DNA from: an uncultured bacterium
Lineage (GTDB): Bacteria; Verrucomicrobiota; Kiritimatiellia; PWTM01
Direction: 5' to 3'
DNA length: 64,000 nt
Assembly (NCBI GenBank): GCA_938010045.1
Contig: CALLFZ010000003.1
Coordinates: forward strand, 1 to 64,000
Shown here piece by piece: positions 1 to 64,000 of the stretch; the stretch's first letter is position 1, and each line of letters begins with the position of its first letter. Made by a program: the position numbers and the translations under genes. A model generated the notes under the pieces. The model was given only the letters and a program-made list of their open reading frames with translations, was not told the DNA's origin and searched no databases.

Positions 1-62
1 GCGCCGGAGCTACAGCACAGCGCCGCGCTTGATGCAACGCGGGGGGCTGATGGGGCGGCTGG

Positions 63-148
63 TGGGGACAGGCACATCTCTGGGGCTGGTGGGGACAGGC
101 ACCTCTCTTGCAGGCACCTCTCTTGCCGTCAGTCATGGGGACAGGCAC
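63..148. repeat. REP-like GGGGACAGGCAC repeat cluster
   Basis: The word TGGGGACAGGCAC occurs three times, at 63-75, 90-102 and 136-148. A partial AGGCACCTCTCTTGC copy at 112-126 repeats the tail of the second. Sequences of this type are familiar as REP elements mobilised by IS200-like REP-associated tyrosine transposases, but no transposase gene lies in the window. The cluster sits directly upstream of, and in frame with, the remnant of a symporter gene, so it may have interrupted that gene. Confidence 0.65.
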
Positions 149-517
149 ATGCGCGGCTGGAACGTACCGTTCATGATGGCGGCCTTCTACCTGTTCCTGA
201 TCTGCTCCGCGGTGCTTGTGTTGATTTCCTGGCGCCATCCCCACCAGCCCACCGAGGACAGCGCTCGACTGGTCTGGTCGCATCCGCTCGAATCGTTGCA
301 GTTCCGCGGCTGGTCAGGCATAGGTAACTACAAGCTGCTGGCCGCCCTGCTATTCGTTTCGATGATACTGCTGTATATTCGCTTCCATTCAGGAGACGCC
401 GACCGTGAGAGCGTGGTTTCTTCGCGTCGCCTTGATGGCCGCCGGCTGCGCATCCCCCCCAGTTCAGCGTCACGCGTGGGTCACCGGCCTCAAGCCCGAA
501 AAGGCGGAGTACTATAA
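149..517 (+). pseudogene. C-terminal fragment of a sodium/solute symporter (SSS family), 5'-truncated
   Basis: From ATG 149 the frame encodes two hydrophobic segments, MAAFYLFLICSAVLVLISW and LLAALLFVSMILLYI. They are separated by a polar HPHQPTEDSARLVW stretch that resembles the C-terminal tail of SSS transporters in Planctomycetes and related groups. A complete SSS protein has about 12-14 membrane segments and around 500 residues; here only the last ones are present. Upstream the frame runs into the GGGGACAGGCAC repeats and then into sequence with no symporter character, so the gene is interrupted or the contig is rearranged. The frame also runs about 110 nt into the next gene, which is longer than expected, so its 3' end may be shifted as well. 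Placed before a rhamnose mutarotase, the intact gene probably imported a sugar. Confidence 0.5.
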
Positions 518-800
518 GCAGCTTCACGCGAATCCGTGGCCGTCCGTGAACCAGATGCTGAAGGAGTGCAACATCCGCAACTTCTCCATCTATCTAAAGG
601 AAATTGATGGGAAACTGTATCTCTTCAGCTACCTCGAATACACCGGCCGTGACTTTGAGGCGGATATGCGAAAGATGGCCGCCGATCCCGAAACGCAACG
701 GTGGTGGAAGGAGACGGATCCCTGCCAACTGCCGCTGCCCGATGCCGCAGCCAACGGCAAAATTTGGTCGCCGGCTGAGGAGGTCTATCACCTCCCATGA
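405..800 (+). CDS. L-rhamnose mutarotase family protein (exported or lipoprotein form)
   Basis: This protein of 131 residues matches the RhaM/DUF718 family, which interconverts alpha and beta anomers of L-rhamnose. The family's ending is visible as SPAEEVYHLP, as is the internal RWWKETDPCQLP region. The GTG start at 405 is preceded by AGGAGA at 391-396 at good spacing. Ordinary RhaM is cytoplasmic and about 104 residues long. Here about 25 extra N-terminal residues form a short hydrophobic leader ending in AAGC, which could be a lipobox, so the protein may act in the periplasm. Its stop overlaps the start of the UroD-like gene (ATGA at 797-800), indicating co-expression. With the GH106-like gene at 30045 it suggests that rhamnose-containing glycans are used. 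Confidence 0.75.
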   Translation: MRAWFLRVALMAAGCASPPVQRHAWVTGLKPEKAEYYKQLHANPWPSVNQMLKECNIRNFSIYLKEIDGKLYLFSYLEYTGRDFEADMRKMAADPETQRWWKETDPCQLPLPDAAANGKIWSPAEEVYHLP

Positions 801-1840
801 CTTCTCGTGAACGCGTTCTAGCCGCCTTCGATCACGTCGAGCCGGACATGGTCCCGCGCTGGTGCGGGGCCTCGCCCGAGTTCCTCGTGAAGGCCCGGCG
901 CGAGTTGAACCTGCCGGATGACGAGAGCTTTTCCGTGCGGATTGGCGACGACTTCCGGCGGGTGTTCGCGCGGTATGTCGGCCCCGACTTCCCGCTGTCG
1001 CCGGGGGCAGTGTCGCGCACGGTGTTCGGCGTCGAACGTACCGGCTTCGGGTACGGCCAACCGCTCAGCCATCCGCTGGCGACAGCCACGCTGAGGGACG
1101 TCCACGCCTACCCGTGGCCGGATCCCGCGTGGCAGGATGTGTCGCACATCCGCGAAGACGCGTTACGCTGGAACCGGCAGTACGCGATTCTTGGCGGCGA
1201 CTGGTCCCCCTTCTGGCACGACGCGATCGACCTGCTGGGGATGGAGAATCTGTATTATAAAATGTACGATGAGCCTGAGACCGTGGACGCCGTTCTGCGG
1301 CACATCGTGGACTACTACGCCACGGTCAGTCAGAGGATGTTTGATGCCGCGGCCGATGCAATCGATATTTTTTTTATCGGAAATGACTTCGGCAGCCAGA
1401 GAGGCCCGTTGTTGGGCCCGGCGGAGTTTGAGCGTTTTATCGTGCCGCACTTGAAGCGGCTGGTGGACCTGGGCCACGCCTATCACCTGAAAGTGCAGCT
1501 TCACTGCTGTGGCGGTTTTGAACCTCTGATTCCCGCCATGATTGCTGCCGGCGTGGACGGCCTCCACGCGATCCAACCTTGTTGCGAAGGGATGGATCTG
1601 CGTCATCTCAAGGCTCGCTATGGCTCCCAGATTCTCTTCAATGGCGCCATTGATTCGCAGCATGTGCTGCTGGAGGGCACACCGGAGTTGGTCCGGCAGC
1701 GCACGCGGGAGGTTCTCGACATCATGGCGCCCGGCGGCGGATATGTCGCTGGAGCCAGCCACGATTATCTACTGGAAGAAACGCCGGTGGAGAACGTCAT
1801 CGCCATGTTCGACACCGTGGCGGAGTGGCGCTATCGCTGA
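797..1840 (+). CDS. Uroporphyrinogen decarboxylase-like family protein
   Basis: This protein of 347 residues has the UroD/MtaA fold. Recognisable elements are the opening TSRERVLAAFDH, a DWSPFW stretch near 135-140, NDFGSQ at 196-201, HCCGG at 236-240, and the IQPCCEGMDL and NGAIDSQHVL strands after it. The His-Cys pair in HCCGG resembles the zinc site of MtaA/CmuA-type methyltransferases rather than the active site of HemE, so haem synthesis is unlikely. Such paralogues are abundant beside sugar catabolism genes in Lentisphaerae, Kiritimatiellota and Planctomycetes, where their reaction is not established. The ATGA overlap with the mutarotase gene supports one transcript. The exact substrate cannot be read from sequence. 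Confidence 0.8.
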   Translation: MTSRERVLAAFDHVEPDMVPRWCGASPEFLVKARRELNLPDDESFSVRIGDDFRRVFARYVGPDFPLSPGAVSRTVFGVERTGFGYGQPLSHPLATATLRDVHAYPWPDPAWQDVSHIREDALRWNRQYAILGGDWSPFWHDAIDLLGMENLYYKMYDEPETVDAVLRHIVDYYATVSQRMFDAAADAIDIFFIGNDFGSQRGPLLGPAEFERFIVPHLKRLVDLGHAYHLKVQLHCCGGFEPLIPAMIAAGVDGLHAIQPCCEGMDLRHLKARYGSQILFNGAIDSQHVLLEGTPELVRQRTREVLDIMAPGGGYVAGASHDYLLEETPVENVIAMFDTVAEWRYR

Positions 1841-2414
1841 CCCTCGGAATTGGAAGGTGGGGGCGGAGCAGCTTCGGCGTGTCCGCTCTACGACGGCCGA
1901 ACAGCGGGGAGGTGCTCAACGACCCAACCGTTTGCGCGGCGGCTGGCGGTTCGCGCCCATGGTAGGATGAGAACTTTCTTCCGGCGGACACGTGCTCGGA
2001 GCCGCTCGTCGTACGGGCGGACTTTTGCGAGCGGTGCCCATCGAAGCACGACACGGCTGGGGTTGGCCCGGCGAAGTCGCGCGAATCGCTACGGAGCGGG
2101 CAGCGGCGGGAATCTCCCCCGTCGCGTCGTTACCGGTTAACGGGATCGCTCGACCGCCTCAGGAGTCCCGGCACTCGGCGGCCGAGGGGCTGGCCATGCG
2201 CCGTCGCATCGCCGGTTGTCGATCGAATCGTTTGCCGTAGGGCCGCTCTTCCCGACACGGGATGGCCAGATCGGCCGCCCTCTGCACCACCGCACGCTCT
2301 GGACGGCCGAGCTTCGCGGCCCTTGCTGTAGGGCGCCAACGGCCGGAGACGGACCGCTCATAGTTGGCACGTGATGCCCCGATCCGATAAAGTGGAGGGG
2401 TGGAGTTGATACCC
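1841..2414. other. Intergenic region, no gene recognised
   Basis: About 570 nt between the UroD-like gene and the exported protein at 2415. Open frames here have low-complexity, arginine-rich translations and no recognisable domain. I see no terminator with a T-tract, no RNA gene and no repeat shared with the rest of the window. Confidence 0.5.
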
Positions 2415-3254
2415 ATGAACGCATGGACGCGGCGGGTGGCCGGAGCGATTGCGTTGGCGGCGGGCGCCGTGTCGGCCGCCCCACAGATCGAACACACGCC
2501 GGTGACGGTCGGCGTAAAAGGCGAACCGTTGATGATCCGCGCAAAAGTGGATGGGCGCGGCCGCGCGGTGAGGACGGTCCAGCTTCACTACAGCACCTCG
2601 CGGGACGCGGCCCCGTTTTCGGTGCCGATGCAGTCGAGCGGCGCGGGCGTTTGGGTGGGCACGATCCCGGGCGGCGTGCTCGCGGTGCTGGACCGGGTTA
2701 GCTACTATATTTCGGCGGAGGACGACCGCGGTGCGACGGCGGAGACGCCGTGGTTTGCGGTGCGGTTGCAGGCGCCCACCGGAGGAGAGGCCGCAAGCGG
2801 CGGGCGGAACTGGGTGAAGCCCGCACTGATCGGCGGCGGCGTGGCATTGGCGGCCGGTGGCATCGCGTGGGCCGTGAACAGCGCGGGCGGTGGCGACGAC
2901 GATGGGGGTGGGATCCCGTCGGACGCGCCGGGAACGTACGTCGGTACGGCCACGCGGTGCACAACGCCCGCCGGCGGCGCGCCGGTCTGTGAAACGCGCT
3001 CGACCACCATTCGGATCACGGCGGAGGGCACCGTATCGAGCAGCGACTTGCATCCGGGCACCGCGATGCAGTCGAAGCTGTCCGGCTCGAGCTTTGTGCT
3101 GAGCGCGCCGGTGCGCGCGCCGGGGACCGACGGAGAAGTCCGGTACATCGGCACGCTCGTGGGCGGCCGGATCGTCGGCAGCATCGAGGGCTCGGCGGGC
3201 AGCGGCACGAACACGGTGCTGTTCACCGGAACGTTCTCCGCCGCGAAGCAGTGA
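2415..3254 (+). CDS. Exported protein with a beta-sandwich (FN3-like) region and an internal membrane segment
   Basis: ATG 2415 is preferred over GTG 2400 because GGAG at 2402-2405 lies 9 nt before it. The product of 279 residues begins with a signal peptide (MNAWTRRVAGAIALAAGAVSAA). Next comes a region of the type VQLHYSTS ... GVWVGTIPGG ... VSYYISAEDDRG, a pattern seen in extracytoplasmic FN3-like domains. A hydrophobic stretch near residues 132-154 is followed by a Gly/Asp-rich linker and a C-terminal beta-rich domain of about 110 residues. I do not recognise the family. It lies 61 nt upstream of uvrA and may be transcribed separately. Confidence 0.6.
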   Translation: MNAWTRRVAGAIALAAGAVSAAPQIEHTPVTVGVKGEPLMIRAKVDGRGRAVRTVQLHYSTSRDAAPFSVPMQSSGAGVWVGTIPGGVLAVLDRVSYYISAEDDRGATAETPWFAVRLQAPTGGEAASGGRNWVKPALIGGGVALAAGGIAWAVNSAGGGDDDGGGIPSDAPGTYVGTATRCTTPAGGAPVCETRSTTIRITAEGTVSSSDLHPGTAMQSKLSGSSFVLSAPVRAPGTDGEVRYIGTLVGGRIVGSIEGSAGSGTNTVLFTGTFSAAKQ

Positions 3255-3315
3255 AGCGGAGCCGGCACGGGCCGTCCGGCGATGCGCCACAACCGGCAAC
3301 CGGCGGACATGGCGG

Positions 3316-6185
<2,870 letters not shown>

Positions 6186-6186
<1 letters not shown>

Positions 6187-8663
6187 TGCGCAGCGCGATG
6201 CGTATTCCCATGGCCGTCGTGCTCCTTGCGGTCGCGCGCGGAAGTGCCGCGGAGCCGAATCCGGCCGATTCGCTCCGACGCGGGCGCGAGGCCCTACGCG
6301 ATCGAGTTTGGAGCGTTGCGCTTCACTGGCTCGAACACGCATGGTCGAACGCACCATCCGACGAGATCCGGTTCGAGGCCGCCCTGGGGCTGGCCGATGC
6401 GCGCGCGGAGTTGAACGATGCCCAGGCCGCGGCGCGGCTGGAGGACGAAATTCCGCCGTTGCTGCGGGACGAGTCCGCCGTCTGGTTGCGGCGCGCCATC
6501 CTGCGACGGCGGGGTGGCGATGAGGCCGGCGCGCGCGCCGCCCTTGAGCGAGTACAGTGGGAACGCCTGCCCGCCGCCGATCGCGTCTGGGCGGGGATGT
6601 GGTGGTCCGATCTGCTCTGGGCCCGCGGCGAAACGGACGAAGCCCTGGCCGCGCTGGAATTTGCTCTGGCGACCCTCGAGCCCCCCTCGGCGACCGTCCT
6701 GGCGCGGCGCCTCGCCCTCCGATGGCGAGACCTTGGCGCGCCGGCGCGCGCGGTGGAGTTGCTCGAGCCGCGACTCACGACCGCGGAGCCCCCTGAGGAC
6801 TGGCTCATTCGTCTGGACCTTGCCGGAGCCTATGTCGATGTCGGCCGCGCCGAGGATGCGGCGGAGGTCGTCCGCCCGCTGATCGAGAATCCGCAGGCGC
6901 CCCGCCCGTTCCGCGCCAGCGGCTGGCTGTTGCGCGCAAGGGCGGAGGCATCGGCCGGGCGGTTGAACTCCGCCGAGGTGGCGTTCGACCAGGCCCGCCA
7001 ACTCGCGGAGGGCTCGGGCGCGGAGACAGAGATCCTCTTTGACATGGCGGCCCACCGGTTGAGGACGGACCACTTGGAGTCCGCGCGGGAGCTGATCCGA
7101 GAGGGTTTGCAGAGGCATCCGCGGCACCGTCGGGGCGGCGAGCTGCAGCTCGAACTAGCGCGGCGCTGGTGGGCATTGGGTCAGGCCGCGGCCGCGCTCG
7201 AGGCCTTTCAGGCCTATTTAGAGACCTCGGACGATCCCACCGGCCAGGCCGAGGCCTATGCGGGGAAGGGGTGGGCTCTGCTGGCCCTCGCCCGGCCCCT
7301 GGAGGCGGCGGCTGCGTTCGAGCGGGCCGCGGCGGGGCGGCGCGATCCGGAGGCCCGCGCCGAGGCGGAGCTGAAGCGCGCCGAGGCCCTGGCGCTGGCC
7401 GGCCGCTGGGCCGACGCGCTCACCGCGTGCGACGAGTTTGCGAGGGCGCATCCAGCGCACCCAGCGGTCGGACGCGCCGCCTTGCTGGCCGCGGACGCTC
7501 TGACACAACTGGGGCGCGAGCCGGACGCGTTGCGGCGTCTCGAGGCGCTCTTGAACGGACCCGAGGCGGCGGCCGCGCGGCTGCGATGCGCCCGCGTGTA
7601 TGAGCGGCGACAGGATTGGTCCGGGGCGGCGCGGATCTACGCGGAGCTGCTCGAGTGGCATCCCGAGGCGGCCGAGGCGCGTTGGGCTCGACTCGGTCTG
7701 GCGCTGCTCCATTACCGACGCGCCGACGCGGAGGCCGCGCTCCGCGCGCTTGCGCCGCTCACCGATTCGGACGTGGCCGACGAGGTGACCGAGCGGGCGG
7801 TGGTTCTGCGAGTGTGGTGCCATCATCTGCGCGGCGACGATTCTGCGGCGATTTCGACCGCCCGCGAGTATCTGGAGAGGTCGCCCCGGTCGGCCGCGGC
7901 GGTCGAGCTGCGGCTGTGGTTGGCGGACCTCGACTGGCACCATGGCCGGTTCGAGACGGCGGAGCAGGGATATCTTCAGGCGGCCGACGCGGCGGCCGGC
8001 GCGCCGCCGGGCGATGTGGCGCTATATCGCGCGGGTCGTGCGGCCGCGGCGGCCGGGGAAGTGTCGCGAGCGCTGCGGCACTTCCAGCGCCTCGCGGAGG
8101 AATATCCGGCCAGCCCGATCCTGCCCGAAGCACGCTTTGCGCAGGGCGACGTGCTCGCCGAAATGGGCCGGTTCGACGCTGCGGTGCTCTCCTTCGACGA
8201 GGTCATCCGCGCCGCGCCCGACTCGCCGGCTGCGACGCTGGCGTGGGGGCGCAAAGGCGACTGCCATTTCACGCTCGGTGCGCAATCGCCCGCTCGATTC
8301 GAGGAGGCCCTCGCGGCGTACCTAGTGGTGGCCGGCCGCGAGCGGGAGGCCGTGGACGTTCGGCTGCAAGCGGTGTACAAGGCGGGGCGTTGCGACGAGA
8401 TGCTGGGGCGTCCCGCGGCCGCGATCGAACGGTACATGTCGGTGGTGTACCAGCATCTCGAGGAGCGGGCGGCCGGCCGGCCAGGCGCGCCGGTGTGGTT
8501 TGCGCGGGCGGCGTTCGCGGCGGCCGCGCTGCAGGAACGGGCGGAGCAGTGGCAGGAGGCGGTGCAGATCTACCGGCGGGTGGTCGAAGACAGCGGCCCG
8601 GCCGCGGCCGACGCGGCCGCGCAGATCCGGCGACTGCTCGAGCAGCATCCGGAGACGCGATGA
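6186..8663 (+). CDS. Large secreted TPR-repeat protein of a Tol/Exb-type operon
   Basis: This 825-residue protein starts at ATG 6186 or, better as a signal peptide, ATG 6198 (MRIPMAVVLLAVARGSAAEP). Nearly all of the remainder is helical TPR-like repeats rich in Ala, Arg and Glu, such as the A..YAGKGWALLALARPLEAAAAFERA and RYMSVVYQHLEERAAG units. The position immediately before tolQ- and tolR-like genes recalls the TPR partners (YbgF/CpoB type) of Tol-Pal systems, although those are normally much shorter. It probably acts in the periplasm as a scaffold. No catalytic motif is visible. Confidence 0.7.
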
Positions 8664-8694
8664 GCGGCGCCCGACGGCGCGGTGAGACTCGACA

Positions 8695-9327
8695 ATGATC
8701 GCATGGTTGAACATCGGCGGGTGGCCGGCCTGGCTGGTGGTCGTGGTGGGACTGGCCGCCGCCGCGGTGGCGGTGGAGCGGTGGCTTTATCTTCGCCGTG
8801 GACGAATACCGCTGGACGATTTCCTGCGCGGCATCTTCAACGTGCTCGATCGCGGAAATGTTGCCGAGGGCGTGGCTCTGTGCGACGACACCCCGGGCCC
8901 CGTAGCGCGGATGGTGCGCGCCGCGCTGCTGAAACTGCCCGACGGCGCTGCCGCCGCGCGCGAGGCGATGATCGCGGCCGGTGTCGCTGAGATTCCGCGT
9001 CTCGAATGCCGCGTGCGCGTGCCCGCCGCCGCCTCGCGAGTGAGCTCCCTCACAGGCTTTCTCGGCACCGTGCTGGCGTTGATCAATCTCGGCCAGCGAA
9101 TCGAACTGCGCGCGCCGCTGGTCTATGCGGGCGACCTCGCCGCGGCGCTCTGGCAGTCGCTGGTGTGCACGGCGGTCGGCCTCGCCGTCGCAATCCCGTG
9201 CTTTGCGGCCCACCAGTTGCTCGTCGGAATGGTCGAGTCGCTTCTGGTGGATATGGAGGACGCGCTGCGCCGCGTGACGGACCACCTCGAGGGCCGCGGT
9301 GCTGCGCCGGCGAACGGCGAATCATGA
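8695..9327 (+). CDS. MotA/TolQ/ExbB proton-channel family protein
   Basis: This 210-residue inner-membrane protein has the family's three-segment layout. A first membrane helix (AWLVVVVGLAAAAVAVERWLYL) comes near the N-terminus, followed by a cytoplasmic region. Two C-terminal helices are visible as LTGFLGTVLALINL and ALWQSLVCTAVGLAVAIPCFAAHQL, including the GLAVAIP element typical of TolQ/ExbB. With a TolR/ExbD partner it couples proton-motive force to an envelope protein. It starts 31 nt after the TPR gene and shares an ATGA overlap with the next gene. It is more TolQ-like than the second set at 50420, but the assignment between TolQ and ExbB is not secure. Confidence 0.85.
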   Translation: MIAWLNIGGWPAWLVVVVGLAAAAVAVERWLYLRRGRIPLDDFLRGIFNVLDRGNVAEGVALCDDTPGPVARMVRAALLKLPDGAAAAREAMIAAGVAEIPRLECRVRVPAAASRVSSLTGFLGTVLALINLGQRIELRAPLVYAGDLAAALWQSLVCTAVGLAVAIPCFAAHQLLVGMVESLLVDMEDALRRVTDHLEGRGAAPANGES

Positions 9328-9785
9328 GCCCGGGTTCGCGAGCGAACACCTTCGAACGCACCTTCCGCACGCGGCTGGCCCGCGCGCCAACGCCGCTCGA
9401 CGCCGGCGCGGTCGCCAGCGTGCTGGCGACCGTCGCGGCGTGGTGGATGCTGCGCATGCCCTTTGTGGCGCAGCCGGCTGTTCCGATCGAGTTGCCCGAG
9501 GCCGCCAGCGCCGAGCCGGTGCGGTACGACGCACTCGTCGTGGCCGTCACCGCCGACGGCCGCATGTTTGCTGGCGACCGGCCGGTGGGCATCGAAGAAC
9601 TCGCCCGGCGGTTCGAGGCCGCGGTCCGGGAGAGGCCGGATGTGACCGTGCTGATCGAGGCCGACCGCCGCGTGCCGCATGAGACGCTCGTCCGCATCTA
9701 TGATGCCGCCGCGCGGCACGGCATCCGACGGGCCGCGGTGGCCGCCCAGATTTCCGCCCGCGCACCACCAAACCCGTTGCCCTGA
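9324..9785 (+). CDS. TolR/ExbD-like protein
   Basis: This 153-residue protein begins with the ATG at 9324, overlapping the tolQ-like stop. It has one N-terminal membrane helix (LDAGAVASVLATVAAWWML) whose leading Asp matches the essential membrane aspartate of ExbD/TolR. A periplasmic domain follows with the family pattern DALVVAVTADGRMFAGDRPVG ... VTVLIEADRRVPHETLVRIYDAA ... GIRRAAVAAQ. The membrane helix is less canonical than in the second ExbD of this window. It is expected to form a stator-like complex with the upstream TolQ-like protein. Confidence 0.8.
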   Translation: MSPGSRANTFERTFRTRLARAPTPLDAGAVASVLATVAAWWMLRMPFVAQPAVPIELPEAASAEPVRYDALVVAVTADGRMFAGDRPVGIEELARRFEAAVRERPDVTVLIEADRRVPHETLVRIYDAAARHGIRRAAVAAQISARAPPNPLP

Positions 9786-10486
9786 TGCGTGAAGCGATCA
9801 ACACCGTGCTGCGATGGATCGCCGCGACGATGGTCGCGGCGGCGATGGGCGGCGCGTTTTTGGCCGGTCAGCCCCCGCTGCCGGCCGCCGCCAGTTCGCC
9901 GGCGCCCGCTGGTTCGCCGCGCATCACGTTCCGCCGCGCCGAAGCCGGTCCCATGGAAGCGATTTCAGCCGCCGTGATCTGGTCGCCGATTCTGTTCGCG
10001 TTGCCGTCGCTTTATGGGTTTAGCCGCATTCCGCCCGCCGAATGGACCGTCGCACCGCCGGTGGACCTGCCCGATCCACCCTCACCCGTGCTGGTGGCAG
10101 AGCCGCTGACTCTCGCTCCCCTTCTTGCCGGTCCGCGCGCGGAGCTCCCACTGGTGTGGACGGATGCGTCGCTGCTGCCCCACCGTCGATTGCCGCCGGC
10201 CACATCGGTTGTGCAGGCGGTCTCGGGTGAGTTGCCTGAGCGTGCTGTCTGGCCGTTATCGGCGGAGGAGGCCGGCGCCGCCCCGTGGACGGCGACGGTC
10301 GAAGTACGGGTTGCGCCCGAAGGTTGGCCGAGCGGCATCTGGCTGGACTCAGTCGACGCGCCCGCCGCCGCGCGCGTGTGGGCCGCGCGCCGGATCGCGG
10401 CCTGGCGCTGGCCGCCCGCCCGGGCCTCCCGCGTGGTGGTCGTGCGCCTGACGCACACCGGCGCCGATCCGCGGCACCGCCCATGA
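9785..10486 (+). CDS. Membrane-anchored protein in the TonB/TolA position
   Basis: This 233-residue protein starts in an ATGA overlap with the tolR-like gene. It has an N-terminal membrane anchor (TVLRWIAATMVAAAMGGAFLAG), a Pro/Ala-rich middle (PPVDLPDPPSPVLVAEPLTLAP) and a compact C-terminal part with VEVRVAPEGWPSGIWLDSVDAPAAARVWAARRIAAWRW. That layout of anchor, Pro-rich spacer and small C-terminal domain is what TonB/TolA transducers show. The C-terminal repeat-like strand-helix, including AARRIAAWRW, loosely resembles the TonB C-terminal domain. The sequence is divergent, so the function is inferred mainly from gene order. Confidence 0.55.
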   Translation: MREAINTVLRWIAATMVAAAMGGAFLAGQPPLPAAASSPAPAGSPRITFRRAEAGPMEAISAAVIWSPILFALPSLYGFSRIPPAEWTVAPPVDLPDPPSPVLVAEPLTLAPLLAGPRAELPLVWTDASLLPHRRLPPATSVVQAVSGELPERAVWPLSAEEAGAAPWTATVEVRVAPEGWPSGIWLDSVDAPAAARVWAARRIAAWRWPPARASRVVVVRLTHTGADPRHRP

Positions 10487-10710
10487 ACCTAGAACTGTCC
10501 AGCTATGTCGGATTATGGGTGGGTGGCACGCTCGCGGTGATGGCCAGCCTCGGGCTACACTGGGCGGTCGTGGATAGCGTGCGGCGCCGACGGCGCAAGG
10601 CCTCGCTCTATCGCTGCGAGCAGTGTGGCCGGGTGTATGAAGACGAACGCAACGTGCCGCTGTCGGCGTGCCCCGCCTGCGGCACGCTGAACGAGACCAT
10701 CCAACGATGA
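10483..10710 (+). CDS. Small membrane-anchored zinc-ribbon protein
   Basis: This protein of 75 residues has a single membrane helix (YVGLWVGGTLAVMASLGLHWAVV), a basic RRRRRK stop-transfer stretch and a cytoplasmic zinc ribbon with Cys45-x2-Cys48 and Cys63-x2-Cys66. It overlaps the preceding gene and hisD by 4 nt on each side. The ribbon looks like a rubrerythrin or hydrogenase-maturation type knuckle, but no function is known. It may be an accessory factor of the upstream Tol-like complex. Confidence 0.7.
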   Translation: MNLELSSYVGLWVGGTLAVMASLGLHWAVVDSVRRRRRKASLYRCEQCGRVYEDERNVPLSACPACGTLNETIQR

Positions 10711-12011
10711 GCAACATGCCTCCCATCTGCCGTTGGGATGAGCCCGAAGGCATTCGCGCCTTCGAGCGGTTTCTGCGCGTGCCGGCGATCGCGCCCGAGG
10801 CCGCCGAGCAGGCGCGGCGGGTCCTCGAGGAGGTGCGGCGCGGCGGCGACCGCGCGGTGGCGCGGTTCACGCGCCGGTTCAACGGCGCGCGGTTGGACCC
10901 CGCGCGCTTCCGGGTGGGCGACGACGAAATCGCCGAGGCTCGCGCGCAGGTTTCCCCCGCGGTGCGGCGCGCCATCGCCGACGTGCTGCGCCGCGTCCGT
11001 CGGTTCGCCCGCGCCGGCCTCCGGCGCTCGTGGGAGATTCGTAGTCCGCGCGGCGGACGGCTCGGTGAACTCTGGGTTGCGCTGGGCCGCGTGGGCGTCT
11101 ATGTGCCGGGCGGCGCCGCGCCGCTCGCCTCCACCGCCCTGATGACGATCCCGTTGGCACGTGTCGCAGGCGTGCCGGAGGTCGTCGCCACCACCCCCTG
11201 CCGTCCCGACGGCACCGTCGAGCCCCATGTGCTGAGCGCGATCGCGGAGGCCGGCGCCACCGAGATCTACCGCCTCGGGGGCATCCAGGCGATCGGCGCG
11301 CTCGCCTTCGGGACTGCGACGATCCGACGGGTGGATAAGATTGTCGGCCCGGGCGGGCCCTACGTCACCGCCGCGAAGCGCGCGGTGTACGGCGATGTTG
11401 CGCTCGACATGGTCGCCGGTCCCAGCGAGGTCGCGGTGCTCGCCGACGAGAGCGCTCGCGCCGACTGCGTCGCGGCCGACCTGCTCTCTCAGGCCGAACA
11501 CGGCACGGGGCACGAGCGCACGCTGTTGGTGACCCCGTCCATGGCGCTCGCTGAGGCGGTCCGGCGTGAGCTCGCGGCGCAAAGCCGGCGGCTCGGACGC
11601 CGGCGGATGATTCAGCGGGTGCTCACGCGCCGCTCGCTCATCGTCGTTGTGCCCGACCTCGCGGTGGGCTGCGAGGCGATCAACCGGTTTGCGCCCGAAC
11701 ACCTCGAGATTCTCACCGAGTCGCCGCGGCGCTGGTTGAGCCGCATCCGCTGCGCCGGCGCCGTGTTCCTTGGCCCATGGACCCCGGAAAGCGCGGGGGA
11801 CTTCGTCGCCGGCCCCAGCCACGTGCTGCCGACCGGTGGCACCGCGCGGTTCTTCTCTGGGCTGACCGCCGATGACTTTCGCCGCCGCATGAGCGTGTTG
11901 GAGCTCACGCGGCGCGATCTGCTGGAGATGAAGCCTTCGATCGACGCTTTCGCGAGGATCGAAGAGCTGCCGGGGCACGCGAAGTCGGCGGCGCTACGGC
12001 TCGAGCGCTGA
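10707..12011 (+). CDS. hisD: Histidinol dehydrogenase
   Basis: HisD catalyses the last two oxidations of histidine biosynthesis, from L-histidinol to L-histidine with NAD. The start ATG 10707 overlaps the previous stop; 434 residues is a normal length. Family landmarks are VGVYVPGGAAPLAST, GGIQAIGALAFGT, VDKIVGPGGPYVTAAK and DLLSQAEHGTGHE (zinc ligands Gln and His). FAPEHLEI supplies the catalytic Glu-His pair. The Asp in SAGDFVAGPSH and the His in LPGHAKSAALR complete the zinc site, so the enzyme looks active. No other his gene is nearby; hisD rides at the end of an envelope operon. Confidence 0.96.
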   Translation: MSNMPPICRWDEPEGIRAFERFLRVPAIAPEAAEQARRVLEEVRRGGDRAVARFTRRFNGARLDPARFRVGDDEIAEARAQVSPAVRRAIADVLRRVRRFARAGLRRSWEIRSPRGGRLGELWVALGRVGVYVPGGAAPLASTALMTIPLARVAGVPEVVATTPCRPDGTVEPHVLSAIAEAGATEIYRLGGIQAIGALAFGTATIRRVDKIVGPGGPYVTAAKRAVYGDVALDMVAGPSEVAVLADESARADCVAADLLSQAEHGTGHERTLLVTPSMALAEAVRRELAAQSRRLGRRRMIQRVLTRRSLIVVVPDLAVGCEAINRFAPEHLEILTESPRRWLSRIRCAGAVFLGPWTPESAGDFVAGPSHVLPTGGTARFFSGLTADDFRRRMSVLELTRRDLLEMKPSIDAFARIEELPGHAKSAALRLER

Positions 12012-12055
12012 GTCGGAGGCGGCCGCGTCCGTCTCGCCGGCGGGCGGGGGCGCGA

Positions 12056-13860
12056 TCACCGCGGGCGGACGGGCTCGAACCTGCCGACGCATCCGCCGCG
12101 CGGCGCCAAGGTGATCTGGAGCCTCTCGCCGGCCGTGATCGCGCTGGTCGATGTGCTCCATTCGCGCGGCGTGGGACCGTCGCCCAGTCCGTGCCACGTC
12201 CAGGTCCAGTGAGCGCCGAGACCCTCGATGGGCAGTTCGATGGTCTTGGGCTCGTCGCCGCCCTGCAGCGCTCCAACATACCACACATCGCCGCGACGCC
12301 GCGCGATCGCCACCCATTCGCCCGGCGCACCGCCGAGCCAGCGCGTGTCGTCCCATGCCGTCGGTACGCGCCGCAAGAACTCCAACACCGCGGGCGGTTG
12401 GGCGCGGTAGCTCTCCGGGCGGTCCGCGAAGTGCACCCAGCCCGACTCGAACACCACCGCGAGCGCCAACTCGTGTGCCAAGGTCGTCGCCGCGCACGGC
12501 CTCCATCGTCATCAAGTGCGGATGTGTGCGAGACCACCCGCGCGGCACCGTGCAGCCGTGGACGTTGATCATCAGCCGGTGATCAGCGGCGTCGCGCAGA
12601 CTGTCGAGGTAGTGCGCGATCACGTTCTGCTGGTCGCTCTGGACGAAGTCCACTTTGAGGCCCGCCGCGCCGAGGCGGCGGAGCCACGCCAGTTCGCGGA
12701 GCCGCACCGCGCGCGGCAGCAGCCGGTCGCGCGGTGCCTCGGTGACCTCGTTGTGCGGGCCGCCGGAGTTGTACCAGAGGAGGATGTCCACGCCCTTCCG
12801 TCGCGCGTGCCGGATCAGGTCGAGGATCGCCTCTTCCTCCACGTAGTTCCAGTTCGCGTCCACGAGGAAATACTCCCAGCCCATCTCCGCAGCGAAGTCG
12901 ACGAACTCGCGCATGCGGTTGGGGTGGCGAGGGCTGTGGGGCTCGCTCCACCAGCTCCACGCGACGCGTCCTGGGCGGATCCACGAGGGGAGCGACCGCG
13001 GGCCCGGCGCCGCGAGGTCATCCACGAGCGTGGATTCGACGATCGCGCCGGGCGTCTCGCCGATGATGAGCACACGCCAGGGCGTCGACCAGGGCTGCCG
13101 GCTCGACGGCTCGGGCGCGCCCGTCCGGAGGCCCTCGCCGTCGTCCGGGAACCGCACGCGCATCTGGCCGTCGGCGTCGATCTGTAGTCGCGTACCGCAA
13201 TAGGTTCCATCGAGTCCCGCCTCGGCGGTCAGCGCCCACGGACCGTTCTCCGTGAGGCGTACGAGCGCCGGATGGCACCACCCGCGCGATTGGTCGCGAG
13301 CGCGGCGAGCGGCGCATCGGCCTCGTAGAACCGCTGGTAGGCGGGCGTCCATTTCGTGATCTCGTCATAGGGCTGGATCCACGTGCGCGCGGTCGGCGGG
13401 AATCGGAAACCGGTGAGCTCGGCGCGAACCGTGCGCGTTTGGGAAGACGCCTCGGGGAAGCGATCGCGTAGCGCCACGCCGTCATCGGCGGCGCGGGCGA
13501 TCAGGTCGATCCGCGCACCCGACGAGGCAAGAAACCGGAGCGTCATCTCGTTCGCGATGTGCCGCCGCACGCGGCGCTTTCCGTGGGGCATCTCGTAGCG
13601 ATCATCCACACGGCGGCGCGATTCGGATTCGAACTGGAGGGCGCGATCGAACATCACGTCGTTACGAACGATGCCCAGCGGCGACCGCTCGGTGACGGGC
13701 CGGCCAGCGAACGAGACGCTCCAGGTCCACGACGTGCCGGTCATCGAGACCTCGGCCGGGATTCTGCCGTTCGGCGAGCTCACACTCCATTCCGCGGCGC
13801 CCGCCGCCAGCGCCATGCCGCACACGCCCCCCCAACCGCGCGCCGAAGATTCCAGCTCAT
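12056..13860 (-). pseudogene. Glycoside hydrolase family 97 gene, frameshifted and internally deleted
   Basis: Three consecutive frames on the minus strand together spell a GH97 alpha-glycosidase. The likely start is ATG 13860, with GGGGAGA 5 nt upstream and a signal peptide beginning MSWNLRRAV. The frame breaks at a run of seven G (13827-13833); one more G would restore it. The N-terminal beta-sandwich is read from about 13825 to 13275. A second one-base shift near 13275 then leads into the catalytic barrel (AWSWWSE, YFLVDANW, GLKVDFVQSDQQ, LMTMEAVRG). At about 12495 the frame shifts again and joins directly to AHELALAVVFESGW, skipping a family segment of perhaps 50-70 residues that normally lies between these motifs. 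The final part (WDDTRWLGGAPGEW ... WYVGAL) is the C-terminal domain. It may be a decayed gene or an assembly problem; as written it cannot give an active enzyme. Confidence 0.75.
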
Positions 13861-13895
13861 GTCTGTCTCCCCACCGGCGGCCACGCGACGGCGCC

Positions 13896-14348
13896 CTAGA
13901 GCTCGGCCGACGAAATGTCCGCGGCGTCGCCGGTGCCGCCCGGTCGGCCGTCGGCGCCGTAGCTCAAGACTTCGAACGGCGCGCCGTCGCGGCCTGGCAC
14001 CACATACACGTACTCATTGCCCCACGGGTCGCGCGGCACCTCCCGCCGGCTCAGGTACCCCTCGGGCGGGTAACTCTCCGGCACGGGCGGCAGGCTGGGC
14101 CGGCGCACGAGCGCCTCGAGCCCCTGTTCCATGGTCGGCAGCCGACCCTGCTCGATCTGATAGTGCAGGAGCGCGTTGCTCAGCTCGCTGATCTGAATTT
14201 TCGCGGTGTCCACGCGGGCCTTCCGCTGGCGGCCGACGACGTTCACGGTCACGATCGTCGCCAGACCCATCAAGATCGCGAGGACGACGAGTACCTCGAT
14301 CAGCGTGAAGCCCGGCCGGCCGCGGAATGTTCTGGTTCTGCGCCTCAT
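13896..14348 (-). CDS. gspG: Type II secretion major pseudopilin
   Basis: This 150-residue protein carries the prepilin peptidase site G-FTLIEVLVVLAIL near residue 13, with the conserved Glu at +5 and a hydrophobic helix after it. The C-terminal part is a clear T2SSG domain: EQGLEALVRRP, GYLSRREVPRDPWGNEYVYVVPG, and the SYGADGRPGGTGDAADI ending that binds calcium in GspG. It overlaps the polymerase gene by 4 nt. No other gsp gene is in the window, so it is either an orphan or part of a dispersed T2SS. GspG pseudopilins of this type are also used in T2SS-like systems of the PVC group. Confidence 0.9.
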   Translation of the reverse strand: MRRRTRTFRGRPGFTLIEVLVVLAILMGLATIVTVNVVGRQRKARVDTAKIQISELSNALLHYQIEQGRLPTMEQGLEALVRRPSLPPVPESYPPEGYLSRREVPRDPWGNEYVYVVPGRDGAPFEVLSYGADGRPGGTGDAADISSAEL

Positions 14349-16657
14349 CGTGGACTCCTTGGGCCCCGCGCGCTCCCGCGGGCGGGCCGCGGCGCGGCCG
14401 CGGAGCCCGCCGTCGGCTCCTTGGCTTCGCCGGCGTCGCCGGCCGACTCGAGCCGCGCGACGAGATCCTCGAGCCGTGCCAGATAGTAGGCCACGTTCTC
14501 ATCGCGCACGTCGGGCGCGGCGTCGGCCAGCAGCCGCGCGTTGGAATGGATCGGCACACGTTTGCGCGTGCCGGTGACGTAGTACGAGACCTGGTCGCCT
14601 GTGCGGTAGGGTCGGCCCGAGGCGAGCGCGAGCTCCACCGCGGCGCTGCGCGCGCGGCCGCGCGCGGCACGCTGGGCGGCGTAGGTCTCGGGCGACTCGC
14701 TCAACCGTTCTGTGCGGGCGAGCCGATCGAGCGGAAACTCATGCCGGATCAGCGCGCGGCGGTAGCGGTCCACGAGCGCGGGCAGCTCCGCGTCGCGACC
14801 GTCGAGTTTGCTGGCGATCCAGTCGCGGATGAAGTCGCGCAGGTAGGGCTCCAGCCCGCGCGAGCGCAGCGCCGCGCCGGTGAGCAGCAGCTCGCCGTCG
14901 GCGGAGCGCAGCGCGTAGTTCTTGGGTCGGTAGCTGAACATCGCGGGCCAGACGGAGTCGAATTCGAGCTCGACGCCGGGTGGCAGCACCGAGCGGACGC
15001 GGGCGCGGAACGCTTCGAGCGCGGCGTCGTCGCCCTCGGGGGGCACGAAGAAGATGCCGTCGGTGTCGATCTCGATCGGCCGGCCACCGCCCTCGCGGAT
15101 CGCGGCGACCATCGCACGCAGCAGCTCGCGTCCGCGCGCGGCGACGCGCGCGGCGGCGTCGAAGTCGTTGAACCGCGCGCCCTCAAAGCCGAGGTAGCCG
15201 TAGAACGAGTTGATGAGAATCTTGAAGGAGCTCTGCATTGCCTCTTCGAAGGCGCGGTCTCGATCGGTGGCGGCGGCGCGCATGCGGTCCTTCGCGGCGA
15301 GCCGCACGTCGCGCAGCCGCCCGAGCAGCGCGAGGAACACGTCCTGGTGGTCCGACGCGGGCCGGATGCGGTCGGCGAGCATCACCGAGGGATACAGCGA
15401 TCGGACGTCGCAATGGTGGACGTTGCGGATCACGCCCTGCTCGTAGATCTCCGTGAGCCCGCCCTCGAACGGCTGCGCGGGCTGCGGCTGCGGGATCGCG
15501 GCGCGGCGGGCGAGGTACTCGCGCAGCATGAGGGCGTCAATCTTCGCCGCGGTGCCGCGCAGCGCTATGTTCTGCAAACTCATCGGGACGATGCGCGCCT
15601 GCGCGAGGTACACCGGTGCCAGCCGCAGCGCGACGCCGGCCGTCTCCTCAAGATCGTCTGCGAGGTAACGCAGCACGCGCTCCGGATCGCGACGGAACAC
15701 GCGCCCGACCTCGGGTCCATCAATGTACTCGCGGTCGGCGCGTGCGATGCCGAAATGCCGCGCGATGTCCTTCAGACCCAGGCCGGGCAGCGAGCGGTGG
15801 CTCACATCGTAGATTTGAGCGAGGAAGTACGTATCCAGCACCGTACGGCCGAACACGTCCGTGCGCGGATAGTTCGCGACGCGCTCGGCGGCCGCGAACC
15901 GCCCGCCGCGCACCGCAGGCGGCCGGCCGTCGCGCCCGATGCCAAGCACGACGCCGTGGCGCGCGGCGCGGCGGATTAGATAGTCGAGATCAAAGGAAAA
16001 GATGTTGTGCCCTTCGATCACGTCGGGGTCGCGCTCGCGCACAAGCTCGACGAACCGTTCGAGCATCGCGCGCTCGTCGAGCTGATCGCCCCGGAGCAGC
16101 TCGCGCCAGCCGGTGTTGTCCGCCAGGCCGATGCCGATGATGCGGTCCTCCTCGCGGTCGGGGTTTGAAAACTCGTATCCCTCGGCCGTCGCAGTTTCGA
16201 TGTCGAGCTGCATCCGGCGCAGGCCGTCGTAGTCGAGGCCATGCCCGATCGTGCGGCCGCTGTCCATCAGGTATTGCTGGACGGGATCGTTGACGAACCA
16301 GTAGGGCGCCTCGCGGTCAGTCGGCGAGCGTTTTGTGATCTTCTGAAGCCGACGCACCGCCGCCTCGAGGGCCGTCCAGGTCGGAAACCGAGCCCGCGTG
16401 CCGAGGACCCCGGGTCCCGTGAGCGGTTCGATGGCGGCCGGCTCGGGGCCGCCGCGCAGTAGGTCGGCCGAGGCCAACCAGAGGTACGGACGAAACGGCT
16501 CGGTTGTGGTGTCGATGCGGTGGCCGCGCCGCCAGAAGAGCATCATCTGGTCGGACTCGCCGCCCGGCAAGTGCTCAACGGCCACCAGTCCGGGGTCGGC
16601 GCACCGGCCGAACAGGAGCGACGTGTCGTTCGTGCGCATCGCAGTCTCGGACACCAC
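14345..16657 (-). CDS. Family B DNA polymerase with 3'-5' exonuclease domain
   Basis: This 770-residue protein has a complete family B layout. Exo I is LDIET (Asp152, Glu154), Exo II is NIFSFD at 218-223, and Exo III is Y331-LADD. Polymerase motif A is DVRSLYPS at 417-424 and motif B is KILINSFYGYLG at 479-490. Motif C reads IEIDTDGIFF, i.e. DTDG in place of the usual DTDS, keeping both catalytic Asp. It is therefore predicted to be a proofreading polymerase of the Pol II kind, probably used in repair or translesion bypass rather than replication. The C-terminal 40 residues are a low-complexity Ala/Arg/Pro tail. It lies between lptD and gspG on the same strand. Confidence 0.93.
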   Translation of the reverse strand: MVSETAMRTNDTSLLFGRCADPGLVAVEHLPGGESDQMMLFWRRGHRIDTTTEPFRPYLWLASADLLRGGPEPAAIEPLTGPGVLGTRARFPTWTALEAAVRRLQKITKRSPTDREAPYWFVNDPVQQYLMDSGRTIGHGLDYDGLRRMQLDIETATAEGYEFSNPDREEDRIIGIGLADNTGWRELLRGDQLDERAMLERFVELVRERDPDVIEGHNIFSFDLDYLIRRAARHGVVLGIGRDGRPPAVRGGRFAAAERVANYPRTDVFGRTVLDTYFLAQIYDVSHRSLPGLGLKDIARHFGIARADREYIDGPEVGRVFRRDPERVLRYLADDLEETAGVALRLAPVYLAQARIVPMSLQNIALRGTAAKIDALMLREYLARRAAIPQPQPAQPFEGGLTEIYEQGVIRNVHHCDVRSLYPSVMLADRIRPASDHQDVFLALLGRLRDVRLAAKDRMRAAATDRDRAFEEAMQSSFKILINSFYGYLGFEGARFNDFDAAARVAARGRELLRAMVAAIREGGGRPIEIDTDGIFFVPPEGDDAALEAFRARVRSVLPPGVELEFDSVWPAMFSYRPKNYALRSADGELLLTGAALRSRGLEPYLRDFIRDWIASKLDGRDAELPALVDRYRRALIRHEFPLDRLARTERLSESPETYAAQRAARGRARSAAVELALASGRPYRTGDQVSYYVTGTRKRVPIHSNARLLADAAPDVRDENVAYYLARLEDLVARLESAGDAGEAKEPTAGSAAAPRPARGSARGPRSPR

Positions 16658-16660
16658 GGA

Positions 16661-19024
16661 TCAGCCGCCTACGCTGATCGAGGAGTAGGGCAACGCGAGC
16701 AGCCAGAGCTGAACCCAAGCGCTGTAGTCGTCGTTACGTCCGTCGTAGCCGGGTTCATGCCGCACGCCCACGCCCCAGCCAATGCAGTCCATCCGGTGCT
16801 GCAGGAAGTACGAATGCTCCTCGAGGCGGCTCTGTTCGACGTCGTAGCGCGCATACACGCCGAGACTCCAGCGCGCCTTCGGGAACAGACGCAGCTGCGC
16901 CGAGATCTGGTCGCGCCGCTCGGCCTGATAGAGGTAATTCGCAGTGAGCGCGAACTCGGGCGAGCTCGCGAGCGAGAGTTGACCGTCGAATTGCTGGAGT
17001 CCCTCGCCGTAGAGGTCCACGAGCGTCTTGAAATCGAACCGGAAGCCGCGCGCCGGCCAGAGCCGGACGTTGGCGTACAGCGGGCCGAACTCCTTCTGGT
17101 CCTCATCAGGATCCAGACGCAGCAGCGTGCCGAGGTCGGCGTTGACGAGGTCGTGCACCGAGGAAGGACCGGCCGCCGGCAGCTCGCGCAGCTCGGTCTG
17201 GTCCATGCCCTCGGCCTCGCGCGCGAGGGGATCGGACTCGGCGCGCTCGTAGGAGTGGTCCACGTAGAGGACCGAGTCGCGGCGGGTCTGCAGCTTGTGG
17301 CGCATTCCGAACTGGATCGTGTGCCCGCCGGCCAGGCGGTCCACCGAATCGAACTGCGGTAGGCGGTCGGGCGTCAGGTCCGGCTCAGGGATCCACGTGT
17401 GGCGCGCGTAGGGTTCAACCACGTGGCGCAGGCCGCGCCCGAACACGTTCGGGGCCTCATCGAGCACCTTGTAGGCCTTGAACGACACCTCGGCGCCGAG
17501 TTCGGGCAGCGACCGCAGGTCCGAGCCGAGCTCGCGCTGCGTTTTGACGACCTCCTGCACGGTGGTCGGCACGCCGTTGGTGTCCATGCGGGTTACGGTG
17601 TTCGTGACCGTGACGGGCGCCTCGTAGGTGGTCGAGTACCACGTGCCGCGCCAGCCTGCGCGCGGCGTGAGGGCGAGGAAGCCGAAGTAGCGGCCGGGCA
17701 GGTAGAGCATGTGCCGTGTGTCGAGGCGCAGCGCGTCGTAGTCCTCGCGGTCGGAGGTGGTGGGGTATTGGCGGTGGAGTGCTGAGCCGGCGGTCACGCT
17801 TTCGTAGTAGAGCGGAAGATCGCCGAGTCGCAGCGCGGGCACCGTGAGCGAGACCTCCGGTCGCCGGTCCACGCTCTCGTAGAAGTCGTTGAGCCGTCCG
17901 CTCGCGAGCACGGAGAGCACGAAGCGGTCGCCGCGCCAGAGCCAGGCGGCGCGGTTTTCGGGTTGGACCGCGAGGCGGTAGTCCCGCCGGAAGAAATCCT
18001 CCTCGACGAACGGGTCGCTCATATAGGTGGCCTGCGCGAACACGGAGCCGCGTTCGCCGACCGGTCCTTGGTGGCGCAGTCGCAGGCGGTAGCGGGAGTC
18101 GTCGGTGAGCGTGTCGCGCCGCTCGTCCTCCTCGCGCGGGTTGCGGAACGGCGTCTGGTCCTGAATGTAAAATCCCTCGACGTTGCCGCGGGTCGTCGCG
18201 CTCTTATCCGGCGGATCGCGCCAGAGGAAGTTTTGCGAGACGCCGACGCCGCGCTTGGAGTACAGGTGCAACGACGAGCGGCTGAGCACGCTGCCGGTGT
18301 CCGTTACGCCGTAGTTGTAGGTGGTGATCAGGAAGGCGCCCAGCCGCGAACTGTAGCCTGGCACGACGTCCCAGCGGCCCGGCTCGCCCTGGAGGTCGCG
18401 ACGGTAGTAGGGCACATACGCGACGGGCATGGGGCCAAGCCAGGCAATCGCGTGGTACAGCGTCGCGTAGCGCTTCTGCTCGAGCGTCGCGCGCGGCGCG
18501 CGGATCTGGAACTCGCGGTTGTCGCCTTCACAGGTGGTCAGCGTCACGTCCTCGAGCTCGATCAGGTCGTGCGAGACCATCCGGAAGCGTTCTCCATAGA
18601 GGTAGTACGGATGGTGGTAGAGCACGAACCGCCCGAAGTCGCCTTCGCCGGTGCGGAAGTTATAGACGAGCCGTTCGCCTTTCCAGACCGTACCGTCCCA
18701 GCGCACGAACACCACGCGGCCGGTTGCGGTAACGGTGTCCGTGGTGCGGTCGATTTCGACCCGCTCGGCCGCGAGGATCTGTCGGCCTTGGCGGATATGG
18801 ACGCCGTCCTCCGCGACGAGGACGCGCCCGCCCTCGCGCGCCTCCATCCGGCCCGCGCGCACGTCGTACGGCTGGCCCGCGTCGGGGTTGATGTCCTGGA
18901 TGCGTTGGGCTGTCGCGGCGCCGGCCCATAGGGCGAGGAGCGCGGCGCACCCGCGCCGAGCCACGCCTCCGGCCAACATCCGCCGGCGCGGCCCGGTGGA
19001 CGAGTTGTGAGGTGCGCTGGCCAT
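16661..19024 (-). CDS. lptD: LPS-assembly outer membrane protein LptD
   Basis: This protein of 787 residues starts at ATG 19024; the open frame extends upstream but the extra part has no protein character. A basic leader and hydrophobic stretch (GCAALLALWAGAATAQ) form a signal peptide. The OstA/LptA-like beta-jellyroll follows (ARGMEAREGG-like opening, AERVEIDRTTDTVTATG, YNFRTGEGDFGRFVLYHHPYY). The rest, from about residue 200 on, is a beta-barrel with alternating strands such as RYFGFLALTPRAGWRG and VVEPYARHTWIPEPDL. LptD inserts lipopolysaccharide into the outer leaflet, so the organism should make LPS. The stop lies only 3 nt from the polymerase start, so the two are co-transcribed. Confidence 0.88.
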   Translation of the reverse strand: MASAPHNSSTGPRRRMLAGGVARRGCAALLALWAGAATAQRIQDINPDAGQPYDVRAGRMEAREGGRVLVAEDGVHIRQGRQILAAERVEIDRTTDTVTATGRVVFVRWDGTVWKGERLVYNFRTGEGDFGRFVLYHHPYYLYGERFRMVSHDLIELEDVTLTTCEGDNREFQIRAPRATLEQKRYATLYHAIAWLGPMPVAYVPYYRRDLQGEPGRWDVVPGYSSRLGAFLITTYNYGVTDTGSVLSRSSLHLYSKRGVGVSQNFLWRDPPDKSATTRGNVEGFYIQDQTPFRNPREEDERRDTLTDDSRYRLRLRHQGPVGERGSVFAQATYMSDPFVEEDFFRRDYRLAVQPENRAAWLWRGDRFVLSVLASGRLNDFYESVDRRPEVSLTVPALRLGDLPLYYESVTAGSALHRQYPTTSDREDYDALRLDTRHMLYLPGRYFGFLALTPRAGWRGTWYSTTYEAPVTVTNTVTRMDTNGVPTTVQEVVKTQRELGSDLRSLPELGAEVSFKAYKVLDEAPNVFGRGLRHVVEPYARHTWIPEPDLTPDRLPQFDSVDRLAGGHTIQFGMRHKLQTRRDSVLYVDHSYERAESDPLAREAEGMDQTELRELPAAGPSSVHDLVNADLGTLLRLDPDEDQKEFGPLYANVRLWPARGFRFDFKTLVDLYGEGLQQFDGQLSLASSPEFALTANYLYQAERRDQISAQLRLFPKARWSLGVYARYDVEQSRLEEHSYFLQHRMDCIGWGVGVRHEPGYDGRNDDYSAWVQLWLLALPYSSISVGG

Positions 19025-19444
19025 GGCCGGCACGCTATCACACGCCGCGGTGCCGGCCAAGCGATCCGCCGTCGGGGCCGACGAATGCGCGCGTTTCCCG
19101 TGCCAGCCGCAGATGCCCGCGCCGCCGTCTCCAAGCTTGGGACACTTCGGGTTCTCGCCCGTCCCATCCTTGGACACGTCGCTCCGCACATCCTCTTCTT
19201 CCTGTCTATCTTCGCGCGCGGCCGCATCGACATGTTTGAAATTTGAACCCGGCCGTTGAACGATCCTCCCGACGCGACGGAGCCGCTGGTTGCACGCTGG
19301 GGAGAGGGGAGAGGCGGTGATTCGCCGGATCGAGCGAGCTGAAGATGCCCGCGACAGCCTGGGCCAAGGTAGCGAAGTCGTGGGCCGCGCCGGCGCGCGC
19401 GTTGAACTCAAGGCCAAGGCCGGTTCGAACGCGTTGCGGTTCGC
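19025..19444. other. Region upstream of lptD, no gene recognised
   Basis: About 420 nt separating the divergent lptD and tRNA-Cys. It must hold the lptD promoter, but I cannot pick one convincingly. It contains a paired-dyad repeat at 19127-19175 (described separately). Open frames here are shadows with no domain. Confidence 0.5.
19127..19175. repeat. Paired-dyad repeat, copy 1 (intergenic, degenerate)
   Basis: First dyad GTCTCCAAGCTTGGGAC at 19127-19143, second dyad GTCCCATCCTTGGAC at 19161-19175. Centre-to-centre spacing is about 33 nt, close to the spacing in the copies at 34529 and 63388. Each palindrome carries one or two mismatches relative to the cleaner GTCCAA-N3-TTGGAC form. It lies about 100 nt upstream of the lptD start codon. 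Confidence 0.5.
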
Positions 19445-19473
19445 TTGCCGATTGCCCTCCCGGACGGTATAGT
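19445..19473 (+). promoter_or_regulatory. Probable sigma70-type promoter of tRNA-Cys
   Basis: TTGCCG at 19445-19450 and TATAGT at 19468-19473 are separated by 17 nt, the optimal spacing, and would start transcription about 30 nt before the mature tRNA. An inverted repeat CCCTCCCG (19455-19462) / CGGGAGGG (19475-19482) brackets the -10 box and could bind a regulator or simply form a leader hairpin. Confidence 0.6.
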
Positions 19474-19508
19474 GCGGGAGGGAGCTGTATGGCTCCCGAC
19501 GCGAACAG

Positions 19509-19583
19509 GGCGCGGTAGCCAAGTGGTAAGGCGGAGGTCTGCAAAACCTCTATACATCGGTTCGATTCCGATCCGCGCCTCCA
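19509..19583 (+). tRNA. tRNA-Cys (GCA)
   Basis: The acceptor stem GGCGCGG (19509-19515) pairs with CCGCGCC (19573-19579), followed by a U discriminator and an encoded CCA at 19581-19583. The D-arm is GCC AAGTGGTAA GGC. The anticodon arm is GAGGT CTGCAAA ACCTC, giving anticodon GCA. The T-arm is ATCGG TTCGATT CCGAT. U at the discriminator position is the expected identity element for cysteine. This is a single-copy gene in the window with its own promoter. Confidence 0.97.
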
Positions 19584-19707
19584 GTTTCATTTCTGGCTCG
19601 ATCCGACGTCTCTCCACGCTGGCGGCCGGTTCGTCACGGTGATGGTTGACGTCGTTGATGCTGACCGGTAGCGTGCCGTGCGAACCGCGCGCGCGGCGCG
19701 TGGACGC

Positions 19708-21144
19708 ATGACGAGTCGAGATCTGCCCAAGCCGCTGTTCCTTGCATTGGCCACCGCCACTGTCGTGATGGGCGCGGGCATGTGGCTGATCGCGAACTGG
19801 CTCGTGAACGAACCGCCGCTGGAGTTGGCCGAGCGGCAGCCCGAACCCGAAACACCCCTCGCGGCTGCGCCGGCGGTGGACCTGCGGGGCCGCTTCGAAC
19901 GCGGCGAAGGGGCGCCATCTGCGATCACCTCCGCCTGGCCCCGTTTCCGGGGACCGTTGGCCGACGGCGTGTCTCACGAGGCGGTCCCGCTCGCCGCCAC
20001 GTGGCCGGAGTCCGGACCGCCCGTCCTATGGCAGATTGAGGTCGGCGACGGCCACGCCGGCCCAGCCGTCCGCCACGGCCGCGTCTATCTGCTGGACTAC
20101 GACGAACAGCGCCGCGAGGACGCGCTGCGATGTCTCTCGCTGGATGACGGCCGCGAGCTCTGGCGGCGGGCGTACGCCGTCGAGATCAAGCGCAACCATG
20201 GGATCTCGCGCACCGTGCCGGCGGTGTCGGAGCGCGTCGTCGTCTCGATCGGCCCGCGCTGTCACGTGCTGTGCGTGGACGCGTTCAGCGGCGATTTTCT
20301 CTGGGGCATCGACATGGTGCGTGAGTGGGATGCGAAGGAGCCGCTTTGGTACACCGCGCAATGTCCGCTGATCGACGGCGATACCGTCGTGTTGGCGCCG
20401 GCGGGCCGTGCGCTCATGATCGGCGTGGACGCCACCTCCGGCCGCGTGCTCTGGGAGACACCGAACGAGGACGGCTGGGCGATGTCGCACGCGTCGGTCA
20501 TGCCGATGGAGTTCGAAGGCCGGCGCATGTACGTCTACGCGGCGCTCGGCGGCTTGGTCGGCGTGGCGGCGGATGGTCCGCAGCCGGGCCGGATTCTCTG
20601 GAAGACCGCCGAGTGGCGCGCGACGGTGCAGGCGCCCTCCGCGCTGCCGCTGCCGGGCGGCCGCGTGCTGATCACCGCCGGCTACGGCGCCGGCAGCGCG
20701 CTCTTCCGTCTGGTACCTGAGGGCGAAGGGTTCCGCGCCGACCTCGTATGGCGCGCCGAAAAAACCGTGTTCGCGGCAGAACAACAAACGCCGATTTTTC
20801 ATCGCGACCTACTGTTTGCCGTCCTGCCGAACGACGGCGGCGCGTTGCGTCGGCAGCTGGTCGGCTACGATCCGGCCGGACGCCGTGTGTGGGCGAGCGG
20901 TCCGCAACGGCGCTTCGGCCTCGGCCCGTTGCTGGTCGCCGCCGCGGACGACCGGCTGTTGGTCATGGATGACGAGGGCACGTTGACGATGGCGCGAGCC
21001 TCGGCCGAAGGGTATCGTGAACTGGCCCGCGCGACGGTGTTGCCGAAGGCCCGCGACTCTTGGGGGCCGATGGCGCTGGTGGACGGGCGGCTCCTCGCGC
21101 GGGAATCGAGACGGCTGATCTGTTTGGATCTACGGCAACCGTGA
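19708..21144 (+). CDS. Membrane-anchored PQQ-type beta-propeller protein
   Basis: This 478-residue protein from ATG 19708 has one N-terminal membrane helix (PLFLALATATVVMGAGMWLIANW) and an acidic/Pro-rich linker. An eight-blade-like propeller follows, with the opening AWPRFRGPLADGVS and repeated blades of the type GRELWRR, SGRVLWETP and GRILWKTAEW. These Trp-docking-like repeats resemble quinoprotein dehydrogenases and BamB. I see no calcium/PQQ catalytic signature of alcohol dehydrogenases, so it may be a structural or electron-transfer-associated propeller on the outer face of the inner membrane. It opens the redox operon, and its stop overlaps the next start (GTGA). Confidence 0.8.
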   Translation: MTSRDLPKPLFLALATATVVMGAGMWLIANWLVNEPPLELAERQPEPETPLAAAPAVDLRGRFERGEGAPSAITSAWPRFRGPLADGVSHEAVPLAATWPESGPPVLWQIEVGDGHAGPAVRHGRVYLLDYDEQRREDALRCLSLDDGRELWRRAYAVEIKRNHGISRTVPAVSERVVVSIGPRCHVLCVDAFSGDFLWGIDMVREWDAKEPLWYTAQCPLIDGDTVVLAPAGRALMIGVDATSGRVLWETPNEDGWAMSHASVMPMEFEGRRMYVYAALGGLVGVAADGPQPGRILWKTAEWRATVQAPSALPLPGGRVLITAGYGAGSALFRLVPEGEGFRADLVWRAEKTVFAAEQQTPIFHRDLLFAVLPNDGGALRRQLVGYDPAGRRVWASGPQRRFGLGPLLVAAADDRLLVMDDEGTLTMARASAEGYRELARATVLPKARDSWGPMALVDGRLLARESRRLICLDLRQP

Positions 21145-22091
21145 CGGGCGTGCGAACAAGGGCGGTGGCGGTCGGGGTGGTGCTGGCGGCCGGCGCGCTG
21201 GCGCGCGAGGGGCCCGGCCCGGCCTTCACGCTGAACCTCGACCCGCTGCGGCGCGTGCCTGAGCACTGGCTCGTCTGGACCGAACTGGCGCCGCTGCGGA
21301 CGAATCTCGCCGGTCTGTCGGCGATTGCGGTCGCGTCGGAGGGGCGCTTTGCGATCGTCGCGGGCCGCATGCTGCGGCGCGGACATCTGCGCGAGCCGCC
21401 GGCGCGCGACTGGGCGGACGAGCTGCCCGGCCCGGGCCGGGCCGCTGCGTTTGCACCGGATGGCGCGCTGCTGGTCGCGCTGGACCGCACCTGGGTGGAA
21501 TATCCGCCCGACGGTGTCGAGCCGGTCGAAGGGCCCACGCTCTCGTCCTCGTCCCGCCTCACCTCGATCGTCGCCACCACGGGCCACGTCTGGCTGGCGG
21601 ACTTCGGGGAGCGGCTTGTCTGGGTGTTCGACCGGCGCGGCACGCTGCGCGCCCAGATCCGCGGCGCGGATTCCCACGGCTTCGTACTGCCCAGCGCCCA
21701 CTTTGATCTCGCGCCCGCGGGTCCTGATCAGGTCTGGATCGTCAATCCGGGCGAGCTCCGCGTGGAGCTGTGGACTCTGGAGGGCCGCCGGCTCCGCCAC
21801 TGGGGGCGCCCCGGCGTCGCGATCGAAGGTTTTTGCGGCTGTTGCAATCCGACCGATATCGCGGTGCTGCCGGACGGCTCGATTGCGACGGCGGAGAAAG
21901 GCATTGTGCGCGTGAAGGTCCACCGGCCGGACGGCGTGCTGGAGAGCGTCGTCGCGGCGCCGGCGCAGTTTGCGGAGGACACGGTGGGGCTAGACCTGGC
22001 GGCCGACGCCGCCGGTCGCCTCTACGTGGCCGACCCGGCGCGGCGCGCTGTGCGGATCTTCGAGCGCAGGGCAGGAGGGTCTCGACCGTGA
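21141..22091 (+). CDS. Exported NHL-repeat propeller protein with FCGCCNP motif
   Basis: This 316-residue protein has a GTG start at 21141 overlapping the previous stop; GTG 21150 is an alternative. A hydrophobic leader (AVAVGVVLAAGALAREG) is followed by NHL/SMP-30-like blades, e.g. GLSAIAVASEGRFAIV, GHVWLADFGERLVWVFDRRG, LDLAADAAGRLYVADPARRAV. In one loop lies GFCGCCNPTDIAVLPDGS, which places three Cys in five residues, a possible metal, haem or disulfide site in an otherwise Cys-poor protein. It is probably periplasmic and may dock with the Tat ferredoxin encoded two genes downstream. No enzyme activity can be named. Confidence 0.7.
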   Translation: MTGVRTRAVAVGVVLAAGALAREGPGPAFTLNLDPLRRVPEHWLVWTELAPLRTNLAGLSAIAVASEGRFAIVAGRMLRRGHLREPPARDWADELPGPGRAAAFAPDGALLVALDRTWVEYPPDGVEPVEGPTLSSSSRLTSIVATTGHVWLADFGERLVWVFDRRGTLRAQIRGADSHGFVLPSAHFDLAPAGPDQVWIVNPGELRVELWTLEGRRLRHWGRPGVAIEGFCGCCNPTDIAVLPDGSIATAEKGIVRVKVHRPDGVLESVVAAPAQFAEDTVGLDLAADAAGRLYVADPARRAVRIFERRAGGSRP

Positions 22092-22312
22092 CGGCAACCA
22101 CCTCAACGTCCAGCCGCCGCGAATGGCTCCGGACTCTGGGCCGCGCGGCGGGATTGGGCGGCCTCGCCGCGTTGCTCGCGCGCGCCGCGGCAACCCACCG
22201 GCCGCGTCGCGCCGTAACCGCGTGCGGGGCGTGTCCCTGGCAGGTCGGCTGTACGGTGTCGCCGGATCTCTGCGGTGCGGTCCGGCCGATCGCCCCACCG
22301 GAGCGCTCATGA
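22088..22312 (+). CDS. Tiny Tat-exported four-cysteine protein
   Basis: This 74-residue product has a GTG start that overlaps the NHL gene stop. The N-terminus is a Tat signal: SRREWLRTLG followed by a hydrophobic AAGLGGLAALLARAAA. The mature part is only about 35 residues and carries Cys46-x2-Cys49-x5-Cys55-x6-Cys62. Tat export of so small a protein suggests it is folded around a cofactor (an Fe-S cluster or metal) before transport, or is carried as a partner of the next Tat protein. Translational coupling on both sides (GTGA, ATGA) argues that it is a real gene. I know no family for it. Confidence 0.65.
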   Translation: MTATTSTSSRREWLRTLGRAAGLGGLAALLARAAATHRPRRAVTACGACPWQVGCTVSPDLCGAVRPIAPPERS

Positions 22313-22938
22313 TGACCACGAACTCCTCCTCTGCCGGTTCCTCGAACGGACGGCGCGAGTTTCTGCGGCGCGGCGCCGCGGCGGCCGCCGGCGCGGTCGT
22401 GGCCGGGCTGGCGGGCGTCGCGGCGCGCGGCGCGGTCTCGCGCGATGGAATGGTCTGGCAGATCAACCCCGCCCGCTGCGTGCAGTGCGGCCGCTGCATG
22501 ACCCACTGTGTGCTCACGCCCTCGGCCGTCAAGTGCGTGCATACCTACGCGATGTGCGGCTACTGCCGGTTTTGCTTCGGCTATTTCGATCCGGGCGCGC
22601 CGGAGCTGACCACCGCCGCCGAGAACCAGATGTGCCCGACCGGCGCGATCCGTCGCCGCTTCATCGAGCCGCCGTATTACGAGTATTCGATCCTCGAGGA
22701 TCTGTGCACCGGCTGCGGCAAGTGCGTGAAGGGCTGCAACACATTCGGCAACGGCTCGCTGCAGCTTCAGATCCTTCACGATCGCTGCGTGCAGTGCAAC
22801 GAGTGCGCGATTGCGCGCCGCTGCCCCGCGCAGGCGATCGAACGCGTTCCGCTGGCGAAGTGGAACCGCATGAAATCCGAGTTCGGGGCGGTGCCCGCCG
22901 CCGTCTGGCAACACCGGGAGCCGGACGCGAATGCTTGA
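22309..22938 (+). CDS. Tat-exported polyferredoxin
   Basis: This 209-residue protein has a twin-arginine signal (GRREFLRRG then an Ala-rich stretch) and up to four [4Fe-4S] sites. The motifs are Cys57/60/63/67, then Cys83/86/89 with Cys109-Pro, then Cys133/136/139/143 and Cys160/163/166/172. It resembles electron-transfer subunits of periplasmic oxidoreductases (NapG/DmsB type). It overlaps the following membrane polyferredoxin gene by 8 nt. That pair recalls NapG-NapH, which pass electrons between the quinone pool and the periplasm. There is no molybdopterin catalytic subunit in the operon. Confidence 0.85.
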   Translation: MMTTNSSSAGSSNGRREFLRRGAAAAAGAVVAGLAGVAARGAVSRDGMVWQINPARCVQCGRCMTHCVLTPSAVKCVHTYAMCGYCRFCFGYFDPGAPELTTAAENQMCPTGAIRRRFIEPPYYEYSILEDLCTGCGKCVKGCNTFGNGSLQLQILHDRCVQCNECAIARRCPAQAIERVPLAKWNRMKSEFGAVPAAVWQHREPDANA

Positions 22939-24241
22939 GCGTCGCGTCGTTCCCCGAGCCGGCGCTCTCGCGCTGATCGTCGCCGCCGCAGTGTCCGCGG
23001 ACGCGGCCGAGCAGCGCTTCCCGAAACCCGATTTCAAATCGGGTTATGTCCAGCCCGTTTATCACCCGCCGACCCCCGCGCGCAGTGCGGTGCGCGAATG
23101 GGCCGATGTCGCCGTGTTGGCGGCGGCGCTGGGCGCCGCGGCGTGGCTGGCGCTGCGCGCTCGCTCGCGGCGCGGCCTCTGGGCGTTGTCGGTGGCCTCG
23201 CTGGTGTGGTTCGGTCTGGTGCGCAAGGGGTGCATTTGCCCGGTCGGCTCGATCCACAACGTCGCGCTGGCGCTCGTGGATCCGGTGTATGGGCTTCCGC
23301 TGGTCACCGCGCTGATCTTCGCACTTCCGCTGGTGGCCGCGCTCCTCTGGGGGCGGGTCTTTTGCGCCGCGGTCTGTCCGCTCGGTGTGATCCAGGACCT
23401 GGTGGTGTGGCGTCCGGTCCGCCTGCCGACCGCGCTGAACCGCGCGCTCGGTATGCTCGGCCCGACCGTGCTGGCCTTCGGGATCGCGTTGACGGCGGCT
23501 GGCGCGGGCTTCTGGATCTGCCGCTACGATCCGTTCGTCGGGCTCTATCGCCGCAGCGGGCCCGCCGGCATGATCGCAACGGGCATCGGGCTGCTGCTGA
23601 TCGGCGTGGTCGTTGCACGCCCCTACTGCCGCTTCTTCTGTCCGTACGGAGTGCTGCTCTCGTGGGGCTCGCGCCTGTCGCGACGCCATCTCGGCATCAC
23701 GCCGGACGAATGCATCCAGTGCCGGCTTTGCGAACGCTCATGTCCGTTCGATGCGATTCGTGGACCCGAGCCGCCTCACGTCGATCGCTCCGCGGCGCGG
23801 CGCGCGCTGGTTCGAGCGCTGTGGGCCGCTCCGCTTTTCGTGGCGGGGGCCGCGTGGGCCGGGCGCGCGGCGCTCGATGCGCTGGCCCCGGTGGTGCATC
23901 CGGCTGTTGCGCTCGAACGGGAACTCCGCGCCGAGGACGCCGCCGGCACGCCCGACCTCACCTGGGAGACCCGAGTGTTTCGTCTCTCCGGTGAGCCGCG
24001 CGAATCGGCCGCCGCGGCGGCCGCCGCCGCGCGCCATCGGCTTCGCCTCGCCGGACTGTGGGCCGGCGCGTTCGTGGGTTTCGTCGGCGCTGGGCGGATC
24101 GTCGCCTCGGTGCGCCGCAGCGACCGCCGCGAGTGGGTGCCCGACCGCGGTGAGTGCCTGAGCTGCGGCCGCTGCTTCGCGCACTGCCCGCGGGAGTACG
24201 TGCGGCTGGGGCGGCTCGACGGTCCGATGGGAAATCCGTAA
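22931..24241 (+). CDS. NapH/NosR-like membrane polyferredoxin
   Basis: This 436-residue protein has a short leader, four to six membrane helices and two membrane-edge CxxxCP motifs of NapH/CcoG type (FCAAVCPLGVIQDL and YCRFFCPYGVLLSWG), plus CICPVGS earlier. A ferredoxin site CIQCRLCERSCPFDAI follows, then two more hydrophobic segments, and a final site CLSCGRCFAHCPREYV at the C-terminus. This arrangement fits an inner-membrane electron conduit between quinol or cytoplasmic donors and the exported polyferredoxin encoded just upstream. The last domain after residue 290, with its extra membrane helix and fourth cluster, is longer than in NapH. Confidence 0.85.
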   Translation: MLERRVVPRAGALALIVAAAVSADAAEQRFPKPDFKSGYVQPVYHPPTPARSAVREWADVAVLAAALGAAAWLALRARSRRGLWALSVASLVWFGLVRKGCICPVGSIHNVALALVDPVYGLPLVTALIFALPLVAALLWGRVFCAAVCPLGVIQDLVVWRPVRLPTALNRALGMLGPTVLAFGIALTAAGAGFWICRYDPFVGLYRRSGPAGMIATGIGLLLIGVVVARPYCRFFCPYGVLLSWGSRLSRRHLGITPDECIQCRLCERSCPFDAIRGPEPPHVDRSAARRALVRALWAAPLFVAGAAWAGRAALDALAPVVHPAVALERELRAEDAAGTPDLTWETRVFRLSGEPRESAAAAAAAARHRLRLAGLWAGAFVGFVGAGRIVASVRRSDRREWVPDRGECLSCGRCFAHCPREYVRLGRLDGPMGNP

Positions 24242-24251
24242 AGGAGACGGC

Positions 24252-25994
24252 ATGAGCGCCGACCGCGCCCCGATTGCCCCCGTCCTCGCCGCTCTGCTGC
24301 GCGGGTTGCTGTTCGGCGTGGGCTTCGTCGCGGCGGTGGCGGGCACGATTGCGCTGCTCAACTGCCTGCAGCTCCGCCGCGCCGACCCATTGAACTCCCC
24401 GCTCCGTCTGGAGGCGATCCGCGCCGCGCAGGCGAATCCCTCGAACGCTGACCTTGTGGCCGAGGCTCGCCGCATTGATCTGCTGGCCCGTCGCGCGTTT
24501 TTTGCCAGCCAGATGCTCATGCATCGCGCCGGCATGCTGCTCTGGGTTGGCGCGGCGCTGCTCCTCGGCGCACTCGGCGGCGCGCGCTGGCTCGAACCGC
24601 GCGTTGCGCCGCCCGGTTCGCCGCTGCCGAGCCCCGCGGCCGGCGAACGCGCCGCCCGCGCCGCTCGCCGCGCGGTGTGCGCCTATCTCGCGCTGCTTCT
24701 GGCCGGCGGCGCCGCGGCCTCATGGGCGCTGCGGGGGTCCGCCCGGTCCGACGCCGCCCTACGCGATGCGCCGCCTGAACCGCCTGGGGCATCCGCCCCC
24801 GAACCCGCCGATGCGCCCGATCTCGATCCTCCGCCCGACGCGTGGTGCGCCTTCCGCGGACCGTTCGGCCGTGGCGGCACCGAAACGCCTGCGCCGCTGC
24901 GCTGGGATGTGCCCGCCGGCCGAAACGTCCGCTGGAGCGTTGAGGTCCCCCGCGCGGGCTTCAGTTCGCCCATCGTGTGGGGCCACCGCGTCTTCCTTAC
25001 CGGCGCGGATGCTTCCGTCCGCGAACTCTACGCGTTTGACGCGGACACCGGCCAACTGCTCTGGCGTCACGAGGCGCGCGACGTGCCTGGGTCTCCCGCC
25101 ACGCCGCCCAAAACGAGTGAAGAAGTCGGCTACGCCGCGCCGACGCCCACAACCGACGGTCGGCGGATCTATGCATTGTTCGGCACCGGCGATCTCGTCG
25201 CGTGCGACCTCGACGGCCACCGCGTTTGGGCGCGCAACCTGGGTGTTCCGAAGAATCCCTATGGCCATTCCTCCTCGCCGTTGGTGGTCCGCGGCCGGCT
25301 CATCGTGCAGTTCGATGACGAGACCGGCGGTCGGTTGCTGGCGCTCGACGGCGCCACCGGCCGCACGATCTGGGAAACCCGACGCACGGTGCGCCCCGGC
25401 TGGTCCACGCCGGTCGCGGCGGTGCGGGAGGGGCGCATCCGCATCGGCGTCCTCGCGTCGCCGGTGTTGGGGGTGTACGACTGGGCCGACGGGCGCGAGC
25501 TTTGGCGCGTCGGCGAGCTCGAGGCGGAAATTGGCGTGTCGCCGGCCTTCGCCGATGGTCGCTGGTATGCCGGCAACGAGAATACCCGCTTTGTGGCAGT
25601 GGACGACGTCGACGGCCGCGTGCTTTGGGAAACCGACGAGGACTTGCCTGACGTCGCATCGCCGCTCGTCTGGCGCGGACTGCTCGTGCTGGCGGCCTCC
25701 TCCGGCATTGTCACGGCGCGCGACGCGGCCACCGGTGAGAAACTGTGGATGCAGGAATGGGACGAGGGCTTCTACGCGTCGCCGGTCGCCGCGGGCGACG
25801 CGATCTACCTCATCGACCGCGGCGGACGCGCGCGCGTTGTGCGCGCCTCGCGCGAGTTCGAACTGATCGCCGATAACCCGATCGGCGAGGAGTGCGGCGC
25901 CACGCCCGCTCCGGTGGGCGGCCGTCTCTACGTGCGCACCCAGCACCGGCTGATCGCCATCGAGGAGACGCCCGCTTCCTCCGCCGCCCCGTGA
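24252..25994 (+). CDS. Multi-span membrane protein with PQQ-type beta-propeller
   Basis: This 580-residue protein has three N-terminal hydrophobic helices (LLFGVGFVAAVAGTIALLN, AGMLLWVGAALLLGALGG, CAYLALLLAGGAAASWAL) and an acidic Pro-rich linker. A propeller follows, opening with CAFRGPFGRGG and carrying blades such as DADTGQLLWRHEA, DGATGRTIWETRR and DVDGRVLWETDED. It differs from the first propeller protein by its three-helix anchor. The start is preceded by AAGGAGA 10 nt after the polyferredoxin stop. Two PQQ-like propellers in one operon suggest the redox complex has a large periplasmic face. Whether PQQ is bound cannot be decided. Confidence 0.8.
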   Translation: MSADRAPIAPVLAALLRGLLFGVGFVAAVAGTIALLNCLQLRRADPLNSPLRLEAIRAAQANPSNADLVAEARRIDLLARRAFFASQMLMHRAGMLLWVGAALLLGALGGARWLEPRVAPPGSPLPSPAAGERAARAARRAVCAYLALLLAGGAAASWALRGSARSDAALRDAPPEPPGASAPEPADAPDLDPPPDAWCAFRGPFGRGGTETPAPLRWDVPAGRNVRWSVEVPRAGFSSPIVWGHRVFLTGADASVRELYAFDADTGQLLWRHEARDVPGSPATPPKTSEEVGYAAPTPTTDGRRIYALFGTGDLVACDLDGHRVWARNLGVPKNPYGHSSSPLVVRGRLIVQFDDETGGRLLALDGATGRTIWETRRTVRPGWSTPVAAVREGRIRIGVLASPVLGVYDWADGRELWRVGELEAEIGVSPAFADGRWYAGNENTRFVAVDDVDGRVLWETDEDLPDVASPLVWRGLLVLAASSGIVTARDAATGEKLWMQEWDEGFYASPVAAGDAIYLIDRGGRARVVRASREFELIADNPIGEECGATPAPVGGRLYVRTQHRLIAIEETPASSAAP

Positions 25995-28408
25995 GCCGCC
26001 CCGCCCAGCCGCCCCGAGCCGCCCCGCCAGATCTGGCCGAGGTGGACCGGCTGATTGCGGATATCGGCGGATCGGCCGAACAGGCGCTGCCGCTGCTGCA
26101 GGCGATGCAGGCGCGGTGGGGGTATCTCCCCGAGGCCGCGCTGCGCCGGATCTGCGAGCGAACCGACATCCGTCCGGCCGATCTCTGGAGCGTCGCGACC
26201 TTCTACCCGCAGCTCCGCCACCGGCCCGCCGGCCGCCACTCGATCTGCGTGTGCGTCGGCACGGCCTGCCACGTGAAAGGCGCCGAACGCGTGTACGACG
26301 CGCTCGCGCGCGAACTGGAGCTGGCCGCGGGCGAGGACACCGACGCCGCGGGTGAATACACGGTGCGCAAGGTCGCGTGCCTCGGCTGCTGCACGCTGGC
26401 GCCCGTTGTGATGCTCGGTCGCGTCACCTACGGCCATCGCACCGCCGACAACATCCGCGAGATGCTCGATGACTTCGCCGCGCGCGCCGCAGACGAGCGC
26501 GGAGATCCGGTCGTGGACGCTTCGCCCGAGGCAACGGGGGCCGCCGCCGGCGAAGTGCGGATCGGCCTGGGCTCCTGCTGTATCGCCGGCGGCAGCGCCG
26601 ATGTCGAGGCCGCGCTGCGCTCGGCCGTTCGTTCGCTCGGCGTGCCGATCCGCATCCGGCCCGTTGGGTGCGTCGGCATGTGCCACCGCACGCCGCTGCT
26701 CGAGGTGGTCCGGCCGGGCGCCGAACCGGTGCGCTACGAGCGAGTGCGCGCCGCCGACGTCGAGGCGATCGTGCGGCGCCACTTCAGCGACGACCGCTGG
26801 CGCCGCTGGCGGGCCCGCGCGGCAGAGGCGCTCGATCGCTGGCTGGGCCGCGGCCACGGCGCGTCCGGACCGGCGCGCGCGCTCGATCCACGCGACCGCC
26901 CCGTCGAGGCCTTCCTCTGCCGCCAGCTCCACATCGCTACGGAAGACTGCGGCGCGCTGCATCCGCTCGATCTCGACCAGTACCGCGCGGGCGGTGGCCT
27001 GCGGGCGCTCGAGGACTGCCTCGCGCGGCGCACGCCCGAGGAGGTCATCGCCGCGATCGAGGCCTCTGGCCTGCGCGGCCGGGGCGGTGCCGGCTTCCCG
27101 ACCGGCCGTAAATGGCGGCTCGTGCGGGAGGCGCCCGGCCGCGACCGCTACGTGATCTGCAACGGCGACGAGGGTGACCCCGGCGCGTTCATGGACCACA
27201 TGCTCTTCGAGTCCTATCCGTACCGCGTTCTCGAAGGCATGATCATCGCCGCCTGGGCCGTTGGCGCGCGGGACGGCATCCTCTATATCCGCGAGGAGTA
27301 TCCGCTGGCCGTCCGCCGCATGCAGGCGGCGATCGAGCGTCTCCGCGCGGCGCGCGTGCTCGGTGCCAACATCCTCGGCTCGGGCGTCTCGATCGAGCTG
27401 CGCATCGTGCAGGGTGGCGGCGCGTTCGTCTGCGGCGAGGAAACTGCGCTGATCGAGTCCCTCCACGGCCGCCGCGGGGCGCCCGTGCTGCGCCCGCCGT
27501 TCCCCGCGCAGCGCGGATTCCGCGGCGCGCCCACGCTCGTGAACAACTGCGAGACGCTCGCGATGGTGCCGTGGATTCTGCGCCACGGCCCCGAGGCCTT
27601 CGCGGCGATCGGCACCGCGCACAGCAAGGGCACGAAGGTCTTCGCGCTCGCCGGCAAGGTCGCGCGCGGCGGCCTGATCGAGGTACCCATGGGCATCACG
27701 CTGCGCGAGATCATCGAGGACATCGGCGGCGGCGCCGCGAACGGCCGGCCGTGGAAGGCCGTGCAGGTCGGGGGGCCGTCCGGCGGCTGCATTCCGAAGT
27801 CGCTCGGCGACACGCCCGTGGACTTCGAGGCGCTCACCGGCGTCGGCGCGATGATGGGCAGCGGCGGCCTCGTCGTGCTCGACGACACCGACTGCATGGT
27901 TGATGTCGCCCGCTATTTCATCTCGTTCACCTGCCGCGAGTCGTGCGGCAAATGCACGCCCTGCCGCGTCGGCACCCGCCGCATGCTCGAGATCCTCGAC
28001 CGTCTCTGCGAGGGCCGCGCGGGGCCGGAGGACCTCGACCGGCTCGCTCAGATCGCGGAGACCACCCGTCGCCAGAGTCTGTGCGGCCTGGGCAAGACCG
28101 CGCCGAACCCGGTGCTGACCACCCTGCGGTACTTCCGCGACGAGTATGAGGCCCACCTGCGGGGCGAATGCCCCGCCGGCCGCTGCGTGAACCTCATCGC
28201 CTACGAGGTCGGCCCCGAGTGCATCGGCTGTACTCGCTGCGCGCAGGTGTGTCCTGTCGCCGCGATCGAGCCCGATCCGATGCGCCGGCACGCGATCGAC
28301 GAGCCCACGTGTGTGCGCTGCGACCTCTGCCGCGCCGGCTGCCCCACCGGCGCGATCCGCATCGTCCCGCGCCGCCGCGCCGCTTCGGCGCGAACGGAGG
28401 CATCGTGA
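25991..28408 (+). CDS. NuoE-NuoF fusion with extra [2Fe-2S] domain and 2[4Fe-4S] ferredoxin tail
   Basis: This 805-residue protein starts at GTG 25991, overlapping the previous stop. Residues 10-165 form a NuoE-type thioredoxin-fold [2Fe-2S] domain (Cys88, Cys93, Cys130, Cys134). Residues 188-260 are a second thioredoxin-like domain (SCCIAGG, then Cys227-x3-Cys231) as in HydB/HndC subunits. Residues 350-700 are NuoF: the FMN/NADH sites GRGGAGFPTGRKW at 363-375, GDEGDPGAFMD and CGEETALIESLHG, and the N3 cluster Cys652/655/658 and Cys698. The tail holds two [4Fe-4S] sites (744/747/750/754 and 774/777/780/784). It should oxidise or reduce NAD(H) and pass electrons through many clusters. In bifurcating hydrogenases NuoE and NuoF are usually separate; here they are one chain without a hydrogenase. 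Confidence 0.9.
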   Translation: MSRPAQPPRAAPPDLAEVDRLIADIGGSAEQALPLLQAMQARWGYLPEAALRRICERTDIRPADLWSVATFYPQLRHRPAGRHSICVCVGTACHVKGAERVYDALARELELAAGEDTDAAGEYTVRKVACLGCCTLAPVVMLGRVTYGHRTADNIREMLDDFAARAADERGDPVVDASPEATGAAAGEVRIGLGSCCIAGGSADVEAALRSAVRSLGVPIRIRPVGCVGMCHRTPLLEVVRPGAEPVRYERVRAADVEAIVRRHFSDDRWRRWRARAAEALDRWLGRGHGASGPARALDPRDRPVEAFLCRQLHIATEDCGALHPLDLDQYRAGGGLRALEDCLARRTPEEVIAAIEASGLRGRGGAGFPTGRKWRLVREAPGRDRYVICNGDEGDPGAFMDHMLFESYPYRVLEGMIIAAWAVGARDGILYIREEYPLAVRRMQAAIERLRAARVLGANILGSGVSIELRIVQGGGAFVCGEETALIESLHGRRGAPVLRPPFPAQRGFRGAPTLVNNCETLAMVPWILRHGPEAFAAIGTAHSKGTKVFALAGKVARGGLIEVPMGITLREIIEDIGGGAANGRPWKAVQVGGPSGGCIPKSLGDTPVDFEALTGVGAMMGSGGLVVLDDTDCMVDVARYFISFTCRESCGKCTPCRVGTRRMLEILDRLCEGRAGPEDLDRLAQIAETTRRQSLCGLGKTAPNPVLTTLRYFRDEYEAHLRGECPAGRCVNLIAYEVGPECIGCTRCAQVCPVAAIEPDPMRRHAIDEPTCVRCDLCRAGCPTGAIRIVPRRRAASARTEAS

Positions 28409-29997
28409 GCGTGCGCCTCGCCATGGACGGGCAGTCGGTCGAGGTGCCCGACGGTGCCACGCTGCTCGATGCCGCGCGCGCGCTCGGCCTGCGCATCCCG
28501 ACGTTGTGCCATCGCGACGGCCTACCGCACTACACCTCCTGCATGGTCTGCGCGGTCCGCGATGTCGCCAGCGGCCGCCTCTTGCCTGCCTGCTCCTACC
28601 CGGCCGCCGAGGGGATGGAGCTTGAGGCCTCGTCGGACGAGGTTCGCGCGGCGCGCCGCCGCGTGCTCGAGCTGCTGCTCGGTGAGCACGTCGGCGACTG
28701 CGAGGCGCCCTGTCGCCGCGCCTGCCCCGCGCGCCTGCGCATCCCCGAGCTGCTACGGAATGCGGCGCGCGCCGATTGGTCGGCCGCTGCCCGACTCGCC
28801 GCCGAGGACCTCGTGCTGCCTGCCGTGCTCGGCCGTATTTGCCCCGCGCCGTGCGAACGGAGCTGTCGGCGCGCGGACCGCGACGCACCGGTGGCGATCC
28901 GTGAACTGCATCGCCGCCTCGGCGAATCGTCGGCGTTGGGCCCCGCGCGCGCCCGCGCCGCCCGTTCGGCGGCACGGGGAGGCCGTGTCCTCGTCGTCGG
29001 CGCCGGTCCCGCGGGCCTCGCCGCAGCCGTGGTGCTGCGTCGCGCGGGCGTCGAGGTGCGTCTCCTCGACCGTGCGCCGCGTCCCGGCGGGGCGCTCCGC
29101 GATCCGGCGCTCGCCGATCGCCTGCCCACCGCTGTGCTCGACGCCGAGATTGAAGAGGTGCTCGCGGCGGGGATCCCCTTCGAAGGCGGCGTCGACATCC
29201 GCGAACCCGGTATGCTCGACGAAGGCCTCCGCGATTTCGACGCGGTCGTGCTCGCCTGCGGGCCACTTGCGCCGACGGCGATCGAATCGCTCGGCCTGCG
29301 CGCGACTGGCCGCGGCGTTGCCGTGACCGCCCCGACGCATCAAACCTCGCGCGCGGGCGTCTTCGCCGCCGGCGCCGCCGTGCAGCCGATGCGCCTCGCC
29401 GTCCGCGCCGTCGCCGACGGGCGCCTCGCCGCGGAGGGGGTGCTCGCATGGCTCGAACTTCGCGCTGGCACACCCTGGCCCGCCCGCTTCGATAGCCGCA
29501 TCGGCCGTCTCGCTCCCGGCGAAGTCGAACAGTGGATGCCCGACGCCTCGCCGGCTCCCCGCTCGTGGCCGGCCAACACCGCTGGAGCCGACGCCACGCT
29601 CGACCAGGTCGCCCGCGGCGAGGCGCTCCGCTGTCTCGGCTGCGATTGCCGCAAGGCGCGCAGTTGCCGCCTGCGCCGCCTCGCCGACGAATACGGCGCC
29701 ACCCAGACCCGCTTCGCCGCCGACTCGCGTCCGCCCGTGTTCCTCCGCCGTGACCATCCGCGCCTCGTCTACGAGCCCGGCAAGTGCATCAAGTGCGGCA
29801 TCTGCGTGCGGCTCGCCGCGCGCGCCAACGGCACGATGACGTTTCAACGCCGCGGGTACGAATCGCAGGTCGCGCCCGCCTTCAACGACGGCCTCGAAGC
29901 GGGGTTGGGCGAGGCCGCCGACGAGGCCGTGCGCGCCTGCCCCACCGCCGCGCTCGCATTTCGCGTCTGGGAGCCAATGTCCGGAGCCTACCGCTGA
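28405..29997 (+). CDS. [2Fe-2S]/FAD oxidoreductase subunit, NuoG-N plus reduced GltD-like domain
   Basis: This 530-residue protein has a GTG start overlapping the NuoEF stop. Residues 1-75 are a NuoG/HydA-type [2Fe-2S] domain (Cys35, 46, 49, 63). Cys99/103/107 and Cys146/150/154 are the Fe-S motifs of the GltD (glutamate synthase small chain) N-terminus. VLVVGAGPAGLAAAV at about 195-209 is the FAD Rossmann motif. The sequence then passes straight from the FDAVVLACG strand to the closing FAD strand (AGVFAAGAAV). The second Rossmann domain that binds NADPH in GltD is absent. The C-terminal part has CLGCDC and CIKCGICV motifs. It probably relays electrons between NuoEF and a partner through FAD without its own pyridine nucleotide site. 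Confidence 0.8.
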   Translation: MSVRLAMDGQSVEVPDGATLLDAARALGLRIPTLCHRDGLPHYTSCMVCAVRDVASGRLLPACSYPAAEGMELEASSDEVRAARRRVLELLLGEHVGDCEAPCRRACPARLRIPELLRNAARADWSAAARLAAEDLVLPAVLGRICPAPCERSCRRADRDAPVAIRELHRRLGESSALGPARARAARSAARGGRVLVVGAGPAGLAAAVVLRRAGVEVRLLDRAPRPGGALRDPALADRLPTAVLDAEIEEVLAAGIPFEGGVDIREPGMLDEGLRDFDAVVLACGPLAPTAIESLGLRATGRGVAVTAPTHQTSRAGVFAAGAAVQPMRLAVRAVADGRLAAEGVLAWLELRAGTPWPARFDSRIGRLAPGEVEQWMPDASPAPRSWPANTAGADATLDQVARGEALRCLGCDCRKARSCRLRRLADEYGATQTRFAADSRPPVFLRRDHPRLVYEPGKCIKCGICVRLAARANGTMTFQRRGYESQVAPAFNDGLEAGLGEAADEAVRACPTAALAFRVWEPMSGAYR

Positions 29998-30044
29998 AAC
30001 CATCTCGCCCAGTTTGGATGCGTCGCATCCTGGAGACCTTCCGC

Positions 30045-33041
30045 ATGAACGCTCGCTGTGTGCTGGCCGTCGTCGCCACCGTCGTCCTGTCCGCCGGCAT
30101 GGCCGCCGCCGATCCGGCCCTCGAAGAGCGGTTCCGCTCCCCGCGACGGGAAGACCGCCCCTGGGCCTACTGGTGGTGGCTCAACGGCAATGTGGACGAA
30201 GCCACCATCACCCGCGACCTCGAGGCGATGAAATCGCTCGGTTTCGGAGGTCTGCTGCACTTCGACGTGCGCGGATACCACGACGACCACGTCCCGCCGC
30301 CGCCCGAACGCACCGTCGTCATGAGCCCACGTTGGCGCGAGCTCATGCGGCATGCGCTGCGTGAAGCGGACCGCGTTGGCCTCGAGGTCAGCATCAACCT
30401 CAGCATGTGCGCCGGCGCGCTCATGGGGCCCTGGCCGTCCAAGGCCGATGCGCCCAAGAAGCTCATCTGGACCTCCGCGCAGGTGACGGGCCCGGCCCGC
30501 CTCGACTGCACATTGCCGCCGATCCCTGGCGAACACTCCGCTGAAGTGGCCCTGCTCGCCGTCCGCTGTCCCGACTCCGCGCCCGTCGTGCCGCCACACG
30601 TTCACGCCCACCCCGCGCCCGTCTGGGCGTCCCCCTGGCGTTCCGACGTGCCGCCCACGAATCCACCCGTCCTCGTCGAGGGCGAACCGCTTGATCTGAC
30701 CGACAAACACGACGCGGAGGGCCGCCTCACCTGGGAAATCCCGGCCGGCCGCTGGATCATGATCCGCTTCGCGTGGACCACCGCTGTCGGCGACCCCGCC
30801 CACGCGGGAAAGGTCGTCACGGAATACGACGTGGACGTGCTCGACGCCGCGGCCGTGGGCCGTCACTTCGACCGAATGGGCGGCGCGTTGCTCGAGGAGG
30901 CGGGCGAGCTGGCCGGCCGCACGCTCACGCACTTCTACAGCGTGAGCTGGGAGGGCGCCGCGCCGACTTGGACGGGCGGCTTCGAGGACTGGTTCCGCGC
31001 CCGCCGTGGCTATCCCATCCGCCCTTGGCTGCCCGTGCTCGCGGGCTTCGCGGTCGGCGGCGCCGAAGCGGCCGCGCGCTTCGTCCACGACTACCACTCC
31101 GCGCTCGCCGAGGCGATGAGAGACAATTTCTACGGCGAGCTTCAGCGGCGATGCCATGCTGTCGGCCTGAGGTGGCACGCCGAATCCGGCGGACCCTGGA
31201 ATCGCGCGCTGGCCGCATTTGCGCGCGCCGATCAGCTTGCGTTCCTTGGCCGCACGGACATGCCTCAGGGCGAGTTCTGGTTCATGGAGGGGCCCCGGCG
31301 TGGCCGCGCGCCGGAATTCAACCGCCCGGCCGCGATGGCCGCCCACATCTACGGTCGTCCGCTGGCCGCCGCCGAGGCATTCACCCACATGGTGCGCCAC
31401 TGGTCCGAGCATCCCGCGGTGCTGAAGCCACTGGCCGACCACGCCTTCTGCGACGGGATCAACCACCTAATCTGGCACACGTTCACGGCCTCGCCTCCCG
31501 AGTTCGGCCTGCCCGGCATTGAGTACTTCGCCGGCAGCCACCTCAACCCGAACGTCACCTGGTTTCCGATGGCCCGGCCGTTCATCGAATACCTCGCGCG
31601 CTGCCAGACGTTGCTCCGCCATGGCCGTCCTGTCGCCGACCTCGCCGTCTATGTTGGTGAACGGCCCTATCAGCACTGGGGCCGCGGCCGGCGTTGGAGC
31701 GAGGTCGCGACGCTCGAGGCACCCGCCGGTCACACCTACGACCTCATCAACACCGAGGTTCTGCTCACCCGCCTCGAGTGCCGCGACGGCGACCTCGCGC
31801 TGCCCGAGGGCCTCCGCTACCGCGCGCTCGTCGTGGACCTCGATGACGAGATCCTCCGTCCCGAACCGCTGCGTCGCGTCGTCGAACTCGCCGAGCAGGG
31901 CGCCACGCTGATCCTCGGCCGCCGCCGCCCCTCCGCCTCGTCGAGTCTCGCCGACCATCCTCGCTCGGACGCCGAGGTCCGTGAGCTCGCCGATCGCCTG
32001 TGGGGTCCCCCCGGCGGAGACGGCGGCGCCGAACCGCATCCGCTCGGACGTGGACGCGTCTTCCGCCGCACCGCCGTGGCCGACGCCCTCGCGCACATCG
32101 GCCTCCAACCCGATCTCGACGGCCTCTGGGACTTCACCCACCGGACCGACCGCCACATCGATGTCTACTTTGTGGCCGGACACGGCCATGCTCCCGCCAC
32201 GTTCCGCGTCACCGGCCGCCGGCCGGAACTATGGGATCCCGCCAGCGGCGCGATCCGGACTCCCGATGGCTGGGCCCCGACGGCCGATGGCCGCACGCTG
32301 GTCCATCTGCGCCTACCCACCAACGGCAGCGTGTTTGTTGTCTTCCGCGAAACGACGGGCGGCTTCCCCGCCTACGACCCGCCTCCGACCGGTGTCGAAC
32401 TTTCTACGATGTCCAACGACGCCGCCCATCTTCGCGTATGGAGCGCTGAGGCCGCGTCCTGGGCCGTCCGGCCCGAGCGCGTCATTCCGCTGCCCACCGA
32501 GGTGCCCGCGCCCATCGAACTGGCCGGACCGTGGATCGTGACGTTCGAGCCCGGACGCGGCGCGCCGGAGCAGATTCGTCTCGATCAACTCGTGGATTGG
32601 ACGCACCACACGCATCCGGGCGTTCGCTATTTCTCCGGCCGCGCCATCTACCGCACGACCGTCGAGCTCGACGCCGACCGTGCCGCCCACCCCGCCCGGC
32701 TTGAGTTCGGGGGCGTGGGCGTCATCGCGCGCATCACCGTGAACGGCCGCCCGCTCGGGATTCTCTGGACGCCGCCGTGGCATCTTGAGCTCACCGGTCA
32801 TCTCCGGTCCGGTCCCAACGAGATCGAGGTCGAGGTGGCGAACCTCTGGATCAACCGGCTGATCGGCGACGCCGCGCTGCCGCCCGAACAACGGATCACG
32901 AAGACCAACGTGCGCCTTGAACCGGGCAACCGCACACTGCGCGTGTTCCAGGGATTCGCCGCGAACGATCCGCTAACGCCCTCCGGTCTGATCGGCCCGG
33001 TCCGCCTGCGCTTCGGCCGCGAGGCTGCAATCCGATTTTGA
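30045..33041 (+). CDS. GH106-like glycoside hydrolase (putative alpha-L-rhamnosidase)
   Basis: ATG 30045 is chosen because GGAGA at 30032-30036 precedes it at 8 nt and a signal peptide follows (CVLAVVATVVLSAGMAAA). The product is 998 residues. The opening RPWAYWWWLNGNVDEATITRD, EAMKSLGFGGLLHFD and the later ITADLxx-like pattern are characteristic of GH106 and its relatives, which remove L-rhamnose. At the C-terminus a galactose-binding-like domain is clear: RPARLEFGGVGVIARITVNG, LGILWTPPWHLELTGHL, VANLWINRLIGDAALP. It probably acts on exported glycans in the periplasm. It lies 47 nt after the redox operon and may be part of the same transcript. The mutarotase at 405 fits a rhamnose diet. Confidence 0.75.
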   Translation: MNARCVLAVVATVVLSAGMAAADPALEERFRSPRREDRPWAYWWWLNGNVDEATITRDLEAMKSLGFGGLLHFDVRGYHDDHVPPPPERTVVMSPRWRELMRHALREADRVGLEVSINLSMCAGALMGPWPSKADAPKKLIWTSAQVTGPARLDCTLPPIPGEHSAEVALLAVRCPDSAPVVPPHVHAHPAPVWASPWRSDVPPTNPPVLVEGEPLDLTDKHDAEGRLTWEIPAGRWIMIRFAWTTAVGDPAHAGKVVTEYDVDVLDAAAVGRHFDRMGGALLEEAGELAGRTLTHFYSVSWEGAAPTWTGGFEDWFRARRGYPIRPWLPVLAGFAVGGAEAAARFVHDYHSALAEAMRDNFYGELQRRCHAVGLRWHAESGGPWNRALAAFARADQLAFLGRTDMPQGEFWFMEGPRRGRAPEFNRPAAMAAHIYGRPLAAAEAFTHMVRHWSEHPAVLKPLADHAFCDGINHLIWHTFTASPPEFGLPGIEYFAGSHLNPNVTWFPMARPFIEYLARCQTLLRHGRPVADLAVYVGERPYQHWGRGRRWSEVATLEAPAGHTYDLINTEVLLTRLECRDGDLALPEGLRYRALVVDLDDEILRPEPLRRVVELAEQGATLILGRRRPSASSSLADHPRSDAEVRELADRLWGPPGGDGGAEPHPLGRGRVFRRTAVADALAHIGLQPDLDGLWDFTHRTDRHIDVYFVAGHGHAPATFRVTGRRPELWDPASGAIRTPDGWAPTADGRTLVHLRLPTNGSVFVVFRETTGGFPAYDPPPTGVELSTMSNDAAHLRVWSAEAASWAVRPERVIPLPTEVPAPIELAGPWIVTFEPGRGAPEQIRLDQLVDWTHHTHPGVRYFSGRAIYRTTVELDADRAAHPARLEFGGVGVIARITVNGRPLGILWTPPWHLELTGHLRSGPNEIEVEVANLWINRLIGDAALPPEQRITKTNVRLEPGNRTLRVFQGFAANDPLTPSGLIGPVRLRFGREAAIRF

Positions 33042-33103
33042 TCGTGATCTGCGCTCGCGCGCGGTGCAAAGCCCCCGCGCGGCGAGGCGCGGATGCCACC
33101 GCC

Positions 33104-34000
33104 TCAGCCGCGCCCGAGTCGCAGCCGATCCCAGAGAAACCGCCACGCCGAAGCGCGGAACGCCGACCGCCAGTTCTGCCGTAGAAACGCGATGGGATGC
33201 CGCGCGATCGAACGCAGCATCGCCTCGCGCGCCAGGCGCGTGGGCTCAAGCGGATCGATGTCCGGAAGCTCGAGCTCCGCGCGCAACCACGTGAGATAGG
33301 CCATCCACTTGCGGTCGATCGGCACCCATCGGCCGTCCGGCGGCGGCGGCCGGTCCGCGCGGGTCATGATCACGGGCGCATCGGGCACGACGACCGGGGC
33401 CGCGGTGCGGCGCAGCCCGCGGATGATGCCGAACATGTGGGGAAAGTCCGTTGCGAGCGAGGCGCGCGCGAACGCTGCGTCGTAACAATCGGTGCGCACG
33501 ATGTTGCTCGAGAGCAACGTGTGCTCCGTCAGCGCGGCGGGATCGCGCCGCGCGCAGTCCGCGGCGAACTCGCGGTAGCTGGAATAGACCGCGGGCCGTG
33601 GCAGCGCGCGCGGATACCGCGTGTCGAAGACCAGCAGCAGACCCGGGTCATGGCGCCGGAGTAGGTCGAGCACCGTCCTGAGTGCGCCGGGATGCAGCAC
33701 CTCGTCATCGCCGAGCAGCCACCCGAACCGTCCGCGCGCCAGTTCGAGCGCGGCGCAGAGATTCGGATTGATGCCGAGATTGCGCGGCTGCCGCACCGCC
33801 TCGATCGGCAGTCCCGCCGCGCGTGCGCGCTCGATCACCGCGGGTGTCTCGTCGGGAGAACCATTGTCCGAGACCGCCACCGCGACCGTTGCCGGTCCCC
33901 AACCGCCCTCGCGCATCTGCGCCGCGATCGAGGCGAGCATCTCGGCGAGATACCGCGCGCGGTTGTAGGTCGGAATGCACATGGTCAGAAACGCGGCCAT
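33104..34000 (-). CDS. Family 2 glycosyltransferase
   Basis: This 298-residue protein starts at ATG 34000; the open frame upstream is not protein-like. The GT-A opening FLTMCIPTYNRARYLAEML is followed by VAVSDNGSPDETPAVIERA and NLGINPNLCAALELARGRFGWLLGDDEVL, which hold the nucleotide-sugar and metal (DDE) motifs of GT2. No membrane helix is obvious. It is divergent from the methyltransferase gene at 34158 and probably serves synthesis of the same surface glycan. The donor and acceptor sugars cannot be inferred. Confidence 0.85.
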   Translation of the reverse strand: MAAFLTMCIPTYNRARYLAEMLASIAAQMREGGWGPATVAVAVSDNGSPDETPAVIERARAAGLPIEAVRQPRNLGINPNLCAALELARGRFGWLLGDDEVLHPGALRTVLDLLRRHDPGLLLVFDTRYPRALPRPAVYSSYREFAADCARRDPAALTEHTLLSSNIVRTDCYDAAFARASLATDFPHMFGIIRGLRRTAAPVVVPDAPVIMTRADRPPPPDGRWVPIDRKWMAYLTWLRAELELPDIDPLEPTRLAREAMLRSIARHPIAFLRQNWRSAFRASAWRFLWDRLRLGRG

Positions 34001-34157
34001 GGACAAGGTTGTACCCTGAGGCGGCCGCGAACGCGACGCCGAGCCCGCCGTCCGCGCGCGCGCCCGCGTTGGCTTGCCTGGGCGCCGTGAACACGCTATC
34101 CAGATTCTTCCGCGCTGGCGGCACCGCGGACCCGGACCGGCGCGGAGGGAGTCCACT

Positions 34158-35447
34158 GTGAACAACGCCGTTGTTGAACAAACCACCTGCCGGCTCTGTG
34201 GACGGGGCGGGCTCGCGCCGCTGCTGTCGCTGGGCGAGCAGTGTGCGGTCGCATTCCTCGACTCGCCCGACGAGCCGGCCGTCCGCGCGCCGCTCGAACT
34301 GGTCGTCTGCGATCCCGCGCGGGGGGGCTGTGCGCTCGTGCAGCTCCGGCACACGCTCGACCACGACCTGCTCTATCGCCGCTACTGGTACCGCTCCGGC
34401 ATCAGCACCACGATGGTCGCCGCGCTCGCCGACGTGGCCGCCGCGGCGGAACGCGTCGCCGGTCTGCGCCCGGGCGACCTCGTCGTGGACATCGGCTGCA
34501 ACGACGGCACGCTGTTGCGCCAGTACTCTGTCCAAGGGTTGGACAAGGTGGGCTTCGAGCCGTCCAACCTTTGGACGCTGGCGGCCGACGCGGGCCGGAT
34601 CGTGCACGACTACTTCCACGCCGCGCCGTTCCTCGAGCTCGCGGGCCCGCGCCGCGCGAAGGCCATCACCAGCATCGCGATGTTCTACGACCTCGAGGAC
34701 CCGAACGCGTTCGTACGCGACATCCTTGCCTGCCTTGCGCCGGACGGCGTTTGGATCGTGCAGATGAATTACCTCGGGCTCATGATCGAAAACGCGACGT
34801 TCGACAACATCTCGCACGAGCACCTCGAGTACTACTCGCTCGCGGCGATGGAGCGGCTGCTGGCGCGGCATGGGCTCGAGGCGATGGACGCCGAGCTCAA
34901 CGACGTCAACGGCGGCAGTATCCGGCTGTACATCCGGCGGGCCGGTGCGCCGGTGCGGCCGTTCGACGGCGCCGCGGAGCGGCTGGCCGCGATCCGCGCG
35001 CGCGAACGCGAGCTCGGGCTTGAGCGCGCGGACGCGCTCGCGGGCTTCGCGCGGCGCATCGACCGGATCCGCGACCGGCTGCGGGAGGTGCTCGAGGCAG
35101 AGCGGCGGGCTGGCCGGCGCATTTATATCTATGGCGCCTCGACGCGCGGTCTCGTCGTGCTCCAGTTCGCGGGCATCACCTCCGAACTGATCCCGTTGGC
35201 CGTGGACAAGAATCCGGACAAAGCGGGCCGCTACATCGCCGGCACAGGCATCCGCTGCATCACGCTCGAACAGTACCGGGCCGATCCGCCGGACCTGCTG
35301 TTCGTGCTGCCGTATCAGTTCCGGCATGAGATCATGCGGCAGGAGGCGGCGTTCCTGCGCCGGGGCGGCCGGATGCTCTTCGCGATCCCCGAGGTGCGGA
35401 TCGTCGGCGCGGCGGACCTGGCCGCGTTGGAGGAGGTCCGCGCATGA
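34158..35447 (+). CDS. C-methyltransferase-family protein for sugar modification
   Basis: This 429-residue protein starts at GTG 34158 with GGAGGGA about 8 nt upstream. It has the three parts of the family typified by the deoxysugar C-methyltransferases TylC3 and NovU. There is an N-terminal zinc-binding domain (CRLCGRGGL ... CDPARGGC), a SAM-binding domain (VVDIGCNDGTLLRQ), and a C-terminal domain with IYIYGASTRGLVVLQF. The central helper region ENATFDNISHEHLEYYS contains the His-Glu-His-Glu-Tyr signature. It is translationally coupled to the epimerase downstream. Two perfect GTCCAA dyads lie within its coding sequence at 34529-34577. Confidence 0.85.
   Translation: MNNAVVEQTTCRLCGRGGLAPLLSLGEQCAVAFLDSPDEPAVRAPLELVVCDPARGGCALVQLRHTLDHDLLYRRYWYRSGISTTMVAALADVAAAAERVAGLRPGDLVVDIGCNDGTLLRQYSVQGLDKVGFEPSNLWTLAADAGRIVHDYFHAAPFLELAGPRRAKAITSIAMFYDLEDPNAFVRDILACLAPDGVWIVQMNYLGLMIENATFDNISHEHLEYYSLAAMERLLARHGLEAMDAELNDVNGGSIRLYIRRAGAPVRPFDGAAERLAAIRARERELGLERADALAGFARRIDRIRDRLREVLEAERRAGRRIYIYGASTRGLVVLQFAGITSELIPLAVDKNPDKAGRYIAGTGIRCITLEQYRADPPDLLFVLPYQFRHEIMRQEAAFLRRGGRMLFAIPEVRIVGAADLAALEEVRA
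34529..34577. repeat. Paired-dyad repeat, copy 2 (inside a coding sequence)
   Basis: TGTCCAAGGGTTGGACA at 34529-34545 and CGTCCAACCTTTGGACG at 34561-34577 are both perfect palindromes with 7-bp arms and a 3-nt centre, spaced exactly 32 nt. They encode part of the methyltransferase between the SAM motif and the next strand without breaking its frame. The same half-sites and about the same spacing recur in intergenic DNA at 63388 and, degenerately, at 19127. Confidence 0.6.
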
Positions 35448-36412
35448 GCCGCGTGCTGATCACCGGCGTCACGGGCTTCATCGGCAGCCACCTTGCGCAG
35501 TCGCTCGCGCGCGCGCACGAGGTCTGGGGGCTTGTCCGCCATTCGACGAGCCGCGACGCGGAGCGGCTGGCTCCGTTCCTGCGCGGCGTGCGGCAGGTCA
35601 CGGGCGAGCTCGCGGACTTCGTCGGTTTGCTCGGCGTGCTACGACGGGTCGATCCGGACGTCGTCATCCACCTGGCCGCGATGAGCCCGGTGCGTCACTC
35701 GTTCGAGATGCCGTTGGCCTACGTGCAGGCCAACATCGTCGGTACGCTGAACCTCGCGCACGCGATGCTTGAGCTGCCCGATCCCGGCCGGCGACTGCTT
35801 CTCTATGCCTCGACCGCCGAGGTGTACGGGATTCAAACCGCGCCGCCGATCCGCGAGGACGCGCCGCTATGGCCGTCGAGCCCCTATGCCAACACGAAGG
35901 CCGTCACGGACACCTACCTGCGCATGATGACGACAGTCTACGGCCTGCGGGCCATCGTGTTGCGCTGCGTGAACACCTACGGGCGCAAGATTGAGACGAA
36001 CTTCATGGTAGAGTACCTGATCACGCGCATGCTGCGTCGCGAGCCGGTGCACGTCGGCGCGCCCGACTCGGTGCGCGACTACATGTTCGTGACCGACCAC
36101 GTCGCGGCCTACCGCGCCGCGATGGCGCATCCGGAGGCCGCCGGTGAGGCGTTCAACGCGGCGGCCGGCCAGATCGTCACGAACCGCGAACTCGCGCTGC
36201 GCATCGCGAAGCTCACGGAGTACCCGGCCCGCCGCATCGCGTTCGGGGAGTACCCGCCGGACTACCCGAAGCGGCCGCTGGCCTCCGACCAGCCGTTCAT
36301 CGAGCTCGACGCGACGAAGATCCGCGAATGGCTCGGCTGGCGCGCGAAGGTCGGGCTCGACGAGGGATTGCGCCGCACGATCGAGTGGTGGCGGCGCGCT
36401 CGTGGGCGCTAG
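35444..36412 (+). CDS. NAD-dependent epimerase/dehydratase (GDP-mannose 4,6-dehydratase-like)
   Basis: This 322-residue short-chain extended dehydrogenase has an N-terminal NAD site ITGVTGFIGSHLAQ. The catalytic Ser/Thr lie in STAEVYG and the Tyr-x3-Lys in PYANTK. The family strand VIHLAAMSPVRHSFE and the later IVLRCVNTYG and RDYMFVTDH motifs place it near GDP-mannose 4,6-dehydratases and RmlB-type enzymes. Its ATG overlaps the methyltransferase stop by 4 nt, so the two probably act successively on one nucleotide sugar. The exact sugar is not determinable. Confidence 0.88.
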   Translation: MSRVLITGVTGFIGSHLAQSLARAHEVWGLVRHSTSRDAERLAPFLRGVRQVTGELADFVGLLGVLRRVDPDVVIHLAAMSPVRHSFEMPLAYVQANIVGTLNLAHAMLELPDPGRRLLLYASTAEVYGIQTAPPIREDAPLWPSSPYANTKAVTDTYLRMMTTVYGLRAIVLRCVNTYGRKIETNFMVEYLITRMLRREPVHVGAPDSVRDYMFVTDHVAAYRAAMAHPEAAGEAFNAAAGQIVTNRELALRIAKLTEYPARRIAFGEYPPDYPKRPLASDQPFIELDATKIREWLGWRAKVGLDEGLRRTIEWWRRARGR

Positions 36413-36537
36413 CGGATCGCCGCGCCGCCGGCCGGTGCGCGATCGCGGGGAGCCTCGGTGGCTCGACCGCCGCATTGCAGCCCGCGGCGACGCGTTCTAT
36501 GCTCGCGGCGGACCTGATGCGTCGTTGAGGAGTTTTC

Positions 36538-37293
36538 ATGAACACCGCCCATGTTCGGTGGGGAATCTGCGCCGCCGCGGCCGCCGCGATCCTGGCGGGC
36601 TGCGGCCAACGCGAACGCTCCTCTTCCTCCGACACCCCGCGCCCGGCCGACCCGCCGGCGGTGCCGTCCGCGGCGCCCGCGGCCGTTCCCGCGCCGCGCG
36701 CCCACGGCGCCACCCGCGTTGTGTCGGCCGCGTCGGCCTCCGCGCCCGCTGCCCCGGCGCGTTCCGCGCGCGGTCTTACGACGCTGCCGCGGGAGTACGC
36801 CGAGGCCGCGTTGAACGGCCTGGAGGAACTCATTGACCGTGTGATCCGCGAGGGCCTCCTCGATCCCAATGCGGTGGGCGAACAGGGCCGTACGATGCTC
36901 ATGCTCGCCGCGTTCAATGGTCATACCAGCCTGTGCCGCCGTCTGCTCGGCTACGGCGCGGATGTCCACCGAAACGACGAGATCGGCCGAACGGCATTGA
37001 TGTATGCGGCGACCGGCGCGAATGTGGATACGGTCCGCCTCCTGCTCGACGCGGGCGCCGAGGTCAACGCCGCCGACCGCGGCGAGCGATGGACCGCACT
37101 GATGTTTGCGGCCGCGGAGGGCCAAACCGAGGTCGTGCGTCTGCTGCTCGACCGCGGCGCGGATCCCGAGCTGCGCGACGCCGACCAGGACCGGGCGATC
37201 GAGTTCGCGCGCAACAACGGTCATGCCGAGACCGTGCGGGTGCTCGAAGAGGCCGCCGCGCGCCGGGCCGCCGCCGTTCCGTCCGCGCGATGA
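36538..37293 (+). CDS. Ankyrin-repeat lipoprotein
   Basis: This 251-residue protein has a lipoprotein signal (ILAGC, lipid-modified Cys22) and a long Ser/Pro/Ala linker. From about residue 115 it carries four ankyrin repeats, e.g. GRTMLMLAAFNGHTSLCRRLLGYGADV, GRTALMYAATGANVDTVRLLLDAGAEV and WTALMFAAAEGQTEVVRLLLDRGADP. It is presumably anchored in the envelope and binds a protein partner. Its stop overlaps the aminotransferase start, so the two genes are linked although no functional connection is apparent. Confidence 0.9.
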   Translation: MNTAHVRWGICAAAAAAILAGCGQRERSSSSDTPRPADPPAVPSAAPAAVPAPRAHGATRVVSAASASAPAAPARSARGLTTLPREYAEAALNGLEELIDRVIREGLLDPNAVGEQGRTMLMLAAFNGHTSLCRRLLGYGADVHRNDEIGRTALMYAATGANVDTVRLLLDAGAEVNAADRGERWTALMFAAAEGQTEVVRLLLDRGADPELRDADQDRAIEFARNNGHAETVRVLEEAAARRAAAVPSAR

Positions 37294-38531
37294 ACGAGGC
37301 GCCGTACCTCGGGCGTGACCGCTGTGCCGACCGCCGAAGCGGTATCCGCGAGCTGATGGACGACCTTGGCTCCGCGCTGGCGGGGCGCACGAACCTGCTC
37401 ATGCTGGGCGGCGGCAACCCGGCCCGCGTGCCGGCCGCCGAGCGGCTGTGGCGGCGGCGCATGCAAGAGCTGCTGAGCGAGGGCGACCGGTTCGAACGGA
37501 TGCTGGGCCTCTACGAGATTCCAGAAGGCGCGCCGTCGTTCCGTGCGGCGGTCGCCGAGACGCTCGCCGGGCAGTACGGTTGGCCGCTGACCGCCGGCAA
37601 CATCGCGATCACGCACGGCAGTCAGGGCGCGGTGTACTATCTCGCGAACCTTCTGGCCGGCCGGCGTGGACGCATATGGCTGCCCATGGCGCCGGAGTAC
37701 ATCGGCTACTCCGATCTCACCGACCGCCACGACGGGCTCGTTGCCGCGCGTCCCCGCATCGAGTCCCATGGTGGCCGCGAGTTCAAGTACCGGCTCAGCG
37801 CCGAGGAACCTCCGGCCGATACGGTGGCAATTCTCCTCTCGAGACCGACGAACCCTACGGGCAACGTCGTCACCGACGACGAGCTGCGTTGGCTCGACGA
37901 GCTGGCCGCCACGCGCGACATCCCGCTCATCGTGGACGGCGCCTACGGGCCGCCGTTCCCCGACATCGTCGCGGCCGACGTGCGACCGTTCTGGAGCGAG
38001 CGCGTGATTTGGCTGCTGAGCCTCTCGAAGCTCGGGCTGCCGGGCGTGCGCACTGGCCTTGTGGTGGCTGGCGAGCGGTGGGTGCACCGCGTGGCCGAGA
38101 TGCATGCGATTGCGGCGCTGGCGAGTGGCAACCTCGGCCCCGCACTGGTCGAACCGCTGCTGCGTTCGGGCGAACTGCTGGAGCTGTGCCGCCGCGAGCT
38201 CAAGCCGTTTTATGACCGCAAGGCGGCCGCCGCTCGGGAATGGATCGAGGAGTGCTGGCCGGCCGACCGCGACTGGCGGCTGCACGTCCGCGAGGGGGCC
38301 TTCTTTATCTGGGCGTGGTTCCCGGGGCTTCGGATCTCCTCCTACGAACTGTACCACCGGCTCAAGGCGCGCGGCGTGATCGCGGTCTCGGGGCATCACT
38401 TCTTCGCCGGCGCGGACGAACACGATCGGCACCGGCACGAATGCCTGCGGATCAGCTTCGCGATGTCGGAGGAGGTTGTGCGGGAGGGGCTGCGGCGGAT
38501 CGGCGAGGCGCTGCGCGACGTGTTGGCGTGA
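37290..38531 (+). CDS. avtA: Valine-pyruvate aminotransferase-like PLP enzyme
   Basis: This 413-residue fold-type I aminotransferase starts at ATG 37290 in the overlap with the ankyrin gene; E. coli AvtA has 417. The pyridoxal-phosphate lysine is Lys247 in SLSKLGLPGVRTG. Other family marks are GGGNPARVP near the start, ITHGSQGAVYYLANLL, SRPTNPTGNVV and the Asp of PLIVDGAYG. The C-terminal REGAFFIWAWF and ECLRISFAMSE fit the AvtA branch. It would transfer the amino group between valine and pyruvate, or act on a related substrate pair. Confidence 0.85.
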   Translation: MNEAPYLGRDRCADRRSGIRELMDDLGSALAGRTNLLMLGGGNPARVPAAERLWRRRMQELLSEGDRFERMLGLYEIPEGAPSFRAAVAETLAGQYGWPLTAGNIAITHGSQGAVYYLANLLAGRRGRIWLPMAPEYIGYSDLTDRHDGLVAARPRIESHGGREFKYRLSAEEPPADTVAILLSRPTNPTGNVVTDDELRWLDELAATRDIPLIVDGAYGPPFPDIVAADVRPFWSERVIWLLSLSKLGLPGVRTGLVVAGERWVHRVAEMHAIAALASGNLGPALVEPLLRSGELLELCRRELKPFYDRKAAAAREWIEECWPADRDWRLHVREGAFFIWAWFPGLRISSYELYHRLKARGVIAVSGHHFFAGADEHDRHRHECLRISFAMSEEVVREGLRRIGEALRDVLA

Positions 38532-38904
38532 ACGCCGACTCCGTCGGGCGATCCCTGCGCTCCACGAGGGGCGGCGGTGCGGTGGCGACACCGACGTCCG
38601 CTGAAGCCGGTCTGGCCGTTCGAGGCCGACGCGAGCACGATCCACGCTGGAGGGGGCCGGCCAGAGTCTGGGAACCTCTACGCGCAGTCGCGCGCCGGAG
38701 CGAGAGCGGCCTTGGGTGCGAGGGGCCCCGCGCAGCGTGGCACCGCGTTGGCTCATCGCGGAGCCATCCAACGCCCGGCGCCCTCGACGGGGCCTCGTCA
38801 CGACGTCACGGCCCTCTGCCCGAGGCCGGATTCTGTGTGGCGCTTCGCGGCTTGACTTGCGGTGGCGGGCGCGATGGACTGGCCGAACACGGAGGCGTTC
38901 GGCG
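38532..38904. other. Intergenic region, no gene recognised
   Basis: About 370 nt between the aminotransferase and the sulfatase. It ends with the sulfatase ribosome binding site GGAGG at 38891-38895. No terminator hairpin with a T-tract, no RNA and no paired-dyad repeat is seen here. Confidence 0.5.
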
Positions 38905-40848
38905 ATGAACCAGGCAACGTGCGGTGGCGAGCCGGCGGGGTGGAGCCGGCGCGCGTTTTTGGGTGCCATCGGGGCGGCGGCGGCGACGCGCGCGTGGCCG
39001 CAGGCGGGACCGGATCCCTCGGCACGGCCGAACCTGCTGTGGATCACCTGCGAGGATACATCGCCGTGGATGGGGTTTGGCGGCGATCCGCAGGCCCGCA
39101 CGCCGAATCTCGACCGGCTCGCGCGCGAGAGCGTTCACTACACGCGAGCATTTGCGACCGCCCCGGTCTGCGCGCCGGCGCGGTTCGCGCTGATTTCCGG
39201 GCTCTACGCCCATGCGGCGGGCACCTGCCACCTGCGGTCGCAGTATCCGGCGCCGCGGGACGCGCGTCCATTTCCGGCGCGGCTTCGCGCGGCCGGCTAC
39301 CACTGCACCAACAACGTCAAAACCGACTACAACTGCGCCGAGGAACCGGCGTGGATCGGCGAGGCCTGGACCGAGTGCAGCGATCAGGCCGACTGGCGAT
39401 CGCGGCCGGCCGGCGCGCCGTTTTTCGCGGTCATCAACCTCGTCGAAACGCATCAGGGGCCGACGAACGTCGAACCGCCGGAGTCGTTCGAGCAGAGGAT
39501 CGGGTCGCGGCTGGCGCCCTCTGAGCGGCACGACCCCGCGCAGATGCGGGTGCCGCCATTCTACCCCGACACGACGCTGATTCGCGCGGCCATGGCGCGC
39601 GTGTACGATGCGATCACCGCGATGGACCGGCGCGTGGGAGAGATTCTCGGCCAATTGGTGCGGGACGGCTTGGCCGATTCGACGATCGTGATGTTCTATT
39701 CGGACCACGGCCAGGGCATACCGCGGGGCAAACGAACGTTGTACGACACGGGTCTTCAGGTGCCGTTGTTGGTGCGGATCCCGCCGCGGTGGCGGGCATG
39801 GTGGCCCGGGGAGCCGGGGGCGCGGTGCGACCAGTTGGTGTCGTTGGTGGATTTCGGCGCGACGGCGCTGAGCCTCTGTGGGATTCGGCCTCCCGAGGGG
39901 ACGCATGGCCGGGCGTTTCTCGGTCCGCACGCCGGCGCCACCCGCTCGTACATCTTCGGGGCGCGGGACCGGGTGGACGAGGCGTATGAGTTGAGCCGGG
40001 CCGTGCGGGACGGCCGATGGCTCTACATTCGAAACTTCATGCCGCACCTGTCATGGTTGGCGCCGGAGGGGTACTCCGATCAGGCGGCCCTGCGCCGGGA
40101 GCTCGTGCGGCTGGCGCGCGAGGGTGCGATGAACGAGCCTCGCTTCGCATGGGCCGCGCCGCGCAAGCCCCTCGAGGAGCTGTACGACAGCGAGGCCGAC
40201 CCGTGGCAGTTGCGGAATCTCGCTGGCGATCCCGACCATGCGGCGACGCTGAGCCGCTTGCGGGAGATGCTTCGCCAACACCTGCTCGAGATGCGCGACC
40301 TGGGCTTCATGCCTGAATGGCGACTGGCGATGCTGGCAGCCGATGGCACGCCGCCGGCAGCTGCGGCGGCGGATGACGCGACGTGGCCGTGTGCGCGGGT
40401 GCTGGAGACCGCCGAGGGCGTGGGGCGGCCGGAGGCCGCCGCGATGCTGCTGGAGCGTACGCGCGACGTGGATCCTTCGGTCCGCTGGTGGGCGTGTGTT
40501 GGCCTGCGCTCGATCGGGCTTCGAAGCGACGAGTGCCGCGAGGCGCTGCGGCGCCTGCTGAGGGACTGTCCGCCCGTTCGGATTGAAGCGGCGGCTGCGC
40601 TGGTGGACGGGTGGGCCATGCGCGACGCGCTCGAGGTGCTCGCAGACGCGGTTCGGTCGGAGGACGAGCGCGAGGCCGTTCATGCGGCGCGCGCGCTGCA
40701 ACTTCTCGGGCCGGCGGCCGCGCCCGTGGCGGACGCGATGCGTGCGGCGCTCCAGCGCGCGCAAGGGAGGGGCGACTGGCCGATGTACCTGCGGTTTTCG
40801 CTCGAGCCCGCCCTCCTCGCCCTTGATTCGAACTCCGGAGCCAAGTGA
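38905..40848 (+). CDS. Tat-exported S1-family sulfatase with C-terminal helical repeats
   Basis: This 647-residue protein starts at ATG 38905, with GGAGG 9 nt upstream. A Tat signal (WSRRAFLGAIGAAAATRA) is followed by the sulfatase fold: PNLLWITCEDTSP (metal site), and the formylglycine motif Cys89-Ala-Pro-Ala-Arg93 with GLYAHAAG after it. DSTIVMFYSDHGQGI and GKRTLYDTGLQVPLLV complete the active site. The Cys form is matured by an anaerobic radical SAM enzyme or FGE encoded elsewhere. After about residue 500 the protein continues with HEAT-like helical repeats (DPSVRWWACVGLRSIG, DCPPVRIEAAAALVDG). These are unusual as a sulfatase tail and may bind a partner or glycan. Such sulfatases are highly amplified in Kiritimatiellota. 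Confidence 0.9.
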   Translation: MNQATCGGEPAGWSRRAFLGAIGAAAATRAWPQAGPDPSARPNLLWITCEDTSPWMGFGGDPQARTPNLDRLARESVHYTRAFATAPVCAPARFALISGLYAHAAGTCHLRSQYPAPRDARPFPARLRAAGYHCTNNVKTDYNCAEEPAWIGEAWTECSDQADWRSRPAGAPFFAVINLVETHQGPTNVEPPESFEQRIGSRLAPSERHDPAQMRVPPFYPDTTLIRAAMARVYDAITAMDRRVGEILGQLVRDGLADSTIVMFYSDHGQGIPRGKRTLYDTGLQVPLLVRIPPRWRAWWPGEPGARCDQLVSLVDFGATALSLCGIRPPEGTHGRAFLGPHAGATRSYIFGARDRVDEAYELSRAVRDGRWLYIRNFMPHLSWLAPEGYSDQAALRRELVRLAREGAMNEPRFAWAAPRKPLEELYDSEADPWQLRNLAGDPDHAATLSRLREMLRQHLLEMRDLGFMPEWRLAMLAADGTPPAAAAADDATWPCARVLETAEGVGRPEAAAMLLERTRDVDPSVRWWACVGLRSIGLRSDECREALRRLLRDCPPVRIEAAAALVDGWAMRDALEVLADAVRSEDEREAVHAARALQLLGPAAAPVADAMRAALQRAQGRGDWPMYLRFSLEPALLALDSNSGAK

Positions 40849-41205
40849 GGCCCGTCCCCTCGCGCGGCGCAGCGTCGCACGCGTGGCTTGCCGTCTGATG
40901 GGGCGGGACATGCGTCTCCACAGCGGCGGGCGGGGCGCCGAGTCACCACGGTCTCTGCGTCCATGCGTGGCGCCGGCGCCACATGATTTCGTTGCAAACC
41001 GCTCAAAGCGTTCAAACACAGTTCCAACGAAAAACAGGCGCACGACTCACCACGACACAACAGGCGGCGCGCATGGTGTGCGGCGTCGGACCGGGCGTGG
41101 GCCCCGATCCAGCTGAGACCGGCGAAACCGGTCACGGGTGGCGGCCGCGTCGGGCGGCGCGGCCGGGTCCGCGGGCAACGGAACGAGCAGCGAGGAGACT
41201 CGAGC
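40849..41205. other. Intergenic region before the beta-helix protein, no gene recognised
   Basis: About 355 nt. It ends with a good ribosome binding site (GCGAGGAGACTC, 41187-41200) for the gene at 41206. The stretch 40990-41060 is locally AT-richer and is the likeliest place for its promoter, but I see no convincing -35/-10 pair. Confidence 0.45.
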
Positions 41206-43005
41206 ATGAGACACATGAAGGCAATGGCATGCGCGGCCGCGGTGGCCGCGGCGGGCGCCGCCGGCGCCGCGACGATCGTCGTGTCGAGCGACATCACGAC
41301 GGATCAAACGTGGACCTCGAACAACACCTACATCATCCAGGGACCGATCTTTGTTCGCGACGGCGCGATTTTGACGGTCCAAGCAGGCACGCTGATCCGC
41401 GGCACCAATCCGGCGCCGCAGCAGCCGGGCACGCTCGTCGTGTCGCGTGGGTCAAAGATCCGAATGCTGGGCACGCGCGAGGCGCCGATCGTGATGACCG
41501 CGGTGGGCGACGATCATTTCGTGCCGCCGGCGTATACGAACGGGACCCCGCCGTGGAACAATCCGTTCAATGGCATCACGAAGCAGTGGGGCGGTCTGAT
41601 CGTGTTGGGCCGCACCTACATCGCAACCGCTGTGTATGAGCCGGGCACGCCCTCGCCGAACGCGAGCATTGACTGGCAGATTGAAGGCTTGCAGCCCTAC
41701 GGCGTGTACGGTCGGTACGGCGGTGGCAACGACGACGACGACAGCGGCGAAATCCGTTTCGTGCAGATCCGGTATGGCGCGTACGTGCTGGGCGCCAACA
41801 ACGAGGTGAACGGACTGACCTGCGGCGCCGTGGGCCGCGGCACGAAAATTTCGCATGTCGAAGTGTTCAACAACGCCGACGACGCGTTCGAGTTCTTCGG
41901 CGGCACGGTGAATCTGAAGTACCTCGTCGCGTGGGCCGACGGCGACGACGGCATTGACTGGGACGAGGGCTACCGCGGCAAGATGCAGTTCGTCCTGCGG
42001 GTGCAGGGCGTGCTGGCGACGACGGGCGAGCGGTCGGACAAGGGCGCGGAGATGGATGGCGCCTTTGACCAGCCTGGACCCCAGCCGCCCTCCGTTCCGA
42101 CGCTCTACAACGTCACCATGATTGGCCACGGCCGGTACACGAACCGGAAGGCCAACACCGCGCTGCACTTCCGCGACGGGTCGGGCGGCCGCTACTACAA
42201 CTCGCTGTTCATGGACTTCGGTGGCGCGTGCGCGCTCATCGAGGGCGATATCAACGACTCCTACCCGCATGATTCCGCCGACCTCACGCAGCAGAACTAC
42301 GTGAAGAACACGTGGTATACGCACGACGGCGGCGGCAAGCGGCTCGAAGTTGCGAACTGCGTGTTCTGGTACATGGGCACGAACGTGGCGTTCGGCTGCC
42401 CGGCCAACACCAACCAGCTTGCGACCACATGGGGTGCATCGGGCGCCGACGGCAACCTGCCGCACTACTCGTACCCGCTCTTCACGGACGGCACCCTCAG
42501 CAACACCTATCTTCCCAACTTGAGCGATCTGCCGGTGCGGGACTTTGTTCGCGCGACGAACAACCCCGTCGTGATCGGCAGCACGACCCACTATCCGGTC
42601 GAGTTCCTCGACCCGACGCTCCCGACCAACAGCACGCTGCTGACGGCCGGGCGATTGCCGCCGGCCGATGGGTTCTTCACACCCGTGCGCATGATCGGCG
42701 CCTTCGGCACAAAGAACTGGGCGGACTGGACCCTGGTGAACAAGTTTGGACTGATCGAGAGCGACCAGTACGGCGAGTATAGCGATCCCGAGATCAACGA
42801 CGCGTTCGTCAGCATGACGATCCAGTTTCCGACCGTCGTGGGTGCCACCTACACGGTCCAGTACACGACCAACGAGAATACGATGGCCTGGACTGATCTA
42901 GCGACGGGCATTACCGGCACCGGTCAAAACTACAAGTACACCGATCAGCGGCCGATCACGGAGCCGCGGATCTACCGCGTGCTGTCGAGCCAGTTGGCGC
43001 CATAA
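41206..43005 (+). CDS. Secreted right-handed beta-helix protein
   Basis: This 599-residue protein has a signal peptide (AMACAAAVAAAGAAGAA) and then repeated short beta-strand turns typical of a parallel beta-helix. Examples are YIIQGPIFVRDGAILTVQAG, LVVSRGSKIRMLGTREAPI, ISHVEVFNNADDAFEFFGG and LKYLVAWADGDDGIDWDEG. The Asp-rich turns GNDDDDSGE and DGDDGIDWDE could bind calcium. The mature protein is nearly free of Cys and Lys and ends with a beta domain (VVGATYTVQYTTNENTMAWTDL). It lies before a TonB-type uptake locus and is probably a surface protein. A strong terminator follows its stop. Confidence 0.8.
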   Translation: MRHMKAMACAAAVAAAGAAGAATIVVSSDITTDQTWTSNNTYIIQGPIFVRDGAILTVQAGTLIRGTNPAPQQPGTLVVSRGSKIRMLGTREAPIVMTAVGDDHFVPPAYTNGTPPWNNPFNGITKQWGGLIVLGRTYIATAVYEPGTPSPNASIDWQIEGLQPYGVYGRYGGGNDDDDSGEIRFVQIRYGAYVLGANNEVNGLTCGAVGRGTKISHVEVFNNADDAFEFFGGTVNLKYLVAWADGDDGIDWDEGYRGKMQFVLRVQGVLATTGERSDKGAEMDGAFDQPGPQPPSVPTLYNVTMIGHGRYTNRKANTALHFRDGSGGRYYNSLFMDFGGACALIEGDINDSYPHDSADLTQQNYVKNTWYTHDGGGKRLEVANCVFWYMGTNVAFGCPANTNQLATTWGASGADGNLPHYSYPLFTDGTLSNTYLPNLSDLPVRDFVRATNNPVVIGSTTHYPVEFLDPTLPTNSTLLTAGRLPPADGFFTPVRMIGAFGTKNWADWTLVNKFGLIESDQYGEYSDPEINDAFVSMTIQFPTVVGATYTVQYTTNENTMAWTDLATGITGTGQNYKYTDQRPITEPRIYRVLSSQLAP

Positions 43006-43038
43006 CGATTGTCCGGTCTCTCTCCCGGACGCACTGCG

Positions 43039-43076
43039 GGCGGGGGGTCTTCCAGGACCCCCCGCCTTGTGTTTTT
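43039..43076 (+). terminator. Rho-independent terminator after the beta-helix gene
   Basis: A perfect 11-bp stem GGCGGGGGGTC (43039-43049) / GACCCCCCGCC (43056-43066) with the six-base loop TTCCAG is followed by TTGTGTTTTT. It begins 33 nt after the stop of the beta-helix gene, so that gene is probably transcribed alone. Confidence 0.9.
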
Positions 43077-43572
43077 GACTCCATGGCCCGCCGATCACGG
43101 TGCGCACCTCGCCCTGACTCGATGTCGTTCCTCGCAGGGCGTCGTGGCAGTTACGATCGTGGCTGCCGAGGCCGCAGGGCTCGCGGCTGGCCAGCCTCGC
43201 GCCAACCTCAAAAAGAGGAACGCGCGCGCGCGAACGCGCGCGCGCGATGCCGTGCCCCGGCGCGCGATGAGCGGCGAGGCGCCGCGCGAGTGCGACGCCG
43301 CGACGGCCACACGAACCGCGAACGCTCTCACCCGCCACCCTGCACGGGTCCAACCGACGGCCGCCGCTCGCTCGGCTCCGCACTCCAGGAGCCGTGCCTA
43401 GGCAAGATCAAGAGCTGGGGGCGCTGCGCGTCGCGCCGAACACTCGGAGGTCTCAAGGACCGGCCGCCGACACTCGCCGGACGTCGCGGTCACCGCGACG
43501 CGACGGAATCACGTCACAGAAATGTAAACGGTCCCTTGCAGAATCCTGACATGGTGAGCCGATCATGGCCAC
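43077..43572. other. Intergenic region before the TonB-type uptake locus
   Basis: About 495 nt. Open frames are present but have Arg-rich shadow-like translations. The GCGCGCG runs around 43220-43260 are low-complexity. The promoter of the following operon must lie here; I cannot place it. Confidence 0.45.
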
Positions 43573-44778
43573 ATGTCGCTGTTGTCTTCCGAGATCGTAC
43601 CTTCCATCGTGCGCAGAATGTGCCCGGGCGCAGTGGCCGTGGCGGTCGCCGTGAGCCTGGCGACCGGGGCTGGCTGCGATCGGCCGGCCGGTTCCGCGGA
43701 ACGGGCCTCGCTCGAGGCGGCGTGGACGTTCGCGGCCGCCATCACGAACGATCCGGCCGACCAGGCCCAATGCCAGGAACAGGTGGTGCGGGTCTGGATC
43801 GAACTGGGCGAACTGAAGCGAGCGGAAGCGCTGGCGCGCCGGATCAAAACCTGGCGACGCGTCGTGTTGCTGGCCGATGTGGCGCGGGAGCACGCGCGAC
43901 GAGGAGAGACCCGCGCGGCCATGCGGCTGCTCGAGGCCGCCCAAGCCGAGGCCGCAGGTGTGACGGACTGGCCCTTGGACCGCGTCCGCGCCCACATCGC
44001 CCGCGCGCGGGCGGTCATGGGCGATGACGGTCCGGCCCGAGTGCTGTTCACGCAGTACGCGCATGATCCAGCCACTCGAGCCCGCCTGCAGGGCAGCGGA
44101 GTAATCGCGCTGGCGGCGGCGGGACGGTGGGACGACGCGTTGGCGCTGGCGCGCGAACGCCCCGCGGACGCGCGGTTCGAGGACGCGCTCGAGCTCGCGG
44201 CCGCGCTGTGCGAGGCGACGGAACTGCGCGCCGTTCCGCCGCCACGGCGCGACGAACTGCTGGACCTGGCGTGGGCCACCGCGGGCGAGATCCCAGGTTG
44301 GAAATCCGTGGAGATGCGGCTCGAGGTCCTCGAGCGCATGGCGGCCGCGGGACGGCCCACCCGCGAGCTCGCCGACAAGCTGTCGCCCATCGCGGACGCG
44401 TGGCTGGCAACACCCGCCGGTGAGGCACGGTTGGTGGTATTGAGCCGCATGGCGGAGGTGTGGGGACGGCTCGGCGACGCGGCGCGGGTGCGCGCGATCG
44501 CAGACGCAGTGGGCACGGCGATCGAGGCCCAAATCCAGCCGATCGATCGCCCGGAGATTTGGGCACGGATGGCGAGCGGGGCGGCACGGGCCGGCGATGT
44601 GGAAGCCGCGTCGGCGCTCTTCGGTCGGGCGGTCGAGGCGACGGTGTCGCTGGCGAACCTGCGGCCGCGCGCGATGGCCGCGGTGGCGATCGCGTTGGCG
44701 GCGGCGAGGAGCGGATTCGATCCATCACAGATTGGCGAGGCGTGGACACGGCTGCAGACCTCGATCCATGGCGGCTAG
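43573..44778 (+). CDS. Lipoprotein with TPR-like helical repeats
   Basis: This 401-residue protein has an N-terminal hydrophobic stretch ending LATGAGC, compatible with a lipoprotein site. ATG 43618 (MCPGAVAVAVAVSL) is a plausible alternative start, with a better signal peptide. The rest is alpha-helical repeats with alternating Ala/Arg/Glu, such as RVWIELGELKRAEALARRI, DVAREHARRGETRAAMRLLEAA and RMASGAARAGDVEAASALFGRA. Its stop overlaps the TonB-dependent receptor start by 11 nt, so it probably works with that receptor at the membrane. No catalytic motif is visible. Confidence 0.7.
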   Translation: MSLLSSEIVPSIVRRMCPGAVAVAVAVSLATGAGCDRPAGSAERASLEAAWTFAAAITNDPADQAQCQEQVVRVWIELGELKRAEALARRIKTWRRVVLLADVAREHARRGETRAAMRLLEAAQAEAAGVTDWPLDRVRAHIARARAVMGDDGPARVLFTQYAHDPATRARLQGSGVIALAAAGRWDDALALARERPADARFEDALELAAALCEATELRAVPPPRRDELLDLAWATAGEIPGWKSVEMRLEVLERMAAAGRPTRELADKLSPIADAWLATPAGEARLVVLSRMAEVWGRLGDAARVRAIADAVGTAIEAQIQPIDRPEIWARMASGAARAGDVEAASALFGRAVEATVSLANLRPRAMAAVAIALAAARSGFDPSQIGEAWTRLQTSIHGG

Positions 44779-47700
44779 CCGGACACTGCGGGGGCTCATG
44801 GCTCTGTTGGCGTCCATCACCGTCGCGATTTCGCGGGGGCAGGAGGCTGCTCCGCGAGGAGGCATCCGCGGCGGCGTGTACGACGCGGAGTTCGCCGGCC
44901 CCGTGCCGGAGGCGGCGGTTCGTTTGCTCGAGTCGCCGCGCGAGACGTTCACCGACCGCCACGGCAGCTTTGCCATCACCGACCTGCCGCCCGGCGCCTA
45001 CACGGTGGTGGTCTCGAAACCGGGCTTCGTGCGCCAGGTGATCACGGGTGTGGTCGTGATGCCGGGCTCGATGGCGGATCTCACCGTGCAGCTCCGCGGC
45101 GAGGTCGTGGAGATGGAGGAGTTCATCGTTCGCGACCTCGAGCTGCAGGACACCGCGACTGAGGCCGGGATGCTCACGCTGCGACAGGAAAGCCTCACGA
45201 TGCAAGACACCATCAGCCGCGAGCTGATGAGCCGCGCCGGCGCCAGCGACGTGGCCGGCGCGCTACGGCTGGTCGTCGGCGCGACGGTGGTCGAGGGCAA
45301 GTACGCGACGGTGCGCGGTCTCGGCGATCGCTACGTCGGCGCAACCGTGAACGGGTTGCGCGTGCCGAGTGCCGATCCCAAGCGCCGCGCGGTGCACCTG
45401 GATGTGTTTCCGGCCGGCACGGTCGAGGGGCTGAGCGTGTTTAAGACGTTCACACCCGACCTGCCCGGCGATTTTACCGGCGGCGGCATCGACATCCGGA
45501 CCGTGCGCGTGCCCGACGAGCCGTTTATCCGGTTCGGCTTCTCGCGCGAGGTCAACCGACGGGTGAGCGGCAAGCCGGGCTACATCACGTACGAGGGCGG
45601 CGGCATCAACCGCTGGGGACGGCACCGCGGAGCCCGCGACATGGTCGAGGGCATGCCCACGATGGAGAAGGACGGCCTCGCCGAGCGCGGCGTTCCCTCG
45701 GCCCACCAGGAGAAGGCCCGGTCTCCACGCGACCATGATCAGGTGTACCGCGAGCTCGACCGCATCGTGCGCGGCGTCTCGCCCGCGATGGGGATCCAGC
45801 GCACACGCGTGCCCGACGGCAATCACGGCTACGACGTCGCGCTCGGTACTCAGTTCGGCTTGGGCGGCGACTGGCAGATGGGCATGCTCGGCGCCCTGAC
45901 GTATTCGAAGAAGTACTGGCTGCACCTTGGACCGGACAACACGCTGCGGCTACAGGGAGGGGGGGCGGACCCAAAGGAGTTCATTCCGTACCGCCGCGAG
46001 GTTGGCACGGAGGATCTGAAGTGGAGCGAGTTGGTCACGCTCGGCCTCGAGCGCGACGACGCGCACCGGCTCGGCCTGACCGCGATGCGCAACCGCGCCG
46101 TGACCGACCGCGCGGCCTATCGCGAGCAGCTTCACGAAACCAATACCCCGGTCTGGGCGCAGCACCAGGGCATCCACTACACCGAGCGGGCGATCGACAT
46201 CCTCCAGTTCAGCGGCGAGCACAAGTGGGGCGAGCGGCCGGAGGGACGGCGCGGCTGGGAGCTGCGATGGGGCGTCGGGCGCAACACCGCCGAGCAGGAA
46301 GAGCCGGACGTGCGGATGTTCCGCAACGTCGTGCATCCGCGCGACAACGGAACGTTCGAGTATCAGCCTCGGCCCGATGGCGCCTCGGGCGCCGACGAGG
46401 ATAGCAGCACCCGCATCTGGCGCAACACGCGCGAGATCAACTCGCAGTACGGCCTGCATCTGGGCATCCCGCTGAGCTGGCGCGCGCCGGACTGGGATCT
46501 CTCGTTCATGGGTTTCGGCGATCCCAACGCCGAGTGGCCCGCTCAGGACATCCGCCTCAACCTCGGATTTCTGCGAGACTGGACCCGCCGCCACTACCGA
46601 CAGAACTCGTTCTTCTACATGATAGGGCCGCAGAATCCGCCCCTCTACACGGGACCGGTGCGAAGCGACTTCCCGCCCGGCGCGGCCGGGCGACGGCAGT
46701 TCGAGGCCGCCCGCGCCGCCTGGTTCGCCAGTCCGGCCGGCCAAGCCTACCAGCAGGCGCTGGACGACACCGCGGCGGACAACGCACTGCGCACGTACGC
46801 GTCCGACCGGCCCGACGCACTGTGGACCGATGTGTTCACCGATCCGGATCGCATCGGTGTGGGCGAGTACAAAAACAGCCTCCGCTGGCACCTGCTGCCG
46901 AAGTTCTATGACGTGGACTACGAGGGGTTGCAAAACCTGCGCTCGGGCTATTGGAGCGTCGAACTGCCCGTGGCGCGGCAGCTACGCCTGATCGGCGGCA
47001 TGCGGGTCGAGACCACGGAAATGCGCGTCGAGCCGACGATCGACTCCGAGATCATCGATCCCGAACGCGCGTTCCTTGTGCCGGTCCGTCACTACGTGAC
47101 CAATGAACAGGGTCGGATCTCCTATGCGTACCTGATCGAGGGCCTTCCGAAGGACAAGGCCGCTGCCGACATTTCGCAGAGCGACTGGCTCCGCTCCTGG
47201 GGCGCCATTTGGGACATCGCGCCGGGTATGAGCTTACGCCTCAACTGGAGCCAGACAATCGCGCGGCCGACCTTCCTCGAAATCGCGCCGGTGATCACGC
47301 CCGACTACATCGAGGGCGAGTCGTTCATTGGTAACCGCGACCTCAAGATCTCGCACATCGTGAACCGCGACTTGCGGTGGGAATGGATCCGCGGCCCCGA
47401 TGAAGTGTTCGCGTTCAGCGTCTTCGACAAGGACATCCAGGACCCGATCGAAAAGGAGACCTTTGGCCACTTGTCCGAGTCGTACACGCTGGCCCTCAAC
47501 TACCCACGGGGGCGCGTCGAAGGCTTCGAGGTCGAAGCGCGCCGCCGGCTCGATTTCCTACCGCCGCCGTTCGACGGGGTCCGGCTCGGTATCAACTACG
47601 CGAAGCTGCGGTCCTGGGTGCAGTACCCGGAGGAACTCGTGGACGCCTTCACGCCCTACGGGCTGCCGGTGCGCGAACGGCGCCCGATGGAGGGCCAGCC

Positions 47701-48034
47701 GGAGTACCTGTTCAATTTCCAGCTGCTGTACGACATCGAGCGGTGGGGGACGTCGTTCGCGTGGTTCTACACGATCCGCGGCGACATGTTGAAGAGCGGC
47801 GCGGCGATCGGCGAGAGCGGCGCCACGCCCGACATTGTGCTGCGGAAGCAGCCGTCGGTGGGCATCAGCCTCTCGCAGAAGATCGGGCGGCACGTGAAAG
47901 CGACGTTCCGCGCGCAAAACCTGCTCGATCCGCCCGTGCGCGAGGTCTACCGCATCCCGGGGGAGGCGGACGTACCGCGCCGGCAGTACCGCGAGGGTGT
48001 GCGCTACTCGATCGGCCTCAGCGCGGAGTTTTGA
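44768..48034 (+). CDS. TonB-dependent receptor with N-terminal carboxypeptidase-regulatory-like domain
   Basis: The 1088-residue receptor starts at ATG 44768. A signal peptide is followed by a CarboxypepD_reg-like domain (GGIRGGVYDAEFAGPVPEAAV ... FAITDLPPGAYTVVVSKPGF). A possible TonB-box-like EEFIVRD comes before the plug (TMQDTISRELMSRAGASDV ... YATVRGLGDRYVGATVNGLRV ... DFTGGGIDIRT). The barrel fills the rest, ending in YSIGLSAEF with a terminal Phe as outer-membrane barrels require. It likely imports a bulky glycan, siderophore or cobalamin-like ligand. The ExbB/ExbD/TonB genes that would power it lie downstream in the same locus. Confidence 0.93.
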   Translation: MAASRTLRGLMALLASITVAISRGQEAAPRGGIRGGVYDAEFAGPVPEAAVRLLESPRETFTDRHGSFAITDLPPGAYTVVVSKPGFVRQVITGVVVMPGSMADLTVQLRGEVVEMEEFIVRDLELQDTATEAGMLTLRQESLTMQDTISRELMSRAGASDVAGALRLVVGATVVEGKYATVRGLGDRYVGATVNGLRVPSADPKRRAVHLDVFPAGTVEGLSVFKTFTPDLPGDFTGGGIDIRTVRVPDEPFIRFGFSREVNRRVSGKPGYITYEGGGINRWGRHRGARDMVEGMPTMEKDGLAERGVPSAHQEKARSPRDHDQVYRELDRIVRGVSPAMGIQRTRVPDGNHGYDVALGTQFGLGGDWQMGMLGALTYSKKYWLHLGPDNTLRLQGGGADPKEFIPYRREVGTEDLKWSELVTLGLERDDAHRLGLTAMRNRAVTDRAAYREQLHETNTPVWAQHQGIHYTERAIDILQFSGEHKWGERPEGRRGWELRWGVGRNTAEQEEPDVRMFRNVVHPRDNGTFEYQPRPDGASGADEDSSTRIWRNTREINSQYGLHLGIPLSWRAPDWDLSFMGFGDPNAEWPAQDIRLNLGFLRDWTRRHYRQNSFFYMIGPQNPPLYTGPVRSDFPPGAAGRRQFEAARAAWFASPAGQAYQQALDDTAADNALRTYASDRPDALWTDVFTDPDRIGVGEYKNSLRWHLLPKFYDVDYEGLQNLRSGYWSVELPVARQLRLIGGMRVETTEMRVEPTIDSEIIDPERAFLVPVRHYVTNEQGRISYAYLIEGLPKDKAAADISQSDWLRSWGAIWDIAPGMSLRLNWSQTIARPTFLEIAPVITPDYIEGESFIGNRDLKISHIVNRDLRWEWIRGPDEVFAFSVFDKDIQDPIEKETFGHLSESYTLALNYPRGRVEGFEVEARRRLDFLPPPFDGVRLGINYAKLRSWVQYPEELVDAFTPYGLPVRERRPMEGQPEYLFNFQLLYDIERWGTSFAWFYTIRGDMLKSGAAIGESGATPDIVLRKQPSVGISLSQKIGRHVKATFRAQNLLDPPVREVYRIPGEADVPRRQYREGVRYSIGLSAEF

Positions 48035-48037
48035 GCG

Positions 48038-48832
48038 ATGCGGATGACCCTCCCCGTCCGATGGTGCGCGATGCTGCTGGCGGTTGGAGCGGCCGCGGCC
48101 CCCGCGCCGACGCCCGCGACGAACCACACCGCGCCCGACGCCGAGGCCGAGGGACGCGCCGCGATCGAACAATGGGTCGCAACGCGCCGGATTCTGTCGC
48201 GCGAAACACAGGAGTGGCGGGTCGCGCGCGAGGTGCTCGACGGCCGCGCAGAGCTGCTCGCGCGCGAGGTGGACACCATCGAAAAGCAAATTGCGCAAAC
48301 GACGAACGAAATCGGCGAGCTCGACGTGAAACTCGCCGAGGCGCGCGCGCAGCGCGAGCGGCTTGTCGCGGCGACGGCGGGGCTCGACGAGAGCATCGCG
48401 GCGCTCGAACGGCGCGTGCGGGCGCTGCTCCCGCGCGTGCCCGCGCCGCTGCGCGAACGCGTCGAGCCGCTGAGCCAGCGCATCCCCGCCGAGGGCGCCG
48501 CCTCGCCGGCGTCGCTGGCGGAACGGTTTCAGAACGTGATCGGCGTGCTGAACGAGATGCAGAAGTTCGCACGCGAAATCCAGGTCACCAGCGAGGTGCG
48601 TGATTTCGGTGACGGCGGACGGGTGGAGGTCACCGTTCTCTATGTCGGATTGGCGCAAGCGTACTTCGTAAATCCAGCCGGCACGGTCGCCGGCGTCGGC
48701 CGCCCAGGACCGAACGGCTGGAGCTGGGAGCGGGATGACGCACTGGCGCGGGCAGTCCAGGAGGCGATCGCGGTGTACCGGAACGAGCGGCCGGCGGTGT
48801 ACGTGCGGCTGCCGGTGGTGATGGATGACTAA
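48038..48832 (+). CDS. DUF3450 periplasmic coiled-coil protein
   Basis: This 264-residue protein has a signal peptide and a long helical part with heptad character (WVATRRILSRETQEWRVAREVL, VDTIEKQIAQTTNEIGELDVKLAEARAQ). A DUF3450-type C-terminal domain follows (NVIGVLNEMQKFAREIQV, VTVLYVGLAQAYFVNPAG). DUF3450 genes characteristically precede TtpC-ExbB-ExbD-TonB clusters in Vibrio and many marine bacteria. It lies 3 nt after the receptor and overlaps the TtpC-like gene. Confidence 0.85.
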   Translation: MRMTLPVRWCAMLLAVGAAAAPAPTPATNHTAPDAEAEGRAAIEQWVATRRILSRETQEWRVAREVLDGRAELLAREVDTIEKQIAQTTNEIGELDVKLAEARAQRERLVAATAGLDESIAALERRVRALLPRVPAPLRERVEPLSQRIPAEGAASPASLAERFQNVIGVLNEMQKFAREIQVTSEVRDFGDGGRVEVTVLYVGLAQAYFVNPAGTVAGVGRPGPNGWSWERDDALARAVQEAIAVYRNERPAVYVRLPVVMDD

Positions 48833-50423
48833 GCCCACTCCAATGAACGTCGTTGGGCGGCGGTGGTGGTGCGTGGGCGCGGCGCTGATCCTCGCGCACG
48901 CGTCCTTCGCGCAGTTCCCGCCGTTGCGGGAGGCGCGGCCAACGCCGCGTGCCTCGAACGCGTCGGCCCCGGCTCGGCCGGTGCCTCGCGCACCACGGTC
49001 GGCCGCCGCCACCTCCGCGCCGCCGGCGGCGGTGTCGGCGGCGACCTCGGCGGTCTCGTCCGCCGTGGCGCCCGCGGAGATGCCACGCTGGGTAACCTCG
49101 GCGAAGGAGCAACTGGCCGCCGCCATCGCGGAGCTCGACCAGGCACGTCGCACCATCGCCGACGAGCGGCTGGCGCTGAGCCGGCGCATCAACGAACTGG
49201 AACACCGTCTCACCGAGGTCCGCGCCGCCTACGACGGCGTACGCCGGCAGTTCGACCACCGGGCGCTGGATCTCAACAACCTGCGCAACGAGATCAAGGC
49301 GCGCGAGCAGGAGGCCGGGTACCTCTCGAACCTGCTTTCGGAGTACATCCGGAACTTCGAGCCGCGGCTGCACATCGCGGAGGTCGCGCGCCACGCCGAT
49401 GTGCTGCGCGAGGCGCGACTCGCGATGGAGAACAGCACGCTCGAGCCGGCTGAGGGGTATCGGCGGCAGATGGCGGTGGTCGAGAGCAGCCTCGAACGGT
49501 TGGAGCGCCTCGTGGGCGGGTACCGCTATACGGGCGCGGCCGCCGCCGCGGACGGGCGCATGGTCGAAGGCGTCTTCGCGGTGTTCGGGCCGATGGTGCT
49601 CTTCGCGTCGGAGGACGGCGAGCACGTTGGCCTCGTCGAGCAGCGGCTCGGTTCGATGGAGCCCTCGGTCGAGCCGTTCGGTGACCCGACGCTGGCCGAG
49701 GCAGCGGTGGGACTGGTGCGCGACGGCGGTGGCACTCTGCCGTTCGATGCCAGCCTCGGCAATGCGCGCAAGGTCGAGCGCACGCGTGAGACGCTCTGGG
49801 AGCACATTCAAAAAGGCGGCGCGGTGATCTGGCCGATCCTTGGCGTTGCGGCGGTGGCGGCGCTGGTCGCGCTGACGAAGTGGATCGGACTAGCCCGCGT
49901 GCGCGTGCCGGACGATCGCGACCTCGCTCCGCTGCTCGAGGCCGCCGCCGCGCGCGACGCCGCGGCGGTGCGGGAGGCGGCCGCCGCGTGGCCCGGCCCG
50001 ACGGCCGACGTGATCGGCGCCGGGGTCGCGCACCTCGCGCACGGCCGAGATTTGATCGAAGAGGCGATGTTTGAGCAGATCCTGCGCGCGCGCGCGCGAT
50101 TCCAACGCGGATTACCGATCCTCGCGGTCGCGGCCGCGAGCGCTCCGCTACTGGGTCTTCTCGGCACGGTCACGGGCATCATTTCCACGTTCAAGCTGCT
50201 GACGGTGTTTGGCACGGGCGACGTGAAGATGCTTTCGGCGGGCATTTCCGAGGCGCTGATCACGACGGAATTCGGTCTCTACGTCGCGATTCCGTCGCTC
50301 CTATCCCACTCGTTCCTTTCGCGGAAAGCCAAGGCGCTGACCGACCGCCTCGAGCGGTTGGCGGTCGCATTCCTCGCGCAGGTGGAGAAGGGGCGCGAGA
50401 CGGTGGCGGAGGTTGCGGCATGA
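48825..50423 (+). CDS. TtpC-like MotA/TolQ/ExbB protein with periplasmic coiled coil
   Basis: This 532-residue protein begins at ATG 48825 or ATG 48843 and has a signal sequence (RWWCVGAALILAHASFAQ). An Ala/Pro linker comes next, then a coiled coil at roughly 85-190 (ELDQARRTIADERLALSRRINELEHRL) and a beta-rich periplasmic domain. The C-terminal half is the ExbB-type channel: [44 protein letters not shown] and STFGLYVAIPSLLSH-like elements. TtpC in Vibrio is required by the TonB2 system and bridges it to the envelope. The order here, DUF3450-TtpC-ExbB-ExbD-TonB-TPR, matches. Confidence 0.88.
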   Translation: MTKPTPMNVVGRRWWCVGAALILAHASFAQFPPLREARPTPRASNASAPARPVPRAPRSAAATSAPPAAVSAATSAVSSAVAPAEMPRWVTSAKEQLAAAIAELDQARRTIADERLALSRRINELEHRLTEVRAAYDGVRRQFDHRALDLNNLRNEIKAREQEAGYLSNLLSEYIRNFEPRLHIAEVARHADVLREARLAMENSTLEPAEGYRRQMAVVESSLERLERLVGGYRYTGAAAAADGRMVEGVFAVFGPMVLFASEDGEHVGLVEQRLGSMEPSVEPFGDPTLAEAAVGLVRDGGGTLPFDASLGNARKVERTRETLWEHIQKGGAVIWPILGVAAVAALVALTKWIGLARVRVPDDRDLAPLLEAAAARDAAAVREAAAAWPGPTADVIGAGVAHLAHGRDLIEEAMFEQILRARARFQRGLPILAVAAASAPLLGLLGTVTGIISTFKLLTVFGTGDVKMLSAGISEALITTEFGLYVAIPSLLSHSFLSRKAKALTDRLERLAVAFLAQVEKGRETVAEVAA

Positions 50424-51094
50424 ATGCGGCACTCGGGCAGGGACTCCTCGCCGAAGCGGCGAACATCTGGACAGGCGGTGGATGGGGCATGTTCGCGCTG
50501 GCGGCGAATGGCGTTGTGTTGTTCGGCGTGGCGGGTCGCATGTTGCTGCGACTGTCGGCACTGGGACGGCTGGCGCCGCCGGCCGAGGGCGAGGTGCGCA
50601 CCGGCGACACGCCGGGCGTGCGGCTGGCGCGGGTGGCCGCGCGGGAACGCGACGAAGCGGGTGTGCTTCGCGTCTTCGCGGCCGCGCGGCATGACCTGCT
50701 GACGCCGTTCGAGCGCGATCACCGGGTGCTGCAGGTCGCGGTGCGCGCGGCGCCGCTGCTCGGCTTGCTCGGCACGGTCACGGGCATGCTCGCCACCTTC
50801 CATGGCCTCGCGACCGGTGGCTCGGCCGAGAAGACGATGACGATCGTCGCCGGCGGCATTTCCGAGGCGCTGATCACGACGGAGACCGGCCTCGTGATGG
50901 CCCTCGTCGGACTTATGATCGAAAACCTGCTGCAGCGGCGTCAGCAGCGGATTGAGCAGGCGCTCGCACACCTCGAGACGTTCTGTCTGCAGAGGCTTCA
51001 CCGGAGCGCCGCGCCGGCGGTGACGGACGGCGGCGGCCGTCCCACACCGGTGCCCTCGGCGGTGCTCGCCTGCGCGGGAGAGACGGCCGGATGA
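50420..51094 (+). CDS. exbB: ExbB proton-channel protein
   Basis: This 224-residue protein in an ATGA overlap with the TtpC-like gene has three membrane helices. The second and third carry the ExbB signature [19 protein letters not shown] and [24 protein letters not shown], including the Thr and Glu that line the proton path. Together with ExbD it energises the TonB protein encoded 400 nt downstream. Confidence 0.92.
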
Positions 51095-51504
51095 GGCGGT
51101 TCGGCTCCATGGCGGATGACGCGGGCGAGACCAACATCGACATCTCGCCGCTGATCGATTGCATCTTCATCCTGCTGCTCTTCTTCATCGTGACCACGAC
51201 GTTCGTCGAGGAGACGGGCGTCGAGGTCGATAAGCCCACCGCAGCGGCCGCGGTCAACCTCGAGAAAAACAGTGTTCTGCTGGCCGTCACGTCGCGCGGG
51301 GAGGTGGTGTACGGCGGTCGGGATATCGGTGTGGGCGGCGTACGCTCGGTCGTCCGCCGGCTCATCGAGAAGGAGGATCTGCCGGTCATCATCCAGGTGG
51401 ATCAGGCGGTGCCCTCCGGGCTGCTGGTGCGCGTGATTGACGAGGCGAAGCTGGCCGGCGCGAAGCGCGTGAACCTGGCGACCCGGCGCGGGGAGGGCGC
51501 ATGA
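51091..51504 (+). CDS. exbD: ExbD
   Basis: This 137-residue canonical ExbD has an N-terminal cytoplasmic tail with [19 protein letters not shown]. The Asp in PLID is the essential membrane carboxylate. The periplasmic domain follows ([49 protein letters not shown]). It overlaps exbB and tonB by 4 nt each, so the three proteins are made in coupled amounts. Confidence 0.93.
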
Positions 51505-52190
51505 GCGTCGGGCGGCCATCACGAATCCGCCGGGCGATCGTGGCCTTGGTGCGCGGCGGGATTGTCGCGGCGTTCGCCGTGGCGCTCACCGTGGCTGTGT
51601 TTCTTGTGTTGCCCCTGATCCAACGGATCGCGCGCCCACCGGCTTCGGAGGTGGAACTTCGCCAGGTGGCGACCGCCGCGCTGCCGCCGCCCCCCGCGCC
51701 GCCGCCGCCCGAACCCGAGCCCGAGAAACCCGAGGAGGAACCGCCGCCCCCCGAACTCGATTCGCCGGCGCCCCCCCCGATGGACCTGGCCGCGCTCGAA
51801 CTGGCGCTCGACCCCGGGCTGGGCGGTGGCGGCGCGGTACTCGATCTGGGCTCGAGGCTGCTTTCGACGCTCGACCAGCGGGCCAAGGAGGAGGGCGAGG
51901 CGGTCTTTTCGGTGGCGGATCTCGACCAGATGCCGCGGCCGGTCCACCAGCCCGCGCCGGAGTATCCGCCCGATCTGAAGCGCAAGCGCGTCGAGGGAAC
52001 GGTCCACGTGGTGTTCCTCGTGGATCCGGCGGGCGCGGTTCAGAACCCGACGGTGGTGCAGTCGGTGCATCCGGCGCTCGATCGCGCCGCGCTGCAGGCG
52101 GTGCGGCGGTGGAGGTTCGACCCCGGCCGGCGGGGCGGTCAGCCGGTGGCGTTTCGCATGAAGGTACCGATCACATTCGCATTGCGATGA
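51501..52190 (+). CDS. tonB: TonB energy transducer
   Basis: This 229-residue protein has one membrane anchor near residues 12-40 and a classic Pro-rich periplasmic spacer ([20 protein letters not shown]). The C-terminal TonB domain is visible as [39 protein letters not shown] and [20 protein letters not shown]. It should contact the TonB box of the receptor encoded upstream. A run of C bases (51770-51778) in the spacer is a likely site of slippage but the frame is intact. Confidence 0.93.
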
Positions 52191-53575
52191 TCCGGATGGT
52201 GACCATGGTGGTGGTCGCGGCGGCGCTCGCGTTCGCGCGTGCGGAGGATGAGGAGCTGCGCGTGCTGCGCAGTCCGGCATTCCGGCGCGCGATGCTCGGT
52301 GAGTTCGGCATGCGGACCGAGGTCGAACCGCGCGTGACCGAAGCCGAGCGCGCGCTGCTCGAAAAGGTCGCCGCGGCAATGGGCGCGCGGGGCGGCATGG
52401 CCGCTGCGCGGCGGATGCTCGAGAACGCGGTCACGCCCAGCTCCAGCGCCGCGCTCGATTTCGCACTTGCTCATCTTGGGTTCCTCGAGGGCGACCTCGA
52501 CCGCGCGGCGGCCGGTTACGCGCGCGCGATCGCGAAATTCCCGGCGTTCCTGCGCGCGCACAAGCAGCTGGGCGTGGTCCATGTGCGCGCCGGCCGCTTC
52601 GGCGAAGCGGTGCCGCGGCTCGCGCGCGCGATCGAGCTGGGCGGCGGCGATGGCCTTACCTACGGCCTGCTCGGGTTCGCGTGTCTTCAAACCGACCGGC
52701 TCACCGCCGCCGAAAGCGCCTACCGGATGGCGATCCTGCTGCAGCCCGACGTGCCCGACTGGCGCCTGGGGCTCGCGCGCGTGTTCTTCCGGCAGGGGCG
52801 ACATGCGGAGGTCGTCGCGCTCTGCGACGAGCTCATCCGGGCCGAGCCGAATCGGCCGGAGTACCGCGCGCTGCAGGCCGGCGCCTATCTCGGGCTGCGC
52901 GAAACCCAGAAGGCCACCGAACTCTACGAGATGCTCGATCTCGCCGGCCACGCGACGCCCGAGATGTTGCAGACGCTCGGCGACGTGCAATTGCGCGATG
53001 GCTATGCGGACCTGGCCGCTGATGCCTACCTGCGCGCGCTCGAACGCGGCGGGGCCGCCCACATCGAGCGCACGGTCCGCGCCGCCGAACTGCTGGCCGC
53101 ACGCGGATCCCCCGCCGAGGCGCAGCGGCTCGCCGACCGCGTGCGCGAGATCGCGGCCGGCTCGCTCGACGATTCCATGAAGATCCGACTGCTGAAGCTC
53201 GCCGCGCGCGCGGCCGCCGCGCAAGGCGAACCCGCCGAGGAGCAGATCCGCCGGCTCGAGGAGATCGTGGCGTCCGACCCGCTTGACGGCGAGACGCTGA
53301 TTCTCCTCGCCCAGCACCACGCCGCGGCGGGGGATCTGGACCGCGCGACGCTGCTCTTCGAGCGGGCGGCCGCGATCGAGGCCACCGAGGCGGACGCGCG
53401 GCTGCGGCACGCCCAGTGCCTCGTGCGCGCGGGCCGCTACGCCGACGCGCTGCCGCTGCTCAAGCGCGCTCAAGAGCTGCGCCCGCGCGACGAAGTGGCG
53501 AGGTATCTGGAACAGGTGGAGCGAATGGCCCGGCTGCGGCGCGGCACCGCGAGCGCGGCCGGGGGAGGTCAGTAG
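52187..53575 (+). CDS. Secreted TPR protein of the TonB2-type locus
   Basis: This 462-residue protein starts at ATG 52187 in an ATGA overlap with tonB. A signal peptide (MVVVAAALAFARA) is followed by at least ten TPR units, e.g. ALDFALAHLGFLEGDLDRAAAGYARAI, VVHVRAGRFGEAVPRLARAIEL and LAQHHAAAGDLDRATLLFERAAAI. Vibrio TonB2 clusters also end with a TPR gene. It presumably organises the periplasmic part of the transport complex. Confidence 0.88.
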   Translation: MIRMVTMVVVAAALAFARAEDEELRVLRSPAFRRAMLGEFGMRTEVEPRVTEAERALLEKVAAAMGARGGMAAARRMLENAVTPSSSAALDFALAHLGFLEGDLDRAAAGYARAIAKFPAFLRAHKQLGVVHVRAGRFGEAVPRLARAIELGGGDGLTYGLLGFACLQTDRLTAAESAYRMAILLQPDVPDWRLGLARVFFRQGRHAEVVALCDELIRAEPNRPEYRALQAGAYLGLRETQKATELYEMLDLAGHATPEMLQTLGDVQLRDGYADLAADAYLRALERGGAAHIERTVRAAELLAARGSPAEAQRLADRVREIAAGSLDDSMKIRLLKLAARAAAAQGEPAEEQIRRLEEIVASDPLDGETLILLAQHHAAAGDLDRATLLFERAAAIEATEADARLRHAQCLVRAGRYADALPLLKRAQELRPRDEVARYLEQVERMARLRRGTASAAGGGQ

Positions 53576-53619
53576 TGGAGCGGCGCGCTGCGCCGATGTG
53601 GAAAGGACACAAGCGACCG

Positions 53620-54528
53620 ATGAAGACATCGATGCGGAATCAACTGATCGTGGTGATGACGGCCCTGGCTGCGGCCCTCGCGGCCGCGCAAATCGCACCG
53701 GATGAGTCGCCGGCCACCGCCACGGGTCAGCTCGAACTTACTGAGGCCGAACCGTGGAGGGTGGCCGTGGACGGCCTCAGCTACCTCGTCGTCTGGCAGC
53801 ACGATGCGCTACAGACGCGCGCCGACTACGAGGCCGACCGCCGCGAAAGCTGGCGCGACGGCGACGTGAACGGCAACGGCTGGGGCCTGCGCCTCTCGGT
53901 CGCGAAGGGCGACGGCGCCGCCTCGGTGCGCTACATCGGCGCAAACTACGATTACGAGCGGCACGAGCCGAACGGTCACCACGAGATCGAGAGTGACCGT
54001 AACGACCTCGAGATTCTGTGGAGCCAGCGCGCCGGCGCGACCGAGCACGCGGAGTGGGGCTGGGAGCTCGGCTACCGGTATCTCGGCATCACGAAACGCA
54101 TTGACCTGCGCGAGGGGCGCGACCGGTTTCAGGCCTCGGAGAACACCAACTGGCACTTCCTCGAGGCGGGCTACTTCGGTCGCTGGCGTCCGTTCCGGGG
54201 GCCCAACTTCGGCGTGTATGCGCTGATCCGCGGCATGCTCGGCGAGGCGCGCGGCATCGCCCGCGAGGGGAGCGATCACGCCTGGGATGGCGACATCAAG
54301 GAACGCTACCGTAACGATTACTCGCTCGCGTACGGCGCGCGCGGCGAGTTCGGCGTGGACTGGTTCCTGAAGAACGGCATCCGCGCAAGCGTCAGCTATC
54401 ACCGCGAGTGGGCGTACTCGTTCGACTCGACCGATTCGGGTCTCGTCGTGTTTCCGGACAACTCCGATGCGCTCTTCATCGAGAACGTCTACGCCGTCGT
54501 GATCAGCGTCGGCTACATGTTCCGGTAA
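53620..54528 (+). CDS. Outer-membrane beta-barrel protein
   Basis: This 302-residue protein has a signal peptide (QLIVVMTALAAALAAAQ) and alternating polar/aromatic strands (LSYLVVWQHDALQ, WGWELGYRYLGITK, HFLEAGYFGRWRPF). The C-terminus VYAVVISVGYMFR ends in an aromatic-rich strand as outer-membrane barrels do. I chose ATG 53620 (MKTSMRNQ), with AAGGA 12 nt before it; ATG 53596 and 53632 are possible. It follows the TPR gene by 44 nt and may be a porin or accessory channel of the uptake locus. Confidence 0.75.
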   Translation: MKTSMRNQLIVVMTALAAALAAAQIAPDESPATATGQLELTEAEPWRVAVDGLSYLVVWQHDALQTRADYEADRRESWRDGDVNGNGWGLRLSVAKGDGAASVRYIGANYDYERHEPNGHHEIESDRNDLEILWSQRAGATEHAEWGWELGYRYLGITKRIDLREGRDRFQASENTNWHFLEAGYFGRWRPFRGPNFGVYALIRGMLGEARGIAREGSDHAWDGDIKERYRNDYSLAYGARGEFGVDWFLKNGIRASVSYHREWAYSFDSTDSGLVVFPDNSDALFIENVYAVVISVGYMFR

Positions 54529-54697
54529 AGGAATCACGGCCGTTCCGTAATCGAAAACACGATGCGATTTAGCGAGGCCCACATCAAATGCTAACCGCCC
54601 TCAGCGATCGTATCGCGCGTGCGGACGACCCGGGCCGCCGGAACCGCCGGGGACGGCGGGTCGCGCGGCGGGCGACCAGCAGAGGAGATTCGACGAC

Positions 54698-55444
54698 GTG
54701 AACACGACGATGGCGATGGTAGTGGCGGTGGGACTGACGGCGGGACTCGGCCACGCGCAGTCGTTCCCGAGCAAGAACTCGGTTGGCGTGGTCCCGATCA
54801 CGATTCCACCCGCGGGCGGATCGGTTCAGATGGGGATCCACCTTCAAAGCCTGAGCGGGGTGGGAGCGATCACCGCGGTGGAGCTCTTTGGCTCAAACCA
54901 GTTGGTTAAGGCGAATCTGCCGGCTTCGGCCACCCGCATCCACATCTGGAGCGCGGCAAGCCAGCAGTACCGGACGCTGTATCAGCGGCTCGATGGACGG
55001 TATCGCCTCACGACCGGCGAATACACGAACTTCGTGTTTGGAACCGGCGATGCCGTATGGTTGCAGTCTCCAACGACCAGCACGGCGCCGCATACGATCT
55101 ATGTGGTCGGCGAGGTGCTGTCCGTCCTCGAAGTGCAGCGTCCAATGCCCCCGGGACTGCGTATGATCGCCAATCCATTCTTCGCCCCGTGGTTCCTCAA
55201 CGGACCCGGTATGACCTGGGTCGTAGACGGAGCGAAACGTGGCGTTCCTCTGACGGCCGACGCCATCTACCTGTGGGACGGTACAACCTACCGCTCCTAT
55301 TACCTGCGCAGCTCCAACTCGAATTGGTGCGACGTCGCCAACAATGCCGTTCTCACGACGCCGGTGCCGGTCGGCAGCGGATTCTGGTACCTCGGGCGCG
55401 GAACGAACTTTGTGAGCCGGATCCCGAAGTGGACGGGGAACTGA
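54698..55444 (+). CDS. Secreted protein of unknown function
   Basis: This 248-residue protein has a GTG start at 54698 with AGGAGA 10 nt upstream, and a signal peptide (MAMVVAVGLTAGLGHAQ). The rest is beta-rich with little Lys and only one Cys (VVPITIPPAGGSVQMGIHL, GDAVWLQSPTTSTAPHTIYVVG, ADAIYLWDGTTYRSYYLRS, GSGFWYLGRGTNFV). GC content is somewhat lower than in the surrounding genes. I do not recognise the family. It stands next to the PEP-CTERM gene, and the similar base usage suggests they may have arrived together. Confidence 0.7.
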   Translation: MNTTMAMVVAVGLTAGLGHAQSFPSKNSVGVVPITIPPAGGSVQMGIHLQSLSGVGAITAVELFGSNQLVKANLPASATRIHIWSAASQQYRTLYQRLDGRYRLTTGEYTNFVFGTGDAVWLQSPTTSTAPHTIYVVGEVLSVLEVQRPMPPGLRMIANPFFAPWFLNGPGMTWVVDGAKRGVPLTADAIYLWDGTTYRSYYLRSSNSNWCDVANNAVLTTPVPVGSGFWYLGRGTNFVSRIPKWTGN

Positions 55445-55538
55445 GGAGACGTCGGGTCGGTCGGAGCGCGAGGCGTTTCGACCATGGGTAACATATGAAC
55501 GAACCAACACGAAACGAGCAGAAGGGAGAACAACGCAA

Positions 55539-56117
55539 ATGAAAAGTATGCTGATCAAGACGGCCGGGTTCGCAATGTGGCTGGCCACGGTATGTGTCGT
55601 ACAGGCTCAGGGACCGTATCCCCTCCAATTGCTGTGGGGGTCTCAAGAAACCGGCTTCAATGCCGATGGAGAGCCCGATATTATCCGACCGGACGGCACC
55701 CCGGTGCCTGTAGATTCCACGTGGGCGGCGCAGATCGTCCTCGCCAGCGATCCCAGCGTGGTGCTCTACACGGCCCATCACCATCCGGACTACGGATTTT
55801 GGGCCTTCGTGGGCGATCCGGGAGTTGCCTTCCAGGCGGCCGTCATTCCGCCGTCGGCCAGCGGGATGCCGATCATGACGCGGATCTTCAATGATCCCAA
55901 TCCGCTGAACGCGACGATGTTCGCCGACGCCGGCGTCATCACGTTCACATGGGATCCCTATGGTCTTCCACCGATCCCGAAAGACTATGATTTCGGCACG
56001 GTGCCGCAGAGCGCGTGGCAGGTGATCCCCGAGCCGGGGTCCGCGGCGCTGCTGGCGCTGGGCGCAGGCGGCGCGGTGCTGGTGCGCCGTTGGCGCCGTC
56101 GGCTCGACCGGGACTGA
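55539..56117 (+). CDS. PEP-CTERM sorting-domain protein
   Basis: This 192-residue protein has a signal peptide (MKSMLIKTAGFAMWLATVCVVQAQ) and a mature beta-rich part. The C-terminus is VIPEPGSAALLALGAGGAVLVRRWRRR: the PEP motif, a membrane helix and an Arg-rich tail. Exosortase cleaves such proteins and hands them to the cell surface in organisms that make an extracellular polysaccharide. No exosortase is in the window. GAAGGGAGAA precedes the start. A strong palindromic terminator follows 24 nt after the stop. Confidence 0.88.
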   Translation: MKSMLIKTAGFAMWLATVCVVQAQGPYPLQLLWGSQETGFNADGEPDIIRPDGTPVPVDSTWAAQIVLASDPSVVLYTAHHHPDYGFWAFVGDPGVAFQAAVIPPSASGMPIMTRIFNDPNPLNATMFADAGVITFTWDPYGLPPIPKDYDFGTVPQSAWQVIPEPGSAALLALGAGGAVLVRRWRRRLDRD

Positions 56118-56141
56118 GCCGCTGTTAGAAAACGGTTAGAG

Positions 56142-56175
56142 GCAAAAACCGCGGGGCGCCACCCGCGGTTTTTGC
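56142..56175. terminator. Palindromic (bidirectional) terminator
   Basis: GCAAAAACCGCGGG (56142-56155) and CCCGCGGTTTTTGC (56162-56175) form a perfect 14-bp hairpin with a six-base loop. The A-run on the 5' arm and T-run on the 3' arm let it work in both directions. It separates the PEP-CTERM gene from the TPR gene that starts at 56189. Confidence 0.9.
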
Positions 56176-56188
56176 GTATCCTAGTCAC

Positions 56189-59100
56189 GTGAATTCGCCG
56201 CTGAGCAATCCACCCGTGCGGTCTCGCGCCGTTCGCCGCCCGCGCGGCATGCCGGTCGTGCCGGTTCTCGCGGGCCTATCCTTAGTCCTCTTTTTTGCGA
56301 CCTCCGCCCGAACGCCGGTGCCGGGTCTCTCGGCGGACGCGATCGTGCGGGGCGCCGGTCTGGACGGCGCCCCGATGTTGACGCATCCGGTCTGGGCGGC
56401 ACTGATGAGGCTGGCGGCCCTCGTGCCGGTCGGCGCGAACTACCAACGCGCGCACTTCCTGTCGGCGCTGCTCGGTGCCGCCGTGGTGGCGCTGACGGCG
56501 TGGCTGGTGACGCGATGGGTGGGGCGATGGATGAAGGGCGAGGCGCCGAACACTGCTGTCGGGCACGAGTCGCTGGGCCAGGCGGCGGCATGGGTGGCGG
56601 GAGCCGTGTTGACGCTCGAAGGGCCGTTCTGGATCTCGGCCACACGCGCATCGCCCGAGTTGCTGAGCCTTGCGATGGTACTGAGTGGTGTTGCGCTGAC
56701 CGACCTCTGGGTGGTGAGCCGCGCCGCTTGGTTGGGGCTGGCCGCGGCTGCTCTGATGGGCGTGGCCGCGGTGGAATCGCCCGCGGCGGCGCTCCACGTC
56801 CCCCTGCTGGCGGCATGGGCGGTGGCCGCGGGCGCCAGTGGCATGTCACCGGCGCGACGGGCCCTGATGCGCTGGCCGCGCGCCGTGTTCGCCGCTGTGG
56901 CCGCGTTCGCGGTCGGCGCCCTGGCGGCGCTGGGAGCAGTGGTGGCCGCGGTGGCCGTGTCGCCGGCGCGGTCGTGGCTGAACGCGCACACCACGGGGCG
57001 GATGCTGCGGTTAATCGGCCGGGCGCAGGCGGCGCAGTTTCGCGAGTCGCTGCCGCCGCTGGGCTGGATACTCGTGATGCTGGTGACCCTTGTGCCGGCG
57101 GGCATCGTGATCTGGGCGCTGACGTCGCCGGCCGGCCGGCGACGCGCGCGAATGGGGGCTGCCGCCGCCATCCTCGCGGCTCTCGGCGGCGCCGTTCTGC
57201 TGCATTCGCCGCTGGCTCCATGGCCGACCATCCCTACGACCTTGCCCTCGCCATTCCCAGCCGCCTGGGTTGCGATCTGGCTGGGATTGACGACGGGGAT
57301 GGCGGTGTGGGTTCTCCGTCGCACGCGCCATGGAACCCTCGCGCCGCGCTTCGTGGTCGGGGCGGGCCTTGGGCTGGCGCTGGGTGGCGCGGTGCGAGCA
57401 TTTCCCTACGTGGATGACCGCCCCGTGCGCCCGGCCGGTTGGCTGGCCGCAGGCGTCGCGCAGGAATCGGCGGGCGCAGACTGGATCGTGAGCCGTGGCA
57501 TCTGGGACAACACCGTCATGGCCGCCGCGCGCGGGCGGCGCGGCCCGGGCCGGTGGCTGCGGCTCGATTTGGCGCGGGAACCGGAGTACATCGCGCGGGT
57601 TCAAGCCCATCCGTGGGATTCGCCCTTGGCCCGTGCCGTGCTGCCGCTGGGGCTCGACGCGTGGTTGCCGCTCTGGTTCGACGCGGTGCCGGCCGCCCGT
57701 ACGAATCTGCTGGCCCTGGACGTGCCGGAGGTGCTCGAACTCGATGGCGGCACCGCTGTGGCGGGGCTTTGGGTTTACCGCGGTGGGCCGTTCGCGCCGC
57801 CGCCGATCGGCGAGATCGAACGCTGGCGCCGCGACGCGGAGCGATGCCGTGCGCTGTGGCAGCGAAGCCGAGGCCCGTGGCGGGAGGTCGGGCGGCTCGC
57901 GCTGCGGCAAGCCTCGCGCACGATGAACGATCTTGCGGTTCGCCTCGAGGAGATGGAGCGGCCGGATGTCGCGATGAGGGCGTATCAGGCCTCGCTCGCG
58001 GCCGATCCGGAGAATGTCGTTGCCGCGCTGAACCGCGCGCGGCTGGCCCGACGGATGGAGCGCCTCGAGGCCGACCGCACGGAACAGGAATTCATGCGAT
58101 TGGTCGAGGCGCAGGCGCAGCGAATTGATCTGCTCGGGCTGCGCAGCGCCTACGGACGGTTGCGCGACCCCAGCTGGTTGCTCGAGCGCAGTCGGCGTCT
58201 CGCGATGGCTGGGCGTCTCGATGAAGCGCTGCTGGAACTCGGACAGGCCATGATGTCCGGCGGCACCAACGATGTCGCGATCGCGGCGGTGGCGCGCGTG
58301 CTGGCCGCGCAGCGGCACTGGGCCGAGGCGCGCGCGGCGCTCGACGAAGGCGAACAACGGTTTCCGAACAGTTCCGCCATCGCCGCTGCGCGACGCTGGC
58401 TGGACGATGGGCCGGGGGCGACCGAGCCCTCCGGCGATCGCGCGGACGACCTTACCCGCGCGGCGCTGTGCGTGCTGCGCGGCGATTGGAGTGGGGCGGA
58501 GTCGGCGCTGCGCGTGCATCTGGACCGCGAAACGGATGACCCGGCGGCGGCCGCCATGGGAGCCCTGTTGGCGCTCCACCGAGGCGACGCGCGCGCGGCG
58601 CGCTCGCTGGCCGAGCGCGCGATCCGACGCAACGGTCCCCGATCTCCCCTGGCCTACCTCGTGCTCGCCGGCGCCGCGATGGCGGAGAGCCGCTGGCCCG
58701 AAGCCCGCCGCACCCTCGAGGAGGCGCTCGGCCAGTACCCTCAGTTGCTGGCCGCCCGCCGCCTGCTCGCGATCTGGGCCCACCAGCAACAGGATGTTGC
58801 CGCACTGAATACCCACCTCGCCGGCTGGCTGCGGCAAAGTCCCAAAGACCCGATCGCGCTACAACTGCTGGCCGAACGTTACGCGACGGCGCGTCAGTTC
58901 GATCGGACCGAGGCGATCCTCAGGTATCTCGTGAACCGCCATCCATCCGCCGGACTCTGGAACGGCCTCGCATGGGCGCTGTGGCGCCAAGAGCGCAACG
59001 ACGAGGCGTTGCCGGCGGCCGAGGAGGCGGTGCGCCTCGCGCCCGAATACGCCGACGCGTGGGCCAATCTCGCGGCCATCCGATGGGATCTCGGACGGCG

Positions 59101-59218
59101 GGATGAGGCCCACGCCGCACTCGCCGAGGCGGAACGGCTGTCGCCCACGAGCGAGGTCGTTCGCGCCCGCGCGATGCTGATTCGCGACGGACGAGGCTCG
59201 GCCGCCGTTTCTCCGTGA
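56189..59218 (+). CDS. Large polytopic membrane protein with C-terminal TPR domain (DUF2723/GT39-like)
   Basis: This 1009-residue protein starts at GTG 56189. Residues about 20-410 contain many hydrophobic segments (VPVLAGLSLVLFFATSA, FLSALLGAAVVALTAWLVTRW, PPLGWILVMLVTLVPAGIVIWAL). The pattern GANYQRAHFLSALLGA recalls the DUF2723/TMEM260 family, related to dolichol-phosphate-mannose transferases. From about residue 570 to the end there are TPR units (LAARGEDRRAEEALRVHLDRE-like helices, ALWRQERNDEALPAAEEAVRLAPEY). It may glycosylate exported proteins or act in surface-polymer assembly. The TPR part is unusually long. Confidence 0.75.
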   Translation: MNSPLSNPPVRSRAVRRPRGMPVVPVLAGLSLVLFFATSARTPVPGLSADAIVRGAGLDGAPMLTHPVWAALMRLAALVPVGANYQRAHFLSALLGAAVVALTAWLVTRWVGRWMKGEAPNTAVGHESLGQAAAWVAGAVLTLEGPFWISATRASPELLSLAMVLSGVALTDLWVVSRAAWLGLAAAALMGVAAVESPAAALHVPLLAAWAVAAGASGMSPARRALMRWPRAVFAAVAAFAVGALAALGAVVAAVAVSPARSWLNAHTTGRMLRLIGRAQAAQFRESLPPLGWILVMLVTLVPAGIVIWALTSPAGRRRARMGAAAAILAALGGAVLLHSPLAPWPTIPTTLPSPFPAAWVAIWLGLTTGMAVWVLRRTRHGTLAPRFVVGAGLGLALGGAVRAFPYVDDRPVRPAGWLAAGVAQESAGADWIVSRGIWDNTVMAAARGRRGPGRWLRLDLAREPEYIARVQAHPWDSPLARAVLPLGLDAWLPLWFDAVPAARTNLLALDVPEVLELDGGTAVAGLWVYRGGPFAPPPIGEIERWRRDAERCRALWQRSRGPWREVGRLALRQASRTMNDLAVRLEEMERPDVAMRAYQASLAADPENVVAALNRARLARRMERLEADRTEQEFMRLVEAQAQRIDLLGLRSAYGRLRDPSWLLERSRRLAMAGRLDEALLELGQAMMSGGTNDVAIAAVARVLAAQRHWAEARAALDEGEQRFPNSSAIAAARRWLDDGPGATEPSGDRADDLTRAALCVLRGDWSGAESALRVHLDRETDDPAAAAMGALLALHRGDARAARSLAERAIRRNGPRSPLAYLVLAGAAMAESRWPEARRTLEEALGQYPQLLAARRLLAIWAHQQQDVAALNTHLAGWLRQSPKDPIALQLLAERYATARQFDRTEAILRYLVNRHPSAGLWNGLAWALWRQERNDEALPAAEEAVRLAPEYADAWANLAAIRWDLGRRDEAHAALAEAERLSPTSEVVRARAMLIRDGRGSAAVSP

Positions 59219-59735
59219 TCGTGTCGCTCCGCCTAAAGGGCTGTCGTGTTGGAAGACCGCCGGACGATGGAGCCGGCGCTCCTCTGCGCAAAGGGGCGGG
59301 TGAAGGGCACGGCCTCGGAAGTGCGGTGCCCGGCGACCGTGGCACGGCTTCGGATGGTCGCAGAGCAGCCGAAAGGGTTGCGGTGCACCGCCCCCGCTGA
59401 TGACGCGATCGGCCCTTCTCGGCGCACTCCAACGCGTGCGGGCGCGCCCGATGCAAGCCGAGTTCGGGACGGCCTGGGGCTCGATGAGCCGCGAGTAGCC
59501 CGCCGATCGGCATCCGTACGCCCGTCGAGGGGGACGATGGGATCCTCGCCCCGGTCAGCTCCCGCGACAGAATGACCGTATCGTGGCCGCGCGGTAAGCG
59601 CGGCCGATCGCCGCCCGCAAGGAGGACGGCCCTGTAGTTGCGACCGGTGGTGGTGGCCGGCCACAGTGCACCCCCCTTTCGTCCCGCATGCGCGGGGCGA
59701 TGGAGAGCCCGCCGCCCACCGCGGAAAGGCGGGGG
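59219..59735. other. Intergenic region between convergent genes, no gene recognised
   Basis: About 515 nt between the 3' ends of the membrane/TPR gene and the GT2 gene. The open frames are Arg/Pro-rich and have no domain. I see no T-tract hairpin and no repeat shared with other regions. Confidence 0.5.
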
Positions 59736-60737
59736 CTAGCGTTGGACCCCCGGCGGCGAGTGCAGCGCCTGGCTCAGGCGGGCACGGCGCTCGCGGTCGG
59801 CCGCGCGTCGCGCGCGAAGCATCCCGAGCGCGTTGCCCGCGGTGGAGACGAGTCCCGCCGGCGCATGCAGCAGCCAGTCGGGATCGCGCGCGACGATCGC
59901 GCGGATGAGTCCCTCGACGGCCGGACCGATCGCGGTGCTGAAGTAGAGCAGTGCGGCGAGCTTGCGAAGCGCGCCGCCGGCGTCCCAGGTGTTGGGGCAC
60001 TCGTCACGCCGCAGGGATCGGATGATCATCGCGCGCTGTCGCTTCCGGAAATAGTCGGGCCAGGTGGTCACGTAGTGGTGCCAAATGCCGCAGCCCCGGA
60101 TTTTCAGCAGCGTTCGGATGCCGCGGCGCATCAACTCGGGGAAGAAGACCGCCTCGTGATACGGCTGATCGGGCCCGAGCGCGGAGAGCCGATCGCGGGG
60201 GAAGATAAAGCCGTTCGCGCCCGTGGGATAGGAACCGTCGGCGGGCAGCTCGAACACCTCGACGCCGTCGGGTTCGACCGCGAGACGACGGAGGGGCCCG
60301 GCGAGGAATCGCGCATACGGATCGCTGATCTGCAGGCAGGAGGTCAGGTAGCGGTTGAGCCGTGAGTGGCGCGGGCACTTGAGGTAGTACGACTCAAACC
60401 CGAGCGCCTCGGGGTGTCGATCGAGCGCCGCCACCGCGCGCGCAAGCCAATCGTCACCGACGATCTCGTTGTCCGCGTCGAGCAACACGATGTAGCGGCC
60501 GCTCGCGGCAGCCATCGCGCGCCGCTTGGCGGCCTCGGCGAGCTCGCCGCGCGCATCGAGCACGACCGCGCCGAACGAGCGGGCGATCTCGACGGTGCGG
60601 TCGTGCGATCCACCGTCCGGCACGAGGATCTCGACGCGGCCGGCATCGAAGGCCTGCTGGCGCACCGAGGCGAGGCACGCCGGCAGAAACGGCTCTGCGT
60701 TCAAGGTCGGAATGACGAAAGATACGTCCGTTGGCAC
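59736..60737 (-). CDS. Family 2 glycosyltransferase
   Basis: This 333-residue GT2 has a proposed GTG start at 60737; an upstream ATG at 60806 would add residues with no family character. The opening VSFVIPTLNAEPFLPACLASV, ILVPDGGSHDRTVEIARSFG and YIVLLDADNEIVGDDWLARAV are the nucleotide-sugar and metal-binding motifs, including the DAD signature. A hydrophobic C-terminal stretch (LAALLYFSTAIGPAVEGL) may associate it with the membrane. It probably contributes to a surface glycan, like the GT2 at 33104. Confidence 0.85.
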   Translation of the reverse strand: MPTDVSFVIPTLNAEPFLPACLASVRQQAFDAGRVEILVPDGGSHDRTVEIARSFGAVVLDARGELAEAAKRRAMAAASGRYIVLLDADNEIVGDDWLARAVAALDRHPEALGFESYYLKCPRHSRLNRYLTSCLQISDPYARFLAGPLRRLAVEPDGVEVFELPADGSYPTGANGFIFPRDRLSALGPDQPYHEAVFFPELMRRGIRTLLKIRGCGIWHHYVTTWPDYFRKRQRAMIIRSLRRDECPNTWDAGGALRKLAALLYFSTAIGPAVEGLIRAIVARDPDWLLHAPAGLVSTAGNALGMLRARRAADRERRARLSQALHSPPGVQR

Positions 60738-60827
60738 GCTTCGCAGCGTAGGCGAGCACGGTGCGCCGGACAAGCGGTCGCGTGCTGCGCGGCACCATCT
60801 GCCCACGCCCGTCGGTGGTTCCGGGGC

Positions 60828-62315
60828 CTAACCAGACGAAGACGTCGATGTCGGCCCGCTGTCCCACTGCAACAGGCGGCGTTCACCCTCGAGGCGGCGG
60901 ATGTCGGTGATGTCCTGTGTGACTTCAATGCACCCGCGGTACGTGCCAGCCGAGTCGCGCAGCGCGAAATAGCGGATGTGAATGAAGCGGCCTTCGCGGT
61001 TCTGCATCCAGAACTCCGCGAGCTCGCGCCGACCGGCACGGAACTCGTCGAGGATCTCTTGCACCATCGCGAGGCTCTTCGGCGGATGGCAGTTCTGAAC
61101 CTTGCGGCCGATGACGCCTGGCGAACGCGGAAAGACGCGATGCGGGGTCTCGCTGTAGTAGCGGACCTCGTCCTGCTCGTCCACGAAGGAGATTTCGATG
61201 GGGAGGTGGCGGAAGATCAAATTGATCTGGTCACGGGAGAGTTCACCGACATCCAAGGCGATCCGGGATTCGGCATGCGCGGCGTCCGTCACCGCGCCCG
61301 GCGTCGACACGGACGAACCGCTCTCCGGCGGCCACGGCGCGGCGGGGAGTTCCCAACCATAGCCCAGCACGTCCTCCCCCCGGCGGACTTCGGCCCACTC
61401 GGCCTCGGTGAGCATCGCCTGCGTCATCGGGAACAGGATCTTCTCCTCCTTGTAAACCATCTCGGCGAGCGCGTGGGCCGCGGAGGGCGCCTGGGCGGCC
61501 CAGGCGGCGCGATCTCCGCGTTCGAGCGCGGCGCGCAGCGCCCGTAGAGCCGCGCGAATCTCGTCGTGCACGCCCCACATCACCTGCGACGGTCCCGTGA
61601 TACCGTGGCGCTCGAGCATCGGGAACCACTGGTTTTCCTTTCGCTGATAGTGAAGGTCAACGTGCCGAAAGGCGTCGGCGGCGGCGCGAGCACGCTGGTC
61701 GAACGCTTCGGCGGCGGCTGGATCCGCGGCCAGTTGCGCCAGTTCACGGAGCTCGTTGGCGAGACGTTCGATGTGGCGGTTTTCGGCCGTCATGGTATGG
61801 ATTGGGTGGCCGGGCGGGGCGGAGATCGACGCGTGGCGGTCGAGCGCCTCGCGGAAAGCCCCAACGTGGACGTCGCACAACCGCTGAATCTCAGCGACCG
61901 GCAGTCCTTCCTGAATAAGCTGCTGCTCCATCGCGGCAATCTCCTCCGCCGAGGCGTCGCCCAGCGCCGCGGCGAACCGCGCGCGGGCAGCGGCCAGATC
62001 GGTGCCCTCGTGCAGGGAGCGGATGATGTCCCGCAACGCGCGGAGGCGGCGCTCCCGCTCATCCTCGGCGGTGCTCGGCTGCGGCGCGGCGGTTGCCGGC
62101 GAACCGATCGCTGAGGCGACCGCGTGGACCAGTTCCTCGAGCGGCATGCCGCCCATCTCCGCGACGCGGCGCAGTGACGCGGCGCGCGCCAGCGTCGCGC
62201 GGGCCACCGGATTGCGCAGCAGGGCGAAACGCGGATTCAGTCGAACCAGCACATCAACGAGACCGGGGTGCGCGCGCAGCAGCTCGTGGAGGGAAGTGTC
62301 GGGGGTGATGTTCAT
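60828..62315 (-). CDS. DUF1858/DUF438-hemerythrin-PAS sensor-like protein
   Basis: This 495-residue protein starts at ATG 62315 (MNITPDTSLHELL). Domains in order are as follows. DUF1858 covers about residues 1-60 (LRAHPGLVDVLVRLNPRFALLRNPV). A DUF438 helical part comes next (IIRSLHEGTDLAAARARF). A hemerythrin-like four-helix bundle carries His residues in HIERLANELRELAQL, VDLHYQRKENQWFPML and MVYKEEKILFP. A C-terminal PAS domain follows (INLIFRHLPIEISFVDEQDEVRYYSE, IGRKVQNCHPPKS, GCIEVTQDITDIRRLEGE). The set is known from anaerobes and is thought to sense oxygen, NO or redox state. It is divergent from fabI with a shared 103-nt promoter region. Confidence 0.9.
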   Translation of the reverse strand: MNITPDTSLHELLRAHPGLVDVLVRLNPRFALLRNPVARATLARAASLRRVAEMGGMPLEELVHAVASAIGSPATAAPQPSTAEDERERRLRALRDIIRSLHEGTDLAAARARFAAALGDASAEEIAAMEQQLIQEGLPVAEIQRLCDVHVGAFREALDRHASISAPPGHPIHTMTAENRHIERLANELRELAQLAADPAAAEAFDQRARAAADAFRHVDLHYQRKENQWFPMLERHGITGPSQVMWGVHDEIRAALRALRAALERGDRAAWAAQAPSAAHALAEMVYKEEKILFPMTQAMLTEAEWAEVRRGEDVLGYGWELPAAPWPPESGSSVSTPGAVTDAAHAESRIALDVGELSRDQINLIFRHLPIEISFVDEQDEVRYYSETPHRVFPRSPGVIGRKVQNCHPPKSLAMVQEILDEFRAGRRELAEFWMQNREGRFIHIRYFALRDSAGTYRGCIEVTQDITDIRRLEGERRLLQWDSGPTSTSSSG

Positions 62316-62369
62316 GAGTAGCAACTTCGCGAAGCGCCCACCACTTGTCAAATGCGCGCGGCACGGCAG

Positions 62370-62397
62370 TTGAATCGAGGGCGGTTGCGCGTACTGT
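62370..62397 (+). promoter_or_regulatory. Possible fabI promoter
   Basis: TTGAAT at 62370-62375 and TACTGT at 62392-62397 are separated by 16 nt and lie 22 nt before the fabI start codon. The -10 box matches the consensus poorly, so this is a weak candidate. On the opposite strand TTGACA (62351-62346) could serve the DUF438 gene, but no -10 box was found at proper spacing. Confidence 0.3.
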
Positions 62398-62418
62398 AAG
62401 CGGCGGGATTCACCGGAG

Positions 62419-63291
62419 ATGTCCGCCATGATCGAACCGGGTAAGACCTATGTTGTGATGGGCCTGCTCGACGCCGACTCGATCGCGTGGGTGATTGGCC
62501 GCCGCCTACGCGAGCTCGGGGGGCGGGTCGTTTTCACGGTTCAGAACGAACGCATCAAAAGCATCTTCCTCGACCGCAGCGACCGCCGGATTCCGCCGCA
62601 GGAACTGGCGACGCTCGACCTACGCTATTGCGATGTGATGGACGATGCGCAGATTGTGCAGCTCTTCGAGCAGACGGGACCAGTCGCAGGCGTGGTGCAC
62701 TCGATCGCCTACGCCAACCCGCGCACCTGTCTCGGCGAAGAGTTCCACACGGATGCACTCGAGGACATCCGCCAGTCGTACCACATCAGTTGCGTTTCGT
62801 TTGCGCGGGTCGCCCGGCACGCGCGGTCGGTGATGGCGGACGGCGGGGCGCTTGTAACACTGACCTTCGACACGTCGCGCGTGTACCCGTACTACAACTG
62901 GATGGGTGTGCACAAGGCGGCGCTCGAGGCACTCGTGCGAGCACTCGCTCGGCGGCACGGCCGGGACCTGATCCGCGTGAACGCGGTCTCCGCGGGGCCC
63001 CTGCACAGCCGAGCGGCGTCGAAGATTCCGGGGTTCAATCGGCTACACCGCATCTGGCGCAGCGTGAGTCCGCTCCCGTGGGATGTCGAGGCCGACAAGA
63101 TCGAAGTGGCCAACATGGTCGCGTTTTTGCTGGGCCCCTACTCGCGCAAGGTGACGGGGCAAGTGATCCACGTCGACGGCGGCGCCTCGGTGGTGGCGGG
63201 TACGCTGATGCCGTGGGAGCAGTGGCAGTATCCGACCGCACTGACCGACGACCCACATGAGGATCACGAGGGCCCGGTGCTCCGCATCTGA
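62419..63291 (+). CDS. fabI: Enoyl-[acyl-carrier-protein] reductase (NADH), FabI type
   Basis: FabI reduces the trans-2 double bond in the last step of each fatty-acid elongation cycle. This 290-residue member has the cofactor region VVMGLLDADSIAWVIGRRL, VHSIAYANPR, and the catalytic Tyr-x6-Lys as Tyr159 ... Lys166 in YYNWMGVHKAALEALVRAL. RVNAVSAGPLHSRAASKIPGF and VTGQVIHVDGGAS complete the fold. It is somewhat longer at the C-terminus than E. coli FabI (262 residues) and divergent around the NAD loop, so a FabI-like paralogue cannot be excluded. Confidence 0.85.
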   Translation: MSAMIEPGKTYVVMGLLDADSIAWVIGRRLRELGGRVVFTVQNERIKSIFLDRSDRRIPPQELATLDLRYCDVMDDAQIVQLFEQTGPVAGVVHSIAYANPRTCLGEEFHTDALEDIRQSYHISCVSFARVARHARSVMADGGALVTLTFDTSRVYPYYNWMGVHKAALEALVRALARRHGRDLIRVNAVSAGPLHSRAASKIPGFNRLHRIWRSVSPLPWDVEADKIEVANMVAFLLGPYSRKVTGQVIHVDGGASVVAGTLMPWEQWQYPTALTDDPHEDHEGPVLRI

Positions 63292-63782
63292 GGCGAAACG
63301 TTCCTCCCATGCCGGGGCGCCCCGGAGCGGTCGAACCCAACGTGGGGACGCCGCCGTGTACGGCCACGCCCCGTTCCGCGGCGTGTCGTCCAAGGTTGGG
63401 CAACGTGCCGCCCATTGCCGTCCAAGGGTTGGACACCGCCCCGATCGTTCTGGCCCTCGGAGGCCCGCAGGCGGGGGCAACGCTGTTGGGCACCGACCGG
63501 TTGGCCGAATCGCGGGCGCCCCCCCGTTCGTGCCGGCCGTAGCCGACCGAAGCTAGAACCGTGCGCACGGTCGCTGCGCGCGCGTCGTGTGCGGCCTTTG
63601 GCGTGCGATGTGCCCCGCCGCGCGACACGGTTTGGCTTGTGCCGGCTCGCGCGGCCCTCGTGACGTAAAGCGCCACGAAGCCGCAAGGCACCCTCGCGAC
63701 GACGCGATCCTCGCTCACTCGCACGGCGCCATCCGCACCGCGGCGAGTGCCAGACTACGGTGGTTCGGGTATGCTGCGGTTT
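63292..63782. other. Intergenic region between fabI and cinA
   Basis: About 490 nt without a recognisable gene. It contains a perfect 14-nt palindrome CCGGGGCGCCCCGG at 63312-63325 and a paired-dyad repeat at 63388-63434. The palindrome has no T-tract, so termination after fabI is uncertain. Confidence 0.5.
63388..63434. repeat. Paired-dyad repeat, copy 3 (intergenic)
   Basis: First dyad GTCCAAGGTTGGGC at 63388-63401 (one mismatch in the palindrome), second dyad GTCCAAGGGTTGGAC at 63420-63434 (perfect). The second dyad is identical to the core of the first dyad of the copy at 34529, and the start-to-start spacing is again 32 nt. Confidence 0.6.
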
Positions 63783-64000
63783 ATGACAACGGTGGAATTG
63801 GTGGCGACCGGCTCGGAGCTGTTGAACGGCCGCACGGTCAATACCCACGCCCAGCGGCTCGCCCGGGCGCTCATGCCTCTGGGGCTGCGGCTGAGCCGCG
63901 AGACGTCCGTGCCGGACGACCGCGCCGCGATCGCCGACGCGGTGCGCGGCGCGCTCGGCCGCGCCGAGGTGGTGGTGGTCACCGGCGGGCTGGGACCGAC
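63783..64000 (+). CDS. cinA: CinA-family protein, N-terminal part (runs off the window)
   Basis: The 73 residues visible begin MTTVELVATGSELLNGRTVNTHA, continue through ALMPLGLRLSRETSVPDDRAAIADAV and reach VVVTGGLGPT. These are the opening motifs of the MoaB/MogA-like (COG1058) domain of CinA, the protein associated with competence and with repair of deamidated or damaged nucleotides in some bacteria. The GGLGPT loop is the molybdopterin-binding-fold signature. The gene continues beyond position 64000, so the amidohydrolase domain (PncC) cannot be assessed. Confidence 0.9.
   Translation, partial: MTTVELVATGSELLNGRTVNTHAQRLARALMPLGLRLSRETSVPDDRAAIADAVRGALGRAEVVVVTGGLGP

Follow-up and report, generated by a model that had tools for sequence, protein, structure and literature searches.

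A conserved family of tiny Tat-type proteins with four cysteines encoded in a Bfu-like redox operon

Introduction

The window analyzed here, 64,000 nt of contig CALLFZ010000003.1 from an uncultured bacterium of the Kiritimatiellia, contains a reading frame of just 74 codons packed between the genes of an NHL beta-propeller protein and a ferredoxin. A preliminary description, made from the sequence of the window, regarded its product as a Tat-exported protein with four cysteines. The locus raises the question whether so small a frame is a gene at all and, if it is, what its product does beside these neighbors.

Results

A tiny gene inside a redox operon

The frame was located exactly, and the coupling at both ends proposed for it was observed as a 4-base overlap with each neighbor: its GTG overlaps the TGA of the preceding NHL gene as GTGA (22088–22091), and its own TGA (22310–22312) overlaps the ATG of the ferredoxin gene at 22309, the latter gene having a second in-frame ATG at 22312. 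The features discussed below are as follows.

19708–21144, + strand: PQQ-type beta-propeller upstream of the NHL gene (PQQ_2, 1.4e-18; start provisional; place conserved)
21141–22091, + strand: NHL beta-propeller protein with an invariant CCNP, codons 21840–21851 (Pfam NHL, E 1.6e-7); the start at 21141 was set by eye, at a GTG overlapping the preceding stop
22088–22312, + strand: tiny Tat-type Cys4 protein, 74 residues, GTG start (homologs, purifying selection)
22112–22132, + strand: twin-arginine motif SRREWLR of the tiny protein, residues 9–15 (R10 invariant in the family alignment A3)
22223–22273, + strand: Cys46, Cys49, Cys55 and Cys62 of the tiny protein, C-x2-C-x5-C-x6-C (sequence, alignment of relatives)
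22309–22938, + strand: Tat ferredoxin with 16 conserved Cys, room for four [4Fe-4S]; fused to the tiny protein in relatives
22931–24241, + strand: NapH/MauN-like membrane 4Fe-4S protein (TIGR02163, E 1e-11; place conserved)
24252–25994, + strand: PQQ-type beta-propeller with an N-terminal membrane part (PQQ_2, 2.2e-33)
25940–28408, + strand: fused NuoE–NuoF with a C-terminal 4Fe-4S pair, Bfu/Stn-like (Pfam, structure-sequence matches; start provisional)
28405–29997, + strand: short StnC/GltD-like flavoprotein with [2Fe-2S] and 4Fe-4S ends (StnC/NfnA matches; start provisional)

The ferredoxin, NapH-like and NuoEF neighbors bear out the placement of the tiny gene in a redox operon, and the order PQQ–NHL–tiny–ferredoxin–NapH–PQQ–NuoEF–GltD is common to most of the loci found. 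NuoEF matches Bfu, Stn and HydB subunits over most of its length (9n5u_B, 7t2r_B, 9mqx_B) and, with Pfam Fer4 at residues 776–823, has the BfuB trait of a NuoF core followed by an extra C-terminal 4Fe-4S part. The GltD-like protein matches StnC and NfnA, yet it is short (530 residues vs. 1178 in 9bov_A). It skips about 130 residues, 292–421 of 9bov_A, which we take to be the region where GltD-type proteins hold the NADPH domain; its third substrate may therefore not be NADPH.

Bfu and Stn (Sporomusa Nfn) complexes (PMC9304861, PMC7483475) have NuoE, NuoF with an extra C-terminal 4Fe-4S and an StnC/GltD-like partner, as does this operon. In the window, however, NuoE and NuoF are fused, and the operon also encodes the NapH-like protein, the ferredoxin, the tiny protein and the NHL and PQQ-type propellers; neither main text contains the word NapH or PQQ. 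Since the review, in the parts dealing with Bfu types, lists many third substrates and 17 clades with no assigned function, and its main text has neither NapH nor PQQ (PMC9304861), the operon is read, from its gene content, as an undescribed Bfu-like system probably reaching the periplasm. Searches of the open-license literature listed no description of it.

The exported ferredoxin and the NapH-like protein are also reminiscent of the NapG/NapH quinol dehydrogenase, where an exported 4Fe-4S protein adjoins a NapH-like membrane protein. However, both window proteins score well under the family cut-offs (the NapH-like one, 44.9 vs. 213 for TIGR02163, is below the NapH family threshold), and no nitrate reductase is present among the seven operon proteins scanned. 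In three Bacteroidota loci (L055, 4884–7386; L120, 4824–7323; L078, 4807–7298) the operon is preceded by two more exported WRGP-type propeller genes, judged PQQ-like by eye.

Phylogenetic distribution of the tiny gene

The neighboring ferredoxin was used as an anchor for finding loci. A search of 97 relatives (E <= 1e-15) yielded it in 27 genomes and 30 loci, three of the latter (L048, L049, L050) being second, more distant copies. These three Tat ferredoxins follow an ORF resembling, by eye, a PhnD-type substrate-binding protein, and no tiny gene was seen in their loci. A separate tiny gene lies directly upstream in 15 of the 27 best loci; seven have it fused to the ferredoxin (one of them, L046, a spacing variant assigned by eye), four have none in the locus, and one is cut by a contig end. 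In the latter genome (G073) another contig has a tiny gene at its edge, after an NHL gene. The four loci lacking an intact copy comprise G010, where the NHL and tiny genes stand together in this order on one contig and the ferredoxin and NapH-like genes on another; G094 (locus L037), with a broken remnant; and G020 and G038, the two remaining ferredoxin-bearing relatives, in which no tiny gene was found.

For a broader view, GTDB genomes were scanned with the ferredoxin alignment, and the best 80 named loci of at least 580 were searched blindly, on both strands, for a start of twin-arginine type combined with a hydrophobic segment and with the Cys pattern. This gave 63 matches in 63 of these 80 loci; the reverse strand of the 1.27 Mb and one mononucleotide shuffle of the DNA yielded no match. 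Homologs in syntenic operons, whose absence had been named beforehand as evidence against the gene, are thus found in 63 of the best 80 named loci of at least 580, and all 63 adjoin an NHL or a ferredoxin gene. The 17 negative loci include four variant or cut copies (L066 with no RR, L088 with RE, L102 with RQ, L115 cut), a fused form (L075), a copy in which Gly replaces one of the core cysteines (L114), and three loci whose contig begins too near the ferredoxin (L053, L060, L126). No tiny gene was found in the other eight of the best 80 of at least 580 (L054, L081, L085, L097, L116, L122, L127, L130); five of these retain the NHL gene, and L054, L116 and L122 have neither NHL nor PQQ1 matches.

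A profile of 64 tiny sequences (A3), searched against the same 97 relatives at E <= 1e-4, matches 23 of the 27 ferredoxin-bearing genomes and none of the 70 others (Fisher p 1.6e-18). Two genomes, that of the window (G000) and G006, contribute to the profile, and leaving both out gives 21 of 25; of the 24 matches in 23 genomes, one is the ferredoxin's own Tat signal in G040, and a copy in G002 (L024) was missed. The redox system is present in genomes labelled Bacteroidota, Chlorobiota, Verrucomicrobiota, Kiritimatiellota, Lentisphaerota and Firestonebacteria, including cultured strains; Mariniphaga anaerophila DSM 26910 and Marinifilum flexuosum DSM 21950 are cultured relatives with a tiny protein.

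Within the genus of the window, a homolog occupies the equivalent position in another genome (G001, locus L002; E 9.6e-9). Pairs of close relatives give dN/dS of 0.03–0.26 where it was computable, several distant pairs being saturated at silent sites; for the distant pair of the window and L022 (41% identity) it is 0.37. The overlaps with both neighbors would suit a frame that arose by chance, or one serving just as a leader to couple translation of the flanking genes. Against so improbable an origin stand the low dN/dS in close pairs, the occurrence of the gene with NHL alone, apart from the ferredoxin, the natural fusions to the ferredoxin, and the empty result on shuffled DNA. Hence we consider the tiny gene real and conserved across several bacterial phyla; Pfam and NCBIfam have no model for its family.

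Cysteine motif and ligand exchange

The four cysteines of the window protein are present as described, at residues 46, 49, 55 and 62. Their pattern, C-x2-C-x5-C-x6-C, holds for this protein but not for the family, being a local variant of the window's genus; the usual motif is C-x5-C-x2-C-x5-C. Among 76 unique tiny sequences the N-side Cys is present in 72, with spacing x5 in 71 and x4 in one, and the four sequences lacking it come from all four genomes of the window's genus. All four of these have a C-side Cys (spacings x6, x6, x10, x18), seen in only two of the 72 sequences that keep the N-side one. Judging from the alignment, the window's genus has exchanged the N-side Cys for one on the C side. 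As the initial searches required only three of the cysteines, the swap is no artifact of the search, while the invariance of the core cysteines in A3 is partly by construction, since they lie partly within the search pattern.

Twin-arginine signal and membrane helix

The twin-arginine signal SRREWLRTLG is present at residues 9–18 of the window protein, followed by a hydrophobic helix. In the 76 unique sequences the second position of the motif is R in 53, K in 21 and neither in two, so that R-R or R-K is found in 74, and the genome of the window encodes TatC (PF00902, E 6.5e-56). Based on the signal, the tiny protein is probably exported via Tat. The signal is not strict across the family, given the copies with no twin arginine (L066), RE (L088) and RQ (L102). 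The first of these, from Perlabentimonas gracilis, reads C-x2-C-C-x4-C in its Cys part, and may represent a switch away from Tat.

The 35-residue mature part ascribed to the window protein presupposes a cleavage site that is a guess, and we drop this wording: AxA past the hydrophobic stretch is seen in 13 of 76 relatives (AAA at residues 33–35 in the window protein), and AlphaFold2 predicts a single confident helix at residues 10–36. Given both observations, many members of the family may stay anchored in the membrane. The Cys part is modeled as disordered, with pLDDT < 50 at residues 41–59.

The suggestion that the protein would be among the smallest Tat substrates turned out unremarkable, as a predicted Tat target whose model spans 66 positions, TIGR02811, is already catalogued in NCBIfam. 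This family, the formate dehydrogenase region TAT target, likewise combines a very small predicted Tat protein with a neighboring redox enzyme. Only the signal part of the window protein matches it (residues 5–35; 10.8 bits vs. a cut-off of 48.45), and in a comparison with 12 tiny members a single one matched (best E 0.01). Searches of the open-license literature on the smallest Tat substrates likewise listed no description of this operon.

What the cysteines may bind

A full-text search for the spacing of the family motif turned up one paper, on E. coli RseC (PMC11729352). A close likeness is to RseC/MucC (PF04246; E. coli RseC, R. capsulatus RnfF), which, in the passages of PMC11729352 on its motif, has the same C-x5-C-x2-C-x5-C with the core C-x2-C-x5-C, in a small Cys part adjoining a membrane helix. 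The same passages report that a cluster sensitive to oxygen can be reconstituted in the N-terminal domain of E. coli RseC, its band at 420 nm being compatible with [4Fe-4S], and that the first Cys of the CX5CX2CX5C motif is dispensable; in both RseC and the tiny family this Cys is not always retained, and RseC is likewise linked to a membrane NADH/ferredoxin electron system (PMC11729352). The architectures differ: as far as those passages describe it, RseC has a cytoplasmic Cys domain ahead of two transmembrane helices and a C-terminal domain, whereas the tiny protein starts with a single helix and a Tat-type signal, its Cys part being predicted to face outward.

Beyond the Cys spacing no homology to RseC was detected, with an hhalign probability of 5.6 and scores equal to those of Cys-preserving decoys. 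The PF04246 profile produced weak matches, under its curated cut-off, to six of 64 tiny members (best E 0.14) and none in the genome of the window; 15 of 16 tested genomes with a tiny gene carry separate true RseC genes. A second similar arrangement is the EndoIII/MutY iron-sulfur loop (PF10576), part of a cytoplasmic DNA repair enzyme. In about 17 residues it holds C-x2-C-x5-C plus one preceding Cys, as in the tiny family, with x6 instead of x5 after the first Cys; the loops of the relatives read C-x6-C-x2-C-x5-C. Here too homology was not detected beyond the Cys spacing, PF10576 being absent among the Pfam matches and the hhalign probability equal to 2.5. The sole Pfam match of the window protein, DUF6455 (PF20056; 15.8 bits, E 0.015, cut-off 23.7), is noise, as it is seen in one of 64 tiny members and many unrelated frames score equally. 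A PDB search with the family profile gave no match (best E 0.57).

With no homology detected to RseC or the EndoIII loop, the cluster assignment rests on spacing and context, and the RseC precedent supports function by analogy, not family membership. By this analogy we infer a [4Fe-4S] cluster in the tiny protein. Zinc, a rubredoxin-like single iron or periplasmic disulfides seem improbable in its place. Four cysteines could bind zinc, and the apo model has no fold, but nearly all members have a Tat-type rather than a Sec signal, which suits insertion of a cofactor in the cytoplasm; the operon is rich in 4Fe-4S proteins, and RseC, with identical spacing, yields a [4Fe-4S]-type spectrum in the cited passages (PMC11729352).

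NHL propeller and ferredoxin as partners

Matches to the NHL gene in loci L051–L130, the best 80 named of at least 580, were kept if they were at least 400 bases long and had an intact frame. CCNP is present in all 64 ORFs kept, within an FxGCCNP that does not vary and is followed by E-K and R in every copy; vicinal cysteines of this kind resemble a functional site. In 52 of the 61 named cases with a CCNP-containing NHL ORF (best 80 of at least 580) the tiny gene comes after the NHL gene, with a median gap of 1 base (range –8 to 1350), and in eight Verrucomicrobia loci it stands directly ahead of it. In L096, L119 and G010 both genes have been relocated together, while in L067 4.6 kb separate the NHL gene from the tiny gene, which remains beside the ferredoxin. 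Adjacency and the joint moves with NHL tie the tiny gene to both the NHL and the ferredoxin genes, and the tiny protein probably contacts both partners.

In the seven fused loci of the 27 ferredoxin loci the Cys motif lies inside the ferredoxin, with one Tat signal each. On a tree of 99 ferredoxins (eight loci were dropped, two as duplicates and six as missed by the pattern) the fused state needs four changes, of which at least two are forced by well-supported branches. The AlphaFold2 model of a fused ferredoxin is poor (mean 59). One NHL protein (L127, 8957–9979) ends in CGQCEVDC, in a locus with no tiny gene; the Cys part may have been transferred to the NHL protein there, or the likeness may be due to chance.

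The tiny protein could also be a docking or assembly factor that anchors or matures the ferredoxin/NHL pair at the membrane and transfers no electrons, its cysteines binding a metal with a structural role or holding a cluster temporarily. Its small size, the signal-anchor-like helix, the fusion to ferredoxin in some lineages and the loss or breakage of the gene in some loci retaining the other genes fit such a role. We nevertheless regard it as rather unlikely, since the four cysteines are maintained while other residues drift (mean column identity in A3 is 27%), the motif is retained in the fused forms, and the relocation of the fourth Cys fits a metal or cluster bound in the final protein.

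Discussion

We propose, with a probability of about 0.6, that the tiny protein, anchored in the membrane or exported, carries a [4Fe-4S] and connects the ferredoxin to the NHL propeller within a complex that also contains a Bfu/Stn-like NADH module. Its core C-x2-C-x5-C and one further flanking Cys would hold one [4Fe-4S], loaded prior to export; Tat would then carry the protein out, and it would probably stay on or near the outer face of the inner membrane. On the cytoplasmic side of the conserved complex, the NADH module would be formed by the fused NuoEF and the short GltD-like protein; the rest would comprise the NapH-like membrane protein, the four-cluster Tat ferredoxin, the NHL protein with the invariant Cys-Cys-Asn-Pro, and the PQQ-type propellers. 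Positioned between ferredoxin and NHL propeller, the tiny protein may relay electrons or dock the pair, the electron path running probably from NADH to the periplasm.

More speculatively, the whole may be a trans-membrane complex of a new type, in which a bifurcating NADH/ferredoxin module drives, or is driven by, periplasmic beta-propeller chemistry. The tiny protein would then be the outermost wire, a membrane-held [4Fe-4S] with fewer than 40 residues past the helix, whose fourth ligand has switched sides of the core in one genus. This wider picture is tentative, and we hold it for doubtful rather than probable.

The family adds a small protein to a redox system of broad taxonomic spread, cultured strains included, and, as the split and fused forms reveal its partners, its role is directly testable. 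The window's genus would offer a natural case in which a minimal iron-sulfur motif has exchanged one of its ligands, and the protein may serve as a small cargo for probing how Tat assesses folding.
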